64,000 nucleotides of DNA, from positions 66,101 to 130,100 of the forward strand of contig JAFZYY010000029.1 of the NCBI GenBank assembly GCA_017616015.1, in the 5' to 3' direction. A model generated the notes under the pieces. That model worked only from the letters and a program-made list of their open reading frames with translations. It was not told where the DNA came from and did not search any database. Below, one piece after another: positions 1 through 64,000 of this stretch. Positions within the stretch are counted from its first letter, which is position 1. The number at the start of each line of letters is the position of its first letter. Both the position numbers and the translations under genes were made by a program. The DNA comes from Alphaproteobacteria bacterium. GTDB taxonomy: Bacteria > Pseudomonadota > Alphaproteobacteria > CAAGCB01 > CAG-977.

Positions 1-523
1 TCAGAATCATTGGCCAGAACGTTACGATGATGTCCAGAAAATTTAAGATTTCCTGCCAATGTTTGGCCAGTTCGTCCGGCACAAGCTCTTTTAAGCGGTC
101 GAACGGCATTTCCTCGATATAAGCTTCGTCCAGCAAAGAAGCGAGCGCGTCCGCCATATACAACGCTTTTTCGGCGTTATAGTCGCTTTTTTTCCGGATT
201 AGCCGCGCCAGCAATAACCGGCGGCGCAAAGGGGAAATCGCGGCGGGCAGGTCGGGAATTTCGTTTAACAGGCACAGCCGTCCTTGCGTTTCTTCGCCTT
301 CAATCGCGGAAAAAGGAATCAGACGGGGCAACATCAGAGGCTTTCCGCCGCTTTGACGCAGAAAGGCTTCCCGCACGGTTTTGCACGCGCGTCTGGTCGG
401 TAAAAAAATGACTGTGCGCGCCAGTTCGGACGGCGATTCCTTATGCTGATTTAAAAGCTCTGCCGCCAATGTGTCGGCAAAGGAAAAAACGGGTGCGATG
501 GTATAAACGTGCTTGCCCGTCAT
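1..523 (-). CDS. addB: AddB, double-strand break repair protein, N-terminal part (runs off window)
   Basis: The reading frame starts at ATG 523-521 and stays open to base 1, giving about 174 residues. It begins MTGKHVYTIAPVFSFADTLA and continues with a Walker-A-like segment (FLPTRRACKTVREAF), as in the N-terminal helicase-like half of AddB. AddB pairs with AddA in the AddAB helicase-nuclease, which processes DNA ends for RecA. The nuclease domain would be in the missing C-terminal part. It is the last gene seen in a leftward operon and starts 4 bases after the murU stop. The order tsaE-amgK-murU-addB is common in alphaproteobacteria, which supports the call as much as the sequence does. Confidence 0.8.
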   Translation of the reverse strand, partial: MTGKHVYTIAPVFSFADTLAAELLNQHKESPSELARTVIFLPTRRACKTVREAFLRQSGGKPLMLPRLIPFSAIEGEETQGRLCLLNEIPDLPAAISPLRRRLLLARLIRKKSDYNAEKALYMADALASLLDEAYIEEMPFDRLKELVPDELAKHWQEILNFLDIIVTFWPMIL

Positions 524-527
524 AGGT

Positions 528-1235
528 CTATTCCTTTACTCTTTTTTCCGCCAAAGCCAAAGCTTCGGGCGTGCCGACGTGATACCAGTCGCCGTCGCCG
601 ACAACCGCGGCCAGACGACCGGCTTTTTCGGCCTTGTCATAGAGAAGATTCAGCGAAAATTTGCCGTCAGGCGCATCTTTGAAAATATCGGGATTTATGA
701 TTTGCGCTCCCGCGTAAACATAAGGGGCGGAGCCTTCTTCGGGGTGACGGCGGCGCGGCCGTCCGTTTTCCAGATAATAGTCGCCTGTTCCGTCGTGGCC
801 GAATACCCGTTCTTTCGGCCATAGAAGCAAAAGAATATCCGTTTTGTTTTCATCAAACGCCCGCGCCATGTCGGTTAGGGACGGGCGCTCCTCCGTCCAT
901 AAAGGATCCGAGTTTAAAACAAAAAACGGTTTGTCGCCTAACAGCGGCAAAGCCTTTTTGACGCCGCCGCCCGTTTCCAACGCTTCGTCTTCTTCGGAAA
1001 ACGTCAGGGAAATGTCAGTCCTTGCGGATAAATCGGCTTTGATCATATCGCCCAGATAACAGACATTGACGACACCTTGCGTGATACCGTAAGCAACGAT
1101 TTTATCGATGATGCGGTCAATCAATGTCCGGCCTTTGACTTTGATCAACGGCTTTGGCACCTCGTCGGTCAGGGAACGCATGCGCGTGCCCCGTCCCGCC
1201 GCCAGAACCATCGCTTTTTCTATTTGAGCAGGCAT
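528..1235 (-). CDS. murU: N-acetylmuramate alpha-1-phosphate uridylyltransferase (MurU-like)
   Basis: This 235-residue sugar nucleotidyltransferase makes UDP-MurNAc from MurNAc-1-phosphate in the cell-wall recycling route that bypasses MurA/MurB. The N-terminal nucleotide-binding loop reads LAAGRGTRMRSLTDEVPKPL (about residues 10-30), followed by a catalytic region with NSDPLW. The ATG at 1235 is chosen because it places the loop at the usual distance from the N-terminus; longer starts only extend into amgK. It overlaps the amgK stop by 16 bases, so the two are translationally coupled. The neighbouring kinase supports MurU over a generic mannose-1-phosphate guanylyltransferase. Confidence 0.85.
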   Translation of the reverse strand: MPAQIEKAMVLAAGRGTRMRSLTDEVPKPLIKVKGRTLIDRIIDKIVAYGITQGVVNVCYLGDMIKADLSARTDISLTFSEEDEALETGGGVKKALPLLGDKPFFVLNSDPLWTEERPSLTDMARAFDENKTDILLLLWPKERVFGHDGTGDYYLENGRPRRRHPEEGSAPYVYAGAQIINPDIFKDAPDGKFSLNLLYDKAEKAGRLAAVVGDGDWYHVGTPEALALAEKRVKE

Positions 1236-2236
1236 GGCGGAATCCTTCTGTAATCCGCGGGAATATTCTTGTCGAACCAGACTTTCAGTTTGCCTAAAGC
1301 GGGGTGCTCCAAAGCGCGTTCCAACAGCCGCCATAATCTGGGCAGATGCGTCAGATAGCGCGGCTTTTTATCGCGCACGCACAGGCGGACGAAAATGCCC
1401 AAGACCTTGATATGCCGTTGAGCCGCTAAGACCGCCCAGGACGCCAGAAAATCGTCTTTGTTTTTAATCTTTACGCCCAAGCCGTCTATATAGCGGTTGC
1501 GCATGTCTTCCAATAATTGCGGGTCGATGTCGCGGCGCGCGTCTTCCATTAACGACATGATGTCGTAAGTGATTGTGCCGTGCAAAGCGTCCTGGAAATC
1601 CAGCAGACCGCACGCTTTGACGCCCGGCCGGCCGTCCAGCCTCATCAGGTTGTCGACGTGATAATCTCTCAATACCAATGTTTTCGGAACGTTATTGGCA
1701 ATCGGGTAAAGCTCTTCCCACAGCAGAACGAAATCGTCAACGACGTCTTTGTCGGTTTCTTTACCGAACGCCGCGGGCATGAACCAGTCGGGGAACAACA
1801 TGACTTCCTTTTTCAAAGCCTCTTCGTCATAGGGGGGCAGAGCTTCGGGAATGACGTTCGCTTCGTCGCGTTTATGCAGATCTATCAGCAAATCGGTCGC
1901 CAGTTCGTAAAGTTTTCTTTCGTCTTCGCCGTTTTTCAAAAGACGCGTGTAGGTCGAATCTCCCAGATCTTCCAACAGAACAAAGCCGTTTTCTTCGTCC
2001 TGCGCGTAAACGTGCGGCGCGCTGTAGCCCAATTCTTCCAACTTTTTAGCGATTGTCAGAAACGGCCGGACATCTTCCATCGGTGGCGGAGCGTCCATTA
2101 AAACCATTGTTTCCGCACCGCGCGTCAGGCGATCGTAGTGCCTGAAAGACGCGTCCGCGGCCAGCAGTTTTCTGTCCGCATCGTCCCAATGATTTTGTTT
2201 TAAAAACGCGTTTAAAAGCTCTAAACGTTCAGACAT
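1220..2236 (-). CDS. amgK: N-acetylmuramate/N-acetylglucosamine kinase (AmgK-like)
   Basis: A 338-residue protein of the aminoglycoside phosphotransferase fold. AmgK phosphorylates MurNAc (and GlcNAc) at the anomeric position to supply MurU. The kinase catalytic loop appears as DYHVDNLM (about residue 195) and the metal-binding segment as LLDFQDALHG shortly after. The ATG at 2236 is preferred over the one at 2266 because a GGAGAA ribosome site lies just upstream of it; it overlaps the tsaE stop by 16 bases. Paired with murU downstream, the function is well supported. Family members outside this context are often mislabelled as aminoglycoside kinases. Confidence 0.85.
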   Translation of the reverse strand: MSERLELLNAFLKQNHWDDADRKLLAADASFRHYDRLTRGAETMVLMDAPPPMEDVRPFLTIAKKLEELGYSAPHVYAQDEENGFVLLEDLGDSTYTRLLKNGEDERKLYELATDLLIDLHKRDEANVIPEALPPYDEEALKKEVMLFPDWFMPAAFGKETDKDVVDDFVLLWEELYPIANNVPKTLVLRDYHVDNLMRLDGRPGVKACGLLDFQDALHGTITYDIMSLMEDARRDIDPQLLEDMRNRYIDGLGVKIKNKDDFLASWAVLAAQRHIKVLGIFVRLCVRDKKPRYLTHLPRLWRLLERALEHPALGKLKVWFDKNIPADYRRIPPCLLK

Positions 2237-2727
2237 GCTTTTATGTTCTCCATTCGTTGAATCCAATCCGCTGTATTCGCTGTGATAGTCATATTTCTTT
2301 TGTCCGGCTGATTGGCGGGGGCTTCCAGATGAATAATCAATCGGTCGCGGGGCAACAGATTATCCGCGCGTTCCGGCCATTCGATCAGCGATACGCCATC
2401 GCTTAACGCTTCTTCAAAGCCGGTTTCATAAATTTCTTCGGCCGATTTCAAACGGTATAAGTCAAAGTGCCAGACAGGCAGGTCTTTGCCGTCGCGGCGC
2501 CCGTCATATATTTGCACTAAAGTAAAGGTCGGACTCGGGACGTCTTCGTCTTCATTTGTTAAAGCGCGCACAAACGCTTTGGCAAAAACGGTTTTGCCCG
2601 CGCCCAAATCTCCGGATAAGGCGATTACGTCCCCCGTTCGCGCCTGACCGGCCAGAACAGAAGCGCTTTTTTGAACGTTTTGTTCCGATAATCCGGCCAG
2701 GACAAAAGATTTAGAACAGACCGCCAA
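2221..2727 (-). CDS. tsaE: tRNA threonylcarbamoyladenosine biosynthesis ATPase TsaE
   Basis: TsaE is the P-loop ATPase that works with TsaB and TsaD to make t6A37 in ANN-decoding tRNAs. The Walker A motif is GDLGAGKTVFAKAF, followed by PSPTFTLVQIYDG, a conserved HFDLYRL and EWPERADNLLP, all in the family order. Two starts are possible. An ATG at 2793 would overlap the upstream gene by 83 bases and has no clear ribosome site. A TTG at 2727 sits 11 bases after GGAGG and gives about 168 residues, the normal family size. I chose the TTG, but the start is uncertain. Confidence 0.85.
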   Translation of the reverse strand: MAVCSKSFVLAGLSEQNVQKSASVLAGQARTGDVIALSGDLGAGKTVFAKAFVRALTNEDEDVPSPTFTLVQIYDGRRDGKDLPVWHFDLYRLKSAEEIYETGFEEALSDGVSLIEWPERADNLLPRDRLIIHLEAPANQPDKRNMTITANTADWIQRMENIKACLNV

Positions 2728-3733
2728 GGAATCCCAATCCTCCGCCGCCGCTTTTCTTTTTAACTCTTCTCGGGGCGGAAAGTTTAGGCGCATCCACTTT
2801 CGTGGAGGCTCTTTGTTTCAGTTGCTGTTGCTGAGCCGCCCATTCCCACGGCATTTGGAATTTTCCGGCCCACATGCCGTTACGGCTTTCCTGCGCTTTT
2901 TGCTGATAGGGCAGGTAAATTTGCGTTACGGCGGGCAGAGCAATAGCCCAACCGGCCTCAACCATTGCGGCGCCTATATCGAAAGTACCGACCGAACAGG
3001 CCGCCATTAATTCGTTTTTGGCGTTAATGTTCATGATGCGGCAATTAACGTCGTCCCCTTTGATGAAATCTTTCAGCATACGCGCGGCAACATATCCGCA
3101 GTTATAAGTATGTCCCACGTTATCTTTACACTTTTGATCAATCAGCGGAGAAGCCAAACCGTACAAACGAATCGTATGCTGTCCCATTCTGAACACGTCG
3201 CCGCTGACGATGGACGTAATTTTTCCGGAAAGCGTTGTCGGCATTTGTTGCGGCGCGTTCTGTATTTGCTGCATCATTCCGGGCGGCAATCCGGCCAATA
3301 ATTGCGGATCTAAGGGAGCCTGCGCGGTCGTATTCGTTCCCGCATGTTCCGGCGATTGTTCTTCAGCACCTTCCTGTCCTTCAGCACCTTCCTGTCCTTC
3401 GCCTTCTTCTTCGGCGCCTTCCTGTCCTTCGGCGTTTCCGGCCGCTTCCGTACCGGACATTTTTGAAGAAAGGCCAGACGTCAGATTATTGATAACGTCC
3501 GAACCGGAGACAAAGAAGATAAGAACACCGACGACGATAGCCATAATAATAAAAGTGGTCATACAGCCCAGAAAGCGCCAGAGTCCTTTTCCTAAAAAGA
3601 AAAAGCATAATATCCCGATTAAGATCGCTCCGCCGCCGACAGCCATATCCGCGCCGGATCCGCCCTGGAAGCACAAGCTCCCGATATAAGAAGCGGCTAA
3701 TCCGATGATTAAAAGAGTTAAACGTAAAAACAC
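2711..3733 (-). CDS. Membrane-anchored SNase-domain protein with an acidic Gly/Glu/Gln repeat, catalytic residues missing
   Basis: 340 residues. Three hydrophobic segments occupy about 4-22, 31-48 and 58-76. A low-complexity Glu/Gly/Gln stretch follows at about 100-127, and a staphylococcal-nuclease-like fold at about 166-290. The SNase framework is recognisable (RLYGLASP, a Cys pair, then VEAGWAIA). The active-site pattern normally reading RLxGIDAPE is RLYGLASPL here, and the DRYGR-type arginine segment is replaced by NAKNEL. The catalytic Asp, Glu and second Arg therefore appear to be lost. It probably binds rather than cuts, or has another role at the membrane. The C-terminus is basic and glycine-rich. 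It is first in the tsaE-addB operon. Confidence 0.7.
   Translation of the reverse strand: MFLRLTLLIIGLAASYIGSLCFQGGSGADMAVGGGAILIGILCFFFLGKGLWRFLGCMTTFIIMAIVVGVLIFFVSGSDVINNLTSGLSSKMSGTEAAGNAEGQEGAEEEGEGQEGAEGQEGAEEQSPEHAGTNTTAQAPLDPQLLAGLPPGMMQQIQNAPQQMPTTLSGKITSIVSGDVFRMGQHTIRLYGLASPLIDQKCKDNVGHTYNCGYVAARMLKDFIKGDDVNCRIMNINAKNELMAACSVGTFDIGAAMVEAGWAIALPAVTQIYLPYQQKAQESRNGMWAGKFQMPWEWAAQQQQLKQRASTKVDAPKLSAPRRVKKKSGGGGLGFLGGLF
3364..3429 (-). repeat. 18-bp imperfect tandem repeat inside the SNase-like gene
   Basis: Two adjacent identical 18-base units (3364-3381, 3382-3399) and a third close copy (3412-3429), separated by a shorter related piece. In frame they encode the repeated Glu-Gly-Gln-Glu-Gly-Ala stretch. 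Copy number probably varies by slippage without breaking the frame. Confidence 0.7.
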
Positions 3734-3771
3734 TTTCTATCCTTTAGTTCAAACCCAACTGATACCCCATT

Positions 3772-3818
3772 AAAAATAAAGCAGCGGATAAAGTCAAGAA
3801 TCCGCTGCTTTGTTTTTT
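3772..3818 (-). terminator. Rho-independent terminator of the coiled-coil gene
   Basis: A 12-base-pair stem (AAAGCAGCGGAT paired with ATCCGCTGCTTT) flanked by U-rich tracts on both strands. On the minus strand it lies just after the stop at 3830. Confidence 0.75.
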
Positions 3819-3829
3819 CAAATTTTATT

Positions 3830-4594
3830 TTAATGAGTTCTTTCACTCCGTTCTTTCACCTGACGGGCGAGCTCTGCATTCTGAACGCGTTGTGCGGCGT
3901 TGTTGATGCGTTCCTGTGCCTGTCCTGTCCGTTCCACGGCCGGAGTATGATCTTTTTTGCTTGTCCGCCCGCTTAACAGCTCAAGTTGTTCTTTGGAGAC
4001 TTTCTTACCGCTCTTGAGCAGATCTTTGTCGCTTGTTTTTTCGATGTTTTTGACTTCTTTCTGAACGTCCTGCTCTTTGTGCAGATCTTTCTTTATTTCA
4101 GTTAAGCGACTCTGCAGAGACTGACGATGCGTTCCTTTGCGTTCAAGCGGGGAAGCTCTTTCATTCGTTTTCTTGCGTGTCGTTTTGCCTTCCAACCCTT
4201 TAACATCTTCTTTATTGATTTCCTTCAAAGGATCTTTTGTGCCGACTTTTTCGACGGAATTTGCGATTCTTTCGATATCTTCGCGTGAGAGCAATCCTTC
4301 CACGCCCAATTTCTTTTCTTTCTGCAGGATTTTATTGCGGTTTTCCTGGGCTTGTCTGTCCAGTTTCGCACGTTGTTCCTGTATTTCCTGCGTTTCGTCT
4401 TTTTTCGTGGTTATGTCCGCCTGTTTTGTTTCCTTGGCGTATTCCCGATCGACCTCTTTGTACGCTTCCTGAAGAGAGTTATGCTCAATCGTATTCACGT
4501 TGCCGACGGTGTCCGCAAACGCGGTTTTTCCGGCTTCTTTAGACTGAGACCAGGCCATTTGTTCGTCCAGACTGATATATGTTCTCTCTCTCAT
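3830..4594 (-). CDS. Highly charged, predicted coiled-coil protein of unknown function
   Basis: 254 residues, strongly enriched in Lys, Glu, Gln and Arg, with no hydrophobic segment, signal peptide or enzyme motif. Heptad-like helical stretches run over most of the length (for example around 68-95 and 155-185, and a C-terminal segment rich in Ala, Gln and Arg). It is a single-gene transcript, with a terminator after the stop and about 125 AT-rich bases before the start. Codon use matches its neighbours, so it looks like a genuine gene. I do not recognise a family. A cytoplasmic structural or adaptor role is possible, but nothing in the sequence proves one. Confidence 0.6.
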   Translation of the reverse strand: MRERTYISLDEQMAWSQSKEAGKTAFADTVGNVNTIEHNSLQEAYKEVDREYAKETKQADITTKKDETQEIQEQRAKLDRQAQENRNKILQKEKKLGVEGLLSREDIERIANSVEKVGTKDPLKEINKEDVKGLEGKTTRKKTNERASPLERKGTHRQSLQSRLTEIKKDLHKEQDVQKEVKNIEKTSDKDLLKSGKKVSKEQLELLSGRTSKKDHTPAVERTGQAQERINNAAQRVQNAELARQVKERSERTH

Positions 4595-4719
4595 GTTTGT
4601 TATCCTTAAGTTAGAAATCCAAAAGAATCCTCAATATATTTGTAGTATACAGGAAAGAAAAAAAGAAGAAAAGAGGTTTTGGGAAAAATCGACAAAAAAA
4701 TGATAATAACGCACAAAAC

Positions 4720-7176
4720 CTAATGAATCGGCAGGTAAATTTGCGTCTTTTTGGTTCCTTTTTTGTCCGAAACGGCCAAAGTCCCTCCGTGCATTTCGAT
4801 AAAACTGCGGATCAAGGCGGACGCAAATCCGTTCTGTGAAGCAAAATTGATCGTGTCCGAGTCGTTTTTTACGTCTAAAGATTGTTCTTCAATCGTGATG
4901 ACAATGTTTTTGTTTTCGGTTTGCGCGGACAAAGAAACGGCTCCATCTTTAAAGGCGGCGGTAATGGCGTTGTTCATCAGATAAAACAGGACTTGTTTCA
5001 GCCGTTTTTGATCGGCGATTAATAACGGCAGGTTATCGGGACAGGTCAATTTTAAGGTGATATTTTTATTTTTGGCCGGTTCCTGAACGATTTTCAGAAT
5101 TCCGTTCAATAAAGCGTTTACATCAACGGTGTTTAATTCCAAAACGGCCGAACCTGTTTCGATTAAAGCCAAATCCGTCAGGTCATTGAATAAAATTTTT
5201 AATTCTTCGGAAGCGTCCGCAATCGTTTGCAGGAAGGCTTTTTGCTGTTTGTTCAGGCGCTGATTTTTAGAATCTGTCAGTTTTTGGGAAATTTCCGACA
5301 AAATCGACAGCTGCGGATTAATTTCCTGTCCCAGCTGTTCCAGGAAAGAAGCGCGTAGCTTTTCGGCCTGAACAGCGGTTTGTTTGAAACGGTTTAAGAT
5401 CGTTTCTTTTTCTTCTATCAGGGAAGTAGTCTTTTCTTCTTCCGTAACGTCTAAAAACGAAACAAAAGTACCGCCGTCCGGCAAACCGATAGCCATAAAT
5501 TCCAAAACTTTTCCGTCGGGGCGCAATATTTGAAAGTTTTCTCCGGTGTGTGAGGTAATAACGCCTAACAGCTGCTCTTTTAAAGATTCCCAATTACTTT
5601 CGTTTTCAAAGAAAGGCTTTTGTTTTTCCAAAACGTCCATGACGGATAAGGATAAGCGGTTGAAATCAGGATCTGTGATTTGCCATAAATCAAGATAAGC
5701 GGTGTTGGCCAGCCGCAGTCGTCCGTTTCTGCCGAATAACAAAATGGCTTCGCGCAGGTGGTTAACGACCGTAAACTGCGTTTCGTTTAAGACGGTCATT
5801 GAGCGTTCCATCGTTAAATGGCCGGTAACGTCTTCGTAAGTGATCAGCAGGCCGCCCAGCGGGTGCGGAGTCAGCATACGGCGCAAAGTAACGCCGGAAG
5901 GCAAATGCAAAACATCTTCTGTTGCGGAAACAAGCGAGGTGAAGTATTTGATTTCTCTTGTTTTGTAAGCGTTAAAGTCGCGGTTTTCCGGCAGGCGGCG
6001 CTTTTCGCGCATCATGTCCAGAACGTGCGAATAAGTCGGCGATCCGTCCAGTTCCTCTTCTTCCAAATTCCACAAATTCATAAAAGAAGTATTGTAAAAC
6101 TGCAAACGCATTTCCGCGTCGAAAACCGCGATGGCTGTCTTTAAATGTTCCAGCACGCCGTTATGTGACGCGATGTGTTGCTGCAAGCTGTTTTGCAATT
6201 CCTGTTCCTGCGAGATGTCACGGACAAAGCCAATCGTTTTGTTTTTGGAATGTACCTGAGACGGCAAAGGAATTTCGGAAGCCTCAATCCAGCGGCGTTT
6301 GCCGTCTATGACAACAAATTCCCGCGTTTTTCTTTCTTTGCCGGCGGCTCGGGCGGCGGCGGCCAATACTTTGGCTTCGCGCGGTGATTTTTCATAAACA
6401 AGTTCACTTCCCAATAACAACGCCTGCTGAACAGAGCTGGCATGAACGGCTTTGGCGTAAGCGTCGTTACATAAAGCCAACTGCAAATCTTCGTTGCGTA
6501 GCCAAACCGGAAACGGAAAAGAGTTAAAAGCCTGATGTAGCAAAGCGTTTTCTTGTTCCAAATCCTGAGTTTTTTTCGTTAATGAAAAAAGCTTGTCCGC
6601 GGTTTCGGTCGTTTCCCGAATCCATAATATATCAATAATACTGTTGTAACGAATCGCGTGCGTTCTGAAACCGGAAACAAAAAAACGGCGCGTTTTTGAT
6701 TTATTTTGCAGCTCCAGCATGAAAGGGCGTTCGTCCGTTCTCAGCGCGTTGAGTGCGGCGCTGAGCAAATCGGCGCTTTCCGGTGAAAAATGTTCCAGCA
6801 AAGCGTCGAAAGAAGAAGAGGTGCCGCTTGTTAAATCCATCATGACGGCCAGTCTGCCGGAACAATATGTGTCCCGGATAAAACCGATCGAATCGTACTG
6901 CCATAAATAATATCCGTCCGGAAAACTGCTCAGCGTTTCTTCCCGTAAGTTCAGCGTTTCTTCGGCTTTCGTTAATTTTTGTTTTGTCCGCAGCAGTAAA
7001 AAAAACGCGGAAAAGCATAGTAAGATGATGATAAAACAGCAAAATATCAGCGTCTTTGGATAAAAAAACGCCGAAATTATTATTTTTGCCAGAGCTGTGT
7101 CGAGTGTTTCCATCATGTTCATAAAATAGCGCGGCTTGCCGAAAACGGCAAAATAAAAATTCGTAAATATATTCAA
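4720..7176 (-). CDS. divL: DivL-like multi-PAS histidine pseudokinase (phospho-acceptor His replaced by Gln)
   Basis: 818 residues. One hydrophobic segment lies near residues 43-62, followed by four PAS-like units (about 85-190, 210-325, 335-455, 465-580), a DHp-like helix pair and a GHKL-like ATPase domain. The motif that normally reads SHELRTPL is GQEINPQL, so residue 617 is Gln where the phosphorylated His should be. The N-box keeps its Asn (MNNAITAAF). The DxGxG and GLGL nucleotide motifs are absent (GFAS stands in the second place). Caulobacter DivL carries Tyr at this site, has several PAS domains and, as I recall, also lies near tsaE. The DivL name is an inference from architecture and neighbourhood; the loss of kinase residues is seen directly. 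Confidence 0.65.
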   Translation of the reverse strand: MNIFTNFYFAVFGKPRYFMNMMETLDTALAKIIISAFFYPKTLIFCCFIIILLCFSAFFLLLRTKQKLTKAEETLNLREETLSSFPDGYYLWQYDSIGFIRDTYCSGRLAVMMDLTSGTSSSFDALLEHFSPESADLLSAALNALRTDERPFMLELQNKSKTRRFFVSGFRTHAIRYNSIIDILWIRETTETADKLFSLTKKTQDLEQENALLHQAFNSFPFPVWLRNEDLQLALCNDAYAKAVHASSVQQALLLGSELVYEKSPREAKVLAAAARAAGKERKTREFVVIDGKRRWIEASEIPLPSQVHSKNKTIGFVRDISQEQELQNSLQQHIASHNGVLEHLKTAIAVFDAEMRLQFYNTSFMNLWNLEEEELDGSPTYSHVLDMMREKRRLPENRDFNAYKTREIKYFTSLVSATEDVLHLPSGVTLRRMLTPHPLGGLLITYEDVTGHLTMERSMTVLNETQFTVVNHLREAILLFGRNGRLRLANTAYLDLWQITDPDFNRLSLSVMDVLEKQKPFFENESNWESLKEQLLGVITSHTGENFQILRPDGKVLEFMAIGLPDGGTFVSFLDVTEEEKTTSLIEEKETILNRFKQTAVQAEKLRASFLEQLGQEINPQLSILSEISQKLTDSKNQRLNKQQKAFLQTIADASEELKILFNDLTDLALIETGSAVLELNTVDVNALLNGILKIVQEPAKNKNITLKLTCPDNLPLLIADQKRLKQVLFYLMNNAITAAFKDGAVSLSAQTENKNIVITIEEQSLDVKNDSDTINFASQNGFASALIRSFIEMHGGTLAVSDKKGTKKTQIYLPIH

Positions 7177-7275
7177 AAAGTGTTTTTTGAAAAGTTTTAT
7201 TTTTTTATATTGATTTTATCAAATAAAACATAGATTATTGTGAAGTATAGATTTTGCTTTATAAGGAATTTTTTC

Positions 7276-7752
7276 ATGGTGAGAAATAAAAGGTCTTCAC
7301 GTGGCAGAACTGCAGATGGTTCGCCGAACCCGATTGATGTTCATGTCGGCGCTCGGGTAAAAATGCGCCGGACTTTATTGGGAATGAGCCAGGAAAAGCT
7401 TGGAGAAGCGATCGGTCTGACATTCCAGCAGGTGCAGAAATATGAACGCGGTCTGAACCGCATCAGCGCCAGTCGTCTGTTTGATATAGGCAAAGTTTTG
7501 GAAGTGCCTATCAGCTTCTTTTTTGAAGAAATGGACGATCAGGTGGCCGAATTGTCTCCGCGCATGTTGGCCGGAGCTTCGGAATTATCGGAAGAACCCG
7601 TTTTATTTAATTATGATCCCATGACAAAGAAAGAAACTTTGGAATTGGTTCGTTGCTATTATATGATTCCGGATCGCCGTTTGGCCAAAAAGCTGTTGGA
7701 TCTGATCAAGACAATGGCTTCTCCCGCCGGAGAAGAGGAACCGGAAGAATAA
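7276..7752 (+). CDS. XRE-family helix-turn-helix transcriptional regulator
   Basis: 158 residues, starting at ATG 7276 eight bases after AAGGAA; an upstream ATG at 7240 has no ribosome site. A single HTH_3 domain spans about residues 17-75 (VGARVKMRRTLLGMSQEKLG, then LTFQQVQKYERG, NRISASRL). The C-terminal half is a helical extension typical of the short alphaproteobacterial regulators found just upstream of metK. The regulated genes cannot be read from the sequence. A strong hairpin terminator separates it from metK. Confidence 0.85.
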   Translation: MVRNKRSSRGRTADGSPNPIDVHVGARVKMRRTLLGMSQEKLGEAIGLTFQQVQKYERGLNRISASRLFDIGKVLEVPISFFFEEMDDQVAELSPRMLAGASELSEEPVLFNYDPMTKKETLELVRCYYMIPDRRLAKKLLDLIKTMASPAGEEEPEE

Positions 7753-7774
7753 AAAGCATTCTTTATTCGATTCG

Positions 7775-7806
7775 AAATGCGGTTTTAAACTTTAAAACCG
7801 CATTTT
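7775..7806 (+). terminator. Rho-independent terminator after the XRE regulator
   Basis: AAATGCGGTTTT pairs with AAAACCGCATTT around a short loop and is followed by a T-rich run. It isolates the regulator gene from metK. Confidence 0.8.
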
Positions 7807-7904
7807 TCTTTGCAAAAAGATCTTGAAAATTTCTGTTTTCAAAAAGCTCAATCTCCTTTATATCTGAACAGGTAATAATTTTTGGACATGAGGAGTACAT
7901 TATT

Positions 7905-9074
7905 ATGAGGAAAAATTACCTCTTTACCAGCGAATCCGTTTCCGAAGGACACCCGGACAAGGTTTGCGACAGTATTTCAGACACATTATTGGATTTGTTC
8001 TTATCCTATGATCCGCAGGCGCGTTCCGCCGTGGAAACAATGGCGTCGACGGATCGCGTGATCATCTGCGGCGAAGCCCGTTTACCTGAAGAGATCAACA
8101 AGCAGATGATGGAAGATGCCGTTCGTCGCTGTATTAAAGATATAGGCTACGAGCAAAAAGGGTTTGATTGGCAGACGGTCGATATTCAGAATTTTATTCA
8201 TAAACAATCATCGGATATTGCCCGCGGTGTCGACGAAAGCGAAAATAAGGAAGAAGGCGCCGGCGATCAGGGCATTATTTTCGGCTATGCGACAAACGAA
8301 ATGGAAGGAACGGAGTATTCTCCGGCAACATTGTATTTATCTCACGCCATTTTGAAGGAATTGGCGCGTCTGCGTCATGCCGGCGAAATCAAATGGTTGC
8401 GCCCCGACGCGAAAAGTCAGGTGACGCTACGCTATGAAAACGGCAAACCCGTTGATGTGGATACGGTCGTCGTTTCGACTCAGCATACGGAAGAAGTGCC
8501 GTACGAGGAAATCCGCGAAACGGTGCGCGATGTTGTCAACAAGCTTTTGCCGAACGGTTGGAAGGTGAATGACAAGAAATTTTACGTCAATCCGACAGGG
8601 CGTTTTGTGATCGGCGGTCCTGACGGCGACACGGGACTGACGGGACGCAAGATCATCGTTGACACTTACGGCGGCGCGGTTGCGCATGGCGGCGGTGCTT
8701 TTTCGGGCAAGGATCCGACGAAAGTAGACCGTTCCGCAGCGTATGCGACACGCTATCTGGCCAAAAACATTGTCGCGGCCGGATTAGCGGATAAGGCGAT
8801 GATTCAGCTGGCGTACGCGATCGGCGTGGCAAAGCCGCTGGCCGTATATCTCGATACGTTCGGCACTTGCAAAGTTGACGAAGACAAGCTGGAAAAAATC
8901 CTGCCGGAAGTTATGGATTTGACGCCGCGCGGCATTCGCACGCATTTGCAGCTGAACCGTCCGATCTATCTGCCGACCTCGCGCTACGGTCATTTTGGAC
9001 GTACGCCCGGTGTCGACGGCGCTTTTCCGTGGGAAAAGACTGATCTGGCGGATAAACTGAAAGCGGCTTTTTAA
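7905..9074 (+). CDS. metK: S-adenosylmethionine synthase MetK
   Basis: 389 residues, full family length. MetK makes SAM from methionine and ATP. The N-terminal signature [16 protein letters not shown] (including the active-site His), the [10 protein letters not shown] segment and the [18 protein letters not shown] loop with its phosphate-binding residues are all present. The start follows GAGGAG. It is 3 bases from trmB and co-transcribed with it, so SAM synthesis is paired with a SAM-dependent tRNA methyltransferase, a common alphaproteobacterial arrangement. Confidence 0.97.
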
Positions 9075-9077
9075 GGT

Positions 9078-9818
9078 ATGGAACAAAACGGGACGACGGA
9101 TTATCGGTTTTACGGACGGCGGAAAGGCAAAAAGCTGAAACCTTCGCGGGAAGTGTTGCTTGATGCTTTTTTGCCGAAAGTGCGTTTGCCGGATCTGACC
9201 GACAGACAAAACGTCGATCCGGCGTCCTGTTTTTCTTTGCCGGTTCAATCCGTTTGGCTTGAAGTCGGTTTCGGCGGCGGCGAGCATCTGGCGGAGCAGT
9301 CCCGCCGTTATCCGCAAACCGGTTTTATCGGCGCGGAAGTTTTTTTAAACGGCGTGACAAATCTTCTGACTCATCTGACGGGCATGGAACGGCGCGGCGA
9401 CGTTGATGAAAACGTCGGTCTGGCGGAAGGGCGCGTCGATAATGTTCGCGTGTATGACGAAGATGTGCGCGACATTCTGCCGCGCTTTAAAGCGGGGGTT
9501 TTTGAACGGATTTATGTTCTTTTCCCCGATCCGTGGCCGAAAAGACGGCACGCGGACAGGCGTTTCATCGGACCTAAAAATCTGCCTGTTCTGGCGCGGC
9601 TGTTAAAGTCGGGCGGCGAACTGCGCGTGGCCAGCGACGATATGAACTATATCCGCTGGTCTTTGGAACATCTGATGAAGTCGCCCGATTTCGAATGGAC
9701 GGCTCAGACGGCGGACGACTGGCGCAAGCCGCCGACGGATTGGGTGAACACCCGTTATGAAATGAAGGCTTTGGCCAAAGGCAAAAAGCCCGTGTATTTA
9801 ATCTTTAAACGAAAGTAG
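9078..9818 (+). CDS. trmB: tRNA (guanine-N7-)-methyltransferase TrmB
   Basis: 246 residues. TrmB methylates G46 in the tRNA variable loop using SAM. The SAM-binding loop LEVGFGGGEHL (near residue 58), the FPDPWPKRRH motif and the C-terminal NTRYE segment are family hallmarks in the right order. The N-terminal 30 residues are basic, as usual for this tRNA-binding enzyme. It starts 3 bases after metK and ends 4 bases before the STAS gene, which suggests one transcript. Confidence 0.95.
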   Translation: MEQNGTTDYRFYGRRKGKKLKPSREVLLDAFLPKVRLPDLTDRQNVDPASCFSLPVQSVWLEVGFGGGEHLAEQSRRYPQTGFIGAEVFLNGVTNLLTHLTGMERRGDVDENVGLAEGRVDNVRVYDEDVRDILPRFKAGVFERIYVLFPDPWPKRRHADRRFIGPKNLPVLARLLKSGGELRVASDDMNYIRWSLEHLMKSPDFEWTAQTADDWRKPPTDWVNTRYEMKALAKGKKPVYLIFKRK

Positions 9819-9822
9819 GAAA

Positions 9823-10125
9823 ATGCAGGTATCAGTCAGAGCTACGCCCGAACAGCGTGAATTTTTTATTAAAGGCGATTTTACGACGCAGGACGAAAAG
9901 CTTTTTTTTGATGTTTTCGTTCAAATCCGCTCGATGACGGAGCCTCAGCTAGCGTTTAATCTGTCACAGTGCACTTTTATTGATTCCGCGGCGATGGGCA
10001 TGTTAGTCGTCGCGTGCGAGGAAGCCGCCAAACGCAATGTTTTCCGTTTGATTCATCAGGCGCCTCCGGAGCTGGAAAAAGTTTTGCGATCCGCCGGCTT
10101 TGATAAATTTTACGCTTTTCAGTAA
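9823..10125 (+). CDS. STAS-domain protein (anti-sigma factor antagonist type)
   Basis: 100 residues, all of which make a single STAS domain. The segment CTFIDSAAMGMLVVA contains the DS motif whose Ser is the phosphorylation site in SpoIIAA/RsbV-type proteins. A C-terminal helix ends LRSAGFDKFYAF, like the classic family ending. No anti-sigma kinase partner is visible nearby, so it may work with a partner elsewhere or in envelope lipid transport (MlaB-like). It is co-directional with metK-trmB and probably in their transcript. Confidence 0.75.
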   Translation: MQVSVRATPEQREFFIKGDFTTQDEKLFFDVFVQIRSMTEPQLAFNLSQCTFIDSAAMGMLVVACEEAAKRNVFRLIHQAPPELEKVLRSAGFDKFYAFQ

Positions 10126-10136
10126 TTTTAATAAAA

Positions 10137-10228
10137 AAAGCTTGCCTGAACGGACAAGCTTTGCTATGTATGGAGCATACATTCTTATAGTTTCTATGAG
10201 GGTGGGCTTAAAAAGCCCGCTTTTTTTT
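10137..10228 (+). ncRNA. Hairpin-rich leader or small RNA upstream of rimP
   Basis: Consecutive stems can be drawn: AAAGCTTG/CAAGCTTT (10137-10162), ATGTATG/CATACAT around a 3-base loop (10166-10182), a short ATAG/CTAT stem, then GTGGGCTT/AAGCCCGC with eight T residues (10202-10228). The last is an intrinsic terminator only 22 bases before the rimP start. This could be the 3' end of the metK operon transcript, an attenuator for the rimP-nusA-infB operon, or a separate small RNA. The pairing is visible; transcription is inferred. Confidence 0.4.
10202..10228 (+). terminator. Intrinsic terminator upstream of rimP
   Basis: A GGGCTT/AAGCCC core extended to 8 pairs with one G-T, followed by T8. 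It either ends the metK-trmB-STAS transcript or acts as an attenuator. Confidence 0.8.
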
Positions 10229-10249
10229 ATGGTAAGAACCGGAGGGAAA

Positions 10250-10747
10250 ATGGCCTTAAACGAAACATTGAACGCGTTGATTGAACCGATTTGCGCCGAA
10301 ATGGGCTATGATTTGGTCCGTTTGCAACTGCAGGGCGGCAATACGCGCAAAGTGTTGCAGATCATGGCGGAACGCAAAGACCGCAAAGCGATGACGGTCG
10401 AGGATTGCGCCGATTTAAGCCGCGCGATTTCTCCGGTGTTAGATGAAAAAGATCCGATCGAGGACAATTATACTTTGGAGGTCAGCTCCCCGGGAATTGA
10501 CCGTCCTTTGGTAAAGTTGGACGATTTCGACCGGTTCAAAGGGTTTGAAGCAAAAGTCGAAGCGCTTTCTTTGGTCAACGGCAGGAAACGTTTTTCCGGC
10601 CGTTTGCAGGGGACAGACGGAAATGATGTCGTTATCGGATTTGAAGGCGACTGCGTCCGCATTCCCTTCGATCAGATTGCGAAAGCGAAGCTGGTCTTGA
10701 CGGACGAGCTTTTAGCGGCTTTTTCTTCGCAGGACGATGAGGAATAA
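10250..10747 (+). CDS. rimP: Ribosome maturation factor RimP
   Basis: 165 residues from the ATG at 10250, which has a GGAGGG ribosome site 4 bases upstream; longer in-frame starts would read through the terminator hairpin. RimP assists late 30S assembly. The N-terminal domain contains MGYDLVRLQLQ, the linker has the family motif YTLEVSSPGIDRPL, and the C-terminal part is an Sm-like beta barrel (about 95-160). It is first in rimP-nusA-ylxR-infB-rbfA, the standard bacterial order. Confidence 0.95.
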   Translation: MALNETLNALIEPICAEMGYDLVRLQLQGGNTRKVLQIMAERKDRKAMTVEDCADLSRAISPVLDEKDPIEDNYTLEVSSPGIDRPLVKLDDFDRFKGFEAKVEALSLVNGRKRFSGRLQGTDGNDVVIGFEGDCVRIPFDQIAKAKLVLTDELLAAFSSQDDEE

Positions 10748-10761
10748 AAGGAAAAAAACTG

Positions 10762-12297
10762 ATGGAAAATACGGCAGCTTTACCGCGTCCCGAACTGTTA
10801 CAGGTGGCAGACGCGGTCGCCCGCGACAAGGGCATTGACAGAGACGAAGTTCTGGGCGCTATGGAATTTGCCATTCAAAAGGCAGGACGTTCCAAATACG
10901 GTCAGGAACACGACATTCGCGCGACGATCAGCCGCAAAGACGGCGCAATTACGATGGCGCGTTATATCGAAGTTGTTCCCGATGACGCGGAAATCGAAAA
11001 CGAAGCCGCGCAAATCACGGAATCAAAAGCGCGTAAAAAGGACAGCTCTCTGAAAGCCGGCGATTTTATTATTGATCCTCTGCCGCCGATCGATTTCGGC
11101 CGCATCGCGGCGCAGACGGCCAAGCAGGTAATCGTGCAGAAAGTCCGCGACGCCGAACGCATTCGTCAATATAATGAATACAAAGATAAAATCGGCGAAA
11201 TCATCAACGGCGTTGTCAAACGTGTCGAAACAGGCAACATTATCGTTGATATGGGACGTGCGGAAGCCGTGCTTCGTTGGGACGAACTGATTCCCCGCGA
11301 ACAGTTCCATAACGGCGACAGAATTCGGGCTTATTTAATGGACGTTCGGCAGGAACCCAGAGGTCCGCAGATCTTCTTGTCCCGCACACACCCTCAGTTT
11401 ATGGCCAAGCTGTTTACGCAGGAAGTGCCGGAAATTTATGACGGCGTGATCGAGATCAAGGCGGTTGCGCGCGATCCGGGATCCAGAGCCAAAATGGCGG
11501 TCGTCGCTTCCGATTCTTCAATTGATCCGGTCGGCGCGTGCGTCGGTATGCGCGGTGTGCGCGTTCAGGCGGTCGTAACGGAATTGCAGGGTGAAAAAGT
11601 AGATATTATTCAATGGTCGCCCGATCCGGCGGTCTTTATCGTGAACGCTCTGGCTCCGGCGGAAGTGGTCAAAGTCGTTTTGGACGAAGAGGATCACAGA
11701 ATCGAAGTCGTCGTTCCCGACGATCAGTTGTCATTGGCGATCGGTCGCCGCGGTCAGAATGTGCGCCTGGCGTCTCAGCTGACCGGCTGGTACATCGATA
11801 TTCTGACCGAAGCCGAAGAATCCGAACGTCGCCAGAGCGAAGTCAAAGTCCGCACGCAGTTGTTTATGGACGCTTTGGACGTGGACGACGTCATCGCTCA
11901 TTTGCTGGTGGCGGAAGGATTTACTTCGGTCGGCGAAGTCGCTTTTGTGCCGTTGGCGGAAATTTCTTCTATAGAAGGATTTGACGAAGACATCGCGACG
12001 GAACTGCAAAACCGCGCTAAAGCCTATGTTGATAAACAGAATGCCGAATTCGCCGTTCGCAGCAAGGAATTGGGCGTTGATGCCAGCCTGATCGGCTTTG
12101 AAGGGTTGGAGCAGGGCATGATCGTCAAAATGGCTGAAAAAGGCGTCAAAACGCTGGACGATTTCGCCGATTTGGCCAGTGACGAACTGCTGGAAATCCT
12201 GGGCGAAAACGTAATGACGGCACATGATGCAGACGCTTTGATTATGAAAGCGCGCGAAAAATTAGGTTGGTTTGCTGATGACGGCAAAGAAGCCTAA
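10762..12297 (+). CDS. nusA: Transcription termination/antitermination factor NusA
   Basis: 511 residues with the alphaproteobacterial layout. An N-terminal RNAP-binding domain (1-125) is followed by S1 (about 135-200), two KH domains (about 205-345, with VVPDDQLSLAIGRRGQNVRL), then two C-terminal acidic helix-hairpin-helix repeats (about 365-500). NusA controls pausing, termination and antitermination. It lies between rimP and the YlxR/L7Ae gene and overlaps the latter by 20 bases. Confidence 0.97.
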   Translation: MENTAALPRPELLQVADAVARDKGIDRDEVLGAMEFAIQKAGRSKYGQEHDIRATISRKDGAITMARYIEVVPDDAEIENEAAQITESKARKKDSSLKAGDFIIDPLPPIDFGRIAAQTAKQVIVQKVRDAERIRQYNEYKDKIGEIINGVVKRVETGNIIVDMGRAEAVLRWDELIPREQFHNGDRIRAYLMDVRQEPRGPQIFLSRTHPQFMAKLFTQEVPEIYDGVIEIKAVARDPGSRAKMAVVASDSSIDPVGACVGMRGVRVQAVVTELQGEKVDIIQWSPDPAVFIVNALAPAEVVKVVLDEEDHRIEVVVPDDQLSLAIGRRGQNVRLASQLTGWYIDILTEAEESERRQSEVKVRTQLFMDALDVDDVIAHLLVAEGFTSVGEVAFVPLAEISSIEGFDEDIATELQNRAKAYVDKQNAEFAVRSKELGVDASLIGFEGLEQGMIVKMAEKGVKTLDDFADLASDELLEILGENVMTAHDADALIMKAREKLGWFADDGKEA

Positions 12298-12928
12298 AAA
12301 ACAAAAAAAATGCTGGCGGGGGAGACCTTCCCCCGACGGCTTGTCCCGTAAACACGAAGACACGGTTAGGCGCTGCATCGTCACGCAGGAAACGTTGCCG
12401 ATGGAAAGTTTGATCCGTTTTGGTGTTGCTCCGGACGGCGCTCTGGTTCCCGATTTGGCGCATAAACTGCCGGGACGCGGAATTTGGGTGAAGGCGGACA
12501 GGGAAATCGTCGAAACGGCTTGTCAAAAGAACTTGTTTACAAAAGCTGCCAGACGGAAAGTAACTTGTCCGGAAAATATGGACGGACTGATAAACAATCT
12601 GTTCGTCAAACGATTGCAAAGCCTGTTGGGCGTGGCTAAAAAGGCCGGCCTGGTCGTCGCGGGTTTTGAAAAGGTCGCCGAAGCGTTGCGCAAAGGGCAG
12701 GTCGTCTGCCTGATCGAAGCAACCGATGCGGCCGAAGACGGCAAAGAAAAACTGAACCGTTTGAATGACGGGCTTCCCGTCATTCAGGTTTTAACGGCCG
12801 ATCAGGCGGCGCAGGCTCTGGGAACGGGGACTTGCGTGCATGCGGCAATGAAATCCGGCGGCGTCAGTGATTTATTTGTTGCGGAAGCAAGGCGTTTTGC
12901 GGCATATTGCAAAACTGAACTCTTTTAA
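12278..12928 (+). CDS. YlxR (RnpM)-L7Ae two-domain RNA-binding protein
   Basis: 216 residues. The first half (about 28-105) is a DUF448/YlxR domain: RRCIVTQETLPMESLIRF, then LPGRGIWVKADREIV. The second half (about 112-200) is an L7Ae/YlxQ-type kink-turn-binding fold: LLGVAKKAGLVVAGF, then KGQVVCLIEATDAAEDG. In Firmicutes these are two genes, ylxR and ylxQ, at this same site; the fused form is usual in alphaproteobacteria. YlxR has been linked to RNase P modulation (RnpM). The ATG at 12278 inside the nusA end is the first true ATG; the codons before it are TTG and CTG. Confidence 0.88.
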   Translation: MTAKKPKKQKKCWRGRPSPDGLSRKHEDTVRRCIVTQETLPMESLIRFGVAPDGALVPDLAHKLPGRGIWVKADREIVETACQKNLFTKAARRKVTCPENMDGLINNLFVKRLQSLLGVAKKAGLVVAGFEKVAEALRKGQVVCLIEATDAAEDGKEKLNRLNDGLPVIQVLTADQAAQALGTGTCVHAAMKSGGVSDLFVAEARRFAAYCKTELF

Positions 12929-12951
12929 GGTGTAAAAAGGCTGATTGATTT

Positions 12952-15477
12952 ATGACAGACTCGAACGATAAAAAAGCGAAAACATTAACCCTTTCTTTGA
13001 AGAAAACGGTCGATGTGGGACATGTGCATCAAAACACAGCGGGCGGACGATCCAGACCCGTGCAGGTTGAAGTGCGCAAAAAACGTTCTTTCGTGACGGA
13101 CGCGCAGGGCAATATTCAGGGCGTAAAGGAAGCCGATACAAGCTCTGTCGAAGTCTTGGACAGTGAAAAAGCCCGTCGGCTGAAAGTGCTGAAAGACGCG
13201 ATTAAAGAGGACGAGGAAAATCGTATCAAGGCCGAAGAAGAAGCTAAACTCCGCGCCATCGAAGAAGAAAAACGCAAAGCCGAAGAAGCCGAACGCAAAC
13301 GCCTTGAAGCCGAAGAAGCTAAAAAACAGTCTGTCGAAAAGCCTGTCGAAAAACCGGTCGTCGCTCCCGTCAAAAAAGAAGAGCGCAAGAAACCTGCGGA
13401 TAAGCGTCCGGCTCCCGTTCAGCATCAACAACCCGCTTTAACGCCGGAGGACGCCGAAGCCGCTGAAAACCACCGCCTGAAAACCAGTTATAAACGGCGC
13501 GAATTCCATGATGACGAAATGCGCGGCAATCATTCCAGACGAGGAAACGGCGGCGAAGACAAATGGCGCGGCGGCCGCATGAATATGTCGGCTTTGATGC
13601 GCGGCGACGATGACGAAGGACGCGGACGTTCTCTGGCGTCCATCAAGCGCGCCCGCGAAAAAGAACGCCAGAAAATGGCAGGGCCGGCCAAGCCTGCGGA
13701 AAAAGTTTACCGCGAAGTCATCATTCCCGAAACGATTACCGTTCAGGAATTGGCTTCCCGTATGTCCGAACGCGGCGCCGACGTCGTTAAACAGTTAATG
13801 AAAATGGGCGTAATGGCGACGATTACGCAAACGATTGACGCGGACATCGCGCAAATCATCGTTGAAGAAATGGGACACAAGGCCAAACGCGTCAACGAAT
13901 CCGATGTTGAAGACAATCTGCGCGACGCGCCCGACGCCGACGAAGACAAGTTGCCCCGTCCGCCCGTTGTGACGGTTATGGGACACGTTGACCACGGCAA
14001 AACGTCTTTGCTGGACAACCTGCGTTCGACCGACGTCGCGGCGCACGAAGCCGGTGGCATCACGCAGCACATCGGCGCGTATCAGATTACTTTGGAAAAC
14101 GGTCAGAAAGTGACATTCATCGACACGCCGGGGCACGCCGCCTTTACGGAAATGCGCGCCCGCGGGGCAAAGGTGACGGATATTGTCGTTCTGGTCGTCG
14201 CGGCGAACGACGGTATCATGCCGCAGACGATTGAAGCGATTACGCACGCGAAAGCGGCGGGCGTTCCGATTGTTGTCGCGATCAACAAAATCGACGTTCC
14301 GGGGGCAAATCCGGAAAAGGTTCGCACGGATTTATTGTCGCACGAAGTCGTTGTCGAAAGCATGGGCGGCGACGTGTTGTCGGTGGAGGTTTCCGCCAAG
14401 AAACGCATCAATCTGGACAAGTTGGTCGAAGCGATTTTGTTGCAGGCTGAAATTCTGGATTTAAAAGCTAATCCGAACCACACAGCCGAAGGCGCGATCA
14501 TCGAAGCCAAAATGGAAAAGGGACGCGGTTCCGTCGCGACCGTTCTGGTTCAGCGCGGGACTTTGCATCAGGGTGATATTTTTGTCGCCGGCAAAGACTG
14601 GGGACGCGTGCGCGCGATGGTGGACGAACGCGGTCAGCGCGTGACCGAAGCGGGGCCGTCTTTCCCCGTTGAAGTGCTGGGCTTCCAGTCCACGCCGTCC
14701 GCCGGTGATGACTTTATCGTCGTCAATGACGAGGATCGCGCCCGCGAAGTCGCCGCTTACCGTCAGCGCAAGGAACGCGAAGCTTTGCAGGTGCGTTCGA
14801 CGCGTTCGGCGATGGAACAGATGTTTGACAAGATCAAGTCCGGCGAAGCCAAAGAATTGCCGATTGTGATTAAGGCCGACGTTCAGGGCTCCGTTGAAGC
14901 GCTGACGGCGACTTTGAACAAGATTTCCACGGACAAGGCCAAAGTCCGCATTCTGCATGCGGCAGTCGGTGCGATCAACGAATCCGACGTTACTTTGGCC
15001 AAGGCTTCCAGCGCTTTGATTATCGGCTTTAACGTCCGCGCGAACACGTTGGCGCGTACGGCGGCAAAGCGCGACGGTATCGAAATCCGTTATCATTCCA
15101 TTATTTATAATGTGGCTGATGACGTTCACGCCGCTCTGGAAGGCATGCTGGCGCCCGAACTGCACGAAAAGATTCTGGGCTATGCGAAAATCCGTCAGGT
15201 TTACAATATTTCCAAAGTGGGCAAAGTAGCCGGCTGTATGGTCAAGGAAGGCCTGATGAAGCGCGGCGCCCATGTCCGTTTGTTGAGGTCGAATGTTGTG
15301 TACCACGATGGTATGATGGCACAGCTGAAACGCTTCAAGGACGACGTCAAGGAAGTCCGCGAAGGGTTCGAATGCGGCATGAGCTTTGAAAACTTCAACG
15401 ACATTCAGGTCGATGACACGGTCGAATGTTACGAAATCGAAGAAGTTGCCGCCAAGCTCGAGGAAGTGCAATTATAA
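12952..15477 (+). CDS. infB: Translation initiation factor IF-2
   Basis: 841 residues. IF-2 is the GTPase that brings initiator tRNA to the 30S subunit. The first 250 residues are a low-complexity, charged linker of Glu/Lys/Ala-rich repeats (about 80-150) with the IF-2 N-terminal motif near residue 10. The IF2_N domain follows, then the G domain with [15 protein letters not shown] (about 344), DTPGHAAF and NKID, then domains II-IV up to the fMet-tRNA-binding C2 region. Family length and gene order match. Confidence 0.97.
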
Positions 15478-15496
15478 GAATTAAGGAGGACGGCTT

Positions 15497-15919
15497 ATGC
15501 GTTCTGATCCCAGACCCGTGACACAGCGTCAGCTGCGCGTCGCGGAACAGATACGGCATATTTTGGCGGATTGTTTTCAGCGCGGCGACGTGCCGAAAGA
15601 CTTTTTGGGTTGTCCGCCCGTTTCCGTGATGGAAGTTAAGGTGTCGCCTGATTTTTCGTACTGCAAGGCGTATATCTCCGTTTTGTCGATCGAGCCGAAT
15701 TCAGCGGAAGAACTGGCTAAAGCGCTGAATAAGCAGTCCGGCTTTTTCCGCAGGATTCTGGGAACTAAAATCCGCCTGCGCCTGACGCCGGAAATCCGCT
15801 TTTTCGCGGACGGCGCGCAGTCGGAAGCCGATAAAATCGACGCTTTGCTGGCTTCCGAAAAGGTGCAAAGAGACTTGATTCCTTCCGAACCGACGGAGGA
15901 AGACGGAACAAATGATTAA
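15497..15919 (+). CDS. rbfA: Ribosome-binding factor A
   Basis: 140 residues, preceded by AAGGAGG. RbfA is a KH-like 30S assembly factor needed for 16S 5' end processing and cold adaptation. It has the typical start (RQLRVAEQIRHILADCF), VMEVKVSPDFSYCKAYISVL in the middle and IRLRLTPEIRFFAD near the end. The last 8 bases overlap the start of the HAD gene, whereas truB normally comes next in this operon. Confidence 0.93.
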   Translation: MRSDPRPVTQRQLRVAEQIRHILADCFQRGDVPKDFLGCPPVSVMEVKVSPDFSYCKAYISVLSIEPNSAEELAKALNKQSGFFRRILGTKIRLRLTPEIRFFADGAQSEADKIDALLASEKVQRDLIPSEPTEEDGTND

Positions 15920-16688
15920 AGCCGTTTTTTTCGATATAGACGGTACGCTTGTCCCTCATGCCGCTTACGGAATGCCCGATTCGACCAGACAGGCATTGGA
16001 AGCGGTGCGGCAGAAAGGCATTAAACTGTTTTTATCGACGGGGCGATCTCCCAACGGTATCGGGTTTTTGGAAAAAGAGTTTGATTTCGACGGGGTGATT
16101 TCCTTTAACGGTCAATATTGTTTTGATCGCTCGGGCGTTTTGCGTCAGGATCCGTTGCCTGCTGAAGAAGTGTTATCCGTTTTGCCTTATTTGGAAGAAA
16201 AGCAAATCTCCGCCAATTTTGAAACGCTTGAGGGCGACGGATTTAATTTTATTAATGATCGTGTGCTTGATTTTGCCCGGCGCTTTCATGTTGTTGAAAA
16301 GGAATTGCGAGTCGTCGACATAGCTTCTGCCGAACGGACGGTTTATCATATGTTGCTTTTCGTTACGAGTCAGGAAGAGGAAGACGTGATGCGGCGCTTG
16401 CCTCATTGTAAAGCGTTGCGTTGGTGTTCGGATTTTGTCAACGTAATCAATCGGGACGGCGGGAAATCTGTCGGGATTTCCGCTTTTTGCCAAAAATACG
16501 GCTTTGAGCGCGAAGAAATCATGGCGTTCGGCGACGGCGGCAACGATGTGGATATGCTGGAATATGCCGGTATTGGCGTCGCGATGGGCAATGCGGAAAC
16601 GGAAACCAAAGCCGCCGCTGATTATGTCACGACAGCCGTTGACGATAACGGCATTTACAACGCATTAAAGCATTTTGAAGTGATTTAA
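15912..16688 (+). CDS. Cof-type HAD-IIB hydrolase
   Basis: 258 residues. HAD motif I is FFDIDGTLVP at the N-terminus, motif II LFLSTGRSP, and motifs III/IV GDGGNDVDMLEYAG near residue 210. A type IIB cap lies in between (about 85-185). Members dephosphorylate sugar phosphates or flavin and pyridoxal phosphates; the substrate cannot be told. It overlaps rbfA by 8 bases and so is probably translated with the ribosome-factor operon. Its position between rbfA and truB is unusual. Confidence 0.85.
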   Translation: MIKAVFFDIDGTLVPHAAYGMPDSTRQALEAVRQKGIKLFLSTGRSPNGIGFLEKEFDFDGVISFNGQYCFDRSGVLRQDPLPAEEVLSVLPYLEEKQISANFETLEGDGFNFINDRVLDFARRFHVVEKELRVVDIASAERTVYHMLLFVTSQEEEDVMRRLPHCKALRWCSDFVNVINRDGGKSVGISAFCQKYGFEREEIMAFGDGGNDVDMLEYAGIGVAMGNAETETKAAADYVTTAVDDNGIYNALKHFEVI

Positions 16689-16732
16689 AGCTTTTAAGAT
16701 AAATCAAAAAATCATTTAAAACTTTGATTTGA

Positions 16733-17515
16733 TTAATATTGATAATACAGCATAGTAATCCCATACTTTCCTTTTGATGAAACAGTTTCTTCAATCAAAG
16801 TTTTATCCGAATACGGCAAGGGCCAAGAAATCGCTTTTTTTCTGATGATGTTTTGTTTTTCAAAATTTTCATTCTCTGAATAAAGTATACTTGTAGGCAT
16901 TTTTTGTTTCGGACGTAAGTTTAGATAAGGAAAATTTTTTGATTTTGAAAAGTATCGAACCTTATTATCTATTGAAAAAATAAAAGCAATAGGAATTTTT
17001 GAAAGTCGTGAAACTGTATGAATTATAGCTTCGGTACTTACACTGAATTTTTCTGCCATTTCTAAAATAAATTTTAGGTCAAGCAATGGTGTTGAATTTA
17101 TGTGTTTTAGAACGAATTTGTCAGGCATTAATATATATGATGCGAATAAATTAGCTTCTTTTTCTTTTTCATGGTTAGTAAAAGAAAGTTGTTTAGCTTC
17201 ACAGTTGAAGTTTTGTTTATGCTTTGGATTAAGATAATGTCCTAATTCGTGAGCAATTGTGAACCGCTCGCGTCCGGGGCAGTCAGTATGTTCTTTGTAT
17301 GTTATAACGCCAGATGTTTTTTCTTCGTTCGCCAGTAAAGCTCCTTCAAAATCGATATCTTTTTCCGAAAAGATTTCTTTTATTCCAGCCGCTTTTGCTA
17401 TTTCCCGAATAGGAACCGGAATATGAATATGAGGATTTTGGCGAAAAATCTCCTCAGCAATTTTCAAAGGATCAACTATGTTTGTAAAATTTGCTAAATT
17501 AATTTGAATAGTCAT
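16733..17515 (-). CDS. ImmA/IrrE-family metallopeptidase
   Basis: 260 residues. The zinc peptidase motif HEXXH appears as TIAHELGHYLNP (about residue 90). Beyond it the middle region resembles COG2856 proteins and the C-terminal 80 residues are unassigned. ImmA-type peptidases cleave a partner XRE repressor to switch on mobile or stress genes. The gene overlaps the XRE gene upstream by 4 bases (ATGA), so the pair is co-translated. The block is visibly more AT-rich than the flanking operons, suggesting acquisition. Confidence 0.8.
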   Translation of the reverse strand: MTIQINLANFTNIVDPLKIAEEIFRQNPHIHIPVPIREIAKAAGIKEIFSEKDIDFEGALLANEEKTSGVITYKEHTDCPGRERFTIAHELGHYLNPKHKQNFNCEAKQLSFTNHEKEKEANLFASYILMPDKFVLKHINSTPLLDLKFILEMAEKFSVSTEAIIHTVSRLSKIPIAFIFSIDNKVRYFSKSKNFPYLNLRPKQKMPTSILYSENENFEKQNIIRKKAISWPLPYSDKTLIEETVSSKGKYGITMLYYQY

Positions 17516-17844
17516 TCTTTTTTTGTTTCTTCAGTGCGTTCTGTTTCGCTTTCTTTTAAGAATTTAGCCATTTTTTTTAGAACCTCTAAGCTTTTTGGCG
17601 ATAGATTTTCAAATTCGCGTCCGTAAGCTTGAATTGAAGAGGCGTTTTCATTTCCAACAAGAGAATCAATAGAAATTTTAAAATGATTGGCAAGTTTTTG
17701 AAGAATGGATAAAGAAGGATTTTTACTTCTGTTTTTTTCCATTTCCCATAAGTGGGCTTTTGTTATTCCGATAGAATCGGCTAATTCTTGCAAACTCTCG
17801 TTGTGTTCCACTCTGAGTTGCGTGATTTTTTCTCCCAATGTCAA
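17512..17844 (-). CDS. XRE-family repressor partnered with the ImmA peptidase
   Basis: 110 residues. An N-terminal HTH (MTLGEKITQLRVEHNESLQE, then GITKAHLWEMEKNRSKNPSL) spans about residues 1-65, and the remainder is a charged tail ending in Glu/Thr/Lys. It is similar to ImmR/Rap-type repressors. Its start lies 156 bases from the divergent HNH gene, and the AT-rich region between would hold both promoters. It is likely autoregulated and cleaved by the downstream peptidase, by analogy with ImmR-ImmA. Confidence 0.82.
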   Translation of the reverse strand: MTLGEKITQLRVEHNESLQELADSIGITKAHLWEMEKNRSKNPSLSILQKLANHFKISIDSLVGNENASSIQAYGREFENLSPKSLEVLKKMAKFLKESETERTEETKKE

Positions 17845-18000
17845 TGCAGTTTCCTCCGTTTGTTAAATGTATGTATATTTTAATACGATCGTTCAGTCAA
17901 CAATACTTTTTGTCTTGATTCTATAAAAAAGATTTTGTATATTTATATCTGATAGAAGTATGTCTTCTTTTGTACTATCGATGAAATAAGGAGGAAAAAA

Positions 18001-18318
18001 ATGATAGTGTTAAACGAATGGACTGAAAGTATGAAATTGGCTGTGTGGCAAAAAGGTATGCCTGTTTATGGATATGACCCGAAAGAATACAGAAAAGATG
18101 TTGCCGGAGCTTGGATGCGCTTCAGCGATTATGGAAATCGTTTGTCCAAGCTTGGTTGGGAAGTGGATCATGTTATTCCGGAAGCAAAAGGGGGAAACGA
18201 TGATATAAAAAATTTGGAACCATTACAGTGGGAAAATAACTTAGTTAAATCAGATAAGTATCCTTTTTGGAACTATAAAGTTACGTCAGATGGTAACAAA
18301 AATATAGATAGATATTAG
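18001..18318 (+). CDS. Small HNH endonuclease
   Basis: 105 residues, with a perfect AAGGAGG ribosome site 8 bases upstream. The HNH core is EVDHVIPEAKGGNDDIKNL followed by PLQWENNLVKSDK (about residues 58-92): the DH pair, the GG turn, the NL-P segment and the final Asn/Lys of the fold are present. There is no other domain and no secretion signal. Free-standing HNH proteins of this size occur in phage, mobile-element and toxin settings. It is divergent from the XRE/ImmA pair, which may control it. Confidence 0.75.
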   Translation: MIVLNEWTESMKLAVWQKGMPVYGYDPKEYRKDVAGAWMRFSDYGNRLSKLGWEVDHVIPEAKGGNDDIKNLEPLQWENNLVKSDKYPFWNYKVTSDGNKNIDRY

Positions 18319-18354
18319 CTCGCTAAAGCAAGATTGTTTTTGATGTTATAAATT

Positions 18355-18384
18355 AAAAAAGCCTCCCGAGAGAGGCTTTTTCTT
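18355..18384. terminator. Bidirectional terminator between the HNH and lipoprotein genes
   Basis: AAAAAAGCCTC pairs with GAGGCTTTTT around CCGAGA, with U-tracts on both strands. It serves the HNH gene on the plus strand and the lipoprotein gene on the minus strand, which converge here. Confidence 0.85.
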
Positions 18385-18956
18385 TAACCGGCGGTCGAAA
18401 CGACTTTGTTCGCGGCGTCGATTTCGTCGGACGCGTTTTTAATCAAATTGCTTAAACGGTCCGCTTTCAGTCCCGTTAACGCGGATAAAGAAGTCAGATG
18501 TTCTTTGTCCCCGACTTTCAAAGCCGAATAATTAAACAGAACAAATCTGCGGATTTCGGATATTTTCCGCGACTGTTCCGCTTCGGCTTTCGTCATGTCT
18601 TTCTTGTCCATTTCCACATAAACGGCATCGGGGGAATATTTCCAGACACCGCCTGAAACAAAATCCGTCGTCCAGCTGTAAACGAATGAAAGATTGATAA
18701 TGGTAATCGGATTCCATTGTGATTTCAGAACGAAAACTGTGTCGTTGTATCCGTCTTTTTTCAGTATGATATTGATATTGGTGTTGCTTCTGTTCAACTC
18801 GACGGCGCAAGGCGTTGAACACATCGGCATACCGTTGACGTAGACTTTCGCTTCGGGAACATTGGTGTTGACGGTAACGGTTTGTTGCGTTCCCGAAAAA
18901 ACGGTGCCGCAGCCCGACAGCAACAAAAGGGCGATAACTGCTTGAAATTTTTTCAT
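18384..18956 (-). CDS. PEGA-like lipoprotein
   Basis: 190 residues from the ATG at 18956, which follows GGAGAA. The N-terminus is a lipoprotein signal, MKKFQAVIALLLLSGCG, with the acylated Cys at residue 16. A short PEGA-like beta unit follows (about 22-65: VTVNTNVPEAKVYVNG, then a Cys pair and KKDGY). The rest is one hydrophobic strand region and a charged C-terminus. Proteins of this layout sit in the envelope; the role is unknown. A longer in-frame start exists but has no signal logic. Confidence 0.7.
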   Translation of the reverse strand: MKKFQAVIALLLLSGCGTVFSGTQQTVTVNTNVPEAKVYVNGMPMCSTPCAVELNRSNTNINIILKKDGYNDTVFVLKSQWNPITIINLSFVYSWTTDFVSGGVWKYSPDAVYVEMDKKDMTKAEAEQSRKISEIRRFVLFNYSALKVGDKEHLTSLSALTGLKADRLSNLIKNASDEIDAANKVVSTAG

Positions 18957-18977
18957 GATTTCTCCTGAGTAAAAGTA

Positions 18978-19130
18978 AAACCGCCTGATGAAAGGCGGTC
19001 GGGAGCTGAAAAAATCGCAAGCAATTACAAGAACGACCCTCTGTGCATTACTGCACAAAGACTCCCGACCCTTGTATTATGTCAGGAATGAAAGCCCTTT
19101 GCGCCATAGCACAAAGGGTCAGAAATGTAA
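18978..19130. repeat. Palindromic, hairpin-rich intergenic segment
   Basis: Nested inverted repeats fill the gap between the lipoprotein gene and truB. They are CCGCC/GGCGG (18981-18998), GGTCGGGAG with CTCCCGACC (18997-19005 and 19062-19070), TGTGCA/TGCACA between those arms, and CCCTTTG/CAAAGGG further right. Read on the minus strand, the first stem is followed by TTTTACTTTT just before the lipoprotein ribosome site. It resembles a dispersed palindromic unit or a structured leader. No second copy is seen in this window. Confidence 0.4.
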
Positions 19131-19266
19131 TCACTTTGAAGAGTTTTTTCAGGACTCCGCCCCTTTTCAGGCACTTGACATACGTTGCCGCATATCCGAA
19201 AAAATAATGACAGATAAAAAAATGAATGTAAATAATAAATACAAAAGTACAGCGGAAAGGAAAAGC

Positions 19267-20175
19267 ATGAGCAGAAAACGCAAAGGGGAGCCGGTCAGCG
19301 GCTGGGTGATTTTGGACAAGCCGGCGGGGCTCGGCTCGACGGCCGCCGTGTCGATCGTCCGTCGTTTGTTCAACGCGCAGAAAGCCGGTCACGCCGGCAC
19401 GCTCGATCCCGCCGCCTCGGGCGTTCTGCCGATCGCTTTGGGCGAGGCGACAAAGACGATTCCTTATGTGACGGACGGAGAAAAAACGTACGCTTTCACC
19501 GTCAGATTCGGACAGGCGACCGACACCGACGACGCGGAAGGGGAAATCATCGCCGAAACCGACGTTTTGCCGGACAAAAATGCAATCTTAAAAATTCTGC
19601 CGTCTTTTACCGGCGAAATCGAGCAGGTGCCTCCGAAATATTCCGCCGTGCACATTAACGGACAGCGGGCCTACGATCTGGCGCGTCAAAAACGGGAAGT
19701 CGAATTGAAACCGCGTCGGATTCGGATTGATAATTTACGGCTGACAGAACCGTTCGATCCTCTGAACGCCCGTTTTGAAGTCGATTGCGGCAAAGGAACG
19801 TATGTGCGGTCTTTGGCGCGGGATATAGCCGAAAAGCTATGTTCTTTGGGGCATGTGACCTCTTTGCGCAGGTTGCGGTGCGCAAAATTTTTTATCGAAA
19901 GTGCTTTTTCGCTGGAATATCTTAAATCATTAGAGCATAGTTCTATTTGGACAGAAGTGCTTTTGCCCGTTGAAACCGTGCTAGACGACATCCCTGCACT
20001 GGCTCTCACACAGGCACAGGCCGCAAAGCTGTCAAACGGCAACTTTCTGCCGGCGGGCGATTTTAAAACCGTTCCGGCGGCTGGCGTTTTTCAAGCCAGA
20101 CTTGACGGCCGTCTGATTGCTTTGGTCCGCGCGCAGGACGGAATGATCCGCCCCGTGCGTTTGATTAACCGATAA
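19267..20175 (+). CDS. truB: tRNA pseudouridine(55) synthase TruB
   Basis: 302 residues from the ATG at 19267, with GGAAAGGA upstream; longer in-frame starts have no family sequence. TruB makes pseudouridine 55 in the T-loop of tRNAs. The catalytic motif AGHAGTLDPAASGVL contains the active-site Asp. The YTFTV-like strand, YSAVHINGQRAYDLAR and GTYVRSLARDI are all in order. Next to rpsO and pnp as usual, but about 3.3 kb away from rbfA, its usual neighbour. Confidence 0.96.
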   Translation: MSRKRKGEPVSGWVILDKPAGLGSTAAVSIVRRLFNAQKAGHAGTLDPAASGVLPIALGEATKTIPYVTDGEKTYAFTVRFGQATDTDDAEGEIIAETDVLPDKNAILKILPSFTGEIEQVPPKYSAVHINGQRAYDLARQKREVELKPRRIRIDNLRLTEPFDPLNARFEVDCGKGTYVRSLARDIAEKLCSLGHVTSLRRLRCAKFFIESAFSLEYLKSLEHSSIWTEVLLPVETVLDDIPALALTQAQAAKLSNGNFLPAGDFKTVPAAGVFQARLDGRLIALVRAQDGMIRPVRLINR

Positions 20176-20196
20176 CTCTTATTATGGGAGAATACG

Positions 20197-20466
20197 ATGT
20201 CGATTACAGCAGAACGTAAACAGGAATTGATTAAAGAATTCGCGATTAAGGAAGGCGATACCGGTTCACCGGAAGTTCAGGTCGCCATTTTGTCCGAACG
20301 CATCAAAAATCTGACGGAACACTTAAAGGATCATGACAAGGATTTCCATTCCCGCCGTGGTCTGTTGATTATGGTCGGTCAACGCCGCCGTCTGTTGGAT
20401 TACCTGAAAGGGAAAGATTCTTCCCGTTACGAAAGCTTGATTACCCGTTTGGGACTGCGCCGCTAA
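20197..20466 (+). CDS. rpsO: 30S ribosomal protein S15
   Basis: 89 residues, exactly the family length, with a TATGGGAG ribosome site. S15 binds the central domain of 16S rRNA. The segments [33 protein letters not shown] and the C-terminal [12 protein letters not shown] are nearly invariant in the family. It lies between truB and pnp, the classic order. Confidence 0.98.
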
Positions 20467-20485
20467 AGCGCAATGAGATTTCCGT

Positions 20486-20520
20486 GAAGCCCCTTCTTTT
20501 AAGGTTAAAAGAGGGGCTTC
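20486..20520 (+). terminator. Strong hairpin between rpsO and pnp
   Basis: GAAGCCCCTTCTTTT pairs almost fully with AAAAGAGGGGCTTC. No long T-run follows, so it may be a leaky terminator or a double-stranded processing site. In E. coli the rpsO-pnp spacer is cut by RNase III in the same place; that function is inferred here. Confidence 0.7.
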
Positions 20521-20592
20521 ATTGGAAAAGAATGTTTGTTTGTTGGCTCTTTTTGAATGGTCAAAAAGAGGTTGGAGAAGAAAGTAAGTATA

Positions 20593-22749
20593 ATGTCTAT
20601 GTTTAATGTATTCCGCAGGGAAATTGAATGGGGCGGTCGTCCGCTGTCTATTGAAACCGGAAAGATCGGCCGTCAGGCGGACGCTTCCGTAATTGTAACG
20701 TATGGTGAAACAGTTGTGCATTGCGCTGTGTGCGCTGCCAAAACCGTTCCCGAAGGAATGGAAGAAGATTTTTTGCCGCTGACAGTGAATTATCAGGAAA
20801 AAGCTTATGCGGCGGGTCGTATTCCCGGCGGATTTTTCCGTCGTGAAGGACGTCCGGCCGAACACGAAATTTTAGCGGCGCGTCTGATCGATCGTCCGAT
20901 CCGTCCGCTGTTTGCAAAAGGTTATTGCAATGATACGCAGGTGACATGCACGGTGCTGTGTCACGATATGGAAAACGATCCCGACATCGTTTCGATGATT
21001 TCCGCTTCCGCGGCTTTGGCTCTGTCCGGTCTGCCGTTTTTAGGGCCTATCGGCGCCGCGCGCATCGGATACAGGGACGGCGAATATATTTTGAACCCGA
21101 CGGTTTCCGAACGCGGCTCTTCCGATTTGGATCTGGTCGTCGCCGGTACGTCGCAGGGCGTTTTGATGGTTGAATCCGAAGCGCATGAATTGCCCGAAGA
21201 CGTGATGTTGGGCGCCGTGATGTTCGGTCATGAAAAAATGCAGGCCGTCATCGACATGATCAACGGTCTGAAGGCCGAGGCGGGCAAAGAACCGTGGCCG
21301 ATGCCGGAACCGGCTCCCGAATATCAGGTCGTTTATGACAAGTTTATGGAATCTTACGGCGATGAACTGCGCGAAGCTTACAAGATTACGGATAAGTTAG
21401 AACGTCAGAACGCCGTTGCCGACATTCGCGAAGCCGCAAAAATCAGCGTGGCCGAAAACGAAGCCGAAGCCGCCGTTGCTGCCCGCGTGTTCCACGAAAT
21501 GGAATATCACACGGTGCGTGACGCAATTTTGGAAACGGGTATCCGCATTGACGGTCGCGATACAAAAACGGTCCGTCCGATTACCGCTGAAGTCGCCGTG
21601 TTGCCGCGCGCTCACGGTTCCGCTTTGTTTACCCGCGGCGAAACGCAAGCTCTGGTCGTTGCCACGTTGGGAACGGATCAGGACGAACAGATCGTCGACG
21701 CTCTGACCGGCGAATATCGTCAGCCGTTCATGTTGCACTATAACTTCCCGCCGTATTCCGTCGGCGAAACGGGACGCATCGGTTCTCCCGGCCGTCGCGA
21801 AATCGGTCACGGAAAGCTGGCTTGGCGCGCGATTCACCCGATGTTGCCGTCCAAGGAAGAATTCCCGTATTCGATTCGCGTTGTTTCCGAAATTATGGAA
21901 TCGAACGGTTCGTCTTCCATGGCGACGGTTTGCGGTTCCTGTCTGGCGTTGATGGACGCGGGCGTTCCGATGAAAGCGCCTGTCGCCGGTATCGCGATGG
22001 GGTTGATCAAGGAAGAGGACGGCCGCTTTGCCGTTCTGACCGACATTCTGGGCGATGAAGACCATCTGGGCGACATGGACTTTAAAGTGGCCGGTACGAA
22101 AGACGGCGTGACTTCTTTGCAGATGGACATCAAAATCACGTCCATTACAAAAGAAATCATGGAAATCGCTTTGAAGCAGGCAAAAGAAGGTCGTCTGCAC
22201 ATCTTGGGCAAGATGGCGGAAGCCATTGAAGCGCCGCGTGACGCCGTTTCCGAAAACGCGCCGCGCATTACGACTTTGCAGATTAATAAAGACAAGATCC
22301 GCGACGTGATCGGCACGGGCGGCAAAGTGATTCGCGAGATCACGGAATCTACCGGTTGCAAGATCGATATCGACGAATCCGGCCTGATCAAGATCGCTTC
22401 GTTCTCTGAAGCGTCCGGACAGGCGGCGTTGAACTGGATCAAAGGCATCGTTTCCGAACCGGAAGTCGGCGAAATCTACGACGGTAAAGTCGTGAAAGTC
22501 GTCGAGTTCGGCGCTTTCGTCAATTTCCTGGGCGCAAAAGACGGCTTGGTTCACATTTCCGAACTGGCGCCGAAACGCGTGGGCAAAGTCACTGACGTCG
22601 TCAACGAAGGCGACACCGTGAAGGTCAAATGCATCGGCATCGACAATCGCGGCAAGGTCAAATTGTCCATGAAGCGGGTTAATCAGGAAACGGGTGAAGA
22701 TCTGGATAATCAGGAACAGCCCGCCGAACAATCCGAACAAGCGGAATAA
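20593..22749 (+). CDS. pnp: Polyribonucleotide nucleotidyltransferase (PNPase)
   Basis: 718 residues from the ATG at 20593. PNPase degrades RNA 3' to 5' with phosphate and is part of the RNA degradosome. It has two RNase PH-like domains (about 10-225 and 310-540), with [20 protein letters not shown] in the first and the GETQALVV and [14 protein letters not shown] segments in the second. A KH domain ([15 protein letters not shown]) and an S1 domain ([20 protein letters not shown]) end the protein. The C-terminus is Glu/Gln-rich. Confidence 0.97.
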
Positions 22750-22772
22750 TTTTTAAGAAGGAGCGTTTTGCC

Positions 22773-24167
22773 GTGAAATCTTTAAAATCACTGCTTATTT
22801 CCGGACGCGAAGTCCTGCCTTTGGTTGAAGGCGGAAAAGGCGTGGCCGTCAGCACCTGCAAAACGGCGGGAGCCTGGGCGGCGGAAAACGCCGTCGGAAC
22901 CATTTCGGGCGTTTTGCCGGACGTCGTTGATGAAAACGGGGAAGTGATCCCGATGGACATCAAATCGAAGACGCGCCGCGAACGTTTTGAGGAACAAGTC
23001 CGTCATTCGATTGAAGGGATTATTTCTCAGGCGAAAATCGCGCACGAAATCGCAAGCGGTAAAGGACGCATTCATATCAACGTCCTTTGGGAACAGGGCG
23101 GAGCTCAGCAGATTATTAAGGAAGCTCTGGCTGGTGCTCAGGGCTTGATTGACGGCGTGACCTGCGGTGCGGGAATGCCCTATAAGCTGGCGGAAATCGC
23201 TTCTTCTTTTAAAACATTCTACTATCCGATTGTGTCGTCCGGACGGGCGTTCAAGGCTTTGTGGGCGCGCGCTTACAAGTCTTACGCCGAATTTCTGGGC
23301 GGCGTCGTGTATGAAGATCCGTGGAAAGCGGGCGGTCATATCGGATTGTCCAACAGCGACGATCCGAACGTGCCGCAGAATCCTTACGAACGCATTGTCG
23401 AACTGCGCCGGTCGATGACGGCGGTCGGTTTGGAAAACACGCCGATCATTATTGCCGGCGGCGTTTGGTATCTGCGCGAATTTGAAGATTATATCGATAA
23501 TCCCGAAATCGGGCCGGCGGCGTTTCAGATTGGAACGCGCGCTTTGCTGACAAGAGAAAGCCCCGTGGCCAAAAGCTGGCAGAAAGCGTTGCTCTCTTTG
23601 AAAAAAGGCGATATTTCTTTGCAGCGTTTTTCACCGACGGGCTTTATGTCCTCGGCGATCAAGAATCGTTTTCTGACGAATCTGTTTGACCGTTCCGCAA
23701 CGGCCATGCCGTACAAGGAAGCGCCGGAAGGGGATTTCCAAACTCCGGTTACGGTCGGCACGAACAAAGTCTATATCACGGCGGCCGATCAGGAACGCGC
23801 AAACGGCTATATCGGCGCGGGGCGGACGGTTCCGCAGCGCACGAACGACGGTCAAATCGTTTTCATTACGCCGAAGGAATTGGAAACTATTCAGAAAAAC
23901 CGCGGCAAATGTCTGGGGTGCATTTCCTACTGTCTGTTTTCGGGATTCTGCCAGTCGGCGGAAAATCTGTCGACGGGCAAGATTCCCGATCCGCGGTATT
24001 TCTGCATCGGGGACACGCTGTGCAAGTCTGCGCATGGTGCTCCGGCGGAAGACGAATTGATTTTTGTCGGAGATAACGCGACGCGCTTCTCCACCGATCC
24101 GTTGTTCAAGGACGGGTATCTGCCGACCGTGAAGGAGCTGATTGCCCGTTTGCTGACGGGAGAATAA
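22773..24167 (+). CDS. Nitronate monooxygenase-like flavin protein
   Basis: 464 residues. The fold of 2-nitropropane dioxygenase/nitronate monooxygenase is indicated by GVTCGAGMPYKLAEIA (near residue 130), the substrate-loop region, and IIIAGGVWYLREFEDY followed by GPAAFQIGTRALLT (FMN phosphate-binding). The C-terminal extension has clustered Cys (CLGCISYCLFSGFCQ, then two more), which could hold a metal or Fe-S centre and is not part of the plain enzyme. The reaction is uncertain: nitronate oxidation, or an NADH:flavin or enoyl reductase-like activity. It follows pnp by 23 bases and ends in a terminator. Confidence 0.75.
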   Translation: MKSLKSLLISGREVLPLVEGGKGVAVSTCKTAGAWAAENAVGTISGVLPDVVDENGEVIPMDIKSKTRRERFEEQVRHSIEGIISQAKIAHEIASGKGRIHINVLWEQGGAQQIIKEALAGAQGLIDGVTCGAGMPYKLAEIASSFKTFYYPIVSSGRAFKALWARAYKSYAEFLGGVVYEDPWKAGGHIGLSNSDDPNVPQNPYERIVELRRSMTAVGLENTPIIIAGGVWYLREFEDYIDNPEIGPAAFQIGTRALLTRESPVAKSWQKALLSLKKGDISLQRFSPTGFMSSAIKNRFLTNLFDRSATAMPYKEAPEGDFQTPVTVGTNKVYITAADQERANGYIGAGRTVPQRTNDGQIVFITPKELETIQKNRGKCLGCISYCLFSGFCQSAENLSTGKIPDPRYFCIGDTLCKSAHGAPAEDELIFVGDNATRFSTDPLFKDGYLPTVKELIARLLTGE

Positions 24168-24170
24168 AGA

Positions 24171-24197
24171 AAGGGAGCCGGAGGCTCCCTTTTTTAA
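24171..24197. terminator. Bidirectional terminator between convergent genes
   Basis: AAGGGAGCC pairs with GGCTCCCTT and is followed by T6 on the plus strand; the minus strand also has a T-rich tract. It ends the truB-pnp-flavoprotein transcript and the gene at 24215. Confidence 0.85.
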
Positions 24198-24214
24198 TAC
24201 CTGAGAAACAAGAG

Positions 24215-24916
24215 TTACCGGCTATTGTTCTTCGCCAGCATTTGCGGCGTGATTTTTCCGGTGATTTTATAAGCTTTTTTAAATTCTTCCTTTTGCACCA
24301 TACGAAAATGCAGGCGTTTCTTTTTATCAACTTCTTTGATGACATAGGCGCCGCCTTTATCGGCGACTTGCGGAGAAGCGGCCGGTCCCTGAATGGAAAC
24401 GCCTTCCGCGACATAAAGGGCGTTAACGGGAACTTGTTTCTTTTCGAACACGACCATTTTTCCGGACTGAATTTCTTCCGGTTTGGGGGCGTCTTTCAAA
24501 TTTGAAACGAATTGTGTGTCGGTGTTCCATAAATCGGCTTTTCCGGAATCGGTGACGACTTTTTCTTTAATAAATCTAATAAAGCCTTGTATTCCTTCCG
24601 CCGTTTTCAACGCGTCCGGATTCTTTTCCAGATACTTTGCTATTTTTTCCTGACGGCCGGGACCGTCATAAAGAATTAAACAACCGTCTTTTTGCTTTAT
24701 GAACTGCATAGAGTTGTCTTTCGGATTGAAAAATGTCAGTCCTGTGTCTTTTTTGGTTTTTCCGTCCCAATCCGTATATTCGCATTCTTTGGCGCCGCTG
24801 AATCCGAAAACGGGAATGATAATCCGTTTTAATTCGCTGGGCGTTACTTCCAAAGTCTGCTCGGTGTAGAAGCGTTCAATGAGTTCGTTTGTGGTAACTC
24901 TGTTTGTTTTAGCCAT
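24215..24916 (-). CDS. Conserved-looking cytoplasmic protein of unknown function
   Basis: 233 residues, with AAGGGGG before the ATG. No signal peptide, membrane segment or known catalytic motif is visible. The N-terminal 80 residues are mixed alpha/beta (FSGAKECEYTDWDGKTKKD). The C-terminal third has a beta-rich segment (GGAYVIKEVDKKKRLHFRM) before a helical EEFKKAY, loosely like PGDYG-domain proteins, but I am not sure. Codon use matches its neighbours. It stands alone between two terminated units. Confidence 0.6.
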   Translation of the reverse strand: MAKTNRVTTNELIERFYTEQTLEVTPSELKRIIIPVFGFSGAKECEYTDWDGKTKKDTGLTFFNPKDNSMQFIKQKDGCLILYDGPGRQEKIAKYLEKNPDALKTAEGIQGFIRFIKEKVVTDSGKADLWNTDTQFVSNLKDAPKPEEIQSGKMVVFEKKQVPVNALYVAEGVSIQGPAASPQVADKGGAYVIKEVDKKKRLHFRMVQKEEFKKAYKITGKITPQMLAKNNSR

Positions 24917-25006
24917 GGCTTTACCCCCTTATAATTATAATATTTTTAGCATATTTTTTCTTTGTTTTAAACAGATTTCGAAAAAGGGGAATACGCTCTT
25001 TCGGCT

Positions 25007-25480
25007 TTATTCAAACGCTTCGTTCGGATAAACGCCCCAAAGCATTTTTTTTGGCGCCCAGCCTTGAAAATGGCCGAATTCGACCTTGCATAAAGACGTG
25101 TTTTTCGGGCAGGACATCAAACGGCCGATCGCTCCGTTTTCAATTTTAGCCAAAGGCAGAGCTTCCATATTGGCAGCGCGCAGCAGAAAGCAGTCCTGTA
25201 TGACGCGAACCGTTCGCCGTCCGGATAACATCGGCTGATATATCCACCCTTCTTTGCCGTTGAAATCTTTTGTTTTGCGCCAGTTTTCAAATTCGGCGGT
25301 AATCTCGACGGGCAAATCGCTTTTTAAATACACCCATTCGACCGGATAGCGAAAGCCTGGGCCGGTGCGCAGGTTGACCTGATGCGAGCGCAAAGATACA
25401 AAGCGCGGAAGAGGCAATCCGGTTTGCGCCTGCGCGGGAAAACAAGTTAAAAAAGTCAGCAGAAATAAAAGAAGCAACAT
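25007..25480 (-). CDS. Secreted SH3-domain (DUF1058-like) protein
   Basis: 157 residues with an N-terminal signal peptide (LLFLLTFLTCFPAQAQ, cleavage likely after residue 18 or 19). Two SH3-like beta units follow. The first carries VNLRTGPGFRYPVEWVY and ends GWIYQPMLSGRRTVRV; the second ends FGHFQGWAPKKMLWGVYP. Bacterial SH3 proteins of this group bind cell wall or act in the periplasm. It follows dut by only 2 bases, so the pair forms a two-gene operon. Confidence 0.8.
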   Translation of the reverse strand: MLLLLFLLTFLTCFPAQAQTGLPLPRFVSLRSHQVNLRTGPGFRYPVEWVYLKSDLPVEITAEFENWRKTKDFNGKEGWIYQPMLSGRRTVRVIQDCFLLRAANMEALPLAKIENGAIGRLMSCPKNTSLCKVEFGHFQGWAPKKMLWGVYPNEAFE

Positions 25481-25482
25481 AA

Positions 25483-25932
25483 CTAAACACCTGTCGATCC
25501 GAAACCGCCCGTTCCGCGCTGAGTTGCGCTTAACCGGTTGATTTCATGCCACTCGGCCTGGATAACCGGCGCGATAACCATTTGAGCGATTCTCATGCCG
25601 CGTTTAAGCAGAAACACTTTTTCGCCGGCATTATATAAAACGACGAAGATTTCGCCGCGATAATCGGCGTCAATCGTTCCCGGCGAATTCAAAACGATGA
25701 TCCCGTCCGTCAGAGCCAGTCCCGATCTGGATCGGATTTGCGCTTCATATCCGAAAGGCAAAGCCATGCTCAGTCCTGTGGGAATTTTTTCCCATGTTCC
25801 CGGCGCCAGCGTCAGATGATCCGGAATGGCGGCGTATAGATCCATTCCCGCGGAATTTTCCGTCGCGTAAGAGGGTAAAGGCAAATCACGGGTGTCGGGA
25901 TTTTGAAAAACGGATATTGATACTTTTTTCAT
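25483..25932 (-). CDS. dut: Deoxyuridine 5'-triphosphate nucleotidohydrolase
   Basis: 149 residues, the standard trimeric dUTPase length. Motifs 1-5 appear in order: [44 protein letters not shown], and [11 protein letters not shown] at the C-terminus. It lowers dUTP and supplies dUMP for thymidylate synthesis. In alphaproteobacteria dut usually follows ubiB-coaBC; coaBC is absent here and only a decayed ubiB homologue lies beyond the next gene. Confidence 0.96.
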
Positions 25933-26013
25933 ATTTTAAACTTCCATTTTTATGGATTTTTGGTGTAAAAGATTCTATAAAGTATAAAACAAAATTCTTA
26001 ACGTAATCTTGCG

Positions 26014-26562
26014 ATGAATAGGGGTAATACATTGTTGCGTAACGTTATAGCAGGCCTGATTCTGTCTTTTTGCAGTGTATCACAAGTATTTGCTTTCGGA
26101 TTAACGGTAGATCAGATGTATCGCAATTTGGTCGGAACGGAACAAAGCGTTAAACAAACGTCTTCAAAAGAGCCGATGCTGTCTTTTAAAAAGGTTGATT
26201 CCAAACCGGAAGCGATTTGGCAGGAAAGAAATGCTCATTTTGAAAAAAGAACGCAGAAACCGGCCGAATTTGAAACGGAAAATCAGTGGAGCGATATCGT
26301 CATAGCGGTTAAGAAAGGTAAGGTTTCTCCGTTTGATTTGGCTGAAATCCGCCGCTTGTCCGAACATGAAAACGCCGAAGCGATCGAATTATTGGCATGG
26401 ATGTATGCGACGGGAACCGGATTACGTCAGGATTTGCAGAAGTCCTATACGTATTATTTACAGGCGGCGCATATGGGCGTGCCGTCCGCTTATGATAATG
26501 TGCGTGCCGTCTATCGGGCAATGAGCCCCGATCAAAGAGCGTCTCTGCCTTCTTTTCAATAG
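26014..26562 (+). CDS. Secreted protein with one Sel1-like repeat
   Basis: 182 residues with a signal peptide (VIAGLILSFCSVSQVFAFG). The middle is charged and non-descript. The C-terminal third holds one Sel1/TPR-like unit: AIELLAWMYATGTGLRQD, then KSYTYYLQAAHMGVPSA. Such proteins act as periplasmic or surface adaptors. The start is uncertain: the ATG at 26014 has a weak ribosome site and a TTG near 26032 follows GGGG. The 3' end overlaps the convergent ubiB remnant by 7 bases. Confidence 0.65.
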   Translation: MNRGNTLLRNVIAGLILSFCSVSQVFAFGLTVDQMYRNLVGTEQSVKQTSSKEPMLSFKKVDSKPEAIWQERNAHFEKRTQKPAEFETENQWSDIVIAVKKGKVSPFDLAEIRRLSEHENAEAIELLAWMYATGTGLRQDLQKSYTYYLQAAHMGVPSAYDNVRAVYRAMSPDQRASLPSFQ

Positions 26563-27908
26563 ACGTTAAGCAACAGTCCAATCAAAGCGCCGAGAGCCGC
26601 AAATAACAATAAAAGCGGCAAAATTCGGCGCTTTTTTCGTTGAAATTGCGAAGCGACAGTCTGTTTCGAAAGAATTTCCGATAACTTTTCCGCGTCTTTT
26701 TGAAAAGCAGGCGGTTTTCTGCTCTGTACGGTCAATCGTTCTTCCTGATGCGGAGTAAACGAAAAAGCCTGACGGAATTGCGCGGCCGTTTCCTGCAAAT
26801 TCGAACGGATATTCTTTCCGCTTAACAAAAAATCTGAAAAATCCGTCGCGGCTGCCGTCCAGAAGTCCTGATTGAAACAAAGTTCCTGCCGACATAAAAG
26901 CTCCGTCGCTTTCAGCGCCTGAACGCAATAACGCATAAAAAACGGCAAAGGAAAACCGTTCGCATGAAGCTCGTTTAATAAAAATTCCGCTTTTTGCGCC
27001 AAAGTAAACGGTTTCGTTTCTTCATCGGTTTTTTCGATCAGTTTTGTCAGCGCCAACGCGGAACCGGTCGCATAACCGCCTGCCAGAAAAGCGTTGGCGG
27101 CCGCCTGATATTTTTTTGCAAAAATCGATTCTGCAAACGAACTGATAAAACCGCGTTCTTTGTCGGTTAATATCAGCGGCAGTCTTGCGCGGATAAAGTA
27201 TAAAGTTCCTTTGTCGTCCGTACGACAGCAGGCATTTGAAGGAATAATCAGAAAGCCGTCCCGAAACAACATGGAAACGACGGCTCTTGCCAGAGCGGTC
27301 GCTGTTTTTTGTTTGTCGGGCGATTCCCTCAAAGGAAATAATTTTCCGGATTTTTCCAAAGTCAGCCGAGATTTTGCTGTTCCCGGCCAGTCGGGCAAAA
27401 CCGTTTGAACGGTTTCCTCTTCATAAAAAGCGTCGCGCAGTCGTTCCAGCATCGAAGCTTCCAGTCGGAAATCAAGTTCGCCGTTTAATAAGCGTTCAAA
27501 TTTTTCAGCAAAGAACTTCGTTTTGTTTTGATGCAGACATAAAGTGTAAAATAATTTCAGCAGTTCATCGGCGCGCTTTTGATCCGCTTCTTTGATTTGT
27601 TCCGGAAAATCGGGCAGCTTCCAAACGGAACGAAGCAATAATTCCGCCAAATCGTTTCCCGTTATTTCCGGATAAAAAGCCAGATAAGCCGCTAATGTTT
27701 GTTCGGGAACGCCGTAGCGGCTTAAAAAGAGAGCCAGCCGTTTTTCTTTTTCTTACGGCAGATCGGGCGCGATTTTGCGTCCGGCGCGCCGCGTCAGAAA
27801 CCGCAAAGGCAAATCGTTTAGAACCGCTTCGGAACGAAATTCGGCCAGGCGGCGGCTGAAAGCGTAAAGGCGATACGCGTATAACGGGTTGCTGAATAAA
27901 AACAAAAG
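26556..27908 (-). pseudogene. Degenerate UbiB-family (ABC1/ADCK) kinase-like protein with an internal stop
   Basis: Read leftward, the frame is open from about 27908 except for one TAA at 27753-27755; the longest uninterrupted part is 26556-27650 (364 residues, TTG start). It aligns along its whole length with UbiB: a basic helical N-terminus, an LAAYLAFYPE... WKLPDFPEQ segment where UbiB has the KxGQ loop, ELDFRLEAS, and then a DGF...NACCRTDDKG piece where UbiB has HADMHPGN. The C-terminal membrane hairpin is kept (ILPLLLLFAALGALIGLLL). All catalytic residues are gone: the KxGQ Lys and Gln, the catalytic Asp/Asn and the DFG. UbiB normally supports ubiquinone synthesis. It is either a decaying gene or a repurposed remnant. 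Confidence 0.6.
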
Positions 27909-28007
27909 TTATCTTCCTGATTTGCGTTTGTTTCATAATAACGGATATTTCCGGTCGAATCAGTATTTTTCTGGTGAGAATTTTTAAAAGTATGCTATAA
28001 AAAAAAC
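27651..28007. other. 357-base stretch without an intact gene
   Basis: Bases 27651-27908 are the broken N-terminal part of the ubiB homologue (stop at 27753-27755). Bases 27909-28007 are AT-rich spacer, where promoters for the two divergent neighbours would lie. A minus-strand reading frame of 123 codons in another phase (27565-27936) is an arginine-rich shadow, not a gene. Confidence 0.7.
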
Positions 28008-28388
28008 ATGAGAGATTTTTTATTGATTTTGTTTGCCGGCATTTTCTTTTCCGTCTTCCGTTGCGAAGCCGGAACCGTATTTATGTCCGGCTTTGAGGAT
28101 TTGCCTTTGATGGAAGGGCTGAAACAGTCGGAAGATACGGCTGTTTCTTTTGATACGCCCGCAGGCAGAATCATAGAAGCGTATGCGCAAAGCAATAAAA
28201 TTAAAAAACAGGAAATAGCGGATTTCTATAATAAAACGTTGCCTCAGTTGGGGTGGAAGCGTATGCCTAAAAAGGATAAGGCTTCCGGCATTTCCTATGC
28301 TCGGGAAGGCGAAGTGCTGACGATTTCGATTGAAGACGGAGCGCCGGCTTCCGTACGGTTTGAATTAATGACACGGGAAAAGGATTAA
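28008..28388 (+). CDS. Small secreted protein of unknown function
   Basis: 126 residues with a signal peptide (FLLILFAGIFFSVFRCEA). The mature part begins TVFMSGFEDLPLMEGL and contains TPAGRIIEAYAQ and FYNKTLPQLGWKRM, a pattern I associate with short secreted proteins of alphaproteobacteria that lie just upstream of an enoyl-CoA hydratase gene; the function is not known. It is 3 bases from that gene here, so the two are co-transcribed. Confidence 0.7.
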   Translation: MRDFLLILFAGIFFSVFRCEAGTVFMSGFEDLPLMEGLKQSEDTAVSFDTPAGRIIEAYAQSNKIKKQEIADFYNKTLPQLGWKRMPKKDKASGISYAREGEVLTISIEDGAPASVRFELMTREKD

Positions 28389-28391
28389 AAG

Positions 28392-29156
28392 ATGGATTTT
28401 GAAACAATTACTGTTGAAAACAGCGGAGCTATCGGCTTGATCACATTGAACCGTCCTGCTTCGATGAACGCCGTATGCGCCGCAATGCTGTACGAATTAG
28501 CTCAGGCCGTGCGGGACTTTGACGCCGAAAAATCAATCCGTGTCATCGTTTTGAAGGGAACGGAAGAATTCTTTGCCGCCGGAACGGATATGTCCGAATT
28601 CATTGCCGCGCAAAACGGTATCGATGCCGACGGCGGATTGTACGGAAACAGCGTGCGGACGATAGCTTCCTGCTCGAAACCGATTGTTGCCGCCGTGGCA
28701 GGGTACGCATTCGGCGGCGGTTTGGAACTGGTTTTGCTGAGCGATGTCGTCATCGCCGCGGATAATGCCAGATTCGGTTTTCCCGAAATCACGTTGGGCG
28801 TTTTGCCGCAAATGGGCGGCGTTTCTTTGCTGACGAATCGGATCGGACGTGCCAAAGCCGCGGATCTGTTGTTGACAGGCCGTCATATTTCCGCTGAAGA
28901 AGCATTGGCTTGCGGATTGATTTCCCGGGTGGTGGATTCGGCGGATCTTTTAAACGAAGTCAGTGAAACGGCGGAGCGTATCGCGGCTATGCCGGCGGCG
29001 GGTGTCCGGTTGGTCAAACAAGCGATTCTCAATGCGTGTGAAACATCGCTGAGAAACGAAGAAACAATCGCGCAATTATCGTTAATGTCCGCCGATGCGC
29101 GCGAAGGGTTGCGGGCGTTAAAAGAGGATCGCGCGCCAAAGTTTGAGCATAAGTAG
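28392..29156 (+). CDS. Enoyl-CoA hydratase/isomerase family protein
   Basis: 254 residues, crotonase fold. The oxyanion-hole segment GTEEFFAAGTDMSEF, the loop AAVAGYAFGGGLELVLLSDV and the catalytic-Glu region FGFPEITLGVLPQMGG are present. It hydrates or isomerises an acyl-CoA double bond; the true substrate is unclear. The pair with the small secreted protein upstream, and rpsT downstream, is a known alphaproteobacterial arrangement. Confidence 0.88.
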   Translation: MDFETITVENSGAIGLITLNRPASMNAVCAAMLYELAQAVRDFDAEKSIRVIVLKGTEEFFAAGTDMSEFIAAQNGIDADGGLYGNSVRTIASCSKPIVAAVAGYAFGGGLELVLLSDVVIAADNARFGFPEITLGVLPQMGGVSLLTNRIGRAKAADLLLTGRHISAEEALACGLISRVVDSADLLNEVSETAERIAAMPAAGVRLVKQAILNACETSLRNEETIAQLSLMSADAREGLRALKEDRAPKFEHK

Positions 29157-29164
29157 TTTATTTC

Positions 29165-29194
29165 TTGACTTTTGCGTTTATTTGATTGTATAAA
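29165..29194 (+). promoter_or_regulatory. Sigma-70-type promoter of rpsT
   Basis: TTGACT (29165-29170) and TATAAA (29189-29194) with an 18-base spacer, placed about 40 bases before the rpsT start. It is one of the clearest -35/-10 pairs in the window. Confidence 0.7.
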
Positions 29195-29232
29195 ACCTAC
29201 CTTAGTTCTTTTTTAGGAAACAGGATAAAAAA

Positions 29233-29496
29233 ATGGCTAATCATCTTTCGTCAAAACAGCGTATTCGTCGTAACGCCCGTCGCGCAGCTTTTAATGCCGC
29301 CAGAAAATCCCGCGTTCACACGTTTACGAAAAAACTGGAAACCGCTTTGACCAGTGGCGATAAGGCTGCGGCAACACAGGCGTTCCGCACGGCCGAATCG
29401 GAAATTATGCGTGCCGTTTCAAAAGGCGTTTTGCATAAAAACACCGCCGCACGTAAGGTTTCCCGTCTGTCCGCGCGCGTTAAAGCGCTCGGTTAA
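29233..29496 (+). CDS. rpsT: 30S ribosomal protein S20
   Basis: 87 residues, rich in Lys, Arg and Ala, and entirely helical as in the S20 family ([20 protein letters not shown] at the N-terminus; [18 protein letters not shown] at the end). It binds the 5' domain of 16S rRNA. It has its own promoter and a terminator, and stands upstream of dnaA as in many alphaproteobacteria. Confidence 0.97.
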
Positions 29497-29573
29497 TCAG
29501 GGCGATTTTGTAAAACCTCTGTCCGATTTTGGAATCGGATATCGTTTTGTAAGTTTTTTTGATTTTGGATTTT

Positions 29574-29609
29574 AAAGCAGACTGCTGTTGTAAGCGGTCT
29601 GCTTTTTAT
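29574..29609 (+). terminator. Terminator of rpsT
   Basis: AAAGCAGAC pairs with GTCTGCTTT and is followed by T-rich DNA. A second, smaller stem (TCCGATT/AATCGGA, 29523-29540) precedes it. The rest of the gap to dnaA (to 29782) has a short palindrome TCTTGAGTCAAGA near 29673 but no DnaA-box cluster. Confidence 0.75.
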
Positions 29610-29782
29610 ATGTTTTCAGCGTTTTTTTTATAAAATTGTTTATTTCAGCGATGACAACCACTACATCTTGAGTCAAGAAATTTAATTATCTTTTTATTTC
29701 CGGCAAGGCTTGCCTTTCGTTTTGTCTGCCCCTATTATTTGCCCTCTGGTTTTAAACGGAAGTATGTTTTTGAGATAAACAG

Positions 29783-31162
29783 ATGGCTAAAAAACAGCAA
29801 AAATCTATTTTGTCGCAGGCGGAGGCGGTTGAAGCGCGTCTGCGCGAATTGTTGGGCTCGTCTGTTTTTGATACCTGGCTGAAATCGCTTTGCGTCGGCG
29901 GATTAAAGGACGGAATCCTGACGCTGTTTTTGCCGACGAATTTCTTTTGCAGCTATATCGCGCGCAATTTCGCCGACGAAATCACGCAGGCGTGGCAAGC
30001 CGAAAATCCGGAAATTCTGCGCGTTAAATTCGAGGTGGGCAGCCCCGCTTTTTCGGAAACGCCGGATTCCGCCGAAGAACCGAAAACCGAAAGGCCGCAG
30101 ACCGTTTCTTCGCCGGAACTCATTGAAACGGAAAAGGACGTTTTGTCCGCCGCTTTGGATCCGCGTTTTACATTTGACAATTTTGTCGTCGGCGCGCCGA
30201 ACGAGTTTGCTTATGCGGCGGCCAGACGCGTCGCGGAATCGAAAACGCCGTCGTTTAATCCGCTGTATCTGTATTCCGGCGCCGGATTGGGCAAAACACA
30301 TTTAATGCACTCAATCGCGTGGTATATCCGCGAACACGATCCGTCGCGCCGCGTCGTTTATCTGTCGGCCGAAAAGTTTATGTATTTGTTCATTCGCGCC
30401 ATTCGCTATAAAGACACACTGGCGTTTAAGGAAGAACTGCGCAACGTTGACGTCCTGATGATTGATGATGTCCAATTCCTGATTGGCAAGGACAGTACGC
30501 AGGACGAATTTTTCCATACGTTTAACGCGTTGGTCGGCAGCGGCAAGCAGATTGTTTTGTCGGCGGATAAACCGCCCGTCAATCTGGAAGGCATTGAAGA
30601 GCGTTTAAAAACGCGTCTCGGCTCCGGATTGGTGGCCGACATTCATCAGACGACTTTTGAACTGCGCGTCGGCATTTTGGAAAGCAAGGCTCAAAATTCG
30701 GGTGTTTATGTGCCGCAGGACGTGATTTCGTTTCTGGCGGAGAAAATAACTTCCAGCGTGCGCGAATTGGAAGGCGCGCTGTTGCGTGTGACCGCGCACG
30801 TTCAGCTGATGGGCGGGGAAGTGACTTTGGAACGCACATGCGATATTTTGCGCGATGTTTTAAGCGCTTTGGATCGTCGCGTCACGATCGAGGAAATTCA
30901 GCGCAAAGTCGCGGAGCATTACAATATCCGCGTGGCTGAAATGACCTCTAAGCGCCGCGATCGTCCGGTGGCGCGTCCGCGTCAGATTGCGATGTTCCTG
31001 TCCAAAGAGCTGACGACAAAATCTTTGCCTGATATAGGACGGGCGTTCGATCGCGATCACACGACGGTGATTCACGCTGTCAAGGCGATCGAAAATCTGC
31101 GGGAAAAAGACCCCGCGTTTAAGGAAGAAACGGATAGTTTGCGCCGTATGCTTTCGGTTTAA
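29783..31162 (+). CDS. dnaA: Chromosomal replication initiator DnaA
   Basis: 459 residues. Domain I (about 12-85), a short acidic linker II, AAA+ domain III with Walker A GAGLGKTHLMHS (about 172) and Walker B DVLMIDDVQFL, and domain IV with the DNA-binding signature DHTTVIHAVKAIENL near 435. DnaA melts the origin and also acts as a transcription factor. It leads a dnaA-dnaN-recF-gyrB cluster, but dnaN seems to have its own promoter. Confidence 0.97.
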   Translation: MAKKQQKSILSQAEAVEARLRELLGSSVFDTWLKSLCVGGLKDGILTLFLPTNFFCSYIARNFADEITQAWQAENPEILRVKFEVGSPAFSETPDSAEEPKTERPQTVSSPELIETEKDVLSAALDPRFTFDNFVVGAPNEFAYAAARRVAESKTPSFNPLYLYSGAGLGKTHLMHSIAWYIREHDPSRRVVYLSAEKFMYLFIRAIRYKDTLAFKEELRNVDVLMIDDVQFLIGKDSTQDEFFHTFNALVGSGKQIVLSADKPPVNLEGIEERLKTRLGSGLVADIHQTTFELRVGILESKAQNSGVYVPQDVISFLAEKITSSVRELEGALLRVTAHVQLMGGEVTLERTCDILRDVLSALDRRVTIEEIQRKVAEHYNIRVAEMTSKRRDRPVARPRQIAMFLSKELTTKSLPDIGRAFDRDHTTVIHAVKAIENLREKDPAFKEETDSLRRMLSV

Positions 31163-31222
31163 AAAGCACCTTTCCCCGATTTATGGCGACTCGGTAAAAA
31201 TCTTTGCGATTTAGAGCATTTT

Positions 31223-31254
31223 TTGCTTTGGAAAATAAGCAGATGTGGTATACT
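31223..31254 (+). promoter_or_regulatory. Promoter of dnaN with an extended -10
   Basis: TGG followed by TATACT (31249-31254) forms an extended -10 about 44 bases before the dnaN start. A TTGCTT candidate -35 at 31223-31228 is 20 bases away, longer than ideal; the extended -10 may compensate. Confidence 0.5.
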
Positions 31255-31297
31255 GCCTCCAGATAGTTTTTTAACCCTTTTTGGTGAGTTTGTTTCG

Positions 31298-32416
31298 ATG
31301 AAATTTACGATTGAACGCGCAGCGTTATTGAAGTCTTTGTCTCATATCCAGAACGTGGTGGAGCGTCGCCACACGAACCCGTTGCTGTCGAATGTCAAAA
31401 TTACGGCGATTGAAGACGGAATTGTTCTGAACGCGACGGACAACGAGTTGGAAGTCAGCGAAAAAACGCCGGCTAAAGTTGAGCAGACGGGATCTATTAC
31501 GGCGCCGGCGCATAAGCTGTACGAAATTGTTCGCAAGTTGCCCGACGGCGCTGAGATCGAGTTTGTTTTGAATCCGGAAAATAATCAGCTGAAACTGACG
31601 GCCGGCCGCGCCAAGTTCGCTTTAGCGACGATGGCGGGCGAAGATTTCCCGACAATCGCGGACGGCGACATGACGCATCATTTTACGCTGAAAGCTTCTG
31701 ATTTCCGCGATTTGATAGATCGGACGGCTTTTGCCGTTTCGACGGAGGAAACGCGTTTTTATCTGAACGGCATTTTCCTGCATGAAGCGACTTCCAAAGA
31801 GGAAAAGATTCTGCGTGCCGTGGCGACGGACGGTCATCGTCTGGCTTGCGCCGAAGCCGTTTTCCCGCAGGGGGCGGAAGGCATGCCCGGCATTATCATT
31901 CCGCGTAAGGCCATTGGCGAATTGAGCAAGCTTTTGGCGGAAGAAGAGGGCGGCGATGTTCAAATCGATTTGTCCGTGTATAAAATCCGTTTCACGTTTG
32001 GCGATTTGGTGCTGACTTCTTTGTTGATTGAAGGAACGTATCCCGATTACGAACGTGTCATTCCGACCGAAAATGACAAGATTATGGAAGTCGACGCGCA
32101 GGCTTTGACGGCCGTTGTCGATCGCGTGTCCAGTCTGTCGGAAAAATCCCGCGCGGTGCGTTTGACGCTGTCTGAAAATTTAGTCAAAGTGTCCGCCGCG
32201 AACGCCGAGGAAGGCAGCGCGGAAGACGAATTGGAAGTCAAATATGTAGCCGATCCGATCGATGTCGGCTTCAACTATGTTTATTTGGAAGACGTTTTAA
32301 AACAAATCAAGGGCGGTTTGGTTCAGATCGCTTTTTCGGATTCCGCTTCTCCGACCGTATTGACGGACATGTCGGATCCGAGCGTGTTGTTTGTTTTAAT
32401 GCCAATGAGAGTGTAA
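31298..32416 (+). CDS. dnaN: DNA polymerase III sliding clamp (beta subunit)
   Basis: 372 residues from the ATG at 31298; the frame extends further upstream, but the family begins MKFTIERAALLKSLSHIQNV. The three clamp domains are intact, and the ending DPSVLFVLMPMRV matches the usual C-terminus of beta. It tethers polymerase III and other partners to DNA. Confidence 0.97.
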   Translation: MKFTIERAALLKSLSHIQNVVERRHTNPLLSNVKITAIEDGIVLNATDNELEVSEKTPAKVEQTGSITAPAHKLYEIVRKLPDGAEIEFVLNPENNQLKLTAGRAKFALATMAGEDFPTIADGDMTHHFTLKASDFRDLIDRTAFAVSTEETRFYLNGIFLHEATSKEEKILRAVATDGHRLACAEAVFPQGAEGMPGIIIPRKAIGELSKLLAEEEGGDVQIDLSVYKIRFTFGDLVLTSLLIEGTYPDYERVIPTENDKIMEVDAQALTAVVDRVSSLSEKSRAVRLTLSENLVKVSAANAEEGSAEDELEVKYVADPIDVGFNYVYLEDVLKQIKGGLVQIAFSDSASPTVLTDMSDPSVLFVLMPMRV

Positions 32417-32441
32417 GACCATTTTAACGGCGAATGAATTA

Positions 32442-36126
<3,685 letters not shown>

Positions 36127-36147
36127 CGGCGATATTTAAAAAAACGC

Positions 36148-36175
36148 TTGCAGTTTTTGAAAAATCGTCTATAAA
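36148..36175 (+). promoter_or_regulatory. Promoter of tRNA-Thr
   Basis: TTGCAG (36148-36153) and TATAAA (36170-36175) with a 16-base spacer. The tRNA begins 12 bases after the -10 box. Confidence 0.7.
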
Positions 36176-36187
36176 GAACTCTGCCGT

Positions 36188-36263
<76 letters not shown>

Positions 36264-36265
36264 TT

Positions 36266-36298
36266 AAAAAAATCCCCGAAAATCGGGGATTTTTTTTT
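36266..36298 (+). terminator. Terminator of tRNA-Thr
   Basis: AAATCCCCGA pairs with TCGGGGATTT around AAA, followed by a long T-run. It is nearly identical to the hairpin at 43716-43747 that ends the sugar cluster. Confidence 0.9.
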
Positions 36299-36412
36299 GT
36301 TTCCGGAAGAGATAAACGCGTATTTTGATGGAGTCTTGCAATCGGTTTCTTTGGGATTTAAACTTAATGAGCGAACTCAGCTTAAATGTTGTCGCGGAAA
36401 AAGGGGAACCGA

Positions 36413-37165
36413 ATGCAAAATTTTGAGAATGTATCGATTATATTGCCGACGCTGAATGAAACATTCTCGTTTGTGGAAACGGTGAATATTATTCTGGACG
36501 AATGCGAAACAAAAGACATCGGCGAAATAATCGCTGTAGTCTGTGACAGAACGACGCCGGAAAGTCTTGAGAGCATTCATCGTGCGGCAGCCGCGGCAAA
36601 GGAAAAAGGAATACCGCTGAATATTCTGTATCAGACGCTTCCTTTTGCGGGCGGCGCGGTACGGGACGGCATAACGGCGGCAAAGTCTTCTCATACGCTG
36701 ATGATGGCTCCCGATCTGGAAACGGATCCTCATGCCGTGAAGGATTTTATTAAAATGGGCAAACAGTTTCCGAATGACATGATTACGGCTTCCCGATGGC
36801 TGAACGGCGGGAGCTTTCATGGCTACAATCCGGTGAAGTTCGTTCTGAACTGGATATTTCAGAAAATGTTCGCGACTTTTTACGGTGTCAGGCTGACGGA
36901 TATGACTTTTGCTTACCGTTTGGCGCCGACGGAATTGTTGCGGTCCGTTAATTGGGAGGAATTGAAACACCCTTTGTTTTTGGAAACGTGCCTGAAGCCG
37001 ATCCGTCTGGGAGTGAAAATTCATGAAATTCCGAGCGTCTGGGCGGCCAGAAAAGAGGGAACGTCACAGAATTCTCTGATACAGACATTCAAGTATCTGA
37101 AAATTGCCTTTAAGGTGAAATTTGAGCGAAAGGAAGACCTTTTGCTGCAGCGGAAGGAAAAATAA
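36413..37165 (+). CDS. Family 2 glycosyltransferase
   Basis: 250 residues from the ATG at 36413 (AAGGGGAA upstream). A GT-A fold is indicated by VSIILPTLNETFSFVETVNI at the N-terminus, PFAGGAVRDGITAAKS and a DLETDPHAVKDF segment standing where the DxD metal site would be. There is no membrane anchor. It probably transfers a sugar in surface glycan or lipid-linked precursor assembly. First gene of the heptose cluster; its stop overlaps the next start (TAATG). Confidence 0.85.
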   Translation: MQNFENVSIILPTLNETFSFVETVNIILDECETKDIGEIIAVVCDRTTPESLESIHRAAAAAKEKGIPLNILYQTLPFAGGAVRDGITAAKSSHTLMMAPDLETDPHAVKDFIKMGKQFPNDMITASRWLNGGSFHGYNPVKFVLNWIFQKMFATFYGVRLTDMTFAYRLAPTELLRSVNWEELKHPLFLETCLKPIRLGVKIHEIPSVWAARKEGTSQNSLIQTFKYLKIAFKVKFERKEDLLLQRKEK

Positions 37166-38049
37166 TGTATGCGGTTGTCGGAGCCAACGGCTATCTTGGC
37201 AGTTATGTAATAAAAGCGATTCTCGGACTGACAAATCAGAACGTTATCGCGACGGCCAGAGATTTAAGCCGGGTTAATCCCGATAATCGGGTGGAATGGG
37301 TCGCCTGCGATGTTCAGGACGACGCGTCGGTCGATGCTCTGCTGGAAAAACTGAAACGGGAAGAACGGGTAAAAATAGTTTATCTTGCGGCGTATCACAA
37401 TCCGGACAATGTGGAAAAAAACAAAGAGCTCGCGTGGGACATCAATGTAACGTGTCTGTCGAAGTTTCTGAATAAGGCGACTTTTGCGGAGAAAATTTAT
37501 TATGCTTCCACGGACAGCGTTTACGGGGAAAGCGTGAACGGCTATCGTTTTAAAGAATCGGATCCGTTAACGCCGGTTAATTTCTACGGTCATAATAAAG
37601 GTGCGGCGGAAGCTCTGCTGATTCATCGGGGAAGGAATGTCGTGCGTTTTCCTTTTCTGATTTCGCCGAGCATTATTTACAAACCGCATTTCTATGATGT
37701 GATTGTTGAAAATATTCGTTCGGGAAAACCGTTCGAAATGTTTGCGGATTCATACCGTTCTTCGTTGAGCTTTGAAAATGCCGGAAAGCTCTGGATTAAT
37801 CTTATGGAAAGGGAGAATATCCCTCAGATTGTGAATATTTGCGGCGATCGGGATCTGTCTAAATACGATGTGGGGCTGATGATCGCGGACAGGGAAGGCG
37901 TGTCGGAGGATTTGATAATTCCGATAAGCGTCAGTCAACCGAAAGAGAATTTTGAAACCCGAAGAGCCGCGAGTACGCTCATGGACAATACGTTGCTGAA
38001 AACAATTCTCGGACTAAGGGAAATAGATATTTTTTCAGAACCAAGATAG
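37165..38049 (+). CDS. NAD(P)-dependent sugar reductase/epimerase (SDR, RmlD-like)
   Basis: 294 residues of the extended SDR family. The N-terminal nucleotide-binding loop is VVGANGYLGSYVI. The catalytic Ser-Tyr-Lys set appears as YYASTDSVYGES followed by FYGHNKGAAEALL. It resembles dTDP-4-dehydrorhamnose reductases, so it may reduce the 4-keto GDP-sugar made by the dehydratase at 41049. Substrate and product are inferred from the cluster. Confidence 0.75.
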   Translation: MYAVVGANGYLGSYVIKAILGLTNQNVIATARDLSRVNPDNRVEWVACDVQDDASVDALLEKLKREERVKIVYLAAYHNPDNVEKNKELAWDINVTCLSKFLNKATFAEKIYYASTDSVYGESVNGYRFKESDPLTPVNFYGHNKGAAEALLIHRGRNVVRFPFLISPSIIYKPHFYDVIVENIRSGKPFEMFADSYRSSLSFENAGKLWINLMERENIPQIVNICGDRDLSKYDVGLMIADREGVSEDLIIPISVSQPKENFETRRAASTLMDNTLLKTILGLREIDIFSEPR

Positions 38050-38061
38050 ATTGGGAACGCA

Positions 38062-39339
38062 ATGAAAACAGTAATCATGGCAGGAGGCAAAGGAACGCGG
38101 ATCAGCGCCGTAAGGTCGGATATTCCCAAGCCGTTGATTGAAATTGACGGCGTTCCTGTTCTGGAAAGGGAAATTTGTTGCCTTCGTGATCAGGGCTTTG
38201 ACGAATTTATTTTGACGGTCGGCCACATGGCGGATCGGATTACGGAATATTTCGGAAACGGAAAAAAACTGAATGTAACAATAGAGTATTTTGTTGAAAC
38301 CCGTCCGTTGGGAAATGCCGGCGCTTTGCTTCAAATGAGAGAACGGCTGACTGAAGATTTCCTGCTTTTGAACGGTGATGCGGTTTTTGATGTTGATTTC
38401 GGCAGATTTGCGGATTTTCACAGAAAAAAAGGCGGAATAGCCACCTTGTTTACCCACCCCAACGATCACCCTTACGACAGCGCTCTTATCGTCGCCGATA
38501 AAAACGACGAAGTTCAAAAGTGGCTTGCGAAAGAAGACGACAGACCGCTGTGGTATCGTAATCGGGTGAACGCGGGATTACATATCCTTAATCCGGCTGC
38601 GCTTGACATGAATTCGGATCTTTTATCCGTGGAAAAAGTCGATTTGGACCGTCATATTTTAAAGCCGCTTTGCGGGACGGGAAAAATGTTCTGCTATGAC
38701 AGTCCGGAATATGTGAAAGATATGGGAACGCCTGAAAGGTTCCTTGCCGTTTGCAATGATTTCCGGTCGGGAATGATCACTGCTAAAAATCTGCGGCATA
38801 AGCAAAAGGCGGTGTTTCTTGATAGGGACGGAACGCTGAACAAAAGCGTCGGATTTCTGAAAGACATCAACGATTTCGAACTTCTTCCGGACGTGCCGGA
38901 AGCAATCAGAATGATAAACGCGTCCGGTTATCTGGCGGTTGTCGTTACAAATCAGCCCGTCATCGCAAGAGGAGAGCTGTCGGAAGCGCAATTACGGGAA
39001 ATTCATAACAAGATGGAAACGCTTCTTGGGCGGGAAGGGGCTTATCTTGACGCGATTTTTTATTGTCCGCATCACCCCGATAAAGGCTTTGAAGGAGAAA
39101 TTGCGGAATTAAAAATCGAATGCGATTGCCGAAAACCAAAACCGGGACTGTTGTTAAAAGCTGCCGAAAAATTTAATATAGATCTAGCGCAATCGTGGAT
39201 AGTCGGGGATTTTGAATCCGATATTAAAGCGGGAAAGGCCGCGGGCTGTCGAACCGCTTTAATCGGAAACGGGAAATACGGGCAGGATATGACCGCGGAT
39301 TCATTGTCGGCCTTTACTAAATGTCTTTTAAAAATATAA
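38062..39339 (+). CDS. hddC: Fused heptose-1-phosphate guanylyltransferase (HddC) and heptose-1,7-bisphosphate phosphatase (GmhB)
   Basis: 425 residues. Residues 1-235 form a nucleotidyltransferase: MAGGKGTRISAVRSDIPKPL near the start, LLNGDAVFDVDF as the metal site, and VNAGLHILNP. Residues 248-425 form a GmhB-type HAD phosphatase: FLDRDGTLNK with the nucleophile Asp, VVTNQPVIARGEL, then the Cys/His zinc loop (CPHHPDKGF...CDCRKPKPG) and WIVGDFESDIKAGK. One chain would carry the third and fourth steps of GDP-D-glycero-alpha-D-manno-heptose synthesis (dephosphorylation, then GMP transfer), next to gmhA and hddA for steps one and two. Confidence 0.85.
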   Translation: MKTVIMAGGKGTRISAVRSDIPKPLIEIDGVPVLEREICCLRDQGFDEFILTVGHMADRITEYFGNGKKLNVTIEYFVETRPLGNAGALLQMRERLTEDFLLLNGDAVFDVDFGRFADFHRKKGGIATLFTHPNDHPYDSALIVADKNDEVQKWLAKEDDRPLWYRNRVNAGLHILNPAALDMNSDLLSVEKVDLDRHILKPLCGTGKMFCYDSPEYVKDMGTPERFLAVCNDFRSGMITAKNLRHKQKAVFLDRDGTLNKSVGFLKDINDFELLPDVPEAIRMINASGYLAVVVTNQPVIARGELSEAQLREIHNKMETLLGREGAYLDAIFYCPHHPDKGFEGEIAELKIECDCRKPKPGLLLKAAEKFNIDLAQSWIVGDFESDIKAGKAAGCRTALIGNGKYGQDMTADSLSAFTKCLLKI

Positions 39340-39364
39340 TAATATAAAGGAAGGGGAGGGATTT

Positions 39365-40030
39365 ATGGCGATTTTGGAACCGAAAACCGAAAGACATCTC
39401 GATCATATGATAGAACGCTATCCTCGGTTGGAAGTGTGTCGGAGTTCTATTTCGGACGCGTATTCCCTTATGGAACAGTGCTATGAGCGTGACGGTAAAA
39501 TGCTGATAGCGGGAAACGGCGGCTCGGCGGCGGACAGCGAGCACATGGCGGGCGAACTGATGAAGCGTTTTCAGGCGCCCAGACCCGTAGATCAAAAATT
39601 CGCGGAAAAACTCAAAGAAATCGATCCTGTGCGCGGCGTTAATCTTGCGGCAAATCTTGAGCGCAGTCTGATGGCAATCCCTCTTGTGGCGCATGAAGCG
39701 TTGACAACGGCGTATATAAACGATGTCGACGGACTGGGCGTTTTTGCTCAACAATTATATGGATTTGGAAGACAGGGAGACGTATTTCTCGGCATTTCCA
39801 CTTCCGGCAACAGTTCCAATGTTCTTTCCGCGACGGTCGTGGCCAGAGCGGTAGGCATTAAAGTCATAGGTCTTACGGGGCAGTCGGGCGGAGAGCTTGC
39901 CAAAGTGTCGGACGTGGCCATAAAAGTGCCGGAGACGGAAACATATAAAATTCAGGAGCTTCATCTGCCGGTTTATCACTGCCTGTGTTTGATGTTGGAA
40001 GATCACTTTTTCGGGGGGACGAAGTCATGA
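39365..40030 (+). CDS. gmhA: Phosphoheptose isomerase GmhA
   Basis: 221 residues, SIS-fold. Converts sedoheptulose 7-phosphate to D-glycero-D-manno-heptose 7-phosphate. The sugar-binding segments MLIAGNGGSAADSEHMAGEL and LGISTSGNSSNVLSA are diagnostic, as is LPVYHCLCLMLEDHFF at the end. A longer insertion (about 65-90) follows the MKRFQAPR segment. Its stop overlaps the hddA start (ATGA), so the two are co-translated. Confidence 0.92.
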   Translation: MAILEPKTERHLDHMIERYPRLEVCRSSISDAYSLMEQCYERDGKMLIAGNGGSAADSEHMAGELMKRFQAPRPVDQKFAEKLKEIDPVRGVNLAANLERSLMAIPLVAHEALTTAYINDVDGLGVFAQQLYGFGRQGDVFLGISTSGNSSNVLSATVVARAVGIKVIGLTGQSGGELAKVSDVAIKVPETETYKIQELHLPVYHCLCLMLEDHFFGGTKS

Positions 40031-41028
40031 TCATTTCAAAAACGCCTTTTCGCATGTCGTTTTTTGGCGGCGGAACGGATTTAAAAGAGTATTTTGAAAA
40101 TTACGGCGGAGCGGTTATCTCTTCAACATTTGATAAATACTGTTACGTTACGGTGCGGCATTTGCCGCGGTTTTTCGATTATAAAAATCAGCTGACATAT
40201 TCCATCATCGAAAGAGTGTCAAATCCCGAAGAACTCCAACACCCTATGGTCAGGGAAGCCATGAAAATGCTGGATATGCATGAACTCAGCATTGCCTATG
40301 ACGCGGATCTTCCCGCGCGCACGGGATTGGGGACAAGCAGTTCGTTTGCGGTCGGTTTGCTGAACGCTTTTTATGCGCTGAAGGGAAAATATGCGGATAA
40401 GAAAAAGCTGGCGACGCAAGCAATATATCTGGAAAGAGAATTGTGTAAAGAGGACGGCGGCTGGCAGGATCAAATAGCGGCCGCTTACGGAGGCATGAAT
40501 TATATAGAATTTAAGGGGAATTCGTTTGAAGTCCGTCCTCTGATTATCCACCCCGAACGCAAAAAAGAACTCAACGAAAATCTGATGATGTTTTTTACGG
40601 GATTTTCCCATATTTCCGCCGAAATTCAGACGGAAATAAAACAAAATATAAAAAATAAACTGGCTCAGCTCGATGAGATGAAAGAACTTGTCGGTAAAGC
40701 AAAAGCCATATTGGAAGAGTCGCATTCGGATTTAAACGAATTCGGCAAAATGCTTGATTATACATGGAAATTGAAAAGGCAGACCGGCAAGGGAATCAGT
40801 ACCGGAACCATTGATGAAATGTATGAAAGAGCCATACAGGCCGGCGCTTTGGGCGGAAAACTGCTTGGCGCGGGCGGCGGCGGTTTCCTTCTTTTCTATG
40901 TGGAAAAAGAAAAACGGGAAGCCGTCAAAAAAGCACTGGAAAATCTGCTCTTAATTCCGTTCAATTTTGAAAATACGGGGACGGAGATAATCTATTATTC
41001 GCCGGAACAATATCCGCAGATCTATTAA
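40027..41028 (+). CDS. hddA: D-glycero-alpha-D-manno-heptose-7-phosphate kinase HddA
   Basis: 333 residues, GHMP kinase. The N-terminal PFRMSFFGGGTDLKEYFENY and the ATP loop ARTGLGTSSSFAVGLLNA (about residue 98) are typical, as is the GGKLLGAGGGGFLLFY segment near the end. It makes heptose 1,7-bisphosphate with the alpha configuration that leads to the GDP-activated sugar, not the ADP-activated one used for LPS core. The ATG at 40027 overlaps the gmhA stop. Confidence 0.92.
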   Translation: MIISKTPFRMSFFGGGTDLKEYFENYGGAVISSTFDKYCYVTVRHLPRFFDYKNQLTYSIIERVSNPEELQHPMVREAMKMLDMHELSIAYDADLPARTGLGTSSSFAVGLLNAFYALKGKYADKKKLATQAIYLERELCKEDGGWQDQIAAAYGGMNYIEFKGNSFEVRPLIIHPERKKELNENLMMFFTGFSHISAEIQTEIKQNIKNKLAQLDEMKELVGKAKAILEESHSDLNEFGKMLDYTWKLKRQTGKGISTGTIDEMYERAIQAGALGGKLLGAGGGGFLLFYVEKEKREAVKKALENLLLIPFNFENTGTEIIYYSPEQYPQIY

Positions 41029-41048
41029 TGGCAAAAGGGGCATAAAGC

Positions 41049-42083
41049 ATGAAAAAAGCTTTAATTATGGGAATAACCGGAATGGTCGGATCGCATCTGG
41101 CCGACTATTTGCTGGAACATACCGACTGGGATATTTACGGCGTATGTCGTTGGCGCAGTCCTTTGGATAATGTGGCTCATCTGTTGGAAAAAGTGAATAA
41201 AAAGGACAGAGTCTTTTTTGAATATGCCGATTTGAACGATGAAATGTCTTTGATAACCGCGGTGAACAAAATCAAACCCGATTATGTGTTTCATCTGGCG
41301 GCTCAAAGTTATCCGCAGGTGTCTTTTTCCACGCCGATAGAGACCTTAAACACGAATGTTCTCGGAACCTGCCGGTTGCTGGAAGCTTTTCGGCTGGCTA
41401 TGGAAAACGACAAAAGCTATAAGCCGGTTATCCATGTTTGCGCCAGCTCTGAGGTGTTCGGAAAAATTCCGGCGTATAAAAAGCCGGAAGACGGCATTCA
41501 CGAAGAATGTCCTTTTCACCCGGCCTCTCCGTATGCCATTTCAAAAGTGGGAACGGATCTGCTCGGCCGTTATTATGCCGAAGCGTACGGCATGACCGTC
41601 ATGACCACCCGCATGTTTACGCATACGGGGCCGAGACGCGGCGATGTTTTCCATGAGTCTACGTTCGCCAAGCAAATCGCTATGATCGAAGCCGGAATGA
41701 TAGATCCTGTGGTGAAAGTCGGAAACCTTAAATCCCTGCGTACCTATGCGGACGTCAGAGACGCTGTCAGAGCGTATTTTATGCTGGTTACCGTTAATCC
41801 GATTCCGGGGGAATATTACAATATAGGCGGATCTTATACCTGCGAAGTCGGCGATACGTTGAAAGCGTTGCTTTCTTTCAGCGCGATGAAGGATAAAATC
41901 CGAATTGAAGTCGATCCCGAACGTCTGCGCCCGATAGACGCCGATCTTCAAGTGCCGGACAGCCGGAAATTTAAAGCTCATACCGGTTGGGAACCGGAAA
42001 TCAAATTTGAAAAAACAATGCGCGATCTGCTGGATTACTGGAGACAGAGAGTCGGCAAAGGAGAACAATTCCTGACGAGGTAG
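41049..42083 (+). CDS. GDP-sugar 4,6-dehydratase (GMD-like; probably GDP-heptose 4,6-dehydratase)
   Basis: 344 residues of the extended SDR family, closest to GDP-mannose 4,6-dehydratase. It has GITGMVGSHLADYLLEH as the NAD(P) loop, VFHLAAQSYPQVSF, a CASSEVFG catalytic segment and YAISKVGTDLLGRYY with the Tyr-Lys pair. C-terminal RTYADVRDAVRAYFML and PGEYYNIGG match the family. Because hddA, gmhA and hddC flank it, GDP-D-glycero-alpha-D-manno-heptose is the most likely substrate, as for DmhA/WcbK-type enzymes; the alternative is GDP-mannose. Confidence 0.75.
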   Translation: MKKALIMGITGMVGSHLADYLLEHTDWDIYGVCRWRSPLDNVAHLLEKVNKKDRVFFEYADLNDEMSLITAVNKIKPDYVFHLAAQSYPQVSFSTPIETLNTNVLGTCRLLEAFRLAMENDKSYKPVIHVCASSEVFGKIPAYKKPEDGIHEECPFHPASPYAISKVGTDLLGRYYAEAYGMTVMTTRMFTHTGPRRGDVFHESTFAKQIAMIEAGMIDPVVKVGNLKSLRTYADVRDAVRAYFMLVTVNPIPGEYYNIGGSYTCEVGDTLKALLSFSAMKDKIRIEVDPERLRPIDADLQVPDSRKFKAHTGWEPEIKFEKTMRDLLDYWRQRVGKGEQFLTR

Positions 42084-42087
42084 TAAT

Positions 42088-42447
42088 ATGCTGATACAGT
42101 GGCTGGAACCCGATTTTACTTTTCAGGGGCCGCAGGGCGTCTTAAAACAACTGGTTCGTGATGGCTGGAAACAGGTGAATGTGATTGATTATGTCGCGGG
42201 CGCTAAAACGGGAAATCACTATCATAAGTTTAATCGGGAATGTTTCTATGTCGTAAAGGGGCGCTTTAAACTGAAAGTATGGAACGCAAGTGAATCCGAA
42301 GAATACGAAATGAAATCCGGAGATATGTTTGTTATCCTTCCTGAGGTATATCATTCCTTTGAATATTCGGAAGACAGTATCCTTGTCGCGTTGTATGATA
42401 AAGGCGTAGAGCTTTCGGAAACGGAAAAAGACATATGGAGCGATTGA
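42088..42447 (+). CDS. Cupin, likely sugar epimerase or isomerase
   Basis: 119 residues, a single cupin barrel. The metal-site pattern is GNHYHKFNRECFYVVKG (about 44-60, two His and one Glu) with a later Pro/His-containing strand (ILPEVYHSF). Nucleotide-sugar clusters often carry a cupin that epimerises or moves the 4-keto group; with the dehydratase just upstream, that is the best guess. It starts 4 bases after the dehydratase stop. Confidence 0.65.
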   Translation: MLIQWLEPDFTFQGPQGVLKQLVRDGWKQVNVIDYVAGAKTGNHYHKFNRECFYVVKGRFKLKVWNASESEEYEMKSGDMFVILPEVYHSFEYSEDSILVALYDKGVELSETEKDIWSD

Positions 42448-42451
42448 TAAA

Positions 42452-43696
42452 ATGAAAATAGCGGTCTTAGGTGCCGGCGTGTCGGGACTGAGTGCGGCGC
42501 GGCTGTTAAAAGACAAGGGACACGACGTTACCGTTTATGAAAAGGAAAGCACCGTGGGCGGTCTGGCCAGATCCAGATACGTGGACGGTATTCTTTATGA
42601 TCCACACGGCGGTCATATTTTAAATTCCAAAAAACCTGAGGTGATGGATTGGGCTTTTTCCGTTCTTCCGAAAGAAAAATGGCAGTATACGGCAAGAAAC
42701 GCGAAAATTTATTTTAACGGGAAATATGTCTCGTATCCCTTTGAATTGTCTCTTTGCGAATTGGATATTGATGACGCGGTAAACTGCGTGCATGACTTTA
42801 TTCTTGCGCAGAACGGTCCCGAACCGGACAACTTTCGGGATTGGCTTGTATGGAACTTCGGGCAGTCAATAGCCGATTACTATATGCTTCCGTATAATGA
42901 AAAAATCTGGGCTTATCCTTTGGAACAGATGGAAACAAAATGGATGCAGGGAAAAATGCCGCTGCCGTCCAAAAAAGAAATGATACATTCCATGCTTCTG
43001 AAAGATCCTACGGAACGGAAAATGCCGCATTCTACGTTCTATTATCCGATCGACGGCGGAATTCAATCCTTTATGAACGCAATCGCACAAGGCTTAAATA
43101 TCCGGTGCAATGCCGAAATCAAAACCATTTCAAAAACAGAAAAAGGCTGGACGGTAAATCAGAGCGAAACATACGATCATGTCATCAGTACGATACCTCT
43201 GCCCGTTCTCGGAAAGGTGATGACGGAAATCCCCGATGTTGTTAAGGATTGCATCGCCGATCTGAAATACAACAGTCTTACGACGGTTCTTTTCGAATGC
43301 CCTGAGACGGATATTACATGGTTGTATATACCGTCAAAAGAATATCGTTCGCACAGGGTCGGTTACCAAAGCGCGCTGACGCCTCATGCCAATCCTAAAC
43401 CGGGAATGGGCGCCGGAGCATTGGAAATCATCGGCAACAGGTTCGATGTTTCCGAGCTGGATAAAAAAGAAGGAATTTTACCGGCCGAATTGCAGTATCG
43501 ACAGACGCTGGATTCAGAGTTTACGGAATACGCGTATGTTATTCACGATCTTCATTATCGGGAAAACATCGAAACCGTAAAAGGCTATTTTAATACGGTT
43601 GAAGGCTTTGATTTGTTGGGCAGATGGGGCGCATGGAATTATAAAAACATGGATCTGTGCATCAGCGACGCGATGGAAATCGCAAAAAAACTATAA
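42452..43696 (+). CDS. FAD-dependent UDP-galactopyranose mutase-like/amine oxidase-family protein
   Basis: 414 residues. The N-terminal dinucleotide motif is VLGAGVSGLSAARLLKDKGH, followed by GGLARS and a PHGGHIL segment, as in UGM and protoporphyrinogen oxidase-like flavoproteins. The middle has YPFELSLCELDIDD and the end GRWGAWNYKNMDL, typical of these sugar-cluster flavoproteins. Whether it contracts a sugar ring or oxidises a sugar is open. Last gene of the cluster, with a terminator 20 bases after the stop. Confidence 0.7.
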   Translation: MKIAVLGAGVSGLSAARLLKDKGHDVTVYEKESTVGGLARSRYVDGILYDPHGGHILNSKKPEVMDWAFSVLPKEKWQYTARNAKIYFNGKYVSYPFELSLCELDIDDAVNCVHDFILAQNGPEPDNFRDWLVWNFGQSIADYYMLPYNEKIWAYPLEQMETKWMQGKMPLPSKKEMIHSMLLKDPTERKMPHSTFYYPIDGGIQSFMNAIAQGLNIRCNAEIKTISKTEKGWTVNQSETYDHVISTIPLPVLGKVMTEIPDVVKDCIADLKYNSLTTVLFECPETDITWLYIPSKEYRSHRVGYQSALTPHANPKPGMGAGALEIIGNRFDVSELDKKEGILPAELQYRQTLDSEFTEYAYVIHDLHYRENIETVKGYFNTVEGFDLLGRWGAWNYKNMDLCISDAMEIAKKL

Positions 43697-43715
43697 CGAA
43701 AAGATTTTCAAACAA

Positions 43716-43747
43716 TAAAAAATCCCCGGAAACCGGGGATTTCTTTG
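43716..43747. terminator. Bidirectional terminator at the end of the sugar cluster
   Basis: AAATCCCCGG pairs with CCGGGGATTT around AAA, with T-rich tails on both strands. It ends the heptose operon (plus) and the small gene at 43764 (minus). Confidence 0.88.
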
Positions 43748-43763
43748 TTTTAAGGAGATATGA

Positions 43764-43985
43764 CTAATCGACGACGCGCAGGTGGAAATGTTCCTGTTCT
43801 TCGTTGTTCAGCATTGAAACGGCAGAGCAATAATCCGTCCACGCTTCAATAGAATCGTGCAGACGGTTCAGAATGAAGCCTTCCAATGTTTCTCCGGCTA
43901 AATGTGCTTGCGTTTCAATCAGTTGATAAAGGGATTCGTCCAAAACGAGAGGAATAACTTTATTTTTTGCAGGGGTGGTTCCCAT
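43764..43985 (-). CDS. Small ribbon-helix-helix-like protein
   Basis: 73 residues, with AAGGA 9 bases before the ATG. The central segment KVIPLVLDESLYQLIETQAH, followed by a helix (ETLEGFILNRLHDSI), matches the beta-helix-helix pattern of CopG/Arc-type DNA-binding antitoxins and regulators. The C-terminus is acidic and His-containing. No toxin gene lies beside it, so a plain regulator is equally likely. Confidence 0.55.
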   Translation of the reverse strand: MGTTPAKNKVIPLVLDESLYQLIETQAHLAGETLEGFILNRLHDSIEAWTDYCSAVSMLNNEEQEHFHLRVVD

Positions 43986-44009
43986 GATGAAATCCTTGAA
44001 TGTAAAATT

Positions 44010-44144
44010 TAACTTTCATCACTATATAAAGGGGCGACTCGGGAAATCCAGAAAAAAATGCAATCAAATATAAAAAAAGTTGCATTTTGAGTCCGACCGG
44101 GAATCAAAAACGACTCGGAAGCCTTGTAAATCAAGGCTTTTTTG
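44010..44144 (+). ncRNA. Candidate small RNA ending at an intrinsic terminator
   Basis: An outer stem GACTC (44034)/GAGTC (44089) encloses AATGCAA/TTGCATT, and a separate terminator AAGCCTTG/CAAGGCTT with T6 closes the unit at 44119-44144. No plus-strand gene ends here, so the terminator has no other obvious client. A TATATA box lies near 44021, but no good -35 was found. Confidence 0.3.
44119..44144 (+). terminator. Intrinsic terminator without an upstream protein gene
   Basis: AAGCCTTG/CAAGGCTT stem, 5-base loop, followed by T6 on the plus strand. Confidence 0.75.
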
Positions 44145-44300
44145 AATCATGAACAGAATCAACGAGTCGATGAAAAAAATACAAAAAAATGAGAACGGAG
44201 AAAGAACAAATAATTAAATAAATCTTATGATTCAGTTTTTAAAAACGAAACACGCAAAAGTTGTTTCGTTTTTCGTCAGAATCGTAAAAATCCGCATCAC

Positions 44301-44332
44301 AAAAAACGCGCTTTTGTCAAGCGCGTTTTCTG
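44301..44332 (-). terminator. Terminator of the ECF sigma/metal-sensor operon
   Basis: On the minus strand AAAACGCGCTT pairs with AAGCGCGTTTT, followed by a run of six T residues. It lies 12 bases after the stop of the metal-sensor gene. Confidence 0.8.
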
Positions 44333-44343
44333 TTGAAAAAGGA

Positions 44344-44895
44344 TTATTCTTCATCGGCCTTTTCTTCGGGCGGAGGAGGCGGCAAAGGACGATCTTTGAG
44401 CTTTTCGTCATGCGGCTTGAAGCCTTTTTTGCCCATGTCTTTTTTGTGTTTAAAATTTTTATCTTTCCGTTCAAACTGCTTGGCAAAGCGCTGACGTTCT
44501 TCGGGCGACATTTTGGAAATCATTTCCACCATGTTTTCCTGAACGGCGGCGTCGATGGCAGCGCGCACTTCGGACGCTTTCTGGAGGGCGGCTTTAAACT
44601 GTTCGGCATCGAACGGTTCTTTTTTCAAAGCGGCGCTGACGTTTTTCATGGCTTCTTTCATTTCTTTGCCGTGATTTTTAAAAGCGTCCGTAAACGTTTT
44701 GTGCATCATCTTTTGCTCGAAGGGGTTAAAGTTGCCGCCCGGCATGTGATGAGGCATAATTTGTGGCCGTGTGGGCGGAATATGGCCGCGGCCGCAGCCG
44801 CAAGGCTGATAGTATATTCTGGACGCTTCAAATCCGATAAAAATGAAGTTTAAAGCCAGCGAAACGCCCAATGTGATAAGAAGTTTTTTATTCAT
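44344..44895 (-). CDS. Periplasmic metal-sensor-like protein (Metal_resist/CnrX-Spy type)
   Basis: 183 residues. One N-terminal membrane anchor (LITLGVSLALNFIFIGF) is followed by a His/Cys/Pro segment (YYQPCGCGRGHIPP, then MPHHMPGG) and a long helical hairpin rich in Lys, Glu and Met. MSPEERQRFAKQFERKDK is like Spy/CnrX repeats. The C-terminal tail is Pro- and acid-rich. In CnrYXH-type systems such a protein senses metals or envelope stress and controls the anti-sigma factor. It is third in the operon, after the sigma and anti-sigma genes. Confidence 0.7.
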   Translation of the reverse strand: MNKKLLITLGVSLALNFIFIGFEASRIYYQPCGCGRGHIPPTRPQIMPHHMPGGNFNPFEQKMMHKTFTDAFKNHGKEMKEAMKNVSAALKKEPFDAEQFKAALQKASEVRAAIDAAVQENMVEMISKMSPEERQRFAKQFERKDKNFKHKKDMGKKGFKPHDEKLKDRPLPPPPPEEKADEE

Positions 44896-44909
44896 AGCGG
44901 TTGCTCCTG

Positions 44910-45293
44910 TTAATACTGTTCATAGAAGTTGTCGAACATGGTTGAAAAATAGCTTTGCGTATTGGCGTAGTCCGAATAGTTTTGATACCAACCTAAACAA
45001 AATCCGAATACGACGCAGGCGGCGGAAATCCACGGCGAGACACGCCAAAACAGCAAAAGCTGACGTTGTATTTTTTCGTTTGCGATAACGGTTTGGATTT
45101 TATCGATCAATCCGGTGCAAGCAGGCGGCTGAACCATATTCAGATAATCGTCCAGTTCTTTTTCCTCCTGAAAGATCCGCAGACCTTCTTTTGTTTTAAT
45201 CCACGTTTTGATTTCGTCGACCCGATCCGTTTCCCAATGCGTTGCATCGGATCCGAAAGTCTGTACTGTTTGTGCAAAAGAATCAGTGTTCAT
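44910..45293 (-). CDS. Single-pass membrane protein, probable anti-sigma factor
   Basis: 127 residues. A cytoplasmic N-terminal region of about 80 residues precedes one membrane segment (VSPWISAACVVFGFCLGWYQ, about 85-105) and a short aromatic tail. It overlaps the sigma factor gene by 11 bases, the usual place for an anti-sigma factor. There is no zinc-binding HxxxCxxC motif, so it is not a ZAS-type protein; the call rests on position and topology. Confidence 0.6.
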   Translation of the reverse strand: MNTDSFAQTVQTFGSDATHWETDRVDEIKTWIKTKEGLRIFQEEKELDDYLNMVQPPACTGLIDKIQTVIANEKIQRQLLLFWRVSPWISAACVVFGFCLGWYQNYSDYANTQSYFSTMFDNFYEQY

Positions 45294-45843
45294 TGTTTTT
45301 TCCTTTCCCTCTGCTCAATTTATCTTTCAGCGCTTGTCTGGCTCGAAATAGCAAAGCTTCCAAGGCTCCTTGCGAAACGGACAGAAATTCGGCGGCGTCT
45401 TTGGCTTTCATGCCCTGATAGTAACAAAGGATCAGCGCCTCTTTTTGTCGGTCGGGCAGAGCGTTTAACGCCTGAGCAACTTCCTGACCGGTTCGTTTTT
45501 TGATTAAAGTCTGCTCCGGAGTGTCCGCGTCGGAACGAAGATCTTCGCTTAATTCCTCCGTTTGTCCTTTATCACGCCGCCGGCTGTCGATGAACAGGTT
45601 GTGAAGCACCCGATAGATCCACGTTTCCAGTTTTGCTTCCGGTCGCCATAAAGCGGCGTTTTTCCAGACTTTTAAAAACGTTTCCTGCGTTAAATCCTCC
45701 GCTTCCGTTTTATTGAAACAAAGACGCCAAGCCAATGCGAAAACCCTTTTTTCATAGCGGGTCAACAGCTCGTGAAAAGCTTTTTCATCGCCCAGCGCCG
45801 TTTTGCGCATTATTTCTTCGTCCGTTAAGTCCCGCACAGTCAT
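45283..45843 (-). CDS. ECF-type RNA polymerase sigma factor
   Basis: 186 residues with region 2 (about 25-90: FHELLTRYEKRVFALAWRLC, DLTQETFLKVWKN) and region 4 (about 120-175: LNALPDRQKEALILCYYQGM, EFLSVSQGALEALLFRARQ). It would direct transcription of an envelope- or metal-stress regulon and probably its own operon. Followed by the anti-sigma and sensor genes in one transcript. Confidence 0.88.
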   Translation of the reverse strand: MTVRDLTDEEIMRKTALGDEKAFHELLTRYEKRVFALAWRLCFNKTEAEDLTQETFLKVWKNAALWRPEAKLETWIYRVLHNLFIDSRRRDKGQTEELSEDLRSDADTPEQTLIKKRTGQEVAQALNALPDRQKEALILCYYQGMKAKDAAEFLSVSQGALEALLFRARQALKDKLSRGKGKNNEH

Positions 45844-45913
45844 GAAAACCTTTCCGCAAAGCCCTTATATTTTGTTAAACGCGACTTTTCAAAAAAGTAT
45901 GCGCAAAAAAAGT

Positions 45914-45951
45914 AAAAAAAATCCTCTGAAAAAAATCAGAGGATTTTTTAT
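45914..45951 (-). terminator. Terminator of the amidohydrolase gene
   Basis: AAATCCTCTGA pairs with TCAGAGGATTT, with T-rich tails on both strands. On the minus strand it lies about 20 bases after the stop at 45970. Confidence 0.85.
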
Positions 45952-45969
45952 AGGGAAAAGCTTGTTTTT

Positions 45970-46863
45970 TTATTCGTCTCTGCCGGCGAAAAACAGGTTG
46001 TAAGCGTTTTGATAAAACAAAGCGTGAATCAGTTCGGCGGCTTCTTCCTCGTCCTCAAAGGCTTCGGCGATTGCGGTTTTGACTTCGCTGACGCGCGCGG
46101 GATAGGCGTCCGGATCGGAGTAAGGACCTAACGGTATATCCGTCCCGAACAGCAAATGACTGATCGTTTCGTCGTCCGCGCGTTTCAGTATCGCGACGAT
46201 CATTCCCGGCGACAGCCATGAAATATCGGCATATAAATTCGCGGAGCCGGATCTTAAAGCCGTCTGCAAAAGGCCTAAAGTGTACCAGTGGTTATCGTCG
46301 CCGCCCATGCCCAAATGCGCCATGATGACGGGGACTTCGGGAAACTTTTGAGCCGTCTCGTAAATATAAAAAGGATCGGAATAGTTGTCCTGAGAATGGA
46401 ATAACACCGGCAGTCCGTAAGCTTGCGCGACGGCCATATACGGTTCGTACAAAGGATCGTTTGCGTTCAGTTGCAGCGTGTTCGGGTGCAGTTTGATACC
46501 ATAGATTTCTTCGCCGCGGCGTTCGATTAAATCAACCAGATTATCCGCGTCGCCATAGCCCGGCTGGCCGACAATCAACGGTTTATACTTCGGATTTTCC
46601 GAAGCGATGTCCAACATTTCTTCGTTGGCTTCCATTTCAGTAATTTTAGGCGATCCGTCCGGTAATTGATCTATGCCGCTCATGTTGGAAACCAAAATCG
46701 CGACGACTTCGTTTTCCTCTTCTTCATCGCCGATACTGACGGTAAACGGTTCGTCCAAAGCGTCATTCAGAGTTTCTTCGGTAAAGTCGACGTTATCGGC
46801 GCTCCATGTGCCGATATGCGCATGTGCTTCGATGATTTTACCGTAATCCTCGTCATCAACCAT
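45970..46863 (-). CDS. Amidohydrolase-family (amidohydrolase_2-type) metal-dependent hydrolase
   Basis: 297 residues, TIM-barrel metallohydrolase. The metal ligands are visible as EAHAHIG at the N-terminus, KLHPNTLQL, LPVLFHSQD, VIMAHLG and LLFGTDIPLGP. The chain is unusually acidic (several Glu/Asp runs). Substrates of this family range from decarboxylations to C-N hydrolysis; none can be chosen here. Confidence 0.8.
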   Translation of the reverse strand: MVDDEDYGKIIEAHAHIGTWSADNVDFTEETLNDALDEPFTVSIGDEEEENEVVAILVSNMSGIDQLPDGSPKITEMEANEEMLDIASENPKYKPLIVGQPGYGDADNLVDLIERRGEEIYGIKLHPNTLQLNANDPLYEPYMAVAQAYGLPVLFHSQDNYSDPFYIYETAQKFPEVPVIMAHLGMGGDDNHWYTLGLLQTALRSGSANLYADISWLSPGMIVAILKRADDETISHLLFGTDIPLGPYSDPDAYPARVSEVKTAIAEAFEDEEEAAELIHALFYQNAYNLFFAGRDE

Positions 46864-46991
46864 AATTGTGCAATCCTTTCAAAAAAAGTCCTTGAAAAAA
46901 CAGGAATGACTTACTCCCCCCTTTTCACAGCGTCAAGGGTTTTGTTAAATCAAAAAGGAAAATTTTTAACATATTGTAAAAAAAGAAAAAA

Positions 46992-48125
46992 TTATCGTAT
47001 TTTTTTGTCTTTCGCAGCATTTGGGACGCTGTGAAGCAGGCCGCCGCACATTGAATGGGGAACGCCCGTCGTCGTCGGGAAAGAAATGGGCAGGCCGAAT
47101 AAAGATCGGACAGCCAGAAAAGCGTAGCCCTGCGCTTCCAAAAAGTCGCCGTTCCAGTTGACTTCGCGCGCGACGTCAACCGGAACGTCTATTTTCTGAC
47201 GCAACATGCGCATCAACGTCGGATTGTTCGCACCGCCGCCGCAGACGATCCAGCGCTTGGCAGGAGCCGGCAGAAAATCCTTGGCTGCGGCCGCGGCGGC
47301 TTCCGCCGTAAAAGCGGTCAGCGTAGCGGCGCCGTCGGCAACGCTCTCGCCTTCCAGATTATCCATGATTCTTTGTGCGAATTCGTCGCGGTCTAAAGAC
47401 TTCGGAGGCGCCTTTTTGAAGTAAGGACGTTTCATCATTGTCGCGATGATTTTTTCGTTGACCGTACCGCCGGCTGCGATATTGCCGTCAAAGTCCATGT
47501 TCGTGCCGTGCTTTTTCATCATCCAGTCGTCGATCAGCGCGTTGCCGGGGCCCGTATCGAAAGCGATCAGTTCGCCGTTTTCACCGATCCAGGTCAGTTT
47601 TGCGACGCCGCCGATGTTTAAAACAACCAGCGGTTTTTCCAAATCGCGCGCCAAAGCCGCGTGATAAGACGCCATCATCGGGCCGCCCTGTCCGCCGTTC
47701 GCAATGTCGGAATTGCGAAAACGGTTGACGACGGGAATGTGCGTTTGTTCGGCCAGCAAATCGCCGTCGCCGATCTGAACGGAAAGCTGTTTTTCGGGTT
47801 TGTGAAAAACGGTATGCCCGTGAAAACCGATGACATCAACGTTTTCCGGCCTTAATCCGGCGGAATCCAATAATTCGGAAACGACTTCCGCATGGAAAAG
47901 AGTCATTTTGCGCTCGACGTCTTTAAGGTGCTGATCGTTTTCGTCAAGATTATGACCGCAAACCGAACGTAATTCGGCGCGCATATCCATGTCGTAAGGG
48001 CGGCTTAACGCCTTGCCGTATTCGAAAATATCCACGCCGTCCGTGACCAACAGCGCCGCGTCTACTCCGTCCATTGAAGTTCCGCTCATCAGTCCCAAAG
48101 CAGTCAACGGCTTGATGACTTCCAT
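46992..48125 (-). CDS. anmK: Anhydro-N-acetylmuramic acid kinase AnmK
   Basis: 377 residues from the ATG at 48125 (GAGGAAAG upstream). AnmK opens and phosphorylates 1,6-anhydroMurNAc from peptidoglycan turnover to MurNAc-6-phosphate. The start LGLMSGTSMDGVDAALL, the DVIGFHGHTVFHKP segment, GGVAKLTWI, and CGGGANNPTLM near the end are family signatures. With murU and amgK in the same window, the recycled MurNAc can be followed to UDP-MurNAc, needing only a MurNAc-6-phosphate phosphatase. Next to tyrS, as in many alphaproteobacteria. Confidence 0.95.
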   Translation of the reverse strand: MEVIKPLTALGLMSGTSMDGVDAALLVTDGVDIFEYGKALSRPYDMDMRAELRSVCGHNLDENDQHLKDVERKMTLFHAEVVSELLDSAGLRPENVDVIGFHGHTVFHKPEKQLSVQIGDGDLLAEQTHIPVVNRFRNSDIANGGQGGPMMASYHAALARDLEKPLVVLNIGGVAKLTWIGENGELIAFDTGPGNALIDDWMMKKHGTNMDFDGNIAAGGTVNEKIIATMMKRPYFKKAPPKSLDRDEFAQRIMDNLEGESVADGAATLTAFTAEAAAAAAKDFLPAPAKRWIVCGGGANNPTLMRMLRQKIDVPVDVAREVNWNGDFLEAQGYAFLAVRSLFGLPISFPTTTGVPHSMCGGLLHSVPNAAKDKKIR

Positions 48126-48217
48126 CTTTCCTCTTCTTTGCTGTTGAGTTTGTTTATCTTTACTGCTAAATATCATAGCCTGAATAGTTTAATAAAATCC
48201 AAACAGGACGGCTTTTG

Positions 48218-49462
48218 ATGACTCAGTTTAAATCGGAATTTTTACGTATTTTGACCGAACGCGGTTTCTTTAATCAATGCACGAACGAAGAAGGCTTTGA
48301 CGCCTATCTCTATGAATGTGAAAAAACGGGAACGCCTGCCGTCGGCTATCTGGGGTCCGATCCGACGGCCGACAGTCTGCACGTCGGGCATTTGTTCCCC
48401 GTCATGATGATGCGCTGGTTCCAAAAACTGGGCAATAAGCCGATCATGCTTGTCGGCGGCGCGACCGCCAGAATCGGCGATCCGTCCGGCAAAGACAAAC
48501 TGCGCCCCTTTATGTCGTCCGAAACAATCGCGCATAATATCGACGGACTGAAAGATTCTTATTCCCGTTTCATTCGCTTTGACGATACGCCGTCCGGCGC
48601 GATCATGGTCGATAACTATGATTGGTTCAAAGACATCAACTATCTGGAATTTCTGCGCGATGTCGGCACTTATTACTCTGTCAACCGCATGCTGACGATG
48701 GACAGCGTCAAAACGCGTCTGGAACGCGAACAGCAGATGTCTTTCCTTGAATTCAACTATCAGCTGTTGCAGGGATATGACTTCTGCCGCTTGTATGAAA
48801 AATACGGTTGCCGCGCGCAGATCTCCGGATCCGACCAGTGGGGCAACATCACCTCCGGCACGGAATTGGGGCGGCGCAAGTACGATGTCGAGCTGTTCGG
48901 CTTTACCTGTCCGATTTTAACGGACGCTTCGGGCAAAAAAATGGGCAAGTCCGAAGGCAACGCCGCCTGGGTCAACGAAAGCAAGCTGTCCTCTTATGAC
49001 TATTATCAGTATTTCCGCAATATCGGCGATACCGAAGTCGGTAAATGTCTGCGCATTTTCACCGAATTTCCGATGGACGAAGTCAGACGTCTGGAAGCGT
49101 TGAAAGACAAGGAAATCAACGAAGCCAAAAAGATTCTGGCATTCGAAGCGACAAAGCTTTGCCGCGGTGAGGAAGCCGCCAAAGCCGCCGCCGAAACCGC
49201 GCGCAAGACGTTTGAGGAAGGCGTCGGGGGCGGCGAACTGCCGACAATCGCTTTCGCCGGCGACATTGCTCTGACCGAAGCTTTGGTTCAACTGAAACTG
49301 ACGGCCAGCAAGGGCGAGGCTAAGCGCCTGATTGCGCAGAACGGCGTGAAAGTCAACGATGCGGTTGTGGCGGGCGACAACATCATTTTAACTGCCGCCG
49401 ATATGCAGAACGGACAAATCAAGCTGTCCGTCGGCAAGAAAAAACACGGGCTGATTAAGTAA
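48218..49462 (+). CDS. tyrS: Tyrosyl-tRNA synthetase
   Basis: 414 residues from the ATG at 48218. Class I synthetase with the HIGH-type motif DSLHVGHLFPVMMM, the tyrosine pocket QLLQGYDFCRLYEK, QISGSDQWGNITSG and the KMSKS-type loop ASGKKMGKSEGNA. A C-terminal S4-like domain (ASKGEAKRLIAQNGVKVND) binds tRNA. Divergent from anmK with about 92 bases between. Confidence 0.97.
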   Translation: MTQFKSEFLRILTERGFFNQCTNEEGFDAYLYECEKTGTPAVGYLGSDPTADSLHVGHLFPVMMMRWFQKLGNKPIMLVGGATARIGDPSGKDKLRPFMSSETIAHNIDGLKDSYSRFIRFDDTPSGAIMVDNYDWFKDINYLEFLRDVGTYYSVNRMLTMDSVKTRLEREQQMSFLEFNYQLLQGYDFCRLYEKYGCRAQISGSDQWGNITSGTELGRRKYDVELFGFTCPILTDASGKKMGKSEGNAAWVNESKLSSYDYYQYFRNIGDTEVGKCLRIFTEFPMDEVRRLEALKDKEINEAKKILAFEATKLCRGEEAAKAAAETARKTFEEGVGGGELPTIAFAGDIALTEALVQLKLTASKGEAKRLIAQNGVKVNDAVVAGDNIILTAADMQNGQIKLSVGKKKHGLIK

Positions 49463-49469
49463 GAAATTA

Positions 49470-49503
49470 AAAAAAAGCCTCCGTTTCGCGGAGGCTTTTT
49501 TCA
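49470..49503. terminator. Bidirectional terminator between tyrS and glgP
   Basis: AAAAAAGCCTCCG pairs with CGGAGGCTTTTTT around TTTCG, with U-tracts on both strands. It serves both convergent genes. Confidence 0.88.
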
Positions 49504-49519
49504 TATCTTATATAACGTC

Positions 49520-51988
49520 TTACAAAACAGGTTTGACGTCCCAAATGTCCTGAGCGTATTCGGAAATCGTGCGGTCGGAGGAGAACTTGCCCGAGCAGGC
49601 AACGTTCATGATCGCCTTTTTGCCCCAGGACGCTTTGTTCAGGAAGTCTTTCCCGACTTTTTCCTGAATGTCGATGTAGGATCCGATGTCCGCCAACAAC
49701 AGGTAATAGTCCGACGTCATGATGTTCTGGAAAATCGGTTTGAAGATTCCCGGTTCGTCCGGCGAGAACATGTTGGAAGACAACGCGTCCATGATCCGTT
49801 TGATGCGGGTGTCGGAATTATACAGATCCCACGGTTTGTGAGAACCTTCCGCATGGATTTTTTTGACTTCCGGCGTCGTCAGTCCGAACAGGTAGAAGTT
49901 TTCGTCGCCGACTTCTTCGCGGATTTCGACGTTTGCGCCGTCCAGCGTGCCGACCGTCAGCGCGCCGTTCAGCATGAATTTCATGTTGCCCGTGCCGGAC
50001 GCTTCAAAGCCTGCGGTCGAAATCTGTTCCGACACATCCGAAGCGGGGAACACGCGTTCTGCAATCGAAACTTTGTAGTCGGGGATAAAGACGACTTTCA
50101 TCTGGTCTTTGGCGCGCGGATCGTTGTTGATGACTTGCGACAGGTTGTTGAAAAGCTTAATCACCAGCTTCGCAAAGTCGTAAGAAGGAGCCGCTTTGCC
50201 GCCCAGAATAAAGGTGCGCGGCGAAGGCAGCGTCAATCCGTCTTCCGTAATCTGCAGATAGTTGTAAATGATATTCAGCGCGTTCAGCAACTGACGTTTG
50301 TATTCGTGCATGCGCTTGACCTGAACGTCAAACAAAGAATCCGTGTCGACGATATTGCCCGTCGTGTTCAAAATCAGCTTGGCCAGCTTTTCTTTGTTGG
50401 CTTTCTTGATCTGGAAGAACGAACGCACAAAATCGGAATCCTTTGCCAACGGAGCGATCTTTTTCAATTCGTCCAGATGAGAAATCCAATTCGTTCCGAT
50501 ACGTTCCGAAATCAGGGAAGCCAATTCGGGGTTGGCGCTCAGCAACCAGCGGCGCGGCGTGATGCCGTTCGTTTTGTTGTTAAAGCGCTTCGGCCACATT
50601 TCATAGAAGTCCGGCGCCAGATTCTTTTTGACCAAATCGGAGTGAATCGCCGCCACGCCGTTGATCGAATGAGAACCGACAATCGCCAGATTGCCCATGC
50701 GGACTTTCTTGACGTCGCCTTCTTCGATAATGGACATGCGGGTCAGTTTGCCCACATCGTCCGGATATTTTTCGGAAACTTTCTTCATCAGGTGATCGTT
50801 GATCTCGTAGATGATCGCCAGATGACGGGGCACAACCTTTTCCAACAAGGCAACGCTCCAGCGTTCCAACGCTTCCGGAAGCAACGTGTGGTTGGTGTAA
50901 CCCATCGTCTTTTCCGTGATCTCCCAGGCGGTGTCCCAATCCAGACCGTGAACGTCCATCAGAACGCGCATTAATTCGGGAATCGCCAAAGTCGGGTGCG
51001 TGTCGTTGAGTTGAATCGCGGCTTTTTTCGGGAAATCGCGCAGATCCGTGTTCGTTTCCAGGAAACGGCGCATGATGTCGCTGATTGCGCAGGAAACAAA
51101 GAAATACTGCTGCGTTAAGCGCAGTTCTTTGCCGGCATCGGCCGCGTCGGACGGATACAACACTTTGGAAATCGTTTCGGATTTGATTTTCTTTTCGACC
51201 GCTTTGATATAGCCGCCTTCGTTAAAGGTTTTAATATCCAGCTGATTGTCGGAGCGAGCCGAGAATAAACGCAGGTAGTTGACGGTCTTTCCGCCGAATC
51301 CGACGATCGGCATATCATAAGGAACGCCGACGATTGTTTCCGTATCCACCCAATGCGGGCGGCGTTCGCCGTTGACTTCTTCATAAACCAGACGGCCGTA
51401 AATGGGCACGCGGCAGGCACGGTCGGCGCGTTCAATCTGCCAGGGCGAAGAACGCTCCATCCATGAATCCGCCAATTCCTTTTGATAGCCGTTTTCAAAA
51501 GCCTGCTTGAACAGACCGAACTGGTAGTTCAAACCGTAGCCGTATCCCGGCAATCCCAAAGTCGCCATGGAATCGATAAAGCAGGCCGCCAGACGTCCCA
51601 AACCGCCGTTGCCCAACGCCGGATCGTATTCGCAGTCGATCACGTCGCGCAGGGGAATCGGGTTGTCCAGTTTGACCTGATCCAGCAGGTCGTGAATGCC
51701 TAAGTTGTCCAGGTTGTTTACCAGAAAACGTCCTAACAAATATTCCATTGACAGATAATAAACGCGTTTCGGGTTCGCGCGCGCGTATCTGTTGGCCGTT
51801 TCATACATGCGGTCGGAAGCAAGCTCGCGCACCGCCAAAGCCAAAGCCGTGAACAAGTCTTCTTTGGAAGCTTCGCAGACTTGCTTGCATAAAGAATATT
51901 TCATCAGACGTTCTATTTTTTCGGCAATCATTTCCGCCGTTATTTTAGGCAGTTCGGACGATTTGCACTCAGTCGTTTTCTTTGTCAC
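49520..51988 (-). CDS. glgP: Glycogen/starch phosphorylase
   Basis: 822 residues from a GTG start with AGGA 10 bases upstream. The enzyme releases glucose-1-phosphate from alpha-1,4-glucan using PLP. The signature EASGTGNMKFMLNGALTVG contains the PLP lysine. YYLSMEYLLGRFLVNN, DPALGNGGLGRLAACF and RMHEYKRQLLN are conserved across the family. It is the only glycogen gene in the window, so it is monocistronic. Storage-glucan use suits a fermentative lifestyle, but that is inference. Confidence 0.96.
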   Translation of the reverse strand: MTKKTTECKSSELPKITAEMIAEKIERLMKYSLCKQVCEASKEDLFTALALAVRELASDRMYETANRYARANPKRVYYLSMEYLLGRFLVNNLDNLGIHDLLDQVKLDNPIPLRDVIDCEYDPALGNGGLGRLAACFIDSMATLGLPGYGYGLNYQFGLFKQAFENGYQKELADSWMERSSPWQIERADRACRVPIYGRLVYEEVNGERRPHWVDTETIVGVPYDMPIVGFGGKTVNYLRLFSARSDNQLDIKTFNEGGYIKAVEKKIKSETISKVLYPSDAADAGKELRLTQQYFFVSCAISDIMRRFLETNTDLRDFPKKAAIQLNDTHPTLAIPELMRVLMDVHGLDWDTAWEITEKTMGYTNHTLLPEALERWSVALLEKVVPRHLAIIYEINDHLMKKVSEKYPDDVGKLTRMSIIEEGDVKKVRMGNLAIVGSHSINGVAAIHSDLVKKNLAPDFYEMWPKRFNNKTNGITPRRWLLSANPELASLISERIGTNWISHLDELKKIAPLAKDSDFVRSFFQIKKANKEKLAKLILNTTGNIVDTDSLFDVQVKRMHEYKRQLLNALNIIYNYLQITEDGLTLPSPRTFILGGKAAPSYDFAKLVIKLFNNLSQVINNDPRAKDQMKVVFIPDYKVSIAERVFPASDVSEQISTAGFEASGTGNMKFMLNGALTVGTLDGANVEIREEVGDENFYLFGLTTPEVKKIHAEGSHKPWDLYNSDTRIKRIMDALSSNMFSPDEPGIFKPIFQNIMTSDYYLLLADIGSYIDIQEKVGKDFLNKASWGKKAIMNVACSGKFSSDRTISEYAQDIWDVKPVL

Positions 51989-52145
51989 GTTACATAATCC
52001 TCATGTAGTGGTTTGTTTAATCGGTTGGGTACCATATTTATAAAGCAAGGTAAATAAAAAATGAAAATATCGGATTATTTTTTACCCGAAAGCAAAGATT
52101 GAAATCCGAAAAACGGACAAAATTAAGTTTTTTTCGAAAAATAGC

Positions 52146-52175
52146 TTGTTATTCTGTCTAAAAAGGTGGTATAAG
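52146..52175 (+). promoter_or_regulatory. Promoter with extended -10 upstream of the 6S-like RNA
   Basis: TTGTTA (52146-52151), an 18-base spacer, then TATAAG (52170-52175) preceded by TGG, the same extended -10 form as at dnaN. The predicted start falls at about 52182. Confidence 0.5.
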
Positions 52176-52179
52176 CGCA

Positions 52180-52333
52180 AAAGCGGGTTTAATGCGACAG
52201 ACTGTTCTTCGGTTTGCAAAAAAATCAAAAGTCGGTGAGGCGGTAAAAAAATACTTTTGGTTTTTGCAAGTCGGTTTTACAGTTGCGCTGACGGAATTAA
52301 CCTTGCGCGGAACGGTCAGGGGCTGTTTTTTTA
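52180..52333 (+). ncRNA. Rod-shaped RNA candidate resembling 6S RNA
   Basis: The whole segment folds back on itself. The closing stem pairs GCG-GGTTTAAT (52183-52193) with ATTAACC-CGC (52296-52308), then CGACAG (52195-52200) with CTGACG (52288-52293). ACTGT pairs with ACAGT, leaving an 8+8 base central bubble (52206-52213 and 52271-52278). The apical stem pairs TTGCAAAAA (52214-52222) with TTTTTGCAA (52261-52269) and CAAAAGT with ACTTTTG, around a 20-base loop. A closing stem, central open bubble and apical stem are the hallmarks of 6S RNA, which binds RNAP-sigma70. A T7 run follows at 52325-52332. Confidence 0.4.
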
Positions 52334-52391
52334 GAATAAAAAAGGCTTTTGGCGTTTCAGGAAGATGAAGTCAAATAACCAGAGGTTTGTG

Positions 52392-52730
52392 ATGGCTGAA
52401 AGACAAGTGGGTCCGGAACAAGAGGGATTTTATGATATTCTGCAGAACGGTGCGGGAGATTTGCTGATTTCGATTCGGGCTCGGGAAGGCGAACCGGATC
52501 ACCCTCAAATCGTGTATGACGGCGGAAAGCACGCGTTGCTTTACCGGCAGCAGGGTTTTTCCATTACGTTGGATTTTATTCATCCGGACGCGCGCGGACC
52601 GTTGTCAAAAGCGGAATCCGTTTTAATCGTTGAGTTTGAAGGCGGCGAATTAATCCGCGAATACGAAGTTCCCGTGCGTTTCGTAAAAAAATTGCCGCTG
52701 TCTCCCGAAAATCTGCCGGCTCTGCCTTAG
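52392..52730 (+). CDS. Small conserved-looking protein of unknown function
   Basis: 112 residues from the ATG at 52392, which has AGAGG 7 bases upstream; an in-frame ATG at 52365 lacks room for a ribosome site. No signal peptide or membrane segment. The sequence is beta-rich: GAGDLLISIRAREGEPDHPQ, YDGGKHALLYRQQGFSIT, and SVLIVEFEGGELIREYEVPV. It is the nearest gene upstream of the nuo cluster, but there is no evidence that it belongs to that complex. Confidence 0.65.
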   Translation: MAERQVGPEQEGFYDILQNGAGDLLISIRAREGEPDHPQIVYDGGKHALLYRQQGFSITLDFIHPDARGPLSKAESVLIVEFEGGELIREYEVPVRFVKKLPLSPENLPALP

Positions 52731-52797
52731 TTTTTTCAGTCGGTTTTTTTCCCTATATTCGTTGATTTAAAAACGTGTTTGAGGTAAACCATATCCT

Positions 52798-53175
52798 ATG
52801 GAAAACATTACGCACGTTTATTTTTATTTGTTTATCTTTTTTTTGGCGGCCTTTTTGCTGACGGCAGGAATGGTTAAATTCGCCGCGTTTTTAAGCCGGA
52901 AACTGTTTGACCGTTGCGAAAAACAGACCGAGAATGACGGATACGCGGGCGGGTTTTATATTCTTTCTCCCGTGACGGTTCGCTTTCCCGTTCGATTTGC
53001 TTTCATTGCGTTGTTGTTGGTTTTATTTAACGCGGAATTGTTGCTGTTATTGCCGTGGGCGATGTCTCTTCGTTTGTCTTCGGGCGAAGGAATGGCGACG
53101 GCAATGTTGGTGATTTTATCCTGGGGACTTGGTTATTTTTACGAATATAAAAAGGGGGCGTTGGAATGGAAGTAA
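52798..53175 (+). CDS. nuoA: Complex I subunit NuoA (divergent)
   Basis: 125 residues, three membrane helices as in NuoA/ND3. It carries VRFAFIALLLVLFNAELLLLLPWA in the second helix; the matching E. coli motif is FDVE (D79, E81), so the Asp is Asn here (N78) while the Glu stays (E80). The YECG-type loop with its conserved Cys is replaced by NDGYAGGF. First gene of the nuo cluster; overlaps nuoB by 10 bases. Confidence 0.82.
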   Translation: MENITHVYFYLFIFFLAAFLLTAGMVKFAAFLSRKLFDRCEKQTENDGYAGGFYILSPVTVRFPVRFAFIALLLVLFNAELLLLLPWAMSLRLSSGEGMATAMLVILSWGLGYFYEYKKGALEWK

Positions 53176-53630
53176 CCCCCGAACGTTGGCAGGATCAAAT
53201 GCACCGGCAGGGCTTTGCGATAACAGCGCTTCAAACTTTTATCGCGTGGGCGCAGGGGTGTGCCGTTTCCGCTTTGCCGGTTTCGACCGGGTGTTGTTGC
53301 TGTTTTTCTCAGCTACGTCAGGCCGGAGCCGAACCTGTTTTTAATCCGCATCACGCGGACGTGCTTGTGGTCGGCGGTTTTTTGAGCAACAAAGCGGCTT
53401 TTGCCGTGCGGCGGATTTATGATCAGATGCCTTGTCCGAAATACGTAATTGCTTTGGGCAGTTGTGCGGCAAGCGGCGGTTTGTTTGCCAATTCGTACGC
53501 CGTCGCCGACGTTAAGGATATTTTGCCCGTTGATGTCTTTATTCCGGGGTGTCCTCCCGACGCCAAAGCCGTTTCGGAGGGAATGAAAGCACTGCGCCGC
53601 GCAATACGAACAAAAGCCAGGGAGAAATAA
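53166..53630 (+). CDS. nuoB: Complex I subunit NuoB (N2 Fe-S cluster)
   Basis: 154 residues. Holds the terminal 4Fe-4S cluster N2. All four cluster ligands can be placed: the tandem Cys in STGCCCCFSQ, the Cys of ALGSCAASGG and the Cys of IPGCPPDA. The segment RRIYDQMPCPKYVI matches the family. The Glu that follows the double Cys in other NuoB proteins (CCAVEM) is not conserved, and the N-terminus is shorter than usual. Confidence 0.9.
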   Translation: MEVTPERWQDQMHRQGFAITALQTFIAWAQGCAVSALPVSTGCCCCFSQLRQAGAEPVFNPHHADVLVVGGFLSNKAAFAVRRIYDQMPCPKYVIALGSCAASGGLFANSYAVADVKDILPVDVFIPGCPPDAKAVSEGMKALRRAIRTKAREK

Positions 53631-53631
53631 C

Positions 53632-54210
53632 ATGCCGGCTTTCGTTTATAAAACGCAGGAGGAATACGGGCAGTTTATACGACTGCATTTCGCCAGACAG
53701 GATATACCGGAACAAACGATTGTTTCAGGGATTCTGACGCTGAAGGTTCTGAGGGCGGCATTGCCCCGGGTAATGCAGTTTTTACGCGATGATCCCGTTT
53801 GCCGGTTTACGCAGCTGACGGATATGACGTGTGTGCATTATCCCGATCAACAGGATTGTTTTTGCCTGATTTATCATTTGCTCAGTCCGATGTTGGGACG
53901 GCGGTTAAGGATAAAGCTGACCACACAGGAAGACGTGCCCGTTTCTTCCGTGACGGCGATTTTCGCAAATGCGGACTGGTATGAACGCGAAATACGCGAA
54001 ATGTTCGGCGTTTCTTTTGAAGGGCATCCGGATCTCAGACGGCTTCTGACGTATGAAGAAACGGCTTTTTTCCCTTTGCGCCGGACGTATCCTGTCCAGG
54101 GAAGCAAACGACTGATATACGATGAGGCAACGGGGCAGTGCGTTTATGTTCCGCGTTTGTCGGAGGAAAATCGTCCCTCCGGCGTTAAATTGGAGCCGGA
54201 AAAGCCATGA
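53632..54210 (+). CDS. nuoC: Complex I subunit NuoC
   Basis: 192 residues of the 30-kDa subunit family. The conserved RFTQLTDMTCVHYPDQ region and the signature DWYEREIREMFGVSFEGHPD are clear, followed by LRRLLTYE. It forms the peripheral arm with NuoD. The start lies 1 base after the nuoB stop and the end overlaps nuoD by 4 bases. Confidence 0.92.
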   Translation: MPAFVYKTQEEYGQFIRLHFARQDIPEQTIVSGILTLKVLRAALPRVMQFLRDDPVCRFTQLTDMTCVHYPDQQDCFCLIYHLLSPMLGRRLRIKLTTQEDVPVSSVTAIFANADWYEREIREMFGVSFEGHPDLRRLLTYEETAFFPLRRTYPVQGSKRLIYDEATGQCVYVPRLSEENRPSGVKLEPEKP

Positions 54211-55367
54211 CGATGTTTGAAGACAGCTATTTTATCAATATAGCTCCGATGCCGGCCGCCGGAATGGGAATGTGCCGGTTTGTCGGACGTTTGGACGGGG
54301 AAACCGTTCAGCAGGTTGACGCTCATATCGGTTTTTCTCATCGGGGAATTGAAAAGTGCATGGAAAGCGTGACCCCGCTTCAGGGGCTTGTTTATGTCGA
54401 AAAACTGAATCGTTCGGCGCCGTTTTCCTGTACGCACGCGTTTGTTTTGGCTGTGGAAAAGCTGTTGGGAGTGAGTGTCCCGGAACGGGCTTCTCATATC
54501 CGCGTGATATTGGCTGAAACAGGGCGCATTTTATCGCATTTGCGGGCAACGGCCAATTTGGCGGCGGAAACGGGAACAAACAGCGTTTATCCTTTGACGA
54601 ACAAAATGGCGGAGCGCATTTATGCTCTGTTGGACGAAATATGCGGCGCCGATCCGTTTTGCACCTTTATTCGTCCCGGCGGCGTAAAAAAAGATTTGGC
54701 GCCCCGAACGGAAGAAATTCTTTCCGCGTGGCTGTCAAAAGAGTTGTTGCCGGTGATGAGGGAAATCGAAGATCTGCTGACGGAAAACAGAATATTCAAA
54801 TCCCGGACGGTCGATATCGGAAAAATCGACGCGCCGCTGGCGGAAGCGTTGGGCTTTTCCGGAGTGAACCTGAGGGCTTGCGGCGCAAAATGGGATTTGA
54901 GAACGGCCGAACCGTATGAGGTTTATGGAAATCTTTCTTTTGAGGCGCCGATCAGAACCGAAGGGGATTGTTATTCCCGATATTTATTGCGGATATTTGA
55001 AATCTATCAGTCGATGCAGATTATTCGCGAAGCTCTGGAAAAAATGCCGCAGGGAGAAGTGATTCTGCCGGATTTTGAAATAAAGGAAACCGAAACTTTA
55101 ACGCTGTTGAGCCGTCATTTCGAACTGTACGAAAAAGGAATCTCTTTGCCGGCGGGAGAAGTTTATGCCGCCGTGGAATCTCCGTTAGGCGAATTCGGCG
55201 TATTTTTGATTTCCGACGGCAGCGCGCGTCCGTATCGTTGCCATTTCCGATCAGCGGGCTTTCCCGTTATGCAGGCGCTGGACGCTTTAACGGCACAGTG
55301 CGATTTGGCTGATGTACGCGTGATCGCGGCTTCGTTAAACCTGATTACGACGGAGATAGATCGATGA
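54207..55367 (+). CDS. nuoD: Complex I subunit NuoD with a remodelled quinone site
   Basis: 386 residues of the 49-kDa subunit family (HIGFSHRGIEKCME, LAVEKLLGVSVPERA, FIRPGGVKKDL, WDLRTAEPYEVYGNLSFEAP, GEFGVFLISDG). The two quinone-headgroup residues known from Thermus Nqo4, His38 and Tyr87, align with Met20 and Arg69 (a constant offset of 18). The GPQHPxxHG loop is APMPAAGMG. There is no CxxC pair, so this is not a NiFe hydrogenase subunit. The N-terminus is short. It is a true complex I relative that probably cannot bind ubiquinone in the usual way. Confidence 0.88.
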   Translation: MTMFEDSYFINIAPMPAAGMGMCRFVGRLDGETVQQVDAHIGFSHRGIEKCMESVTPLQGLVYVEKLNRSAPFSCTHAFVLAVEKLLGVSVPERASHIRVILAETGRILSHLRATANLAAETGTNSVYPLTNKMAERIYALLDEICGADPFCTFIRPGGVKKDLAPRTEEILSAWLSKELLPVMREIEDLLTENRIFKSRTVDIGKIDAPLAEALGFSGVNLRACGAKWDLRTAEPYEVYGNLSFEAPIRTEGDCYSRYLLRIFEIYQSMQIIREALEKMPQGEVILPDFEIKETETLTLLSRHFELYEKGISLPAGEVYAAVESPLGEFGVFLISDGSARPYRCHFRSAGFPVMQALDALTAQCDLADVRVIAASLNLITTEIDR

Positions 55368-57304
55368 TCTCGATGACGATTAACACTCTTCCGGTTCAGG
55401 CGGAACAAGGCAGTTCGATTTTACAGGCGGCTTTGTCAGCCGGAATTCCCGTCACGCATTTGTGTGTGGAAAATTCGTTGGGGATTAAGGGAAATTGCGG
55501 TCTGTGTCTGGTTGAAATAGAAGGGAAAAACTCTTTGGTTCCGGCTTGCGAAACGCCGGTTGAGGAAAATATGCGCGTTTTGACGGATACGCCGAAAGTC
55601 AGACAGGCGATTCGGGAAAGAGCTGCAAAACTGTTCGCCAATCACCCCGCGGACTGCGCGTTGTGTTCCAAAGCCGGGGATTGTGTCATTCAAAAAATTT
55701 GCACGCAGTATCGGCCTGAACTTGCGCCGAAAAAGAAAAAACAGCCGACAAGAAAACTGTTGGACTGGATAGAATGCGATGACGAAAAATGCATCGGTTG
55801 CGGCAGATGCGCCGCTTTTTTGAAAAAGATCGGTCTTGAGGATAGCGCTGCCATGCCGCCGTCTTCCTGTCCGCCGTTTCCTTTGTCCGGAACTCTGACC
55901 GATATATGCCCGTCGGGAGCTTTGACGGAAAGCGCGTCCGATTTGAAACGCGCCTGGGAAATCAGAAAAATTCAAAGTATAGACGTAACGGACTGTGTCG
56001 GAACGAAAATCGATCTTAACGTGGTGGACGGTAAAATCATATCGGCAAAACCAGCTGAAACGGACGGGCTTATTTCGGACAAGGCGCGCTTTTGTCTGGA
56101 CGGATTAAGCAAAAACAGAATTGATCGTCCGTATAAACGGATAAACGGACGGTTGACGGAATGTTCGTGGACGGAAGCTTTGACGGCCGTCGCGGAAAAA
56201 ATGAAAACAATTTCCGCAGATAAAATGGCGGGATTGATCGGGGAATATGCCGACTGCGAAAGTATGCTGGCGTTAAGGGATTTGTTTGCGCTGAAAGGGG
56301 CAAACGCGATTGATGCCCGGCCGGACGGCATGTATTTCGATACGCACAGCCGGCAGTCGTGGCTGTTTAATACGCCGTTTTCCAGAATTTGCGAAGCGGA
56401 CGCTTTGTTGTGCGTCGGCGCTGATGTCGATGCGCTTGCTCCGGCTGTTGCGTGGCGCTTAAGACAAAATCCGATGCCTAAAGGTTTTGTCGGAAAAAAG
56501 ACCAATTCATGCCTGCCGTATGAGGCGTTGTCGAATAAACCGGTGATTTTGGAAGATATTCTGAACGATTTGGGACGCGGCGCGGCTTTGCTTCGGCAGG
56601 CTCGAAAGCCGATGATCATTGTCGGAGCGTCGGTAATGCAGCGATCCGACGCGGCGGCGATTATGCGCTTGATTTGTCAGATTTCTCAATACTACAGCGT
56701 GATACGCGAAGACTGGAACGGGTATAATTTTCTGACGGACAAAACGACTGTTTTGGGGGCGTTGGAGCTGGGTCTGATTCCTGAAGAACCTCTGCGCCCG
56801 AAAATGAAAAGCGGTCGGTTTGATTTGATCTATCTGCTGAACGAAGATCGGTTTCAACGCTCTGACGCGCCGGAAGCTTTCGTCGTTTATCAGGGAATTT
56901 ACGCTTCTGACACTGCCCGGGAAGCGGACGTTGTCCTGCCATCTTTGTCATTTGCGGAAAAAAAGGCGACGTACGTTAACGCGGAAGGACGGGCGCAGAG
57001 TACGGCCGTTGCTTTGCCCGCGTTCGGCCAGGCGCGCGAAGACTGGAAAATTTTAAGAGCTTTATCCGAATATTTGGAAACGGCGCCGCTGCCGTATAAT
57101 GATTTGGACGATATTCGCGATGCTTTGGCGGGGAAAAGTATTGTCTTTTATTCCCGCGGAGAAATTCATAAGGCTGAAAATAAAGAATTCGGCGTTGCCG
57201 GAAAGCTTTCGGACGAACCAATCGACTCTTTCTGCGATTCCTTTGCGGACGAATTGAGCCGTCAGTCCGAGCACGCAAAAATGTTACGTTGGAGGAGCCG
57301 TTAA
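55364..57304 (+). CDS. nuoG: Complex I subunit NuoG, multi Fe-S protein
   Basis: 646 residues, slightly short. N-terminal 2Fe-2S domain with four Cys (HLCVENSLGIKGNCGLC, then PACETPV), the His-Cys3 motif NHPADCALCSKAGDC (cluster N5), and CIGCGRCAAF with DICPSGAL (cluster N4). The remainder is a molybdopterin-oxidoreductase-like fold without the metal cofactor motifs. It normally accepts electrons from NuoF; here it directly follows nuoD and there is no nuoE or nuoF between. Overlaps nuoD by 4 bases. Confidence 0.9.
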   Translation: MISMTINTLPVQAEQGSSILQAALSAGIPVTHLCVENSLGIKGNCGLCLVEIEGKNSLVPACETPVEENMRVLTDTPKVRQAIRERAAKLFANHPADCALCSKAGDCVIQKICTQYRPELAPKKKKQPTRKLLDWIECDDEKCIGCGRCAAFLKKIGLEDSAAMPPSSCPPFPLSGTLTDICPSGALTESASDLKRAWEIRKIQSIDVTDCVGTKIDLNVVDGKIISAKPAETDGLISDKARFCLDGLSKNRIDRPYKRINGRLTECSWTEALTAVAEKMKTISADKMAGLIGEYADCESMLALRDLFALKGANAIDARPDGMYFDTHSRQSWLFNTPFSRICEADALLCVGADVDALAPAVAWRLRQNPMPKGFVGKKTNSCLPYEALSNKPVILEDILNDLGRGAALLRQARKPMIIVGASVMQRSDAAAIMRLICQISQYYSVIREDWNGYNFLTDKTTVLGALELGLIPEEPLRPKMKSGRFDLIYLLNEDRFQRSDAPEAFVVYQGIYASDTAREADVVLPSLSFAEKKATYVNAEGRAQSTAVALPAFGQAREDWKILRALSEYLETAPLPYNDLDDIRDALAGKSIVFYSRGEIHKAENKEFGVAGKLSDEPIDSFCDSFADELSRQSEHAKMLRWRSR

Positions 57305-58309
57305 ATGACAGATTTTTTAAGAACGCTTTTCCGGACGGATATTCGGCCTTTTCTGCGCGATTTGGCGCCGATAGGAACAATGTTGATTCATGCGGCGGCT
57401 TTTTGCGTGTTTATTTTGCTTGTCAGTTTCTTTTTTTGCTGGGGAAAAGAGAAGATTCGGGCAAGAATGGAAATGCGCCGTTCCGTTTCGATGAAGCAGC
57501 TTTTCTGTCGCTTGTGCGTCAGATTCCTCAAATATCCGGCCATTCCGGAGCAGGCTCAAAAGACTCTGTTTGTTTTGGCGCCGTTGTTTGCCTTTGTTTT
57601 TTCGGTGTTCTTTTTCTTTTTTATGCCGGTCGGTTCGAAGTATCTGCCTCACCCCGATGTCAGCATGCTGTATTTTTTGTTCGCGGCTTCGGGCGGCGTT
57701 TACGCTTTTATTATCGGCGGGTGGAGTAGCGCTTCCCGTTTCAGCTTTTTCGGAGCGTTGCGTTTTGTGGCGCAGTCGCTGGCGTGTCAGCCGATTTTGG
57801 CTCTGGTCGTCGTTACGATATTGATGACGGCGGGCGGTTCCGATTTGCAGGCGGTTATGCGGGCGCAAAGGCATGTGTGGTTTGTCGTTCCTCATTTTCC
57901 GCTGTTTATTCTGTATATTTTGTCGGTTACGATGATGCTGGCTCAGGCGCCGTTCGGATCGCCCAAGTCGGATCTGGAATTAGCCGGAGGTATCTATTCG
58001 GAATACAGCGGCGCTTTGTATGTTTTATTCCTGATTTCGGAAAATGTTTTACTGCTTTTATGCGCCGTAATGGGCAGTTTCCTTTTTCTGGGCGGAACGA
58101 TGCCTTTGTTCGGCATGGATTATCCGGAAACGGTGCTGATGGTTAAAACGGTTTTTTTGCTGTTTGTTTTTCTATTAATCAAAGAAACGCTGCCCAGTTG
58201 GAGAACGGATAAAATCATGCATATCAGTTTTAAAATCTGTCTGCCGTTCGCTCTTGTTTGGCTGACAGTCACGGCCGGCGCACTGTATTTTGTTCAGGGG
58301 GCGGGATAA
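57305..58309 (+). CDS. nuoH: Complex I subunit NuoH with an altered quinone/E-channel loop
   Basis: 334 residues, eight or nine membrane helices. Family frame is clear (YAFIIGGWSSASRFSFFGALR, YSEYSGALYVLF). Compared with family consensus, the Glu of the AQxxSYE motif is Gln (AQSLACQ, about residue 162). PFDxPEAExEL has become PFGSPKSDLEL (about 217-227), and the N-terminal loop GPNxVG is lost (KEKIRARMEMRR). These residues line the quinone entry and the E-channel in known structures. Confidence 0.88.
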   Translation: MTDFLRTLFRTDIRPFLRDLAPIGTMLIHAAAFCVFILLVSFFFCWGKEKIRARMEMRRSVSMKQLFCRLCVRFLKYPAIPEQAQKTLFVLAPLFAFVFSVFFFFFMPVGSKYLPHPDVSMLYFLFAASGGVYAFIIGGWSSASRFSFFGALRFVAQSLACQPILALVVVTILMTAGGSDLQAVMRAQRHVWFVVPHFPLFILYILSVTMMLAQAPFGSPKSDLELAGGIYSEYSGALYVLFLISENVLLLLCAVMGSFLFLGGTMPLFGMDYPETVLMVKTVFLLFVFLLIKETLPSWRTDKIMHISFKICLPFALVWLTVTAGALYFVQGAG

Positions 58310-58621
58310 ATGAATATCAGAAAAAAATTGAACGTTCTGCTTTTTCCGGATATATGGCGCAGTCTGCGGGTTTCTTTGCGCTACGCTCTGGGAATCGGAT
58401 CCGCGCAGAAAATGAAGCCGTTTACAAAAACTTCGCCCCGATTGCCCGTCGTTGATTTCCAAAAATGCGTCGGGTGCGGACTGTGCGTGAAAATCTGTCC
58501 GGCACAGGCTGTTTCGGTAAAGACCGGATCTGATTTTTCGTTATCCGAAGAAAAATGCGTTTCCTGCGGTTTATGTGCGGAATCCTGTCCTGAAAACGCG
58601 ATTACGCTTGAAAGGAAATAA
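58310..58621 (+). CDS. nuoI: Complex I subunit NuoI, shortened 2[4Fe-4S] protein
   Basis: 103 residues, against about 160 for most NuoI proteins. The N-terminus is amphipathic (LLFPDIWRSLRVSLRYALG). Both ferredoxin motifs are complete: CVGCGLCVKICP (residues 53-64) and CVSCGLCAESCP (83-94). It passes electrons toward N2. The usual interdomain and C-terminal extensions are missing. The nuoH stop abuts its start (TAAATG). Confidence 0.88.
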   Translation: MNIRKKLNVLLFPDIWRSLRVSLRYALGIGSAQKMKPFTKTSPRLPVVDFQKCVGCGLCVKICPAQAVSVKTGSDFSLSEEKCVSCGLCAESCPENAITLERK

Positions 58622-58626
58622 AGAGT

Positions 58627-59130
58627 ATGTATGCCGTCGAATTTTATATTTTTGCTTTTTTGGTTTTGATTTCGGCTTTTTTATCCGTCATGGTCAAGCA
58701 TATTTTATACGCGGCGTTTTGTCAGATTCAGGCTGTTGTGGCGATGGCGGGAATTCTGGCCGGACTGAACGCGAAATTTGTCGGTTTTGCTCTGTTGTCC
58801 GTGACAGCGACGTCTTTGCTTGTTTTTCTGGTGTTTTCCCTGATAGTTTTTGATTTTCATCAGGCGCATGCGAAACTTCCCGAAAAGGCATCGCGTTCGT
58901 CATTGATCTTTTTTATTCTGTTGGGAGTGCAGACAATCTATATGTTTTTCAAGCCGCAATGGTCGATCAGAAAGCCCGCTCCCGATTTTTCGTTGCCGGA
59001 ACTTGGAAATATTTTATATGCGGATTACGGGCTGTGCGTTGTTATTTTTGCGGCGCTTGTTTTATCCAGTATGGTGGGGATTGCGGCACTGCTGGTTCGC
59101 AAGACCGATAAGAACGGAGAAAAACCATGA
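58627..59130 (+). CDS. nuoJ: Complex I subunit NuoJ (divergent)
   Basis: 167 residues, five membrane helices, matching NuoJ/ND6 in place and pattern. The conserved third-helix motif YVGAVAVLFLF is not present (SVTATSLLVFL), and the AEFLAM segment before it is AKFVGF, turning a Glu into Lys. Overlaps nuoK by 4 bases. Assignment depends on gene order more than on sequence. Confidence 0.75.
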   Translation: MYAVEFYIFAFLVLISAFLSVMVKHILYAAFCQIQAVVAMAGILAGLNAKFVGFALLSVTATSLLVFLVFSLIVFDFHQAHAKLPEKASRSSLIFFILLGVQTIYMFFKPQWSIRKPAPDFSLPELGNILYADYGLCVVIFAALVLSSMVGIAALLVRKTDKNGEKP

Positions 59131-59435
59131 TCATAGATGTGCCGGTTATTTTAACGGTCAGCTCTTTTTTAGTGTTTTTCGGACTGTGGGGAATTTTACG
59201 CCATAGAGGGGATTTGATGCGTATTTTATTGGCGCTGCAGTTGATTTTTTTGGGATCATTGTTTAATTTTTCGATGGGCAGCGCTTTGTTTTCCGACGCT
59301 TCCGGCGTGATTTTTTCATTGTTTATCGCGTGCCTGACGGGAGTACAGACAGTGGCGTCATTGGCTCTGTTTTTGCTGTATTTTCGCAAACACGATCGCC
59401 TGATTCCGGATCATATCGAAAAGATGAAGGGATAA
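59127..59435 (+). CDS. nuoK: Complex I subunit NuoK with both channel Glu residues replaced by Gln
   Basis: 102 residues, three membrane helices. Aligned to E. coli NuoK with a constant offset of 2, E36 (LIGLEIM) becomes Q38 (LLALQLI) and E72 (AAAEASI) becomes Q74 (TGVQTVA). These two membrane Glu residues are nearly invariant and needed for proton pumping in E. coli. The C-terminus (HIEKMKG) still matches the E. coli end (SVSEMRG). Confidence 0.88.
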   Translation: MIIDVPVILTVSSFLVFFGLWGILRHRGDLMRILLALQLIFLGSLFNFSMGSALFSDASGVIFSLFIACLTGVQTVASLALFLLYFRKHDRLIPDHIEKMKG

Positions 59436-59440
59436 GTCAA

Positions 59441-61255
59441 ATGATCTTTGCCGTCTTTTTGCCGTTGGTTGCCGCCATTTATATTTTTGGCGCGGCTTTT
59501 TTTAAAAAACGCACGTTTGCGTGGGAGGTCGGAACGGCGGCGATCGCCGTAGCCTTTTTCAAAATCGTTACCATGGCGTTTAAAAGCTTTTTCCACGGCC
59601 GCGTTTACAGCGTGTTTCTGCTTCCGTTTTTAAAGCTGGATAATGTCGAGTACGGTTGGCGTCTTCATTTGGAAGCAACCGAAATTTTTCTGGTCGTTTT
59701 TATCGTTTTTTCCGCGTTGATGAGCTTGCTGTTCGTCAGAAATTTTTTGCCTAAACCCCGTATGAACAGGTTTGTCGTATTTTTGTTGCTTCTGCTTTTC
59801 TTTTTAATGATCGGCATCGGCGCCAAGAGCGTTTTTCAATTTTTTGTCGGTTGGGATTTAGCGGTTTTGTCGGCTTATCTGCTGTTAATGCTTTTTCATG
59901 AAAAACAGGCTGTGCGGCAATCGGGAATTAACTTCCTGATCTGGCATACGTTAACGGACGTACCGTTGTTCTGCGCTTTTTATATGCTGACAGAAAAAAC
60001 GGGAACATTTTTCATTCCCCCCTTTATCGATCAATGGTTTACGGCGTTTCAGGGCGGACAGGCCGTCGTTTTTGCCGTTCTGATTTTGTTGGGCGTTTCC
60101 GCAAAACTGTTTTTGTTCGGCACGAATATCATGATTACACAAACGGCCGGTATTTCCGTTCCGGCGCTGGCGTTTATCGCGCCGGCGGCTTTGGGCGGGT
60201 TGGGCGTTTATATCCTCTATATCTGTTTTCCTTTCGTCGAAAAAGAACAGGCGGTCCGTATGCTGTTTACCTGCTGGGGAATTTTGACGGCCGTCAGCGG
60301 ACTGATGATGGCGGCGGCGCAAACAAATATTAAAATAATGCTTTGTTTGTTGCTGATGGGGCAGTTCGGCTTTGTGCTGACGGTTTTGGGGCTGATTGGC
60401 CGGGACGCCGCTTTTTGCGCGTATATTGCGTTGATTACGCCGATGACGGGGCTGATTTTGTGTTCGGGCACAATCATACGGGCTCTTCAGGGGGAAGAAG
60501 ATTTACTGCGCATGGGCGGCTTGAAAAAGCAGTTGCCGTTTTCATTTTGGCTGACACTGCTGTTTTCCGTTTGTTGCGGCGGGTTTCCGCAGATCGGCAA
60601 TTCCGGCGTTATCTGGAAGATGTTTGCCGTTTTAAAAGAACGATTTTCGACGGCGGGTGTCGCGGGATTGACGTTTTATCTGTTTTGTCTGATGTTTGTC
60701 TTTGCGCGTTTGCTGTTTTTGGCTTTTTTAGCCGAATCAAAGTTGTCGCCGTCCGTAACGGAAAAAATAACTCAGCCGTCCAAAACGGAAGCGTTGCCAC
60801 TAATCGTTTTATTGCTGTTGTCTTTCTTTCAAAACAAAGTTTTTGAATTATCCGTTTTGCCGAATTTGTCAGGCGATTTGCCGGCAGGCATGCTTTCTTT
60901 TCTGTTGGTCGGCGCCTGCGGTTTGCCTGCGGGGATATTGTTTTTCAAAAAGAGGGAAAAGGAAACGCCGCGTTTATCGACGGATCGGGCTTTTTATCGT
61001 TGTTGTCTGAAAGGATTTTATTTAACCGATTTTTATCAGATTGTTTTTATTCGTCCTTTTATGGCTTTGGCGGATTTTGCCTGGCGCTTTGCCGGATCGG
61101 AGTTGCTGACGGAAACGCTTCCCAATGCTTTGAAGAAAACGGCGGAAAAATTGCAACAGACGTATTCGGGACGGTCTTCTGATTTCTTTATTTGGTCTTT
61201 GGCCGGACTGTTTATTTTGATTTTTTCATTGCTTCCTTTGTTGGCGGGAGGATAA
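59441..61255 (+). CDS. nuoL: Complex I antiporter-like subunit NuoL (divergent)
   Basis: 604 residues from the ATG at 59441, about 15 membrane helices. The family core is recognisable (GWDLAVLSAYLLL, QTNIKIMLCLLLMGQFGFVL, EEDLLRMGGLKKQLPFSFW). The fifth-helix Glu of GWEGVGLCSYLL is Asp. A Lys aligns with that of GKSAQLPLHTWL, but the His/Trp residues there are gone (AKLFLFGTNIMI), as is the Lys of the THAFFKALLFL segment. The C-terminal part contains the lateral helix region. Confidence 0.85.
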   Translation: MIFAVFLPLVAAIYIFGAAFFKKRTFAWEVGTAAIAVAFFKIVTMAFKSFFHGRVYSVFLLPFLKLDNVEYGWRLHLEATEIFLVVFIVFSALMSLLFVRNFLPKPRMNRFVVFLLLLLFFLMIGIGAKSVFQFFVGWDLAVLSAYLLLMLFHEKQAVRQSGINFLIWHTLTDVPLFCAFYMLTEKTGTFFIPPFIDQWFTAFQGGQAVVFAVLILLGVSAKLFLFGTNIMITQTAGISVPALAFIAPAALGGLGVYILYICFPFVEKEQAVRMLFTCWGILTAVSGLMMAAAQTNIKIMLCLLLMGQFGFVLTVLGLIGRDAAFCAYIALITPMTGLILCSGTIIRALQGEEDLLRMGGLKKQLPFSFWLTLLFSVCCGGFPQIGNSGVIWKMFAVLKERFSTAGVAGLTFYLFCLMFVFARLLFLAFLAESKLSPSVTEKITQPSKTEALPLIVLLLLSFFQNKVFELSVLPNLSGDLPAGMLSFLLVGACGLPAGILFFKKREKETPRLSTDRAFYRCCLKGFYLTDFYQIVFIRPFMALADFAWRFAGSELLTETLPNALKKTAEKLQQTYSGRSSDFFIWSLAGLFILIFSLLPLLAGG

Positions 61256-61259
61256 GTTC

Positions 61260-62681
61260 ATGATGTTGTTTTCTTTGCCTTCCGTAGTTGTTTTCCTGCC
61301 GTTGCTGGGAGCGTTGTTCGTTTTGTTCGTTCGCGGAGACGATAAAGTCGTTTTCCAAAACAGCAGGCACGTATCGTTACTGATTACGGTATGTACTTTT
61401 GTTTTATCGCTGTCTTCCGTTTTGTGGTCAAAAGATATGTCGGACACTTATCTGATGCAGTCGGGGTGGCGGATCAGCGTTGACGCGCTGAGCATGATTT
61501 TTGTCCTGCTGATTTCCTTTTTAACGATTCCGGCGGTTTGCGTCGTGCGACGACATATTTCGTTTTGCGTGCGCGAGTTCTGTTTTTTAATTCTGACGGC
61601 GGAAAGTTTTATGCTGCTTTCCGTTTGTTCGGGCAATATTTTGCGCTTTTTCGTGTTTTGGGAAGCCGCCGTTGTGCCGCTGTTTTTGATGGTTGCGGTC
61701 TGGGGCGTGGAAAAAAGAATCTTTACGGCGTACAAGTTTTGTTTTTCGGACATGCTTGGATCCGTCTTTTTGCTGCCGGTTCTTTTTTTGCTGTATCAGA
61801 AAACGGGAACCGGCAGTTTCGCAGATATGGCGAAAGTTCACTTAAGCAATATGGAAGAAACGGTTTTCCTGCTTTGTTTTGTCGCGACATTGGCATTTAA
61901 AGCGCCTCTTTTCCCGTTTCATGCCTGGCTCAGCGACGCGCAGGCCGAAGCGCCTGTTCCGACGGGTATTTTATTGTGCGGTATTTTTTCAAAACTAGTG
62001 TTTTACGCGATGCTACGATTACTGTTTCCTTTGATGCAGACGTCTTTGGAAAAAGCGGCGCCCTTTTTGCTCGCGTGGGCCGTTTTTTCGGCCGTATACG
62101 GCGCTTTGATTACGCTAAGGCAGACGGAAATCAAAAAGATCGCGGGATTTACTCATTTGGCTCAGGTCGGTTTTCTGGCGGCGGGACTGTTTTGTCTGAC
62201 GCCGAACGCGCTGAAAGGAATGTTGTTTTTATGCGTCGCGCAGGGAATGGCTTTTACGGCGTATTTAATGACGGCCGGCGCTTTGTACGAACGCTTTCGG
62301 TCAGCGGGAATCAGAAATCCGACCGGGCTGATGATGATGTGTCCGTATTTGGGAGCGACGTTTTTTCTGGCGTGTCTGGCTATTTTGGCCATGCCGCCGC
62401 TGATGCCGTTTACGGGTCAGCTGCTGATTTTTGATTCCGTGTTTATACGTTCGGGAACGGCGGCTTTCTTTTTACTGTTATCGGTCGTTTTGCTGTACGC
62501 TTCCTTTTTTAAACTGTTTACGCGCCTGCTGTTCGGAGAGCCTCCGGAAAGAACGTTGGTTCCCGCGGATATGGGCTGGCGGGAAAAAATAATGGCCGTA
62601 TTGTTCGGCGGTATATTTTTGCTTATATCTGTCATGCCGTCTTTGGCGTTCGGTTTGGTACAGAAGGCGATAGTCGGATAA
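61260..62681 (+). CDS. nuoM: Complex I antiporter-like subunit NuoM
   Basis: 473 residues, about 14 membrane helices. Better conserved than NuoL: the fifth-helix Glu stands in VFWEAAVVPLFLMVAVWG, and both channel Lys are kept in LAFKAPLFPFHAWLSDAQAE and CGIFSKLVFYAMLR. The KKIAGFTHLAQVGF segment is typical. So this subunit could still translocate ions. Confidence 0.92.
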   Translation: MMLFSLPSVVVFLPLLGALFVLFVRGDDKVVFQNSRHVSLLITVCTFVLSLSSVLWSKDMSDTYLMQSGWRISVDALSMIFVLLISFLTIPAVCVVRRHISFCVREFCFLILTAESFMLLSVCSGNILRFFVFWEAAVVPLFLMVAVWGVEKRIFTAYKFCFSDMLGSVFLLPVLFLLYQKTGTGSFADMAKVHLSNMEETVFLLCFVATLAFKAPLFPFHAWLSDAQAEAPVPTGILLCGIFSKLVFYAMLRLLFPLMQTSLEKAAPFLLAWAVFSAVYGALITLRQTEIKKIAGFTHLAQVGFLAAGLFCLTPNALKGMLFLCVAQGMAFTAYLMTAGALYERFRSAGIRNPTGLMMMCPYLGATFFLACLAILAMPPLMPFTGQLLIFDSVFIRSGTAAFFLLLSVVLLYASFFKLFTRLLFGEPPERTLVPADMGWREKIMAVLFGGIFLLISVMPSLAFGLVQKAIVG

Positions 62682-62696
62682 AACTGGGAGAAAATC

Positions 62697-64000
62697 ATGC
62701 GAAAAGTAGTTTTGGAATTATTGCCCGTTTTACCCGAAGCGTTTCTTTTCTTTTCGGTTGTCTGTTCTTTGCTGGCCGGAGTGTATGCCGCGCCCAGTCA
62801 TGCCAGAGAAAAAGCGGAAAAATACGTTTATGCAGGATTGCTTTGCGCTTTTGTCGTTCTGTGTTCGATAAAAGTGCCGGAAAAAGGACTGTATTTTGAA
62901 GCATTTGTTTTGGACGCGTTCGCTGTATGGCTGAAAAAACTTTTGCTGTTGGCCGCTTTTATTTGTTTGTTGTTTGCCGCGGATTGGCTGAAGTATAAAA
63001 AATATTCGCGCTTTGAATTCGCGCCGCTGGTCGGATTTGCCGTAACAGGCATGATGCTGACGATTTCAAGCCGAACATTTCTGATGCAATTTCTGGGCTT
63101 GGAAATGATGTATTTCCCACTGCTGTTTTTAACGGCATACAAACGTCTGGGCGAAAGATCAACCGAAGCGGGGGCTAAATATGCCGTCATGGTGTTTTTC
63201 AGTTCCGGACTGTATTTATTCGGCATATCCGTTTTGTACTCATGTTTGGGAACAATGGATTTTGAGAAAATCGCCGCGGCGGATAAAAGCGCGCTGATGC
63301 CGGCTTTGCTGTGGGGGCTGTCTTTTGTGACGGCGGGATTGATGCTGAAAATTGCGGCGGCTCCGTTTCATTTCTGGGCGACCGATGTTTACGAAGGCGC
63401 TCCGTCGCCCGTGACGGCGTTGTTTGCAACGATTGTCCGACTGAGCATTATAGCGGCTTTCGCCCGGATCGTTATGGAACCGTTTGCTTCTTTGATGTTT
63501 TACTGGAAAACGGTTTTGGCGTTTATCGGCGTTTTATCCGTCGTGATCGGCAGTTTCGGCGCCATTGTGCAAACAAATATCAAAAGACTGCTGGCTTATA
63601 CCGTTATTGTTCAAAACGGTTTTTGTTTGTCGGCTTTAGCGTTGGGGAATATTCCTTTGCTGTCTCTGTTTCTGACGGTTGATCTGATTTTGCTGACGGG
63701 GCTTTCCGCTATTATTTTATCGTTGCGCGTCGGAGACGAACTGAGCGAAAAAACGCGCGTGTTGCTTGGCCAGGGGCGGGCAAAACCCATTCGCGGCGCC
63801 CTGTTTTCTTTAATTTTTCTCGGATTGTCCGGCACGCCGCCGTTTGCGGGATTTTGGGCGCGTTTTCAGTTGTTTAAGGAAGCGACTTTGAGCGCGACGC
63901 CGTTGTTCGCCGTACTATTGATGACGGGAAATCTTTTAATCATGTATGTTTATTTCCGCCTGATTCGCCAGATGTATATGACCTCGGCAAAAGAAGAGCT
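62697..64000 (+). CDS. nuoN: Complex I antiporter-like subunit NuoN (runs off window)
   Basis: Open from the ATG at 62697 (GGGAG upstream) to the end of the window, about 434 residues seen. Typical stretches are FLMQFLGLEMMYFP, STEAGAKYAVMVFFSSGLYL, the channel-Lys region GLMLKIAAAPFHFWATDVYE followed by GAPSPVTALFA, and NIKRLLAYTVIVQNGF. The second channel position, usually Lys, seems to be Arg (IVRLSIIA). Last of the cluster seen. Confidence 0.9.
   Translation, partial: MRKVVLELLPVLPEAFLFFSVVCSLLAGVYAAPSHAREKAEKYVYAGLLCAFVVLCSIKVPEKGLYFEAFVLDAFAVWLKKLLLLAAFICLLFAADWLKYKKYSRFEFAPLVGFAVTGMMLTISSRTFLMQFLGLEMMYFPLLFLTAYKRLGERSTEAGAKYAVMVFFSSGLYLFGISVLYSCLGTMDFEKIAAADKSALMPALLWGLSFVTAGLMLKIAAAPFHFWATDVYEGAPSPVTALFATIVRLSIIAAFARIVMEPFASLMFYWKTVLAFIGVLSVVIGSFGAIVQTNIKRLLAYTVIVQNGFCLSALALGNIPLLSLFLTVDLILLTGLSAIILSLRVGDELSEKTRVLLGQGRAKPIRGALFSLIFLGLSGTPPFAGFWARFQLFKEATLSATPLFAVLLMTGNLLIMYVYFRLIRQMYMTSAKEE

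Follow-up and report, generated by a model that had tools for sequence, protein, structure and literature searches.

It has long been asked how the distant pumps of complex I are driven by quinone chemistry. In the canonical enzyme the pumps are linked with the quinone site by the E-channel (PMC7434922), in the sulfur reductase MBS the proximal cluster is itself the catalyst (PMC7684303), and the 11 subunits of the enzymes that have no NuoEFG are encoded by Dehalococcoides, whose respiration involves no quinone (PMC6005880). For complexes without NuoEF either ferredoxin or an [FeFe]-hydrogenase has been proposed as the electron donor (PMC11238625).

The window described here, a stretch of 64,000 nucleotides, is part of the genome G000 (G000:C14:66101-130100; 2.09 Mb, 98% complete), which has close relatives among the rumen Alphaproteobacteria metagenome-assembled genomes of a named collection. 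The family referred to below is the whole order in the genome set used and includes 12 genomes from three genera. All the genomes compared are metagenome assemblies, and the gene absences given here rest on targeted profile searches.

The complex I operon

The operon has the order nuoA-B-C-D-G-H-I-J-K-L-M-N, starts at position 52798 and ends 118 bases past the window, with the homologous core subunits A to D and G to N lying together as in complex I. Repeats and RNA families were also searched for across the region, with none relevant. The features are:

nuoA, 52798..53175, plus strand, PF00507 (E 8e-16); YECGFE loop and Asp79 lost (Ala50, Gly51, Asn78)
nuoB, 53166..53630, plus strand, PRK06411 (126 bits, cut-off 116)
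nuoC, 53632..54210, plus strand, PF00329 (E 1e-37)
nuoD, 54207..55367, plus strand, ATG start, 386 aa; PRK06075, PF00346
codon of NuoD Met20 (Thermus His38), 54264..54266, plus strand, by alignment
codon of NuoD Arg69 (Thermus Tyr87), 54411..54413, plus strand, by alignment
nuoG, 55364..57304, plus strand, TIGR01973 (E 7e-111); directly 3' of nuoD
nuoH, 57305..58309, plus strand, PF00146 (E 3e-60); GPxxVG deletion, SYEV Glu replaced by Gln162, ETNRxPFDLPE loop lost
nuoI, 58310..58621, plus strand, two complete 4Fe-4S motifs (N6a, N6b)
nuoJ, 58627..59130, plus strand, PF00499; TM3 pi-bulge Tyr59 replaced by Thr60
nuoK, 59127..59435, plus strand, PF00420; Glu36 replaced by Gln38 (59238-59240), Glu72 by Gln74 (59346-59348)
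nuoL, 59441..61255, plus strand, TM5 Asp141 and TM7 Lys224 kept; TM12 Lys-Asp pair lost
nuoM, 61260..62681, plus strand, TIGR01972 (272 bits, cut-off 264); Glu135, Lys214 and Lys245 kept; TM12 Glu replaced by Gln387
nuoN, 62697..64000, plus strand, 473 aa, ends 118 bases past the window; Glu136 and Lys218 kept; TM8 Lys replaced by Arg248, TM12 Lys by Arg389

Between glgP and nuoA there is a gene (52365-52730 of the window) for a protein of 113-121 aa, which matched no Pfam family and is 85-95% identical across the family, compared to just 30-75% for the neighboring Nuo proteins. A homologue with 53% identity adjoins nuoB in G080 (L132:3352-3690).

Loss of the quinone-binding residues in NuoD

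The ORF at 54207-55367 is full-length, possesses its own start and ribosome-binding context and codes for the single NuoD of the genome. It scores 379.8 bits against NCBIfam PRK06075 (cut-off 360), matches Pfam PF00346 with an E-value of 2e-78, and scores 304 bits with an alphaproteobacterial NuoD of solved structure. With Thermus Nqo4 (2fug_4) the score is 210 bits, residues 9-386 aligning to residues 27-409 of the latter, which corresponds to an offset of 18 at the N-terminus. The NiFe CxxC motif pair of group 4 [NiFe]-hydrogenases was sought in this protein and is absent.

In the alignment with 25 NuoDs from other alphaproteobacteria, which has no gaps in the first 120 residues, Met20 takes the column of the second His in GPQHPxxHGV and Arg69 that of the Tyr in RLDY, both invariant; the two motifs and the two residues are found in 25/25 references, and the window NuoD has APMPAAGMGM and KLNR in their place. 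This agrees with the first-pass annotation, which had equated Thermus His38 with Met20 and Tyr87 with Arg69 at a constant offset of 18, and re-alignment restored neither residue. The same annotation had considered the change to be specific, with the surroundings still aligning well, which does not hold, as the whole pocket is rewritten and sites in NuoB, NuoH, NuoK, NuoJ and NuoA are gone as well. Class-invariant residues are kept at 7/22 positions in four pocket segments versus 87/118 elsewhere (15/22 versus 31/118 lost), for which the Fisher p of 3e-4 is indicative, the segments having been picked with the first two sites already known. The equivalent of Asp139 is Glu121, a conservative change. 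Phe151 stands where the RxHAAY motif has its N2-side His, which is lost in all 11 family NuoDs. An AlphaFold2 model of NuoD, built from four sequences only, had a mean pLDDT of 37.7 and was discarded.

NuoD is present in 11/12 family genomes. The position of His38 is occupied by M, I, T, G or V and never by His (0/11), and that of Tyr87 by Arg in eight proteins and Ser in one, with the residue lost in another (either Phe or a gap, according to the alignment used) and Tyr kept in G001, the sole family species with nuoF beside nuoG. As judged from these sequences, the change from Tyr to Arg is lineage-specific and no family trait, and the loss of His38/Tyr87 in NuoD is confirmed as beyond chance.

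Iron-sulfur ligands and the missing NADH module

The N2 ligands of NuoB are kept (Cys43/44, Cys100, Cys129), as are the ligands of N1b (Cys34/45/48/62), N5 (His94, Cys98/101/107) and N4 (Cys143/146/149/182) in the window NuoG; the N1b domain is missing from NuoG of G008 and G009. Both 4Fe-4S motifs of NuoI are found throughout the family, even in G010 and G011, where NuoG is missing, and the N2, N6a and N6b ligands are kept across the family, as in complex I. NuoB contains the extra Cys45 and Cys46, followed by a deletion of about 8 residues right after the tandem cysteines, in the loop lining the quinone site, and the extra cysteine was gained in the window genus and G009. The four consecutive cysteines (GCCCCF) are encoded at 53292-53303 of the window, and NuoB of the sister species has CCxC, which combines the complex I tandem with a hydrogenase-like CxxC spacing.

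The nuoE and nuoF genes were sought in the window operon and are absent, so the complex is not simply an NADH dehydrogenase with a different acceptor. A search of G000 for a separate NuoF (PF01512) found none, the sole PF01512 protein being HydB of a HydABC [FeFe]-hydrogenase.

E-channel and antiporter-like subunits

Glu36 and Glu72 of NuoK, both present in 8/8 references, have given way to Gln in almost every family member, Tyr59 of NuoJ is replaced by Thr, Ser or Ala in the family, Asp79 and the YECGFE loop of NuoA are altered, and NuoH has no GP motif, SYEV Glu or ETNRxPFDLPE loop. The residues by which an E-channel is recognized (NuoK Glu36/Glu72, the NuoH loop, the NuoA acids and NuoJ Tyr59) are thus not in place, and the link between the quinone site and the pumps is predicted to be neutralized, a point new with respect to the first-pass annotation. 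The antiporter-like subunits NuoL, NuoM and NuoN retain the acid of TM5 and the Lys of TM7; in TM12 their charge has been lost or changed.

Quinone supply and metabolism of the cell

UbiA, MenA and MqnP are members of one prenyltransferase family, and to our knowledge a UbiA-type prenyltransferase is needed by every known ubiquinone or menaquinone route. A profile search for UbiA-family proteins found none in G000, with 14/14 control genomes giving a match; ubiquinone and menaquinone should therefore not be made, and G000 appears to lack the means of producing the normal quinone substrate of complex I. Cytochrome bd and SDH/FRD were sought as well and not found in G000, and in the family there is just one doubtful SDH/FRD match (G011), a flavoprotein-like gene (PF02910) on the small separate contig L068:1-2730 beside an SdhB-like protein, which is possibly contamination. 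Rnf, considered as an alternative ferredoxin pump, was not found in the family. The gene content of G000, without a UbiA-family prenyltransferase, bd oxidase, SDH/FRD or Rnf, supports well the core idea of the first-pass annotation, a complex for which quinone is not the substrate, as does the co-occurrence of His loss with UbiA loss elsewhere (see below).

A UbiA-family protein is present in six sister genomes (G003, G004, G005, G006, G007, G008), and these matches were considered as a possible quinone pathway; the three that were typed (G003, G005, G008) proved to be decaprenyl-phosphate phosphoribosyltransferase, a cell-wall enzyme, located beside hisH/hisF-like genes.

All 12 family genomes possess [FeFe]-hydrogenases. 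G000 contains HydABC, with HydB of 633 aa including the NuoF core, HydA of 661 aa and HydC of 168 aa, plus a monomeric [FeFe]-hydrogenase. The organism lives by fermentation, not by respiration.

Descent and selection

The same losses are found in 11 genomes of three genera, which have the gene order glgP / nuoA-N / birA / RNase J in common, and three family genomes were also found independently in a second collection. In 7/8 canonical class loci examined birA and RNase J lie behind nuoN. The window family has the same arrangement, and this shared order indicates that the operon is ancestral, by orthologous descent, and not a transferred hydrogenase. The dN/dS values of the nuo genes are about 0.1 to 0.2 between the species of the genus, with dS near saturation, and NuoK, NuoL and NuoM are among the best conserved subunits. 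By these measures complex I appears to have been inherited vertically and to be under purifying selection, and the low dN/dS would be unlike that of a functionless relic, though loss of the operon can occur, as it did in G004. The latter genome (window genus, 98% complete) has no NuoD, no PF01512 protein and one [FeFe]-hydrogenase only. The relatives show a stepwise loss of NuoEF, NuoG, NuoI and finally all but NuoC-NuoD.

Occurrence in other alphaproteobacteria

NuoD was found in 335/385 alphaproteobacterial genomes, the lowest-scoring of which were read. His is absent from NuoD in G013, G163, G032, G341, G263, G035, G166 and G080 (78 to 91% complete), with UbiA above the cut-off in none, and each of the 13 genomes with higher scores carries UbiA with an E-value of 1e-50 or better, with His present in 5/5 NuoDs read. 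Four genomes of family f103 keep both His and Tyr, and their weaker matches are assigned to the UbiA family level only.

Operons of the nuoABCD-HJKLM type without nuoI, nuoE, nuoF or nuoG in the stretch read are found in G163, G032 and G013 (L128, L129, L127), where NuoB retains all N2 cysteines despite the absence of nuoI. In G341 and G263, two small genomes of family f25, only an orphan nuoC-nuoD is left (L130:3978-5589 and L131:7849-9460), which suggests that the pair may have a use of its own. G163 also harbors, in L137:1-7530, HydA/HydB [FeFe]-hydrogenase genes and, directly behind them, a membrane operon resembling that of a group 4 [NiFe]-hydrogenase, the NuoD homologue of which has RVCGIC.

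As glgP adjoins nuoA in the window family as well as in G163/G032, part of the His loss may be a single event. The NuoD tree groups f25 with f103, which retains His, and places the remaining NuoDs without His alongside the window family; because long branches meet there, the number of independent His losses (one, two or more) is unsure.

Possible mode of action

It is well supported that the complex reduces no quinone. The first-pass annotation had suggested that it either reduces something else or has a closed pocket, and the part that quinone is not the substrate stands, while another acceptor is what we infer from the intact iron-sulfur wire. Since the wire to N2 is intact, electrons would still flow, and with neither NuoF nor quinone available both donor and acceptor would have to be others. 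In such fermenting cells ferredoxin is reduced by pyruvate:ferredoxin oxidoreductase. Other complexes lacking NuoEF suggest by analogy that ferredoxin is the likely donor here (PMC11238625), and an N2-based reductase seems the most likely mode because MBS, the one described relative missing the same two residues, uses its proximal cluster for the chemistry (PMC7684303).

Under this reading an ancestral alphaproteobacterial complex I would have persisted in a hydrogen-producing fermenter that stopped making respiratory quinone, with the NADH module, the quinone headgroup site and the acid/tyrosine chain of the E-channel being lost or neutralized. Reduced ferredoxin (or the HydABC hydrogenase system) would feed electrons to NuoG/NuoI and then to N2, which in its remodeled pocket would pass them to a non-quinone acceptor, as in the archaeal enzyme MBS, and ion movement, if any, would take a route other than the canonical E-channel. 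We regard it as an even call whether the complex is such a ferredoxin-fed, MBS-like non-quinone complex I kept by selection. It is proposed only tentatively that N2 reduces its acceptor from ferredoxin without the E-channel, the MBS-like mode having been re-invented in a modern complex I, possibly more than once among quinone-less anaerobes. The parallel to MBS is incomplete at the E-channel, as MBS/MBH keep the NuoK-type Glu and the NuoJ-type acid/pi-bulge (PMC7684303); moreover, no donor or acceptor gene was found, the stepwise losses and the operon loss in G004 also fit a decaying relic, and uptake of a foreign quinone is conceivable too.

The membrane arm could instead work as an antiporter or channel, non-redox or redox-gated, with the peripheral arm as its structural or regulatory cap, as the E-channel and the quinone site were lost together, the TM5 acid and TM7 Lys persist in NuoL/M/N, the subunits NuoK, L and M rank among the best conserved, and A-D and H-N occur in G163/G032 and G013 although NuoI and NuoG do not. 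However, a non-redox role would have no need of the cysteines of N2 and N6 or of the ligands of N4/N5, all of which the window family keeps, and the TM12 exit residues of NuoL, NuoM and NuoN are changed, which leaves such an ion carrier unlikely, if worth bearing in mind. A slowly decaying respiratory relic without selected function would explain the stepwise subunit loss across the relatives and the complete loss in G004, but it is improbable given an operon intact in 11/12 family genomes, the strong constraint in codon positions and dN/dS, and the conservation of the NuoK Gln replacements and of the iron-sulfur ligands themselves. Quinone scavenged in the rumen, where quinone-rich neighbors are presumably common, might be reduced after binding without the usual ligands, which we consider very improbable since no quinol oxidizer was found among those searched (bd, SDH/FRD) and the NuoD pocket, NuoB loop, NuoH GP motif and E-channel are all lost. 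Misassembly or wrong alignment, conceivable for a metagenome-assembled genome, is scarcely credible with the same losses and gene order in 11 genomes, three of them found again in the second collection, and an alignment that is gap-free at both sites.

Comparison with known systems

Taken as a non-quinone complex I, the system is a natural experiment in which the substrate has been removed together with its ligands and the charged connection to the pumps, while the iron-sulfur wire and pump cores are still selected, and it asks what complex I can do once the accepted coupling path is gone. The bacterial group of this organism is related to the ancestors of mitochondria, and the graded series of losses (with NuoF, without NuoEF, without NuoG, without NuoI, NuoC-NuoD alone), which shows the order in which the parts become dispensable, parallels the reduction of mitochondria to hydrogenosomes.

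Gut alphaproteobacteria with a HymABC [FeFe]-hydrogenase (Azospirillum CAG:239 type) are, according to the passages of PMC4967309 considered here, likewise fermentative with an NADH-linked [FeFe]-hydrogenase, and those passages describe no complex I without a quinone site for them. With the alphaproteobacterial and mitochondrial complex I (Nuo14) the window complex shares orthologous subunits, operon order, the nuoN-birA-RNase J arrangement and the N2/N6a/N6b/N4/N5 ligands, but it is without NuoE/NuoF, the quinone ligands and the E-channel acids and tyrosine, in a cell without quinone biosynthesis. In common with MBS of Pyrococcus furiosus, which is ferredoxin-fed (PMC7684303), it has no equivalents of His38/Tyr87 and a shorter loop after the N2 cysteines. 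The window NuoD, however, scores 304 bits to complex I versus 158 bits to MBS, and MBS, a membrane-bound enzyme that reduces sulfane sulfur at a proximal cluster with three Cys, possesses Mrp-type subunits and NuoK/NuoJ-type acids; neither Mrp-type subunits nor kinship to MbsL was found in the window complex, the best matches being to complex I and the operon being nuoA-N. The 11-subunit enzymes without NuoEFG from Desulfitobacterium and Dehalococcoides resemble it in having no NADH module, but the Desulfitobacterium enzyme reduces menaquinone, whereas here NuoG is retained by most species, and the quinone site and the E-channel are gone.
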